Shown here in pieces: positions 1-23,108 of a stretch of DNA of 23,108 bases; within the stretch, counting starts at the first letter, position 1, and each line of letters begins with the position of its first letter. A model generated the notes under the pieces. It made no database searches. It saw nothing but the letters and a program-made list of their open reading frames with translations, and was not told the origin of the DNA. Source of the stretch: a virus; the IMG/VR virus record IMGVR_UViG_3300037502_001175, positions 1 to 23,108 of that record; one strand, written 5' to 3'. A program made the position numbers and the translations under genes.

Positions 1-32
1 CAGTCGCGCCCAACCCCATTTAGAGAATTTTT

Positions 33-89
33 CCCTGTTTACGGGCCTGTTAACAAATGGTACTGTTAACAATATAAAGGTAAACAGGG
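33..89. promoter_or_regulatory. Nested repeat array upstream of the small terminase gene (possible operator or packaging site)
   Basis: Four copies of the 8-mer CTGTTWAC occupy 57 bases. Direct copies lie at 35-42 (CTGTTTAC), 47-54 and 63-70 (both CTGTTAAC, extended to the 10-mer CTGTTAACAA), and an inverted copy at 80-87 (GTAAACAG). The outer copies form a perfect 10-base inverted repeat, CCCTGTTTAC (33-42) and GTAAACAGGG (80-89). Each GTTAAC core is itself palindromic. The array ends just before the Shine-Dalgarno of the small terminase gene at 97. It could be the binding site of the small terminase (pac or cosB-like) or operators for a late-gene regulator. The repeats are directly visible; the role is inferred. 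Confidence 0.6.
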
Positions 90-96
90 GTGAAAT

Positions 97-585
97 ATGC
101 TAACCGCAAAAAAGCGACTCTACGCTGAGGCCCGCCTATCGGGCAGCAACATCAAGGACAGCGCAATTGCCGCTGGCTACTCAGAAAGTACAGCGCGTCA
201 GTCAGGCTCCCGACTGGAAAAAGATCATGACGTTTTGAGTTACCTTGATCGACTGGGTTTTCAAAAGCCGGCCAAGCAAAAAGCGGAGAAACCAAAGGTG
301 AAGAATCAGCCTGACCCTGCCGAGGTAAAAGCCGCTGAGTCCATAGCGGACAAGTCCACGATCCCAATCGGGCAGTACGACGACCCTGTTGAGTATATGA
401 AGGCCGTGGTGAACGCGGAGCTGGAAGACCCTAAGCTGAGACTGGACGCCGCCAAGGCGTGGGACGCGGCAATCCGTGGCCGTGCCCAGGCAAAAGGCAA
501 GAAGGGGGAGCAGGCAGAGCGCGCCAAGGAGATTGCCAGCAAGTTCGCAACGCCAACACCACCATCGCTTAAGGCTGTTAAATAA
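97..585 (+). CDS. terS: Terminase small subunit
   Basis: This is the DNA-recognition subunit of the packaging motor, which binds the phage packaging site and hands DNA to the large subunit. The 162-residue length, the N-terminal helix-turn-helix-like region (about residues 3-52, with an AAIAAGYSE-type turn around 24-30) and a basic, low-complexity linker (about 57-75) fit the Terminase_2 family. The C-terminal half is helical and charged, suitable for oligomerisation and binding to the large subunit. A good Shine-Dalgarno (AGGGGTGA) precedes the ATG. The stop overlaps the start of the large terminase gene in TAATG, so the two are translationally coupled. The assignment rests on the fold-like pattern, size and position; the family diverges strongly in sequence. 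Confidence 0.85.
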   Translation: MLTAKKRLYAEARLSGSNIKDSAIAAGYSESTARQSGSRLEKDHDVLSYLDRLGFQKPAKQKAEKPKVKNQPDPAEVKAAESIADKSTIPIGQYDDPVEYMKAVVNAELEDPKLRLDAAKAWDAAIRGRAQAKGKKGEQAERAKEIASKFATPTPPSLKAVK

Positions 586-2246
586 TGGAATGGACGACCG
601 CTTGCTTAGATTGGGAAGAACGCATCAAGTCTGGGGAGAGCTTGATGCCGTGCCCCCCGCTGTTCCCGGAAGAGGCGGAGGCGGCCTTAGAGGTGTTCAA
701 GCAACTCAAGATTGTTGACGCCCCTGGCAGCCCAACTATCGGGGAGGCTTGCGCCCCGTGGGTATTCGATTTTGCCGGGGCTATCTTTGGTAGCTATGAC
801 AGCGAGACAGGCCGCCGGTTGATCAAAGAGTTTATGCTTTTGATCTGTAAGAAAAATTCGAAGTCAACCATTGCCGCTGCGGTGATGATGACACTGCTGA
901 TCAGGAATTGGCGGGAGTCTGCGGAGCTGATCATTCTGGCCCCGACTATCGAGGTGGCAAACAACGCCTTTGCGCCCGCCCGCGATATGGTCAAGCATGA
1001 CGAAGACCTGTCTGCCCTACTGCATGTTCAGGAACACGTCAGGACGATTACGCACCGGGGGACGGGCGCAACGCTCAAGGTAGTGGCGGCGGACTCCAAT
1101 ACGGTAGGCGGCAAAAAGGCCAGCTTCATCCTGGTTGACGAGATCCACCTGTTCGGCAAAGTCGGGCAGGCTGAGAACATGCTACGGGAGGCAACCGGGG
1201 GCTTGGCGTCAAGGCCGGAGGGCTGCGTTATCTACCTGACCACCCAGTCAGACCACCCGCCAGCAGGCGTATTTCTTCAAAAGCTCCAATACTCCCGGCA
1301 AGTCCGTGACGGAAAGATCAAGGATAAGCGGTTTCTGCCGATAATCTATGAGTTCCCCCAAGATATGATTGAAGCAGGGGAGCATCTGAAGCCTGAAAAC
1401 TTCCACATGGTCAACCCGAATCTTGGCCTATCCGTTGATCAGGAGTACCTTGAAAGGGAGTTTGAGAAGTCGAAAGACGCCGGGGAAGAATCACTGCGCG
1501 GGTTCCTTTCCAAATTCCTGAACGTAGAGATCGGCCTGGCACTGCTGTCTAACCGGTGGCCCGGTGCCGAGTTCTGGGAGCGGCAAGCGCGAAAGGAGAT
1601 CACGCTGGAATACCTTCTGCAAAACTCCGAGGTGGCGACAGTCGGTATAGACGGCGGCGGCCTGGATGACTTGCTTGGCCTGGCCGTGGTTGGCCGGCAC
1701 AAGGAAACCCGAGAATGGATGGCATGGTGCCGAGCGTGGGCACATCCTTCTGTACTTGAGCGCCGCAAAAGTGAAGCGCCAAAGCTCTACGACTTCTCGA
1801 AAGATGGCGACCTATCACTGGTTAAGCGCATCGGGGATGATGTGGAAGAGGTGGCGGATATAGTGGAGCAGGTTTACGCTTCCGGCCTGCTAGACCGCGT
1901 TGGCGTTGATCCTGCCGGCATCGGGGCTATACTGGACGCAATAGTAGCCCGTGACATAGACCAGGAGCATGTTGTGGGGGTTAGCCAGGGGTGGCGCATG
2001 GGTGGGGCCATAAAGACCACTGAGCGCAAGCTGGCGGAAGGCGGGTTAACCCATGCCGCCCAGAACCTTATGAACTGGTGCTGCGGTAACGCAAGGGTTG
2101 AGCCAAGGGGTAACAGCATACTGATTACCAAGCAAGCCAGCGGTACGGCGAAGATTGACCCACTGATTGCTTTGTTCTGCGCGGTGTCTCTGATGGCACT
2201 GAATCCGGAGCCGCCGAAGAAGGATTATAAGTTGTTTTTTGTCTAA
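585..2246 (+). CDS. terL: Terminase large subunit (ATPase and nuclease)
   Basis: The motor and DNA-cutting subunit, which docks on the portal, translocates DNA with ATP and cuts the concatemer. It has 553 residues, typical of the HK97-like Terminase_1 family. Visible motifs are a Walker A-like loop ICKKNSKST (about 87-95), Walker B FILVDEIH (181-188) with catalytic Glu186, and a coupling motif YLTTQS (217-222). The C-terminal RNase H-like nuclease shows acidic residues in GIDGGGLDD (Asp356, Asp361/362), VDPAG (Asp442) and KIDPLIAL (Asp525). The P-loop has Ser where most relatives have Gly before the Lys. The gene begins inside the small-subunit stop codon and is followed by a 59-base gap holding a candidate promoter. 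Confidence 0.96.
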   Translation: MEWTTACLDWEERIKSGESLMPCPPLFPEEAEAALEVFKQLKIVDAPGSPTIGEACAPWVFDFAGAIFGSYDSETGRRLIKEFMLLICKKNSKSTIAAAVMMTLLIRNWRESAELIILAPTIEVANNAFAPARDMVKHDEDLSALLHVQEHVRTITHRGTGATLKVVAADSNTVGGKKASFILVDEIHLFGKVGQAENMLREATGGLASRPEGCVIYLTTQSDHPPAGVFLQKLQYSRQVRDGKIKDKRFLPIIYEFPQDMIEAGEHLKPENFHMVNPNLGLSVDQEYLEREFEKSKDAGEESLRGFLSKFLNVEIGLALLSNRWPGAEFWERQARKEITLEYLLQNSEVATVGIDGGGLDDLLGLAVVGRHKETREWMAWCRAWAHPSVLERRKSEAPKLYDFSKDGDLSLVKRIGDDVEEVADIVEQVYASGLLDRVGVDPAGIGAILDAIVARDIDQEHVVGVSQGWRMGGAIKTTERKLAEGGLTHAAQNLMNWCCGNARVEPRGNSILITKQASGTAKIDPLIALFCAVSLMALNPEPPKKDYKLFFV

Positions 2247-2266
2247 CCCTTTGCCCATGCTACAAT
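2239..2266 (+). promoter_or_regulatory. Candidate sigma70 promoter upstream of the prohead protease
   Basis: TTGTCT (2239-2244) and TACAAT (2261-2266) are separated by 16 bases. A TG one base before the -10 (TGCTACAAT) makes an extended -10. It overlaps the 3' end of the large terminase gene and would drive the head genes. The call is by pattern only. Confidence 0.45.
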
Positions 2267-2305
2267 CACTGGTAACATGACAGAAGGATTTTAAGAGGCT
2301 TTGCC

Positions 2306-2872
2306 ATGAACCGTGCATACTCCATCCTGGATTGCCGAGAGTTTGACGACAACGACGAGAAGTTTGTCACCGTCAAGGGCATTGCCAGCACCCCGACCCC
2401 CGACCGGATGAACGACATCGTGGAACCGATGGGCGCGAAGTTCAAAACGCCCATGCCGTTTCTGCTTTACCACGATCACCAACTACCGGTTGGCAACATC
2501 ACCATGGCGCAACCGACCGCCGACGGCATCCCGTTTGAGGCGGTCATCCCGAAGGTGGCGGAGCCGGGCCGGGTTAAGGATCGGGTAGACGAGGCAATCC
2601 ACAGCCTCAAGTACAACCTTCTGAACGCGGTTTCCATTGGCTTTGCCCCCATCGAATACAGCCACCTTGACGACGGTGGATTACGCTTTGCCGAATGGGA
2701 ATGGCTGGAGCTGAGCCTGGTATCGGTGCCAGCTCAGTCCGAAGCGGTGATCACTGCCGTTAAAAGTTTTGACCAAAAGCACCTACCCGCGTCAGGGGCC
2801 AAAGGTGCCGAGGTCGAAAAGCCCGCGTCAGGGCGCAAGCGTGAAGTGCCGAAAGGCCCGTTTTACTACTAA
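2306..2872 (+). CDS. HK97-family prohead protease (peptidase S78)
   Basis: A capsid maturation protease that is packaged in the procapsid, removes the scaffold-like N-terminal domain of the capsid protein and then degrades itself. It has 188 residues. The hallmarks of the family are visible: a His in LLYHDHQLPVG (His56 or His58), the nucleophile Ser110 in NAVSIGF, and a Glu in WLELSLVSVPA (about Glu135). The C-terminal 30 residues are basic and low-complexity, with two PASG units encoded by a 12-base direct repeat (2786-2797 and 2822-2833), and look like an expendable tail. A clear Shine-Dalgarno (AAGAGG) precedes the ATG. The capsid gene follows after 20 bases, which supports the assignment. 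Confidence 0.93.
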   Translation: MNRAYSILDCREFDDNDEKFVTVKGIASTPTPDRMNDIVEPMGAKFKTPMPFLLYHDHQLPVGNITMAQPTADGIPFEAVIPKVAEPGRVKDRVDEAIHSLKYNLLNAVSIGFAPIEYSHLDDGGLRFAEWEWLELSLVSVPAQSEAVITAVKSFDQKHLPASGAKGAEVEKPASGRKREVPKGPFYY

Positions 2873-2892
2873 CCCTGAGTGGGAGATTTACC

Positions 2893-4311
2893 ATGAACCT
2901 GAAAGAGCAGATTGCGAAACTTCGCAAAAAGCTGGAAGTCATGCAGGAAAAGCGTGACGAAATCAACGACAAGGCGCTGGGCGAAACCCGGACTCTGACC
3001 GACGAAGAAGCCAAGCAGTACGATGATACTGTGGGCGAAATCAAAGGTCTGAAAGCCGAGCTGAAGCGTCTGGAAGACCTGCAAGCCGAGCGCGAAGCGG
3101 AAGAAGCCGAAGCAAAAGCCGCCGAAGCTGCGACCGCCAAGGCTATCGAAGGCGACACCGAAGAGAAGGCCGCCAAGTCCCGCGAAGGCAAGCAGCCGCG
3201 CGTCGAGGTTGCCAAGGAAGAGAAGGGTGTGGGCTTTGCCAAGTTCGCCCGCATCCTGGTGACCTCCAAGATGAATCACGTCAACCCGATTGACGTGGCG
3301 AAGGCGCAGTACCCGCACGATCAGCGCATCCAGAACGTGGCGAAAGCTGCCGTGGCGGCTGGAACCACCAGTAACGCGTCATGGGCTGGCAATCTGGTAG
3401 GCGACGAGTCTGCCGTGTTCGCGGACTTCGTGGAGTTCCTGCGTCCTCAGACCATTCTGGGCCGTTTCGGTTCTGGTGGCGTGCCAAGCCTGCGTACTGT
3501 GCCTTTCCGTGTACCCCTGATCGGCCAGACCTCTGGCGGTGACGGCTACTGGGTAGGCGAAGGCAAGGCCAAGCCGCTGACCAAGTTCGACTTCACCCGC
3601 ACCACCCTGGAGCCGTTGAAGGTTGCGAACATCGCCGTTCTGTCCGAAGAGGTGCTGATGTACAGCTCCCCGGCGGCGGACGTGCTGATCCGTGACCAAC
3701 TGGCGCAAGCTCTGGCGGCGCGGTTGGACGTGGACTTTATCGACCCGGCCAAGGCGGCGGTTTCTGGAGTCTCCCCGGCCTCCATCACCAACGGCCTGAC
3801 GCCGATCACGGCCAGCGGCACCGGCACAGCGGACGACGTGCGCGCCGACCTGCGTGGCCTGTATCAGAACTTCATCGCGGCGAATAACACCCCGTCCTCT
3901 GCGGTTCTGATCATGAACGGCACCACCGCGCTGGCGCTGTCCCTGATGGTGAACGCTCTGGGCCAGCCTGAGTTCCCGAGCATCACCATGGGCGGCGGCA
4001 CCCTGAACGGCGTACCTGTGATCGTCTCCGAGCACATCCCGACAGATTCCACCGGCTCCATCGTTGTGATGGCAAACGCCGGCGATATCTATCTGGGTGA
4101 CGAGGGTGGCGTCATGGTGGACATGAGCCGCGAGGCGTCTCTGGAGATGGACAACGCGCCAACTCACGACAGCGACACCCCGACCGGCTCCAGCTTGGTC
4201 AGCCTCTGGCAGACCAACAGCGTTGCCATGCGTGCGGAGCGGTTCATCAACTGGAAGCTTCGCCGCGCAACTGCGGTAGCCTACCTGACTGGCGTCAACT
4301 GGGGCGCGTAA
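2893..4311 (+). CDS. Major capsid protein, HK97 fold, with N-terminal scaffold (delta) domain
   Basis: Forms the icosahedral shell. It has 472 residues. About residues 1-110 are a highly charged, heptad-rich coiled coil, as in the delta domain that acts as built-in scaffold and is cut off by the protease. From about 115 onward the sequence fits the HK97 fold, including an N-arm-like stretch, the GDGYWVGEGKAKP region of the E-loop/spine area (around 215-230), and a C-terminal NSVAMRAERFINWKL segment typical of Phage_capsid proteins. Codon use is strongly biased (CTG for Leu, few rare codons), as expected for the most abundant product. No separate scaffold gene is present. The exact cleavage site cannot be read from sequence alone. 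Confidence 0.95.
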   Translation: MNLKEQIAKLRKKLEVMQEKRDEINDKALGETRTLTDEEAKQYDDTVGEIKGLKAELKRLEDLQAEREAEEAEAKAAEAATAKAIEGDTEEKAAKSREGKQPRVEVAKEEKGVGFAKFARILVTSKMNHVNPIDVAKAQYPHDQRIQNVAKAAVAAGTTSNASWAGNLVGDESAVFADFVEFLRPQTILGRFGSGGVPSLRTVPFRVPLIGQTSGGDGYWVGEGKAKPLTKFDFTRTTLEPLKVANIAVLSEEVLMYSSPAADVLIRDQLAQALAARLDVDFIDPAKAAVSGVSPASITNGLTPITASGTGTADDVRADLRGLYQNFIAANNTPSSAVLIMNGTTALALSLMVNALGQPEFPSITMGGGTLNGVPVIVSEHIPTDSTGSIVVMANAGDIYLGDEGGVMVDMSREASLEMDNAPTHDSDTPTGSSLVSLWQTNSVAMRAERFINWKLRRATAVAYLTGVNWGA

Positions 4312-4318
4312 GTCATAA

Positions 4319-4338
4319 GGGAGGGCTTCGGCCCTCCC
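4319..4338 (+). terminator. UUCG-loop hairpin after the capsid gene
   Basis: A perfect 8-base stem, GGGAGGGC (4319-4326) and GCCCTCCC (4331-4338), closes a TTCG tetraloop, which is among the most stable RNA hairpins. No T-run follows, only TGCCTTAATCCT. It is therefore more likely an attenuator or an mRNA 3'-end stabiliser that lets capsid mRNA accumulate over the downstream genes than a complete intrinsic terminator. Confidence 0.6.
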
Positions 4339-4361
4339 TGCCTTAATCCTCTGGAGGTTCT

Positions 4362-4568
4362 ATGGATCTCAAAGTAAAAGACCCGCGTGGTTTCCGGTTT
4401 GGCGGCAAGTTCTATGCGCAAGGCCAGGTCATCACCGGAGCGCGTGAGCGTGAAGGCAATCTTCTGGTGGCCTTGGGCAAGGCGGACGTGCATGTAGAGC
4501 CGGAACCCAGGAAGACCAAGAAGGCCAAGAAAGGCGAATACGACACCCGACACATGCAGGCGGAATAA
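4362..4568 (+). CDS. Small basic protein between capsid and portal genes, unknown function
   Basis: A 68-residue protein with a good Shine-Dalgarno (TGGAGG, about 8 bases before the ATG). The N-terminal 45 residues look like a small beta-rich domain with alternating hydrophobic residues, followed by a Lys-rich linker (about 48-57) and the terminal motif EYDTRHMQAE. I recall similar short C-terminal Tyr/Arg/Met motifs in small head-region proteins of other phages, but I cannot name a family. It sits between the capsid and portal genes, separated from the portal by only 3 bases, so a role in head assembly (decoration or portal incorporation) is plausible but unproven. Confidence 0.6.
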   Translation: MDLKVKDPRGFRFGGKFYAQGQVITGAREREGNLLVALGKADVHVEPEPRKTKKAKKGEYDTRHMQAE

Positions 4569-4571
4569 CAC

Positions 4572-5864
4572 ATGAAGCTCTTTGGGCTAGAGATCAAGCG
4601 CCGCACCAAGGCACTACAGGAGGCGGGCTCGTCTGGCTGGTGGCCGGTTGTGCGCGATCCTTACCCCGGAGCGTGGCAGCAAAACAAAGAACTGACCGGC
4701 GGCGAACAACTGGCGTTTTTTGCTGTGTTCTCCTGCATCACCCTGATTTCAAACGACGTGGGCAAGCTCAAGCCGCGCCTCATGGCCTATCAAGATGGCA
4801 TCAAAGTACCCGTTGACAACAGCCCGTATGCCCGCGTCCTGAAGAAGCCGAACCACTACCAGAACCATATCCAGTTCAAAGAAACGTGGATGATCTCGAA
4901 ACTGACGCGAGGCAATACTGTTGCGCTCAAGGTTCGGGACAATCGCGGCATGGTCACGGCGTTGTATATTCTTGACTACAGCCGCGTCAAGATTCTGGTG
5001 TCGGATTCTGGCGAAGTGTTCTACGAGCTGAAAAAAGACGCGATCAGCAAGCAACAGGAAGAAGTTGTAACTGTCCCGGCATCCGAGGTTATCCACGACC
5101 GCATCAACTGCCTGTTCCACCCGCTGATTGGTATCAGCCCGCTCTATGCGTGCAGTCTGTCCGCCGGCATGGGTCTGGAGATCCAGCAGAACAGCCGCAA
5201 GTTCTTCGCCAATGGCTCGCGCCCTGGCGGCGTACTGTCCGCCCCCGGCGCAATCTCAGACGCAACAGCGGCAAGGCTGAAACAGCAGTGGGACGCCAAC
5301 TACACCGGAAACAATGCCGGCAAGGTGGCGGTGGTAGGCGACGGGCTCAAGTACGAACCCATGGTCATGACCGCCCACGATGCCCAGATGGTTGAGCAGC
5401 TCAAGATGAGCGCCGAGACTGTGTGCTCTGTATTCCACGTCCCGAGTCACATGGCCATCGCGGGACAGGAGCCGAACTACAACAACATTCAGGCGCTGAA
5501 CCTGCAATACTACGCGCAGTGCCTACAGAGCCATATCGAGCAGTTTGAGGCGGTACTGGACGAGGGGCTTGGACTGCCTGACCGCATGACGGTGGAGCTT
5601 GATCTGGATAGCCTGTTACGGATGGACACCAAAACCCAAGCCGAGGTTGCCGCCGCTGAAATGGGCGCGGGCTACCTGGCACCCGACGAGGCCCGCCGCC
5701 GCCGTAACCTGCCACCTGTACCGGGCGGTGATACGCCGTACATGCAGCAGCAGAATTACAGCCTCGCTGCACTGAGCCGGCGCGATAACGCGGAGCCACC
5801 CGAGGACGATCTGGACGACGACGAAGCACTGGCCGCCATGGCAGAAGGAGCTGGCGATGAATAA
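4572..5864 (+). CDS. Portal protein (HK97/SPP1-like Phage_portal family)
   Basis: The dodecameric ring at the packaging vertex, which is the docking site for terminase and later for the head-tail connector. It has 430 residues, near the HK97 portal size. Recognisable are the N-terminal clip/wing region with FAVFSCITLISNDVGKLK (about 49-66), the segment HDRINCLFHPLIGISPL (about 175-191) and FANGSRPGGVLSAPG (about 213-227), which are characteristic of this family. The C-terminal tail is acidic (EDDLDDDE near 418). The gene lies after the capsid gene instead of before the protease as in HK97. It overlaps the next gene by 8 bases. Confidence 0.93.
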   Translation: MKLFGLEIKRRTKALQEAGSSGWWPVVRDPYPGAWQQNKELTGGEQLAFFAVFSCITLISNDVGKLKPRLMAYQDGIKVPVDNSPYARVLKKPNHYQNHIQFKETWMISKLTRGNTVALKVRDNRGMVTALYILDYSRVKILVSDSGEVFYELKKDAISKQQEEVVTVPASEVIHDRINCLFHPLIGISPLYACSLSAGMGLEIQQNSRKFFANGSRPGGVLSAPGAISDATAARLKQQWDANYTGNNAGKVAVVGDGLKYEPMVMTAHDAQMVEQLKMSAETVCSVFHVPSHMAIAGQEPNYNNIQALNLQYYAQCLQSHIEQFEAVLDEGLGLPDRMTVELDLDSLLRMDTKTQAEVAAAEMGAGYLAPDEARRRRNLPPVPGGDTPYMQQQNYSLAALSRRDNAEPPEDDLDDDEALAAMAEGAGDE

Positions 5865-6183
5865 AGACATGCTGAGGCTGGTAGGCAAGTTCATTGCCGA
5901 GCGGTTTGAGCCACGACTGAAGGCGCTGGAGTCCCGGCAGGTAGAGTTCGCCTATGATGGAGAGCGTAGCTTTACCGTGAAGTCTGGCGAGTCTCAGCAG
6001 GTGTTCACGCTGCCGGTGATCATTGACCGTGGCGTGTACGATGGCGAAAAGGACTACGACCGGGGCGACGCGGTAAGCTCCGGCGGCTCCCTGTGGATTG
6101 CCCAGAAAGACTCGCCCGACCACAAGCCCGGAGACGGGGACGGCTGGCGACTGGCGGTTAAGCGCGGGAGGGACGCACAATGA
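5857..6183 (+). CDS. Small head-region protein with a possible carbohydrate-binding (ChiC-like) C-terminal domain
   Basis: A 108-residue protein, translationally coupled to the portal gene (8-base overlap) and to the next gene (4-base overlap). Residues 1-30 form a charged helix. About residues 56-100 carry the pattern G-x-Y-x(4)-Y-x-x-GD-x-V-x(7)-W-x-A ... DGW, which resembles CBM5/12 chitin-binding-like modules seen in phage fibres and head decorations. The ending WRLAVKRGRDAQ resembles the leader found before collagen-like extensions in other phage proteins, but no Gly-X-Y repeat is present here. It may decorate the head or help capsid surface adhesion. The domain call is from pattern only. 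Confidence 0.55.
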   Translation: MNKDMLRLVGKFIAERFEPRLKALESRQVEFAYDGERSFTVKSGESQQVFTLPVIIDRGVYDGEKDYDRGDAVSSGGSLWIAQKDSPDHKPGDGDGWRLAVKRGRDAQ

Positions 6184-6530
6184 AACTTGTCACCCTTACC
6201 GAAGCCAAGTACCAACTGATGATGGATCACGACCAGGACGATCCGTATATCGAGCTTCTGATTCAAGGCGCGTCCGCTGCTGTGGTGGAGTACCTGAAAT
6301 CCGGCGCAACCTTTCTGAATAGCTCCGGCGAGGTGCCGGTGGACAGCAGCGGCGATCCCGAAGGCGTGCCGTTTCAGGTTAAGGCCGCGACCTTGATCTT
6401 GATTGCCGAGTGGTACAAGAACCGGGAAGCGGAACAGGATGGCGCGGTTGATGCTCAGTTTGGTTATGGCTACCTCCCGAGGCCGGTAACTGCCCTGCTC
6501 TACCCACTCCGCGACCCGGCGTTAGCTTAG
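6180..6530 (+). CDS. Head-tail connector protein (HK97 gp6-like)
   Basis: The adaptor ring that binds under the portal and extends the DNA channel. It has 116 residues. The N-terminal MKLVTLTEAKYQLMMDHDQDD followed by IELLIQGASAAVVEYL is the usual helical start of gp6-like/QLRG connectors. The later VKAATLILIAEWYKNRE (about 69-85) and the C-terminal PRPVTALLYPLRDPALA match the conserved end of the family, where the last strand ends in an 'LL-x-P-xR' motif. It starts in the stop codon of the previous gene and is followed 9 bases later by the head-closure gene with a strong Shine-Dalgarno (TAGGAGG). The order gp6-like then closure protein supports both calls. Confidence 0.87.
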   Translation: MKLVTLTEAKYQLMMDHDQDDPYIELLIQGASAAVVEYLKSGATFLNSSGEVPVDSSGDPEGVPFQVKAATLILIAEWYKNREAEQDGAVDAQFGYGYLPRPVTALLYPLRDPALA

Positions 6531-6539
6531 GAGGCGTCC

Positions 6540-6893
6540 ATGGCACTGTCCGCAGGCCGCTTGCGCCACAGGATCGACATACAAGAGCAGCACCAGGTAC
6601 AAGACCCGAGCACAGGCCAGTTGGTGGTTAGCTGGGTAAATGTGTGGTCGAATGTCCCGGCAGCGGTAGAGCCGCTATCTGTCCGCGAGTTCATCGCGGC
6701 CAAGGGCGTGCAATCCGAGGTATCTGTACGGGTGGTCATCCGCCACCGGGACGGGCTGAACGCCTCTATGCGAATTCGCCATAAAGGCCAGATTCTGAAC
6801 CCCGCCGGCTTCCTGGCTGACCCGACCTATGGCACTGAGTTCATCACTATCGCCTGCTCAACCGGAGTGAACGATGGCGAAACCATGGGCTGA
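6540..6893 (+). CDS. Head closure / head-tail adaptor protein (SPP1 gp16 / HK97 gp7-like)
   Basis: A 117-residue stopper protein that seals the connector after packaging. The opening AGRLRHRIDIQEQ and the following GQLVVSWVNVWSNVPAAVEPLSVREFIAA are diagnostic of the Phage_H_T_join family: a small beta-barrel with an N-terminal RI-x-I-Q strand. The second half, with SVRVVIRHRDGLNASMRIRHKG, continues the barrel. A strong Shine-Dalgarno (GGAGG) is 7 bases upstream. Its last 20 bases overlap the next gene in another frame. Confidence 0.9.
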   Translation: MALSAGRLRHRIDIQEQHQVQDPSTGQLVVSWVNVWSNVPAAVEPLSVREFIAAKGVQSEVSVRVVIRHRDGLNASMRIRHKGQILNPAGFLADPTYGTEFITIACSTGVNDGETMG

Positions 6894-7452
6894 TTTCACG
6901 GTTGTCTGCATCGCCTCCGGCCCATCCCTGACCCGAGAAGACGTTGAACGTGTCCGCCAGTGGCGAATAGCCGCCGACGACCGGCGCGTGATTGTCACCA
7001 ATAACACCTACCAGCTTGCCCCATGGGCTGACATCCTCTACGCCATGGACTCGGCATGGTGGCGGCGATACGGCCAACAGGCGCGATACTTCAAGGGCGA
7101 GAAGATCACCCGAGGGCATAACGCCCCGATAGCCACCCGGCAAGACGTACACCCTTCTGGCAACTCCGGTGTAGGTGCTATCACCATCGCCGTCAAGCGA
7201 GGCGCGTCCCGCGTGATCTTGCTGGGCTACGATTGCCAGTATGCGGCAGACGGAAAGCGGCATTGGCACGGTGATCACATAGCGGGGCTGGGTAACTGCG
7301 TGTCTATGCCGAAGTTTTACGGGCAGTTTCAGGAAGCTGCGAGGCACTACGGCGGCGTGGAAATCCTGAACGCGACGCGGCGGACGGCTTTGGATTTTTG
7401 GCCGGTGGCTGATTTGGATGACGCACTTAAAAATAAAGGCCACACTTGTTGA
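6874..7452 (+). CDS. DUF115-like Rossmann-fold protein, possible nucleotide-sugar enzyme
   Basis: A 192-residue protein. Visible landmarks are VCIASGPSLT (about 11-20), a glycine/serine loop resembling the 'GaGPSL' motif of DUF115/MAF-type and GT42-like transferases; DILYAMDSAWW (53-63); SGNSGVGAITIAVKRG (95-110); and ILLGYDC (115-121). This is the layout of a Rossmann domain that binds a nucleotide sugar or nucleotide. The reaction is not certain. Similar proteins occur in structural clusters of other siphophages under vague names. It shares an accessory block with an FkbM methyltransferase and a glycosyltransferase, pointing to glycan modification of the virion or host surface. Its stop codon forms part of the -35 element of the next transcription unit. 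Confidence 0.65.
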   Translation: MAKPWADFTVVCIASGPSLTREDVERVRQWRIAADDRRVIVTNNTYQLAPWADILYAMDSAWWRRYGQQARYFKGEKITRGHNAPIATRQDVHPSGNSGVGAITIAVKRGASRVILLGYDCQYAADGKRHWHGDHIAGLGNCVSMPKFYGQFQEAARHYGGVEILNATRRTALDFWPVADLDDALKNKGHTC

Positions 7453-7466
7453 CAAATGCGGCCTTT
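7435..7466. promoter_or_regulatory. Inverted repeat overlapping the ParB-like unit's promoter (possible operator)
   Basis: AAAGGCC (7435-7441) and GGCCTTT (7460-7466) are perfect 7-base arms separated by 18 bases. The repeat straddles the -35 element and reaches into the promoter spacer, a classic position for an operator. It could alternatively fold as a weak hairpin in read-through mRNA from upstream. The small RHH-like protein encoded at the end of the same unit is a natural candidate ligand. Confidence 0.5.
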
Positions 7467-7476
7467 GGAGTCTAAT
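7449..7476 (+). promoter_or_regulatory. Strong sigma70-type promoter of the ParB-like unit
   Basis: A consensus -35 TTGACA (7449-7454) and a 5/6 -10 TCTAAT (7471-7476) are spaced by 16 bases, making this the best promoter match in the window. The stop codon of the upstream gene (TGA, 7450-7452) lies inside the -35 box. Transcription would start near 7483, leading at once into a small stem-loop (7485-7500). A complete promoter here means the next gene can be expressed independently of late transcription, for example from a prophage. Confidence 0.75.
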
Positions 7477-7484
7477 CTGTAATG

Positions 7485-7500
7485 GCGTTGGGAGAGACGC
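7485..7500 (+). other. 5' stem-loop in the ParB-like unit's leader
   Basis: GCGTT (7485-7489) and GACGC (7496-7500) form a 5-base stem (one G-T pair) with loop GGGAGA. It would sit at the extreme 5' end of the predicted transcript. Similar short stems follow the promoters of the tail tube and fibre genes. It may be an mRNA stabiliser or a protein-binding site. Confidence 0.35.
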
Positions 7501-7531
7501 TTAACCAATTACTGATTAGATGAGGCTTATT

Positions 7532-8377
7532 ATGCAACTTAAAACCATGACTGTCACCCCCGAGATGGCGGAGCTTTGGCTAAACAAAAACGGCAAGAAT
7601 AGAAGTCTAAGCATTGCTCATGCGCAAAGAATTGCGGATTCTATAAAGTCGGGGAGGTGGGTATTGAATGGCGAAACCATATGTTTCGACGATAATGGAA
7701 ACCTCCTTGACGGCCAGCACAGGCTTAAAGCCATCTCCCTGGCAGGAATGAGCATTGACGTTGCTGTAGCTGTCGGGGTGTCAGATCCGAGCGCATTTGA
7801 AACATACGATAGCGTGCAGAGAATCCGTGGAGCCAGCCAGATTGCTGAGATGAAGGGCGTCAAAAACTCTAACCGAGTGTCCGCGTCTGCCAGGATTATC
7901 CTATCGTGGGAGATGGCTGGGGATTGCGACGAGTTCTATAGGTCAATCATTTCAGGAAGGGGAGCTGGTAGCCCTCAGGAGATTTCCGACAAAGCTGTTG
8001 AAATCCAAGATGAGCATTGCGAGGCGTGGAATATGGTCGGCCTCTCCATGGCTAGGATGTCAAAGGCTCCAGCCTACATTACTGCAATAGCGATGATCCT
8101 TAACCGAATTGATCCTGTCACCACCGCTGCATTTTTTAACAGAGTTAAGACGGGAGTCGTAGAATCCGAAAATGATCCGGCCCTGATATTCAGGGACAGG
8201 ATTATAAGCGGAAGGGCAAAAAGCGTAACCGAAAGAAAATGGAAGGCGGCAGTAATGGCATTTGCTATCAAAGCGTGGAATGCCGAAAAAACAGGAAAGC
8301 CAATATCGACGTTGTGGTTTAGGCAGGAGTCGGAAAGCCCGGAAAAATTCCCGCGCCCTATTGGAGGTGGAAAATGA
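7532..8377 (+). CDS. ParB/Srx-fold protein with DGQHRL motif (moron), unknown function
   Basis: A 281-residue protein. The N-terminal 110 residues have the ParB/sulfiredoxin-like pattern: NRSLSIAHAQRIADSIKSG (23-41), a strand leading to FDDNGNLLDGQHRLKAI (52-68) with the signature DGQHRL (60-65), then a helix and the conserved YDSVQRIRGASQIAEMKG (92-109). The C-terminal 170 residues are mostly helical. Related proteins occur in phages and plasmids with no settled role; ParB-fold proteins can be CTP-dependent clamps, nucleases or parts of DNA-modification systems. I chose the ATG at 7532 rather than 7520 because TGAGG lies 6 bases before it. The gene is more AT-rich than its neighbours, has its own promoter and terminator, and overlaps the next gene by ATGA: a typical horizontally acquired moron. 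Confidence 0.75.
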   Translation: MQLKTMTVTPEMAELWLNKNGKNRSLSIAHAQRIADSIKSGRWVLNGETICFDDNGNLLDGQHRLKAISLAGMSIDVAVAVGVSDPSAFETYDSVQRIRGASQIAEMKGVKNSNRVSASARIILSWEMAGDCDEFYRSIISGRGAGSPQEISDKAVEIQDEHCEAWNMVGLSMARMSKAPAYITAIAMILNRIDPVTTAAFFNRVKTGVVESENDPALIFRDRIISGRAKSVTERKWKAAVMAFAIKAWNAEKTGKPISTLWFRQESESPEKFPRPIGGGK

Positions 8378-8529
8378 CCGACGGTAGAAAACAAATCCGC
8401 GTAACCATCCCGGCGGACAAGGTAGAGGCGTTCGCCGCTGCCAAAAAGCGGGCGGAAGACGCCGCGATGATCAGCCTCACTGATACTCAGTTCGCCAGCC
8501 GACTGGTTCAGAAAGCCATCGAAAAATAA
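8374..8529 (+). CDS. Small ribbon-helix-helix-like protein (51 aa)
   Basis: An open reading frame of 51 codons starting in the overlapping stop of the ParB-like gene (ATGA) and ending with TAA just before a strong terminator, so it is the last gene of that unit. A Shine-Dalgarno (TTGGAGG) is 7 bases upstream. The pattern is one N-terminal basic strand, KQIRVTIP (6-13), then an amphipathic helix (about 15-31), a turn with a Thr-Asp cap and a second helix (about 36-50). That is the minimal MetJ/Arc-type fold of dimeric DNA-binding regulators and antitoxins. It could autoregulate the unit through the inverted repeat at 7435-7466. The fold is inferred from pattern only. Confidence 0.6.
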   Translation: MTDGRKQIRVTIPADKVEAFAAAKKRAEDAAMISLTDTQFASRLVQKAIEK

Positions 8530-8536
8530 CCCCAAC

Positions 8537-8559
8537 AGCCCGCCCCGTGCGGGCTTTTT
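8537..8559 (+). terminator. Rho-independent terminator of the ParB-like unit
   Basis: AGCCCGC (8537-8543) pairs with GCGGGCT (8549-8555) around a CCCGT loop and runs into five Ts (8555-8559). It closes the promoter-gene-gene unit that begins at 7449. The Shine-Dalgarno of the FkbM gene follows immediately. Confidence 0.85.
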
Positions 8560-8571
8560 AAGGAACCTCTA

Positions 8572-9180
8572 ATGATAATCCACGGCATCCACCTAAACAC
8601 AGATGGCGATATGGTCATCCGCCACCAGAAGCAGACCGGCAAGCCCTTTGAGGCTGAGTCTATCGCCGCTTGGCAGGCAGCCTGCACCCACGGAACGGCT
8701 TTGGATATTGGCGCGTATACGGGCCTGTATGCGCTTGTGGCGGCTAAGGCCGGGGCTGATGCGTATGCGTTTGAGCCGAACTTTGCAGTCTATGAGCGGT
8801 TGCAACAGAACATCGAGGCCAACCAACTACCCGTTGCGCCCTATCTTATTGCACTCTCAGACCGCGAAGGCCGTGCATCCATGGCGCTGAGCAAGTCAAC
8901 CCGCCTGACCAGTGGCGGCAAGATCACCGAAGGCACCGACACGGTGCTGGCAACGGTTGATCAGTTCCTGTTCGACAACGTGACCGCCATCAAGATCGAC
9001 GTTGAAGGCCACGAGTGTGCTGTATTGCGCGGCGCAGTAGCCACTATCCGCAGGTACCACCCTCTGATCATCACCGAAGCCCTGACCGATGAGGCTTTGC
9101 AGGATCAGGCGGCTATCCTGAAACCACTGGGGTACGCCCCGGCCCCGGCAGACGAGTGGAACGTGATATGGTCAAGATAA
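8572..9180 (+). CDS. FkbM-family methyltransferase
   Basis: A 202-residue SAM-dependent methyltransferase. Motif I is ALDIGAYTG (43-51), followed by YAFEPN (65-70), a conserved acidic loop for the SAM ribose, and KIDVEGHE (141-148), the signature of the FkbM family. The C-terminal LIITEA strand (165-170) completes the fold. FkbM enzymes O-methylate sugars and related small molecules. Lying between a DUF115-like protein and a glycosyltransferase, it probably methylates a glycan added by this block. Shine-Dalgarno AAGGA lies 7 bases before the ATG. It overlaps the next gene by 13 bases. Confidence 0.88.
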   Translation: MIIHGIHLNTDGDMVIRHQKQTGKPFEAESIAAWQAACTHGTALDIGAYTGLYALVAAKAGADAYAFEPNFAVYERLQQNIEANQLPVAPYLIALSDREGRASMALSKSTRLTSGGKITEGTDTVLATVDQFLFDNVTAIKIDVEGHECAVLRGAVATIRRYHPLIITEALTDEALQDQAAILKPLGYAPAPADEWNVIWSR

Positions 9181-9773
9181 TCTGCGTCCTCCGCTCAGGT
9201 GGCGACTTCACCCCGCGCCATGTGCAGGTATTGGGCTGCCAAGTGCCGGGGCTTGTTTGCCTGTCCGATACCGCCGTGCCCGGAGTCGAAACCCTGCCTC
9301 TGCAATACAACTGGCCCGGATGGTGGTCTAAAATAGAGCTGTGCCGCCCTGACATTAAAGGCGACCTGCTCTATCTGGATCTGGACACGGTAGTCCCCGG
9401 CGATCTTGCCCCGCTGATCGAAGCGGCCAACGGCAAGACCACCATGCTCTCGGATTTCTACTGGCCGGAGCACCCCGCCAGCGGGTTCATGTACATAGCC
9501 GAAAAGGACAAGGCGGTGGTGTGGGAGCGATTCAACGAGAACCCACAAGCCCACATGAAGCGACCCGCTACTCGTGGCCGGATTGGCGACGGCGCATTCT
9601 TTGCCGACGCTTGGACACCTCAGAGATGGCAAGACATAGCGCCGGGCAAGGTGGTAAGCTATAAAGTACACTGTAAGCAGGGGTTGCCAGATGATGCAGC
9701 GGTTGTCTGCTTCCACGGCAAGCCCAGACCACAAGACGTTAAGGCTGATTGGGTTCCGGATTATGGCAGCTGA
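9168..9773 (+). CDS. Glycosyltransferase, GT-A fold with DxD motif
   Basis: A 201-residue protein resembling GT8-like and related small phage and bacterial glycosyltransferases. Landmarks are an N-terminal strand VKIICVLRSGG (2-12), WWSKIELCR (52-60), LYLDLDTVV (68-76) containing the metal-binding DLD (71-73), GDGAFFADAW (140-149) and a C-terminal VCFHGKPRP (180-188) whose His often binds the second phosphate or metal. It would transfer a sugar from a nucleotide donor. I start at ATG 9168; a GTG at 9156 in the same frame is possible but has no better ribosome site. The last 11 bases overlap the gp10-like gene. With FkbM and the DUF115-like gene it forms a probable surface-decoration block. 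Confidence 0.85.
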   Translation: MVKIICVLRSGGDFTPRHVQVLGCQVPGLVCLSDTAVPGVETLPLQYNWPGWWSKIELCRPDIKGDLLYLDLDTVVPGDLAPLIEAANGKTTMLSDFYWPEHPASGFMYIAEKDKAVVWERFNENPQAHMKRPATRGRIGDGAFFADAWTPQRWQDIAPGKVVSYKVHCKQGLPDDAAVVCFHGKPRPQDVKADWVPDYGS

Positions 9774-10260
9774 CCGCATAGACTACACCATGGAAGGCTT
9801 GCCCGAACTGCTCGGCAAGCTGGATTCAGTCACCCAGGATATCAAGTACAAGGGCGGGCGGTTTGCGTTGCGTCGCGCTGCCCAGGTGATACGGGATCAG
9901 GCGCGGGCGAATGCCAGCAAGATCGACGACCCGAAGACTGCCGAGAGTATCGAGAAGAACATTGTGGAGCGGTGGAATGGGCGGCTGTTCAAGCGTACCG
10001 GGCGGCTCGGTTTTAGAATCGGGGCGATGGGGGGAGCCGGCGGCAACAAGCCCGCCAGCGCATTTGCAGGACTTCCTGGCGGAGACACTAGGCAAGCCTT
10101 CCGGCAGCAGGAGTTCGGCAACTCCAATCATGCCGCACAGCCGTTCATGCGCCCTGCCGTAGATCAGGCAGGCCAGCAGGCGGTTGATGCGTTTATTAAC
10201 GAGTACGGCAAAGCACTAGACCGCGCGCTGCGCCGTGCGCGTAAGAGGGCAGGAAAATGA
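9763..10260 (+). CDS. HK97 gp10-like tail completion / head-tail joining protein
   Basis: A 165-residue protein of the HK97 gp10 family, which sits at the head-proximal end of the tail. Evidence is the opening strand and helix IDYTMEGLPELLGKLDSV, the next helix RFALRRAAQVIRDQARANA (typical of the family), a central TGRLGFRIGAMGG strand pair, and the ending AAQPFMRPAVDQAGQQAV with a C-terminal basic helix RALRRARKRAGK. The family usually has 'P-F-L/M-R-P-A' at this place. I chose ATG 9763, which gives the expected N-terminus, over longer in-frame extensions that run back into the glycosyltransferase gene. Confidence 0.88.
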   Translation: MAADRIDYTMEGLPELLGKLDSVTQDIKYKGGRFALRRAAQVIRDQARANASKIDDPKTAESIEKNIVERWNGRLFKRTGRLGFRIGAMGGAGGNKPASAFAGLPGGDTRQAFRQQEFGNSNHAAQPFMRPAVDQAGQQAVDAFINEYGKALDRALRRARKRAGK

Positions 10261-10493
10261 CTATCAAAATTGTACTCCCAAAAAACGAAACCTGCCTGCC
10301 GTCTACGGGGCAAGGCACAAAAATCTACACCGACAGCGGCGAAGAAATCCAAGGCGTAGTTGCGTGTGACATCCGCATTCGTCCAAACGAGGCGATTACC
10401 GCAATACTGGAAGTTATGGTGTCGGAGGTCGAAAACCTTGAGCGGCTAAAGGGCGAGATTGTCATTGTTGACCCCAATGAGGACGAGGAATGA
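10257..10493 (+). CDS. Small protein of unknown function in the connector/tail region
   Basis: A 78-residue protein, acidic at its C-terminus (PNEDEE). The sequence alternates hydrophobic and polar residues and is likely all-beta apart from a helix around 57-66. It starts in the stop codon of the gp10-like gene (ATGA) and overlaps the next gene by 4 bases, so it is firmly part of the structural operon. Neither motifs nor family are recognised. A role in connector assembly or a small regulatory function is possible. Confidence 0.65.
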   Translation: MTIKIVLPKNETCLPSTGQGTKIYTDSGEEIQGVVACDIRIRPNEAITAILEVMVSEVENLERLKGEIVIVDPNEDEE

Positions 10494-10870
10494 ACATCCC
10501 CCTATTCCCCCTAGTCTCAACCAACACCGCCGTACAATCCGCCCTCGGCACCAGCCCGGTGCGCTTCTACCCGTTCGATTTCGCCCCGCAACCGGGCACA
10601 CCAGCCTATGCCGTTCCCTATGCCGTGTGGCAAGTCGTCACCGGCCTGCCGGAGAACTATCTTGATTGCCCGCCTGACATTGATTCGTACAGCCTTCAGG
10701 TGGACGTATACGGCGGTGGCGTGACCGAAGTACAGGCCGCCGTAAAAGCCCTCAGAGACGCCCTTGAGCCGCACGGCCACATCACCCGATGGGGCAATGA
10801 GGAACGCGAGGAAGAGACCGGGCTTTATCGGTATGGGTTTGATTTTGATTTTTGGGTTAAGAGGGAGTAA
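10490..10870 (+). CDS. Tail completion protein, DUF3168 (gp17-like)
   Basis: A 126-residue terminator-type tail protein that caps the tail tube and meets the head connector. The family pattern is visible: an N-terminal helix (PLVSTNTAVQSALG), a loop with a Pro-rich YAVPYAVWQVV strand, the central DSYSLQVDVYGG strand (about 64-75), a helix EVQAAVKALRDALEPHG (about 79-95) and a C-terminal YRYGFDFDFWVKRE strand. These are standard for DUF3168. It overlaps the gene before it by 4 bases. It is the last gene before the palindrome and terminator that open the Rha-Mom cassette. Confidence 0.9.
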   Translation: MNIPLFPLVSTNTAVQSALGTSPVRFYPFDFAPQPGTPAYAVPYAVWQVVTGLPENYLDCPPDIDSYSLQVDVYGGGVTEVQAAVKALRDALEPHGHITRWGNEEREEETGLYRYGFDFDFWVKRE

Positions 10871-10883
10871 TCTGGTTGTACGA

Positions 10884-10898
10884 ACGTCGAGATGACGT
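10884..10898 (+). repeat. Hairpin repeat, copy 1 (left flank of Rha-Mom cassette)
   Basis: ACGTC GAGAT GACGT is a 5-base stem with a 5-base loop. A near-identical copy (14 of 15 bases) lies at 12366-12380, and in both copies TCCGTT follows after four unrelated bases (10903-10908 and 12385-12390). The two copies bracket the Rha-Mom cassette, so they mark an insertion or duplication boundary. Confidence 0.7.
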
Positions 10899-10917
10899 GC
10901 GCTCCGTTGTTGTTAAG

Positions 10918-10940
10918 CCCCGCCTTGTTGCGGGGTTTTT
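10918..10940 (+). terminator. Rho-independent terminator after the DUF3168 gene
   Basis: CCCCGC (10918-10923) pairs with GCGGGG (10930-10935) around a CTTGTT loop, followed by TTTTT (10936-10940). It stops head/connector transcription before the Rha-Mom cassette. Confidence 0.85.
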
Positions 10941-10956
10941 ATTTGTGGGCTACCAT
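10928..10956 (+). promoter_or_regulatory. Weak candidate promoter for rha-mom
   Basis: TACCAT (10951-10956), in the context GCTACCATG shared with other late promoters of the window, lies 17 bases after TTGCGG (10928-10933), which overlaps the terminator stem. An alternative -10 is TGTAAT (10956-10961). A small hairpin GCCA-ATTG-TGGC (10963-10974) follows near the predicted start. A promoter is expected because a terminator lies immediately upstream, but the -35 is poor and an activator may be required. Confidence 0.35.
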
Positions 10957-11001
10957 GTAATTGCCAATTGTGGCGAAACTTAAACCTGAAGGGGTTGCAA
11001 C

Positions 11002-11664
11002 ATGACTGACATTGATATTGTTCGTATCAAAAACGAACTGCGCACCGATTCCCGCCTGTTAGCCGGATTTCTTGACCACCGGCACCGCACCATCCTTGAG
11101 AATGCCGACAAGTACACCAGCGAACTAAAGCAACTCGGCCCACTTCCGTTTCAAACGGAAAAGGGTACAGCCTTGAAGCAGGGCGGTTTTGCAAAGGCTA
11201 CCCGTTATGTTTTGCTGAATGAAGATCAGTGCTATTTCCTGCTAACGCTAATGCGCAACAACGAGCGAGTCGTGGCGGCAAAGCTGGCATTGGTAAAAGC
11301 GTTCAGCGAGGCCCGTGCACAGATTGCCCGCCGTGACCTTGCTCGGCTGGACGGCAAAGAAGTCCGCCGGATGGAGACGGACAGCATCAAGGCGCTTGTC
11401 GAGTACGCCAGCGCCAACGGCAGCAAATCACCAGAACGCTACTTCTCCAACATCACGAAAATGACAAACTCACTGCTCGGAATTGAATCCGGACAGCGCG
11501 ACAACTTGAGCGCCAGCGAACTGAAGCAAGTGGCGGTTGTCGAGAGCATTGTTGACCTTGCCATACGAGATGGCCTGAAGGCCGAAATGCCGTACAAGGA
11601 TATTTACCAGTTGGCGAAGGCGCGTGCGGCGCTGGTGGTCCCGGCAATTGGGAGGGAAGTGTGA
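11002..11664 (+). CDS. rha: Rha family phage regulatory protein
   Basis: A 220-residue protein. The N-terminal third has the Rha pattern: TDSRLLAGFLDHRHRTILEN (15-34), followed by LPFQTEKG and a TRYVLLNEDQCYFLLTLMRNN (68-87) strand-helix, then the helix VVAAKLALVKAFSEARAQIA (90-109). Rha proteins are phage DNA-binding regulators; in other phages they are known for interfering with infection of hosts lacking integration host factor. The second half is helical and does not match the common C-terminal domains I know. It has a Shine-Dalgarno (AAGGGG, about 10 bases before the ATG). Its stop overlaps the mom start (TGATG), so the two are coupled and Rha may regulate or serve the Mom function. Confidence 0.8.
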   Translation: MTDIDIVRIKNELRTDSRLLAGFLDHRHRTILENADKYTSELKQLGPLPFQTEKGTALKQGGFAKATRYVLLNEDQCYFLLTLMRNNERVVAAKLALVKAFSEARAQIARRDLARLDGKEVRRMETDSIKALVEYASANGSKSPERYFSNITKMTNSLLGIESGQRDNLSASELKQVAVVESIVDLAIRDGLKAEMPYKDIYQLAKARAALVVPAIGREV

Positions 11665-12281
11665 TGGAAGTTAGAGCAATAACTCGTCAAGACTGCGCGC
11701 CATTTATCCTCGATATCCATTACGCCAAGCGGTGGCCCTCCATTAGTTACGCTTTCGGTCTTTTCGATGAGTCGGAGCTGGTTGGAGTGGTAACTTACGG
11801 AAACCCAGCATCAAGGCATCTTCAGGTGGGCTGCTGCAAAGAAAGGCCAGACCTTGTAATAGAGCTTAACCGGCTCTGCCTGAAGTATAACCGAAAAAAC
11901 GAGGGGTCTTTTTTGGTATCAGGCAGCCTAAAGCTGCTACCAGCAAAAATCGTTGTTAGCTATGCAGACACCATGCACGGCCATAACGGCGGGGTTTACA
12001 GGGCGTCCAACTTTAATTATGCAGGATGGACCGACATGGAAAGAAAAACCGCCAGGCTTGATTATGTGCCTGATAGCGGAAGGCATAGTCGGGACGCATT
12101 CAGAAACGGCGAGGGCGCAAAATCAAAGACTGTAAGGCGCAAGCCAAAAGCAAAATATTGGACTGTTACGGGGGCTAGGACGGACAAAAAGCGCCTGGCC
12201 AGAATGATGACTTGGCCTATACTTGACTGGTCAAAACACCCCTGCCCCAGAGAGCACAAGCAACTCAAGATTAAGGGCTGA
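11664..12281 (+). CDS. mom: Mom-family DNA adenine modification protein (anti-restriction)
   Basis: A 205-residue protein related to phage Mu Mom, which converts adenines in phage DNA to a carbamoylmethyl-type derivative and so blocks many restriction enzymes. It has a GNAT-like fold. Landmarks shared with Mom-like proteins are HY (19-20) followed by RWPS, the strand ELVGVVTYGNPAS (38-50), ELNRLCL (67-73), GSFLVSGSLKLL (81-92) and VVSYADTMHGHNGGVYRASN (97-116) with Asp102 and Tyr112. The basic C-terminus (about 155-205) could bind DNA. I chose ATG 11664, 8 bases after GGAGGG; a GTG at 11661 is an alternative. The gene is more AT-rich than the tail genes and is bounded by a terminator: a moron. 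No com-like gene is seen. Confidence 0.8.
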   Translation: MEVRAITRQDCAPFILDIHYAKRWPSISYAFGLFDESELVGVVTYGNPASRHLQVGCCKERPDLVIELNRLCLKYNRKNEGSFLVSGSLKLLPAKIVVSYADTMHGHNGGVYRASNFNYAGWTDMERKTARLDYVPDSGRHSRDAFRNGEGAKSKTVRRKPKAKYWTVTGARTDKKRLARMMTWPILDWSKHPCPREHKQLKIKG

Positions 12282-12294
12282 AGAAATAGCTACC

Positions 12295-12320
12295 AAGCCC
12301 TCCCAGTGAGGGCTTTCTTT
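12295..12320 (+). terminator. Rho-independent terminator after mom
   Basis: AAGCCCTC (12295-12302) pairs with GAGGGCTT (12308-12315) around a CCAGT loop, followed by the T-rich TCTTTT. It closes the Rha-Mom cassette and isolates it from the tail genes. Confidence 0.85.
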
Positions 12321-12347
12321 TGCACCCCGCCCCGTATCGGTTATACT
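12319..12347 (+). promoter_or_regulatory. Candidate promoter of the tail operon
   Basis: TTTGCA (12319-12324) and TATACT (12342-12347) are spaced by 17 bases. It lies directly after the mom terminator and before a 58-base leader that carries the second copy of the hairpin repeat. Transcription would start near 12354 and cover the tail tube through the tip genes. Confidence 0.5.
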
Positions 12348-12359
12348 GTGATAGCATGC

Positions 12360-12384
12360 AATAACACGTCGTGATGACGTTATT
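12360..12384 (+). repeat. Hairpin repeat, copy 2, in the tail-tube leader
   Basis: The core ACGTC GTGAT GACGT (12366-12380) matches copy 1 at 10884-10898 in 14 of 15 bases. Flanking AATAA (12360-12364) and TTATT (12380-12384) extend the stem across a two-base bulge, using CGTC/GACG as inner stem. It sits at the 5' end of the predicted transcript, about 20 bases before the tail tube gene's start. It may act on RNA, or be the right scar of the insertion that brought in rha-mom. Confidence 0.65.
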
Positions 12385-12404
12385 TCCGTTACGGAGGAAT
12401 TTTT

Positions 12405-12890
12405 ATGTCGGTTTTATCTCAGGGGACTCACGTATACCTGATCAACCCGCTTGCATCTGGCGGCCCTGCCGTTGTTCGCGTTGAATGCGCCACCACCTTC
12501 AGCCCCGGCGGCAACCCTGCCGACCAGATTGAAGATACCTGTCTCGAAGACTCCAGCCGAAGCTATCGCCCAGGCCTGCGCACTCCCGGCACTGCGACTA
12601 TGGGCATCAACGCAGACCCGAGCAACGAAAGCCACTTGCTGCTGCACGAGCTTTCTGAAACCGACCCCAGCCCGATTGTCCAATGGGCGGTTGGTTGGTC
12701 TGACGGTACGGACGCTCCTACTGTGGACAGCAATGGTGACTTTGAACTGCCGGACACCCGCACATGGTTTGTGTTTGAAGGCTACGTCAGCGACTTCCCG
12801 TTCGACTTTGCCCAGAACACCGTGGTCACTTCTGAAGTCTCCATTCAACGTTCCGGCGGCTCTAGCTGGATTCCGAAGGTGACCCCATGA
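12405..12890 (+). CDS. Major tail tube protein
   Basis: A 161-residue protein that polymerises as stacked hexameric rings to form the tail tube. The pattern is mainly beta: [24 protein letters not shown], then [23 protein letters not shown], which is the usual 'D..E.T.L.......PGL..PG' region of Phage_tail_3/TTP proteins, and [20 protein letters not shown] followed by the [12 protein letters not shown] strand that ends the fold. No Ig-like extension is present. A strong Shine-Dalgarno (CGGAGG) lies 8 bases before the ATG. It overlaps the chaperone gene by 4 bases (ATGA). Position just before the frameshifting chaperone gene is standard. Confidence 0.92.
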
Positions 12891-13231
12891 CCTTGAGCCT
12901 TGAGAGCCTGGCGAAACAGGGAGCATTCGCGGGCGCGCCGGTCGAGAAGGAGATCACCTGGACAAGCGGTGGCAGCGAGAACACCGCCACCGTCTTTGTC
13001 CGCAAGCTCTCCTACGCCGCCGCTGTGTCTGACATCACCAGCAAGGACGCCATCGCGGGAAGGATTGCCTCGTCGATTGTGGATGAAGCAGGCAAGCCGG
13101 TATTTACGGTGGCGGACGTAACCGGCGAGGCCGACCCCGAGCGCGGCCCGCTGTGCCGGGATCTGACACTGGAGCTGTTGCGAGTCATCGGTGAGGTTAA
13201 CGGCTTCTCGGAAAAAAAGAAGAAGACCTGA
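12887..13231 (+). CDS. Tail assembly chaperone, short form (G-like)
   Basis: A 114-residue chaperone that coats the tape measure before the tube forms. The mixed alpha/beta sequence with [22 protein letters not shown] and later [21 protein letters not shown] matches the Phage_TAC family, the analogue of lambda gpG. It ends in a Lys-rich tail encoded by a run of A/G bases that holds a frameshift site. Its start overlaps the tube gene's stop. The product is the default zero-frame form; a minority of ribosomes make the longer GT-like form. Confidence 0.88.
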
Positions 13232-13521
13232 CCACAGAGGAAGAGGTCTGGCACGAGCTAGTCCTGTGCGGAATCGGGGGCCGGACGATTGAAGAAGCCA
13301 AGGAGCGGCTATCTTACAAGGAGTTTTGCCAGTGGCTCAGGTATCGCAACCAGCGAGGCAGTCTAAACCCCGGACTCCGCACAGAATGGGCCGGCGCATT
13401 GTTAGCCAGCCTGTACGCCAACACCCATAGCAAGCGAGGCGGTATGAAGCTCTACGACTTTGCACCACACATCAACGAGCCGCCGGTTTCTCTGGAGTCT
13501 GCTATGGAGGTTTGGAAGTAA
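12887..13521 (+). CDS. Tail assembly chaperone, -1 frameshifted long form (GT-like)
   Basis: A 211-residue product from a -1 shift at A AAA AAG (13213-13219): 111 zero-frame codons followed by 100 codons in the new frame, from GAA at 13219 to TAA at 13519-13521. The extension has no start codon of its own with a ribosome site and would otherwise be a coding gap of almost 300 bases. It reads as protein: [18 protein letters not shown], then [20 protein letters not shown] and an ending [12 protein letters not shown]. The SYKEF-x(3)-L-x(2)-R segment and the genomic place match the T extension of lambda-type GT proteins, which binds the tail tube protein. The TAA overlaps the tape measure ATG (TAATG). 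Confidence 0.88.
13213..13219 (+). other. Programmed -1 ribosomal frameshift site A AAA AAG
   Basis: In the frame set by the start at 12887, codons at 13211 read GAA AAA AAG, giving the heptamer A AAA AAG at 13213-13219, the most efficient -1 slippery sequence known in E. coli. The zero-frame stop follows 10 bases later. The -1 frame is then open for 100 codons to the next gene's start. No strong downstream pseudoknot was identified by eye. Confidence 0.9.
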
Positions 13522-15587
13522 TGGCTAGTCGTGGATTGGGCACGCTTACTATCGACTTGGTGGCGCGCACTTCCGGATTTGTGCAAGGAATGGACAAGGC
13601 CGAACGGTCGTCTAAAAAGTGGCGCAAGGAAGTAGAGCGCAACCTCAAGCAAACCAGCCAACAGCTACAGCGTGGCCTCAAAGTATCCGCCGCCGCTGCA
13701 ACCGCTGCCATCGGCGCACTAACCGCCGCTACCATCCAGCAGACTCGGGCCGGCCTTGCCAATGTAGACGCGCAGGCCAAGCTGGCGCGATCCCTGAACA
13801 CCACCTACGACTCTGTGACGGCCCTACAGATTGCCTTTGAGGAAGGCGGCGTGGATGGCTTTGAGCGATCCCTGAACCGGCTTAACCGCCGTCTGGGCGC
13901 GGCTGAAGCAGGCACCGGAGCCGCAGCAAAAACCGTCGAAGAGCTTGGCCTGAATCTGGCGGAGCTTTCCGGGCTTGAGGCGGATGAGCGCATTGCCAGG
14001 ATTGCAGACGCGATCGTGGACTCTGGGGTGTCGGCGCAGCGGGCAGCACGGTTTGTTCAAGATTTGGGGTTTGAGCAGAAAGAGGCCACACAGCTATTCC
14101 TGCAAGGCGGAGATGCCATCCGAGCCTATCGTCAGCAGGTAGATGAGTTCGGTCTGTCGCTGTCGGAGCTGGACACCGCCAAGGTTGAGAAGGCCAATGA
14201 TGATTTTGCCAGAGCTGGGCGATTGTTTGATGCGATAAGCCAGCAGCTGGCGGTGAATGTTGCGCCCATATTGAGCGCCGTTAGTGATCTGCTAATTGAG
14301 AGCGCCAAGGACGCGGGCGGCCTTGGGGAGGCGACAGCAGACACATTTAATCTTTTCATTGAAGCCTCTGCCGAGGCGGTAAACTCGGTTGCAAAGCTAG
14401 ACCGCCAATTTTTAAGGACGCAGGCGGCGCTAGATGTTTTTGCCCTGCAAGTCCGTAATGGATTTTTAGAGATTGCCCGTGAAATAGTTGAGATACCGAC
14501 CGGCGCAGTTAACGAGCTGATAGGATTGCTCAATAAAGTTGGGGCAGACATAGAGCCGCTTGGCCTATCTACCATAGGCCGTGAAGTTCAAAACCTGATC
14601 GACGGCACCAACGACGAAATCAGGACGATCAACGACACGCTCCGTGATGAGCTGGCAAAGCCATTACCGGGGGATCAGTTCAAACGTTTTGTGTTTGAGG
14701 CCCGTCAAGCTGCTGATGAGTCCGCGCGAGCTGCATTAGAGATACGCGAAAATTTCGGCATGGGCGGAGACGGTGGCGGTGGGGATCTCGACGACGCCAT
14801 GGCCAAACGCCTCGAAGCCCTGCGCCAATCCTTCGAAACCGAAAAGCAGGTCATCCAACGGGCCTTCAAAGAGCGCGAAGAAGAAATCCGGGCACTGGAA
14901 GAAGCCGGCCTCCTGAGCGAAATGGAGACGCAGAACATGCGACTCCAGAACGAACAGGAGATGTTCAGCAAGCTCAAGGCTATGCGCGAGAAAGATCTGG
15001 AAGACCAGCGCCAACTGGAAGCCCAACGGCAAATGTTGATTCTCGGGGGCTCCGAGCAGCTTTTCGGCAGCCTAGCGGAGATGACCAGCCAGTTTGCCGG
15101 CGAACAAAACGCGCTCTACAAAACGCTATTCGCCTTTCAGAAAGCGGCGTCCATCGCACAATCCATCGTAGCGATCAATACCGGGATCGCTCAGGCCGCC
15201 GCGCTGCCGTTTCCGGCTAACCTTGGCGCTATGGGTACGGTAGCTGCCGCCACCGCCGGGATAGTCGGCAACATACAGGCCGTCACCCTTACCGGCATGG
15301 CCCACGACGGCATCGACTCCGTGCCCCAGACCGGCACTTGGTTGCTCGAAAAAGGCGAGCGGGTGATGACCAGCGAGACCAGCAAAAAGCTGGACGCCAA
15401 GCTAGACGGCGGCAGCGGCGTGGTGGTCAATCTGTACGAAGACGCCAGCAAGGCCGGGCAGGTTCAGCAAGGCCAGCGGGACGACGGAACCACAGAGGTG
15501 AACGTGTTTGTGTCTGACATTATGAGCAACGGCCCGAGAGCGAAAGCCATGCAGCGGGCCTACGGATTGCGGAGACAGGGCACATGA
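13521..15587 (+). CDS. Tail length tape measure protein (lambda gpH-like)
   Basis: A 688-residue protein that sets tail length and is ejected with DNA. The N-terminus [20 protein letters not shown] and the following MDKAERSSKKW are typical of lambda-type TMP_2 proteins. A hydrophobic Ala-rich segment lies near 54-72. A long helical body follows, with strong coiled coil at about 420-500 after a Gly-rich stretch (GMGGDGGGGDLD). The C-terminal part (about 535-630), with AASIAQSIVAINTGIAQAAA and WLLEKGERVMTSETSKKLD, is diagnostic of the family. I chose ATG 13521, overlapping the GT stop, rather than the upstream in-frame codon at 13512. By the usual rule of about 0.15 nm per residue the tail would be about 100 nm. 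Confidence 0.95.
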   Translation: MASRGLGTLTIDLVARTSGFVQGMDKAERSSKKWRKEVERNLKQTSQQLQRGLKVSAAAATAAIGALTAATIQQTRAGLANVDAQAKLARSLNTTYDSVTALQIAFEEGGVDGFERSLNRLNRRLGAAEAGTGAAAKTVEELGLNLAELSGLEADERIARIADAIVDSGVSAQRAARFVQDLGFEQKEATQLFLQGGDAIRAYRQQVDEFGLSLSELDTAKVEKANDDFARAGRLFDAISQQLAVNVAPILSAVSDLLIESAKDAGGLGEATADTFNLFIEASAEAVNSVAKLDRQFLRTQAALDVFALQVRNGFLEIAREIVEIPTGAVNELIGLLNKVGADIEPLGLSTIGREVQNLIDGTNDEIRTINDTLRDELAKPLPGDQFKRFVFEARQAADESARAALEIRENFGMGGDGGGGDLDDAMAKRLEALRQSFETEKQVIQRAFKEREEEIRALEEAGLLSEMETQNMRLQNEQEMFSKLKAMREKDLEDQRQLEAQRQMLILGGSEQLFGSLAEMTSQFAGEQNALYKTLFAFQKAASIAQSIVAINTGIAQAAALPFPANLGAMGTVAAATAGIVGNIQAVTLTGMAHDGIDSVPQTGTWLLEKGERVMTSETSKKLDAKLDGGSGVVVNLYEDASKAGQVQQGQRDDGTTEVNVFVSDIMSNGPRAKAMQRAYGLRRQGT

Positions 15588-16048
15588 CGCCAGAACTAGA
15601 CTTCCCGGCCACGTTGCCGTGCTTTTTGCGTGAGGGCTACAGCCTGAACCACACGCAACCGTTCGCACGCACCGAGATGGCGACAGGCCGGGCACGGCAG
15701 CGCCGGACATTCCAGAGCGTGCCAAGCGAGATCACTGCCAGCTTGCTGTTAACCGATGGCGAGGCCCAGCTTTTCGAAGCGTGGTTTGCCTACGACGCAG
15801 ACGATGGGGCCAAGTGGTTTAACGCCAGAGTTAAAACCCCTCAAGGCATGAAGCCCTACGCCTGCCGGTTTATGGAGATGTACGGCGGACCGCAACTGAC
15901 CGGGCAGAATCAATGGCGCGTGGAGTGCCGGCTGGAAATCTTTGAGCGCCAGCTGACGCCGCCAGAGTGGTATGAGTACGGGCAGGAGTTTATTCTGGGC
16001 AGCTCTATTATTGATCTTGCGGTTAACAGGGAGTACCCGGAAGCATGA
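15584..16048 (+). CDS. Minor tail protein (lambda gpM-like position)
   Basis: A 154-residue protein overlapping the tape measure by 4 bases (ATGA) and the next gene by 4. The sequence is beta-rich with helices, including TGRARQRRTF, SLLLTDGEAQLFEAWFAYD and a last third with NQWRVECRLEIFERQ. This fits a small tail-tip ring protein of the type that follows the tape measure in lambda (M) and related siphophages. No catalytic motif is seen. Naming is by position and general fold, not by a family I am certain of. Confidence 0.72.
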   Translation: MTPELDFPATLPCFLREGYSLNHTQPFARTEMATGRARQRRTFQSVPSEITASLLLTDGEAQLFEAWFAYDADDGAKWFNARVKTPQGMKPYACRFMEMYGGPQLTGQNQWRVECRLEIFERQLTPPEWYEYGQEFILGSSIIDLAVNREYPEA

Positions 16049-16530
16049 GCCTAATCGAAACCGTCTATGCCAGCGCCCCCTCTGATCAGGTTATCTTGCC
16101 GACGCTGGAAATCCTGGTGCCGGGAGAAGAGCCAATACGGGTGGTGGCAGCTTACGAAGATTTGACCGCCACACTTGAAACCTCGGAGACCGTGACGTTT
16201 AAGGCTGGCCCGTTTGAGTACAAAGAACCCTCCAAAAACACCAACGGCCAACAAATGCTCACCTTTGCCATTGCCAACGTGACAGGGGAGGCTCAGAAGG
16301 CCATAGATGCCGCGCTTTCGTCCGATGCCCATGTGCCGGTGAACTATCGCGTGTACCTGTCCAGTGACCTCTCAGCCCCGGCCAAGCAGCCGTACAAGAT
16401 GATCCTGAGAGGCGGTACGTTTGAGGGCATGATGGTAATGGTGGAGGCGGGTTATTATGACATTCTCAATACCATGTGGCCTCGCAAAAGGTACTTATCA
16501 GACGAGTTTCCGGGGCTGCGTTACCTATGA
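16045..16530 (+). CDS. DUF1833 tail tip protein
   Basis: A 161-residue beta-rich protein. The C-terminal signature is clear: VEAGYYDILNTMWPRKRYLSDEFPGLRYL, of the form 'E-A-[GP]-...N...P...Y...FPGL.YL', which defines DUF1833. Earlier strands such as VILPTLEILVPGEEPIRV fit the same fold. DUF1833 proteins lie between the tape measure and the NlpC/P60 gene in many siphophages and probably occupy the place of lambda gpL. It is coupled on both sides by ATGA overlaps. Confidence 0.88.
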   Translation: MSLIETVYASAPSDQVILPTLEILVPGEEPIRVVAAYEDLTATLETSETVTFKAGPFEYKEPSKNTNGQQMLTFAIANVTGEAQKAIDAALSSDAHVPVNYRVYLSSDLSAPAKQPYKMILRGGTFEGMMVMVEAGYYDILNTMWPRKRYLSDEFPGLRYL

Positions 16531-16925
16531 CCCTAGACGATCTACTCCAAGTGCCATATGTACCCAACGGCAGACTGCCGACCGGGGCGGATTGTTACGG
16601 CTTGGTGCGGCTGGCGCGGGTGCATTTGTTTGGTAAATCGTGGATGCCGGAGCATGGGGCGGTTGAAGGCTCAGACAAAAAAGCACTTACCCGCGCCATG
16701 CTGGCGGAGTCCCGAAACTATCAAGAGTGCCGCCCGCACCCCGGCGCGATTGCCTGCTGCTATCGGGGGCGGCTGTGCACGCACATCGCCATTGTTGTCG
16801 AGGTTGATGGCCGCCCGATGATCTTGGAAACCGACGAGCCCGGACAAGGCAAGCACGGCCCGCGACTGGTACACTTGCAGGCATTCGAGCGGCGATTTTT
16901 GAAGGTTGTCTACTATGACGATTAA
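16527..16925 (+). CDS. NlpC/P60-family tail tip peptidase (lambda gpK-like)
   Basis: A 132-residue cysteine peptidase of the NlpC/P60 fold, expected to cleave peptidoglycan or to act in tail tip assembly. The catalytic Cys23 lies in TGADCYGLVRLARVHLFG (19-36), and His86 in LCTHIAIVVEV (83-93), followed by an acidic/polar third residue near 101-103 (ETD). The spacing Cys, about 60 residues, His is normal. The Mov34/JAB domain found in lambda gpK is absent, so this is the NlpC-only type. I start at ATG 16527 in the previous stop codon; the longer in-frame extension would run back into DUF1833. It overlaps the tip protein gene by 11 bases. Confidence 0.9.
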   Translation: MTLDDLLQVPYVPNGRLPTGADCYGLVRLARVHLFGKSWMPEHGAVEGSDKKALTRAMLAESRNYQECRPHPGAIACCYRGRLCTHIAIVVEVDGRPMILETDEPGQGKHGPRLVHLQAFERRFLKVVYYDD

Positions 16926-19599
16926 GGTTTACGAATCCATCATGCCGGGCGAGCCTGAAGAGGTCTACGACGACCACGGCATGACCGTGGAGGCGTGGGT
17001 TGCAGCACGGGCAAAGGGCTATCAGCGCGGCTCTGTGCAGCCGATTAGCTGCATGGTGAATGGCGCTATCGTCAAACCGATGGACTGGGCAGATACCGTG
17101 ATTGGCGAGCGGGACGTGGTGGAGTTTCGGCCTGTGCCCTTGGGCGGCACGGTTGGCGACATCATCTCTGTAGCGCTGCCATTTTGGGGCGGCTCTGTCG
17201 CGGCAGGGCAGGCGGCTATCGACGCCATCATGCCAAATATCCCGTCGGCCTCGGACGGCATGGGCCAACAAGGCTCCCGCATCACCCCCGCAGACGCCCG
17301 CGCCAACACCGCCCGACTAGGTCAAGGCATACCGGAACTCTTTGGCCGGTATATCCGATATCCGGATTACGTCAACCAGCCACGGCGGTACTACAAAGAC
17401 GCACGGACTCAGTGCCTTGATTTGATGCTGTGCATCACGTCTGGCGAGTGCCTTGTGGAGCCGGCACTGGTTAAGCTGGGTGACACCCCGTTCAGCCAGC
17501 TATCTACCGCCGTCAACTATGAGATATTCCCGCCCGGCGCGAGCGTAACCGGCTGGCAGAACCATGAGAATTGGTATACCTCAAGCGAGGTCGGTGGCAC
17601 GTCAAGCTCTGCTGGCATCCGGCTCTATCGCGGCCAGTCCCTGTCCTCTGGTCTGAGCAACGTGCAGCTAAATTACAGCGGCACAGAAATCAGAACCACC
17701 AGTGCGTCCGTGTATTTTCCCGGCGATTGGGGGGCGGGCGACTTTATCGCCATCTCACAGCGCCAGTCAGTCGCAGTATCGGTAGATTCGAGCGATGTGG
17801 TGACGCTAACCGGCGATTGGGGCGATGCTGACGTTGGCGATCAGATCAGGCTTCGCTCAACAGAGCTTGCCGAGGCTAACGGCGTGTTCCTGATCGACAC
17901 CAAAGCCGGCAATGATATAACTTTGCTGGCGGACGGTTCGCCCGTAACCGGCTGGACACCCGGCACCTATCTCATGTTCACGCGCAGGGAAGATGAAGAG
18001 TTTCGGATTGACAGCATCATCTACGACACCACCTACCCGGAACTGGTAGACGGTTTCAGCCTGGCCCGCTACCTGAACGGCGCAGAAGACACCGCGTGGA
18101 CGGGTTTTTCTGGCGGCACCGGGTACGCCGATGTGTTGTTGTCAGAGCGGTCTGAGTCCGAAGGCTGGGCCGGCCCGTTCGCCGCGTGCCCTTCTGGCGA
18201 GACCACCAACACCATCGAAGTCGATTTCTTCTTACCCCAAGGTCAGGGCCGCATTGACGGAGATACCGTGGTCAGCTTTGACACAAAACGGCAGGTTGAA
18301 GTGCAGTGGCGCGAAATTGGCGCGACCACCTGGAACAGCCAAACCTACACCATCGACAACGCCACCCGCGATCAGCTTGGCTTTACGTACCGCTTGAGCC
18401 TTGGCAGCGCCATCCGGCCAGAGGTGCGGGTACGGCGCGTGCAAGCAGAAAGCAACGAGATTGCCGACCTTGACCGTATTGAATGGCTGGGGCTAAAGGC
18501 CAGACTGCCCACGGTCACCAGCTACGCCGGCCTGACCACCATGGCCGTGACGCTGGAGGGCACCGACCAGATCGGCAGCCAGTCCAACAACCAGATCAAC
18601 CTCGTTGCCACCCGAAAGCTGCCGCCCGTCGCAGGCGGAACCCCGGCAACCACCCGCTCCATTGCAGACGCCACGGCTTACGTGGCACGCTCTTTGGGTT
18701 ACGGCGATGACCAGATCAACATAGCCGAGCTTGAGCGGCTGGACGGCATATGGCAACCGCGTGGTGACACTTTTGATTTTGTAATCAGCGACGGCACCGC
18801 GCTGGACGCTATGAAAATGATGTTACGCGCAGGCTTTGCAGACGTGACGCTGGATAACGGCATCATTACCCCGGTACGCGACGAGCCGCGCACGCAACTG
18901 GAAGACGGCTACAGCCCGGAGAACATGACCGCGCCACTGCGCCGGCAGTTCAGCGGCAAGCAGCCGGACGAGGCGGACGGCGTGGAGGTGGAATACACCA
19001 ACGCGGACACCTGGACAACCGAGACGGTCATGTGCACCTTGCCCGGCGATCAGCAAATTAAAGTGGACAAGATCAAGCTGGACGGCGTGACAGACCGCAC
19101 CCGAGCATGGCGTATCGGAATGAGACGGCGCAGGGCTCAGCGTTACCGCCGATGGACGTATACCTTTAACACCGAGCTGGACGCGCTGAACAGCCAATAC
19201 CTGTCTTATGTGCCTTTGCTGGATGACATTCCAGGCTACGGCAAAGTGGCGATCCTGACCGGCATTCAGGCCGACCGGATAACCGTCTCAGAGCCGCTAG
19301 AATGGGAAGTAGGCAAGAGCCACGTTGTCGCCTACCGAGACGAGAACGGCGATACCGTAGGACCATTCCCGGCGACTCAGGGGCCGGACGCCTATACGGT
19401 TATGGTGGATATTCCGCAGCCGTGGCCTGCCGTGCTGCTGAGCGACAGGGAGCAGACGCACGTATACTTCGGGACCACCGAACGATGGTGCTTCCCGGCG
19501 CTGATCACTGAGATTAGCCCGAGCGGGCCATTGCAGGTGGGCGTGACCGCCACGAACTACGACGAGCGCGTATACGCGGATGACGACAGCGCCCCGTAA
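16915..19599 (+). CDS. TipJ-type host specificity / tail tip protein (lambda gpJ-like)
   Basis: An 894-residue central tip protein. Residues 1-80 look like a small beta-grasp (ubiquitin/MoaD-like) domain, MTIKVYESI to VEFRPVPLGG, which may replace the separate I-like protein of lambda. A hydrophobic Gly/Ala segment (about 80-105) follows. SRITPADARANTARLGQGIPELFGRYIRYPDYVNQ (about 117-150) is the standard start of the J/TipJ core, with repeated beta-domains to about 600. The last 300 residues (DGTALDAMKMMLRAGFADVTLDN onward) match the C-terminal conserved part of the family. It binds the host receptor region together with the fibre. Start ATG 16915 preferred over TTG 16906. Confidence 0.9.
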   Translation: MTIKVYESIMPGEPEEVYDDHGMTVEAWVAARAKGYQRGSVQPISCMVNGAIVKPMDWADTVIGERDVVEFRPVPLGGTVGDIISVALPFWGGSVAAGQAAIDAIMPNIPSASDGMGQQGSRITPADARANTARLGQGIPELFGRYIRYPDYVNQPRRYYKDARTQCLDLMLCITSGECLVEPALVKLGDTPFSQLSTAVNYEIFPPGASVTGWQNHENWYTSSEVGGTSSSAGIRLYRGQSLSSGLSNVQLNYSGTEIRTTSASVYFPGDWGAGDFIAISQRQSVAVSVDSSDVVTLTGDWGDADVGDQIRLRSTELAEANGVFLIDTKAGNDITLLADGSPVTGWTPGTYLMFTRREDEEFRIDSIIYDTTYPELVDGFSLARYLNGAEDTAWTGFSGGTGYADVLLSERSESEGWAGPFAACPSGETTNTIEVDFFLPQGQGRIDGDTVVSFDTKRQVEVQWREIGATTWNSQTYTIDNATRDQLGFTYRLSLGSAIRPEVRVRRVQAESNEIADLDRIEWLGLKARLPTVTSYAGLTTMAVTLEGTDQIGSQSNNQINLVATRKLPPVAGGTPATTRSIADATAYVARSLGYGDDQINIAELERLDGIWQPRGDTFDFVISDGTALDAMKMMLRAGFADVTLDNGIITPVRDEPRTQLEDGYSPENMTAPLRRQFSGKQPDEADGVEVEYTNADTWTTETVMCTLPGDQQIKVDKIKLDGVTDRTRAWRIGMRRRRAQRYRRWTYTFNTELDALNSQYLSYVPLLDDIPGYGKVAILTGIQADRITVSEPLEWEVGKSHVVAYRDENGDTVGPFPATQGPDAYTVMVDIPQPWPAVLLSDREQTHVYFGTTERWCFPALITEISPSGPLQVGVTATNYDERVYADDDSAP

Positions 19600-19608
19600 A
19601 GCTACAAT
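19580..19608 (+). promoter_or_regulatory. Candidate promoter of the tail fibre gene
   Basis: TACAAT (19603-19608) in the context GCTACAATG, with a modest -35 ATGACG (19580-19585) at 17 bases. It overlaps the end of the tip gene. Transcription would start near 19615, directly before the hairpin at 19620-19634. Confidence 0.4.
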
Positions 19609-19619
19609 GACAACATATC

Positions 19620-19634
19620 CCGCCGAGATGGCGG
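19620..19634 (+). other. Stem-loop with GAGAT loop in the fibre leader
   Basis: CCGCC (19620-19624) and GGCGG (19630-19634) close a GAGAT loop, the same loop as the hairpin at 10884-10898. It lies 25 bases before the fibre gene's start, ahead of a TTGGAGG ribosome site. Confidence 0.5.
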
Positions 19635-19659
19635 CACCATCCAGAATTGGAGGCATTAA

Positions 19660-22128
19660 ATGACCACCTACTCCACGCAGAACCCTGTTGGCTCTACCGA
19701 CCCGCGTGATCTTTACGACAACGCTGAGAACCTGGATAACTTCGTCAACGGCGATCAGGCGGCGTATAACGACCGACTGGGTAAGTTGCGCAAGTCATGG
19801 CAGGGCATGGAGGATGAGTTCGCGGCCTTCATCGCCTCCAGCGGCTATGAGTTTGTAGGAGACTATGCCGCCGGCATCGAGATAACCGGATATCAGCAAA
19901 TCCTCCGCGACACCTCCGGCGAGTTCTGGCGAGTGTCTGGATCCACTGCGTTGCCGTATACCACCACGGGCTCTGGACTACCGGAGGGCGGGGCGTTTGT
20001 TGCGGTTGGGGATGCAGTTTTGCGGCAGGAGTTGGCAAGTAACACAGCGGGCCAAGGGTCCGACCTAGTAGCCCACACCGGCACCCCTGACACGGTGACT
20101 GAGGCGCTGGATAAGCGGGCTATTTTTGTGGGGAGTGTGGCGGAGCTTGATTTGCTAACCGGGCTAAAAGACGGACAGAGAGTAGCCGTAACTGATAACT
20201 CGGCAGATTACTACTGGGATGCGGGGACGTCTTCGTTTGTTGAGGTATCACAAAATACCGGGCTTATTAACAAGCACGCATGGGCCGGTGCGGTACAGAA
20301 CGAGCGAGACTACGCCACACTAGATGCCGCCATTACGCCTGACATTGCGGACTGGAGTCGGACCAATTTTGACGAGTCGGGAAACCATGCTGCGGGCACG
20401 ATTGGCACGTTGACGACGGCCTGTACTGGCGAAGCTTTTTCGCACTACTTGCTGAAAGCGACAATAAATACCACAGCATCGGGGCGAATCAAGATTCTGC
20501 AAGGCGGCGTTGATATTATCGGCGACCAGCCCGACGGTTACTTCTTTTCTACTGCTGCCGTACTGGAAGATGCGACTGAGAATAATCGGGCAGTCACCGC
20601 AAACGAGTTCTACTTCCTAGTCATGACCTCCGGCAGTGGCTTCTCTGATTTTTCTTTTGAGACGGACACGGCATGGGCGGGAAGCATTACGTTTGCAGCG
20701 GTCTATCCGGTCAATGCCACGCGATTCTCAGTCGCCGGGTATAGTGAGCTTGCGGCAGGAAATGAGAATCCGGTTGGCATTAAGACAACCGGCTATAACC
20801 GTGGGGATGTTGTTTTAGGGGACAAATACACACTTGGCGTTTTCCAATACGATGGTGTACTCCCGACACCCGCATACAACACTGCCATCGGATCACGCGC
20901 CCTAGGCTCTAACTTCAAAGGGGATGAGAACACGGCGCTTGGGGCTTTTGCACTTCAATATAACGAGGGCAGTAATAACGTTGGGGTCGGCTATTCGGCC
21001 TTGAAGCTGAACACCAAAGGGCAGGAGAACACGTCGATAGGCTATAAAAGCGGTATTACGCTGTCTACCGGATACCGCAATGTCTTCGCTGGCTTCTGGG
21101 CCGGCAGCGGCGTGCGAACCGGCCAAGCCAACGTGGAAATTGGCTGGAAACCAAACAACGAGCCTGGCGACAGGTCATTTACCACGGTTGTTGGTTATTA
21201 TGCTGGACTTCTTCAAGGCGAGGGCAGTCAGTCCAATGTCACAGTGGGGGCGTCGGCAAACAGGTCAGGCGCCCCGCGATCCCTAGGAAAAGTGGTCTCC
21301 ATCGGGGCAGAGAGCCATACGTATCAGGGAAATAGTGTGTCAGTAGGCTATCAGGCGACTTCCGGTGCCGATGCCGGCGCGGCGGGCGGGTCGGTGGCTA
21401 TCGGTGCGTACAGCGTGGCGAATGCGCCCTTGCAATCCTCTACGTCCATTGGTTACGAGGCACAAGCCAGCGGGGACCGATCAGTAGCAGTAGGACAATC
21501 GTCTAAAGCCAGTGGGGAGCAATCAGCCGCCCTTGGCGGTTTGGCAGAAGCAAACGGTCAGTATACGACCGCCCTTGGTTCTCAAGCGGGAAGAAACAAC
21601 ACCGGCACAGGTAACACATACGTCGGCAGAGCTGCCGGAAATTTGGCTAACAACTCATTCAGCAATACTACCTGCTTAGGGCAAGTCTCTGCCGTCACGG
21701 CCAGCAATCAGGTCCAGCTAGGTAATAGCGCAACCACTGTTTATGCATATGGCCCAGTGCAAGACCGTTCGGATAAGCGAGACAAGACCGACATTAAGCC
21801 GCTGACCGACGAACAGATTGCCTTCTTCATGGACATTGAATGGCGTCAATTCCGAATGGACTACCGCGAGGACTACGACTGGGGCGAAAAGGACGGAAGC
21901 AAGACGCGGACCCGCTTTCACATCGGGGCGATTGCCCAGCAGGTTGAAGACGCAATGCATCGACATGGGGTGGATTTTGCCGGGTTGCAGCATCATTCGA
22001 TCAGTGGTGGGATGGACGTTTACTCTATCGGCTACCAAGAATTTATAGGCATTCAGGGTGAGATAATCCAGCGACAGCAGAAACAACTGTCAAAAATTGA
22101 GGAGCGGTTATCGGCGGCAGGTATTTAA
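19660..22128 (+). CDS. Tail fibre with LbR (YadA-head-like) repeats and S74 chaperone domain
   Basis: An 822-residue receptor-binding fibre. The N-terminal part (about 1-200) resembles phage fibre/spike attachment modules: an initial NP-x-D-RDLYDNAENLD helix, then FVGDYAAGIEITGYQQILRD and LPEGGAFVAVGDAVLRQELAS. About 400-690 consist of short repeats of the TAIGSRALG / VGVGYSALK / TALGSQAG type, the left-handed beta-roll found in YadA heads. The C-terminal domain is Peptidase_S74 (from about 700): SDKRDKTDI with Ser704 and a Lys (706 or 709) as the autocleavage dyad, then IAQQVEDA and IQGEIIQRQQKQLSKIEERL helix. S74 domains trimerise the fibre and then cut themselves off. This explains the absence of a separate fibre chaperone. 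Confidence 0.92.
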   Translation: MTTYSTQNPVGSTDPRDLYDNAENLDNFVNGDQAAYNDRLGKLRKSWQGMEDEFAAFIASSGYEFVGDYAAGIEITGYQQILRDTSGEFWRVSGSTALPYTTTGSGLPEGGAFVAVGDAVLRQELASNTAGQGSDLVAHTGTPDTVTEALDKRAIFVGSVAELDLLTGLKDGQRVAVTDNSADYYWDAGTSSFVEVSQNTGLINKHAWAGAVQNERDYATLDAAITPDIADWSRTNFDESGNHAAGTIGTLTTACTGEAFSHYLLKATINTTASGRIKILQGGVDIIGDQPDGYFFSTAAVLEDATENNRAVTANEFYFLVMTSGSGFSDFSFETDTAWAGSITFAAVYPVNATRFSVAGYSELAAGNENPVGIKTTGYNRGDVVLGDKYTLGVFQYDGVLPTPAYNTAIGSRALGSNFKGDENTALGAFALQYNEGSNNVGVGYSALKLNTKGQENTSIGYKSGITLSTGYRNVFAGFWAGSGVRTGQANVEIGWKPNNEPGDRSFTTVVGYYAGLLQGEGSQSNVTVGASANRSGAPRSLGKVVSIGAESHTYQGNSVSVGYQATSGADAGAAGGSVAIGAYSVANAPLQSSTSIGYEAQASGDRSVAVGQSSKASGEQSAALGGLAEANGQYTTALGSQAGRNNTGTGNTYVGRAAGNLANNSFSNTTCLGQVSAVTASNQVQLGNSATTVYAYGPVQDRSDKRDKTDIKPLTDEQIAFFMDIEWRQFRMDYREDYDWGEKDGSKTRTRFHIGAIAQQVEDAMHRHGVDFAGLQHHSISGGMDVYSIGYQEFIGIQGEIIQRQQKQLSKIEERLSAAGI

Positions 22129-22147
22129 TCTAATCAAAATTCACTAA

Positions 22148-22213
22148 ACCAACACTGGCATCGACTACGTGGCCACAACCTACAAGGTGCCCGCGCAAAC
22201 ACTGGACAGATGA
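22148..22213 (+). pseudogene. Possible remnant of a gene's 3' end
   Basis: Between the fibre stop and the next gene lie 86 bases without a gene. One frame reads TNTGIDYVATTYKVPAQTLD plus Arg and stop (TGA 22211-22213), preceded by a stop at 22145. It has no plausible start or ribosome site, yet reads like a genuine protein C-terminus. It may be the tail end of an older fibre or accessory gene left after recombination. This rests on how the short peptide reads and is weak. Confidence 0.25.
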
Positions 22214-22214
22214 C

Positions 22215-22427
22215 ATGATACGTTGGCTTTACAACCACTACGCCCTGACCAGCTCCATAGCCCTCTATTACATGGTGCTGCTCGGTTACGGCACGGCGCA
22301 AATATTCGGCGACGTAAGCGCTATCACGGCTCCGGCTGCGAGTGCTTATCTCGGGTTGCTGGGATTGCCGCCGGGGGCTGTTGGGTTGATTAAGTGGAGG
22401 CTGTCCCGTGATAACTCCGAAGATTAA
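22215..22427 (+). CDS. Small membrane protein, candidate holin
   Basis: A 70-residue protein with two probable membrane segments, about residues 12-32 (SSIALYYMVLLGYGTAQIFG) and 36-58 (AITAPAASAYLGLLGLPPGAV), separated by a short polar turn, and a charged C-terminus IKWRLSRDNSED. That is the shape of small class II-like holins, which make the lesions that start lysis. It lies just before the spanin genes, which supports the reading. The ribosome site is weak. It overlaps the spanin start by 20 bases. No family was recognised, so other small membrane roles are possible. Confidence 0.6.
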   Translation: MIRWLYNHYALTSSIALYYMVLLGYGTAQIFGDVSAITAPAASAYLGLLGLPPGAVGLIKWRLSRDNSED

Positions 22428-22791
22428 GCTGGTACTGATTGCCGGGGGCGCTGTTGCCCTTGTTGCCGCAGGCTGGCAATCCCGCGCATGGTATGAAGAC
22501 AGCGTGACGCTTGGTATTGAGAGGGCTGTTGCCGCTGTCACTGAAAGCAATGAGCAGGCAATCGCGGGTATTGCCAAAAACGTGGAAAGCCAGCTGGCCG
22601 AAACAGCCGTTAAAGAGCGCGTCATTGATCGAGGTGTTATCCGTGAGACGAGCAAAGTTGAATATCGTGATCGTGAGTGTTTTGGCCCTGAGCTTGTCCG
22701 GCTGCTTAACCTTGGGGCGAAAGGGGCAAATGCCGACGTTTCAGGAGTCGTTGATGGTCAAGTGTCCGGAAGAGCTGCCGACGCTGACTGA
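22408..22791 (+). CDS. Rz: Inner-membrane spanin (Rz-like)
   Basis: A 127-residue protein starting at GTG 22408, 7 bases after GTGGAGG. One N-terminal membrane segment, about 7-22 (KLVLIAGGAVALVAAG), anchors it in the inner membrane with the rest in the periplasm. A helical stretch (about 30-75) is followed by VEYRDRECFGPELVRLLN (about 84-101), which matches the usual Rz ending with a Cys and 'VRLLN'. The C-terminal tail is Gly/Ala/Asp-rich and overlaps the outer spanin gene in another frame. Together the spanins fuse the inner and outer membranes in the last step of lysis. Confidence 0.82.
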   Translation: MITPKIKLVLIAGGAVALVAAGWQSRAWYEDSVTLGIERAVAAVTESNEQAIAGIAKNVESQLAETAVKERVIDRGVIRETSKVEYRDRECFGPELVRLLNLGAKGANADVSGVVDGQVSGRAADAD

Positions 22792-22903
22792 CGGCAATGC
22801 AGACACGGCGGCCTTGGTGTTGCGCGAAACGCAATCTATCTATCACAACTGCGCGCCACGGCACAACGGGCTAGTGGACGCTATCAGGAAGGCTCAGGAC
22901 TAA
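22643..22903 (+). CDS. Rz1: Outer-membrane spanin lipoprotein (Rz1-like), overlapping Rz
   Basis: An 86-residue lipoprotein read in the +1 frame relative to the Rz gene. From GTG 22643, 8 bases after GAGG, the signal peptide is MRRAKLNIVIVSVLALSLSGC, with a positive n-region, hydrophobic core and lipobox LSGC (Cys21). After cleavage and lipidation it would sit in the outer membrane. The mature part has the Pro/Cys pattern VKCPEELPTLTDG common in Rz1-like proteins and a helix ending QSIYHNCAPRHNGLVDAI. About 149 bases overlap Rz and 112 bases extend beyond it, so it is an overlapping, not embedded, arrangement. A longer in-frame extension to 22511 has no support. Confidence 0.85.
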   Translation: MRRAKLNIVIVSVLALSLSGCLTLGRKGQMPTFQESLMVKCPEELPTLTDGNADTAALVLRETQSIYHNCAPRHNGLVDAIRKAQD

Positions 22904-22912
22904 GCGTCAGGG

Positions 22913-22941
22913 TCGAACCATCGCCAGATGCGCGCTATAAT
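22913..22941 (+). promoter_or_regulatory. Candidate promoter with perfect TATAAT
   Basis: TATAAT (22936-22941) in GCTATAATG, with a poor -35 TCGAAC (22913-22918) at 17 bases. It lies between the outer spanin and the last, partial gene and could drive that gene and whatever lies beyond the window. Confidence 0.4.
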
Positions 22942-22993
22942 GCCGAGAATACATGCAGTAAAATGAACCGCACAGAAATGGACAGCGTAATTA

Positions 22994-23108
22994 ATGATCG
23001 ACCTTAAAGATGTTTTAACCATTCTCGGTCTCGCTTTTGCGGTAGGTGGCGCACTTCTCGGCGGCTTCAAGTGGATTATAACAAGGGTTGAGGCAAGGCA
23101 CACTGAGG
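22994..23108 (+). CDS. Partial small membrane protein, cut by window end
   Basis: An open frame of 38 codons running off the end of the window. It begins MIDLKDVLTILGLAFAV and has one hydrophobic segment (about 7-25, LTILGLAFAVGGALLGGF), then a basic KWIITRVEARHTE. A single-pass membrane protein with a short cytoplasmic helix is likely. It might be a second holin/antiholin-type protein or an accessory lysis factor, given the spanins just upstream. The ribosome site is weak (GGACAG), so the start is not certain. Confidence 0.5.
   Translation, partial: MIDLKDVLTILGLAFAVGGALLGGFKWIITRVEARHTE

Follow-up and report, generated by a model that had tools for sequence, protein, structure and literature searches.

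The window analysed here, the whole stretch of 23,108 bases, was a virus fragment from a tailed phage. It carried rha (11002 to 11664; 220 aa) and mom (11664 to 12281; 205 aa), which lay on the plus strand, as did the flanking genes, terminators, hairpins, and −10 box described below, between a tail terminator gene (10490 to 10870; PF11367, E 2.2e-11; phrog_78) and a tail tube gene (12405 to 12890; PF16460, E 2.6e-70). Both were exact open reading frames where the preliminary description had placed them. The TGA of rha and the ATG of mom shared one base (TGATG), and the 3′ end of rha contained GGGAGGGAA (11650 to 11658), a strong Shine-Dalgarno-like sequence preceding the mom ATG; this ATG at 11664 was the likelier start of mom, with GTG at 11661 as the alternative. 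With this one-base overlap and ribosome-binding sequence, translation of the two genes should be coupled, as had been proposed. One terminator stood on each side of the pair (10915 to 10938 and 12295 to 12315); the terminator scan by itself was weak, because it gave nine terminator-like sites in the window versus 4.7 expected in shuffles, and both of these terminators were retained in related phages.

Products of mom and rha

The profile search with the mom product gave PF25680 (E 1.7e-30; 106.7 bits versus a curated cut-off of 27.1) and phrog_1384 "Mom-like DNA modification protein" (E 2.8e-45). Its predicted structure (AlphaFold2; pLDDT 90.7, pTM 0.85) had as best PDB match 8bv8 (E 4.6e-9; TM 0.64 to 0.68), the crystal of the inactive Mu Mom mutant S124A, and the next fold matches were general GNAT acyltransferases. 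The preliminary description had named a structural prediction lacking the Mom/GNAT fold as a ground for refutation; the predicted structure has this fold. Profiles and predicted structure thus give strong support to mom encoding a true Mom-family protein with this fold, a putative DNA adenine acyl-modification enzyme. The aligned identity to Mu Mom was about 25%; residues H19, Y20, R23, R70, N79, S99, D102, and Y112 were invariant in 27 homologues, and S124 of Mu aligned to S82, a position occupied by S in 23 and T in 4 of these 27. The Mu and window proteins shared the GNAT/Mom fold, the profile match, and this serine, but the window protein had a shorter N-terminus, and its gene had other neighbours and another transcription unit with no Com gene. 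Mom proteins of Mycobacterium phages (HermioneGrange and relatives) and of the IMG/VR loci L163, L164, and L002 were 50 to 66% identical to that of the window over the full length, also with no Com found; unlike mom in the window, their genes had other neighbours and no adjoining rha. The G+C content of mom was 49.8% versus 57.6 and 59.5% in the flanks, which fits acquisition. PADLOC returned no match for either Rha or Mom. A modified adenine in virion DNA is plausible, and Mom probably protects the DNA of the phage against restriction by bacteria.

The upstream product belonged to the Rha family, as had been stated: PF09669 matched its N-terminal part (residues 15 to 105; E 9.5e-13; 49 bits versus a curated cut-off of 29.9), and phrog_2657 matched its whole length (E 3.6e-36), spanning residues 5 to 209, so that the C-terminal half was not peculiar to this Rha, which corrects the preliminary description. 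The AlphaFold2 model (pLDDT 88, pTM 0.58; moderate overall confidence) displayed an N-terminal strand-helix domain, predicted as winged-helix, and a C-terminal bundle of four helices (88 to 138, 146 to 159, 171 to 193, and 198 to 212). The sole suggestive fold match was DNA-binding DdrC (E 3.7e-3, TM 0.33), too weak to rely on, and a PDB sequence search with Rha gave nothing meaningful. The same C-terminal half was found in Rha proteins of phages without mom, and association therefore does not mark it as a Mom partner, the role suggested for it earlier. The window Rha shared with the Phage_pRha family (PF09669; phi80 and P22 Rha) the N-terminal domain and a gene position among or near late genes, but differed from phi80/P22 Rha in its phrog_2657-type C-terminal half, its own conserved leader, and its occurrence as a solitary insert. 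P22 rha lies within or near the late genes (PMC4936722), and the harmfulness of phi80/P22 Rha in IHF-deficient hosts is cited in the same paper (PMC4936722).

Probable insertion at a resident terminator

The sequence comparison was applied to 80 related loci collected via the tail tube gene, nearly all of which had about 60 bases with one terminator between the tail terminator and tail tube genes. The nearest three phages, L055, L056, and L057, had tail tube and tail terminator 86 to 91% and 91 to 93% identical, respectively, to those of the window; in blastn, flank DNA identity was 77 to 88%, and homology ended at 10941 to 10945 and restarted at 12271 to 12310, delimiting an inserted rha–mom cassette (10946 to 12285, with an uncertainty of up to about 25 nt at the borders). 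The three displayed different contents at the insertion spot: (i) no rha–mom in L055, whose single terminator corresponded to the left stem of the first terminator of the window plus the right tail of the second; (ii) small ORFs in L056; and (iii) a DUF3440/PAPS-reductase gene plus a ParB-like gene in L057. The inserts of L056 and L057 carried a consensus-like promoter TTGCAC-17-TATAAT. From this comparison, the terminator at 10915 to 10938, common to L055 and L057, represented the insertion site (left border), and that at 12295 to 12315, which also ended the L056 and L057 cargos, represented the far end of the insert (right border). The preliminary description was right about terminators on both sides; the insulation that it read from them is better explained by insertion at a resident terminator.

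Morons of lambdoid/HK97-like phages are accessory genes located between structural genes, with a terminator and a presumed promoter, and missing in sister phages. The cassette resembled them as an accessory insert in the structural region, absent at the same place from close relatives (empty in L055, other cargo in L056 and L057), with its own terminator (12295 to 12315); as to a promoter of its own, the leader was conserved but the presumed −10 box was degenerate (TACCAT) in the window copy. Unlike such morons, the cassette was composed of two coupled genes and led by a regulator mobile among unrelated phages. Taken jointly with mom being the cargo of an rha unit (see below), the comparisons make it quite likely that the pair is an accessory insert of the moron type, placed at the terminator that the phage already had between its tail terminator and tail tube genes.

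Several further elements were observed around the insertion spot. It was flanked by ACGTC-GNGA-TGACGT hairpins at 10884 to 10898 (ACGTC-GAGA-TGACGT) and 12366 to 12380, which were the only two exact copies of ACGTCGNGATGACGT in the window; this 15-base repeat was rejected as an insertion footprint, because the empty site of L055 had both copies as well. Similar GNGA-loop hairpins were found in tail tube leaders of the distant relatives L068, L075, and L077. A promoter-like TTTGCA-17-TATACT (12319 to 12347), just 3′ of the second terminator and conserved in L055 to L057, may drive the tail tube gene separately. The L057 cargo (L057:2059-3758) encoded a 398-aa DUF3440/PAPS-reductase (phrog_2302), with weak matches to DndC/BrxP, together with a ParB-like protein. 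The two resemble an IbrA/IbrB pair, and cargo for DNA modification or counter-defence may be favoured at this spot.

A mobile rha unit and its proposed cargo slot

Relatives of this Rha, 51 to 76% identical over the full length, were encoded by Acinetobacter phages and many uncultivated phages at differing late-gene sites. Solitary rha inserts (Acinetobacter phages Abp95 and RM_A2; IMG/VR L022 to L027 and L143 to L150) shared this level of Rha identity, the leader design, and the late-gene insertion with the window, but they had no mom, mostly a consensus-like −10 box, and usually rha alone. In Plesiomonas phiP4-7 and Vibrio 242E40-1, distant rha relatives were opposite in strand to the structural genes. 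L036 and L037, both Acinetobacter phages, were 87% identical at 3953 to 4644 only, a stretch that ran from the −10 box to slightly beyond rha; the sequence adjoining it showed no similarity, and L024 and L026 displayed the same pattern of isolated rha-unit identity (90%). In L026, rha was followed directly by a terminator and then the next gene, while in L024 a 0.9-kb stretch separated rha from this common terminator and contained two ORFs of unknown function. The window mom occupied the rha-to-terminator place corresponding to these extra ORFs, so that the locus is better described as an rha unit plus cargo than as a dedicated Rha–Mom system. Because mom-less rha genes with a shared start occurred at unrelated sites and L024 carried its own cargo, rha appears to be a self-promoted, mobile leader gene with mom as its cargo. 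Two other rha arrangements were observed: in L028:3320-4528, an Rha lacking the N-terminal part was located directly behind an ORF that by eye resembled a GIY-YIG endonuclease, an arrangement suggestive of replacement or invasion of rha by the endonuclease gene, and one Methyloprofundus MAG contig (L251 and L253, in the genome of L135) carried a pair of Rha-type genes on one strand, with 5.9 kb between them.

The leader began with a TATAAT-like box, often as an extended −10, in all close relatives except L144, followed after 5 to 9 bases by GCC-N6-GGC, mostly GCCA-N4-TGGC or GCCG-ATAA-CGGC (general form GCCR-N4-YGGC). The window counterparts were the presumed −10 box TACCAT (10951 to 10956; placed by alignment to TATAAT of other rha leaders, with 4 of 6 matches) and the palindrome or hairpin GCCA-ATTG-TGGC (10963 to 10974), an element kept 5′ of rha in 15 aligned leaders; a second hairpin (10983 to 10996) was predicted beside or over the rha Shine-Dalgarno sequence in the window and in most relatives. 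Across the 15 leaders, 93.3% of palindrome cells were paired, versus 20 to 62% with the partner slid. Double-sided variation was found at one of the four palindrome pairs (A-T to G-C jointly in three sequences); since no other pair varied on both sides, the case for an RNA helix rather than a DNA operator is limited, and such a double change is expected from DNA operator and RNA hairpin alike. The summed folding energy of 13 leaders was −94, below all 300 shuffle sums (minimum −84.4). In the window, no −35 box was recognisable, and the promoter scan did not call the rha–mom −10 box; TACCAT makes the strength of this promoter doubtful, and with the missing promoter call it means that the rha–mom unit may depend on read-through. 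An Rfam search gave nothing. The GCC..GGC pattern was rejected as a general leader element, since its scan gave rha leaders plus chance matches; one match, in L241, preceded a different gene.

Rha–Mom pairing and the place of Com

Mom needs careful dosing, for which Mu uses Com, Dam, and C. In the Mu mom message, an inhibitory structure holds until Com binds a nearby hairpin (PMC6483171). The leader hairpins of the window preceded rha, not mom, and any translational control would thus act one gene earlier than in Mu. The window further differed from the com–mom operon in that the gene upstream of mom was rha, not com, and that the promoter region 10850 to 11010 contained no GATC (Dam-methylation site). 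At E 0.01, no Com homologue was found in the window, nor in about 100 mom-positive loci except Mu itself, so that absence of Com is the rule and the notion of Rha acting instead of Com loses its footing. In other phages, too, mom followed unrelated genes, being coupled to them or at a very short distance; as judged from these loci, mom is commonly coupled to whichever gene precedes it, with Com as the exception.

The preliminary description had proposed a survey of rha–mom adjacency as a check. In 53 rha-positive and 101 mom-positive loci, rha and mom were side by side in the window only, so that their adjacency was rejected as a conserved system, the pairing having no evolutionary support in the absence of a second pair. 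As far as the records were complete, a whole-record check found no mom in viral rha-bearing records; conversely, mom was without rha in 37 of 38 mom-bearing or flanking-relative records, the exception, one of 35 mom-bearing records, having an N-terminal Rha match in another part of the record. A 369-genome sample of one class contained one Mom genome, two Rha genomes, and no rha–mom pair. In the literature collection searched, no paper was found on rha–mom or on 8bv8. Other neighbourhoods were observed as well: L136:5154-6602, from a bacterial MAG, carried a ParB-like gene plus a Mom-like gene split over two frames between rha and terminase genes, the split Mom-like ORF being located 1.2 kb from rha, beyond the ParB-like gene; and the mom genes at L215:3989 and L173:3998 were located directly behind DNA methyltransferase-like ORFs, a gene order suggesting joint modification modules.

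Three other readings of the locus were weighed. A Rha that replaces Com as dedicated late timer of Mom, with the C-terminal half as Mom partner, would agree with the adjacency and one-base overlap of the two genes and with their position among late genes on the same strand, but it is highly improbable: in the rha-bearing virus records searched, the same Rha, C-terminal half included, was found with no mom, nearly all mom records were without rha, Com was not near mom in other phages, and rha cassettes can oppose late genes (phiP4-7 and 242E40-1). The late timing proposed in the preliminary description is not supported, since the rha cassette has its own −10 box and leader conserved in relatives and some cassettes oppose structural genes. 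It is also improbable that the mom product, though of GNAT fold, acts on some other substrate or is inactive, and confers no DNA modification: the low identity to Mu Mom leaves room for this, but the Mu Mom crystal was by far the top fold match, and the eight invariant residues and the S or T at position 82 were kept throughout the homologues.

Expression of the cassette only by read-through from the late operon, with mom late by its landing place and the rha leader decayed, is unlikely, if less so than a changed substrate. The degenerate −10 box, the unrecognisable −35, and the shared direction with the tail genes agree with it; the terminator directly upstream (10915 to 10938), the leader hairpins predicted to be intact, and the consensus-like promoter in the sister inserts of L056 and L057 argue against it.

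The reading preferred here, and probably the right one on these comparisons, is a moron-type insert made up of a mobile rha unit with mom as its coupled cargo. The comparisons show the cassette and its borders, the mobility of the rha unit, the place of the cargo, the Mom fold, and the conserved residues, whereas use of the promoter, autoregulation, and the modification with its benefit are inferred. The insert would have entered the late region between the tail terminator and tail tube genes, where a terminator was resident, bringing an rha unit composed of −10 box, 5′ palindrome or hairpin, ribosome-site hairpin, rha, and terminator. Transcription most likely begins at the rha leader by host RNA polymerase; Rha would be made first and Mom next, by coupling through TGATG and the strong Shine-Dalgarno-like sequence of mom. 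Rha, with its predicted winged-helix and helical bundle, most likely controls its own leader and hence the dose of Mom, which would modify adenines in the DNA of the phage, and perhaps of the host, and thereby block restriction.

What is new is a combination of known parts: a Mom-family gene within an insert of the moron type, with a mobile rha unit at its head. The mom gene here rides a regulator cassette that is mobile in its own right and has a conserved leader, at a position where the sister phages exchange other cargo, including a PAPS-reductase/ParB pair. The conserved leader–rha–slot–terminator cassette can be searched for in other phages and is worth following, and the locus offers a small test system for the acquisition and dosing of accessory DNA modification. 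More tentatively, and at present as a possibility rather than an expectation, phrog_2657-type Rha may lead a portable cassette with self-control via the 5′ palindrome and the Shine-Dalgarno hairpin and with a free cargo slot, by which dose-controlled DNA modification moves between unrelated phages. If this is true, a potentially harmful DNA modification would spread between unrelated phages together with its own dose control.
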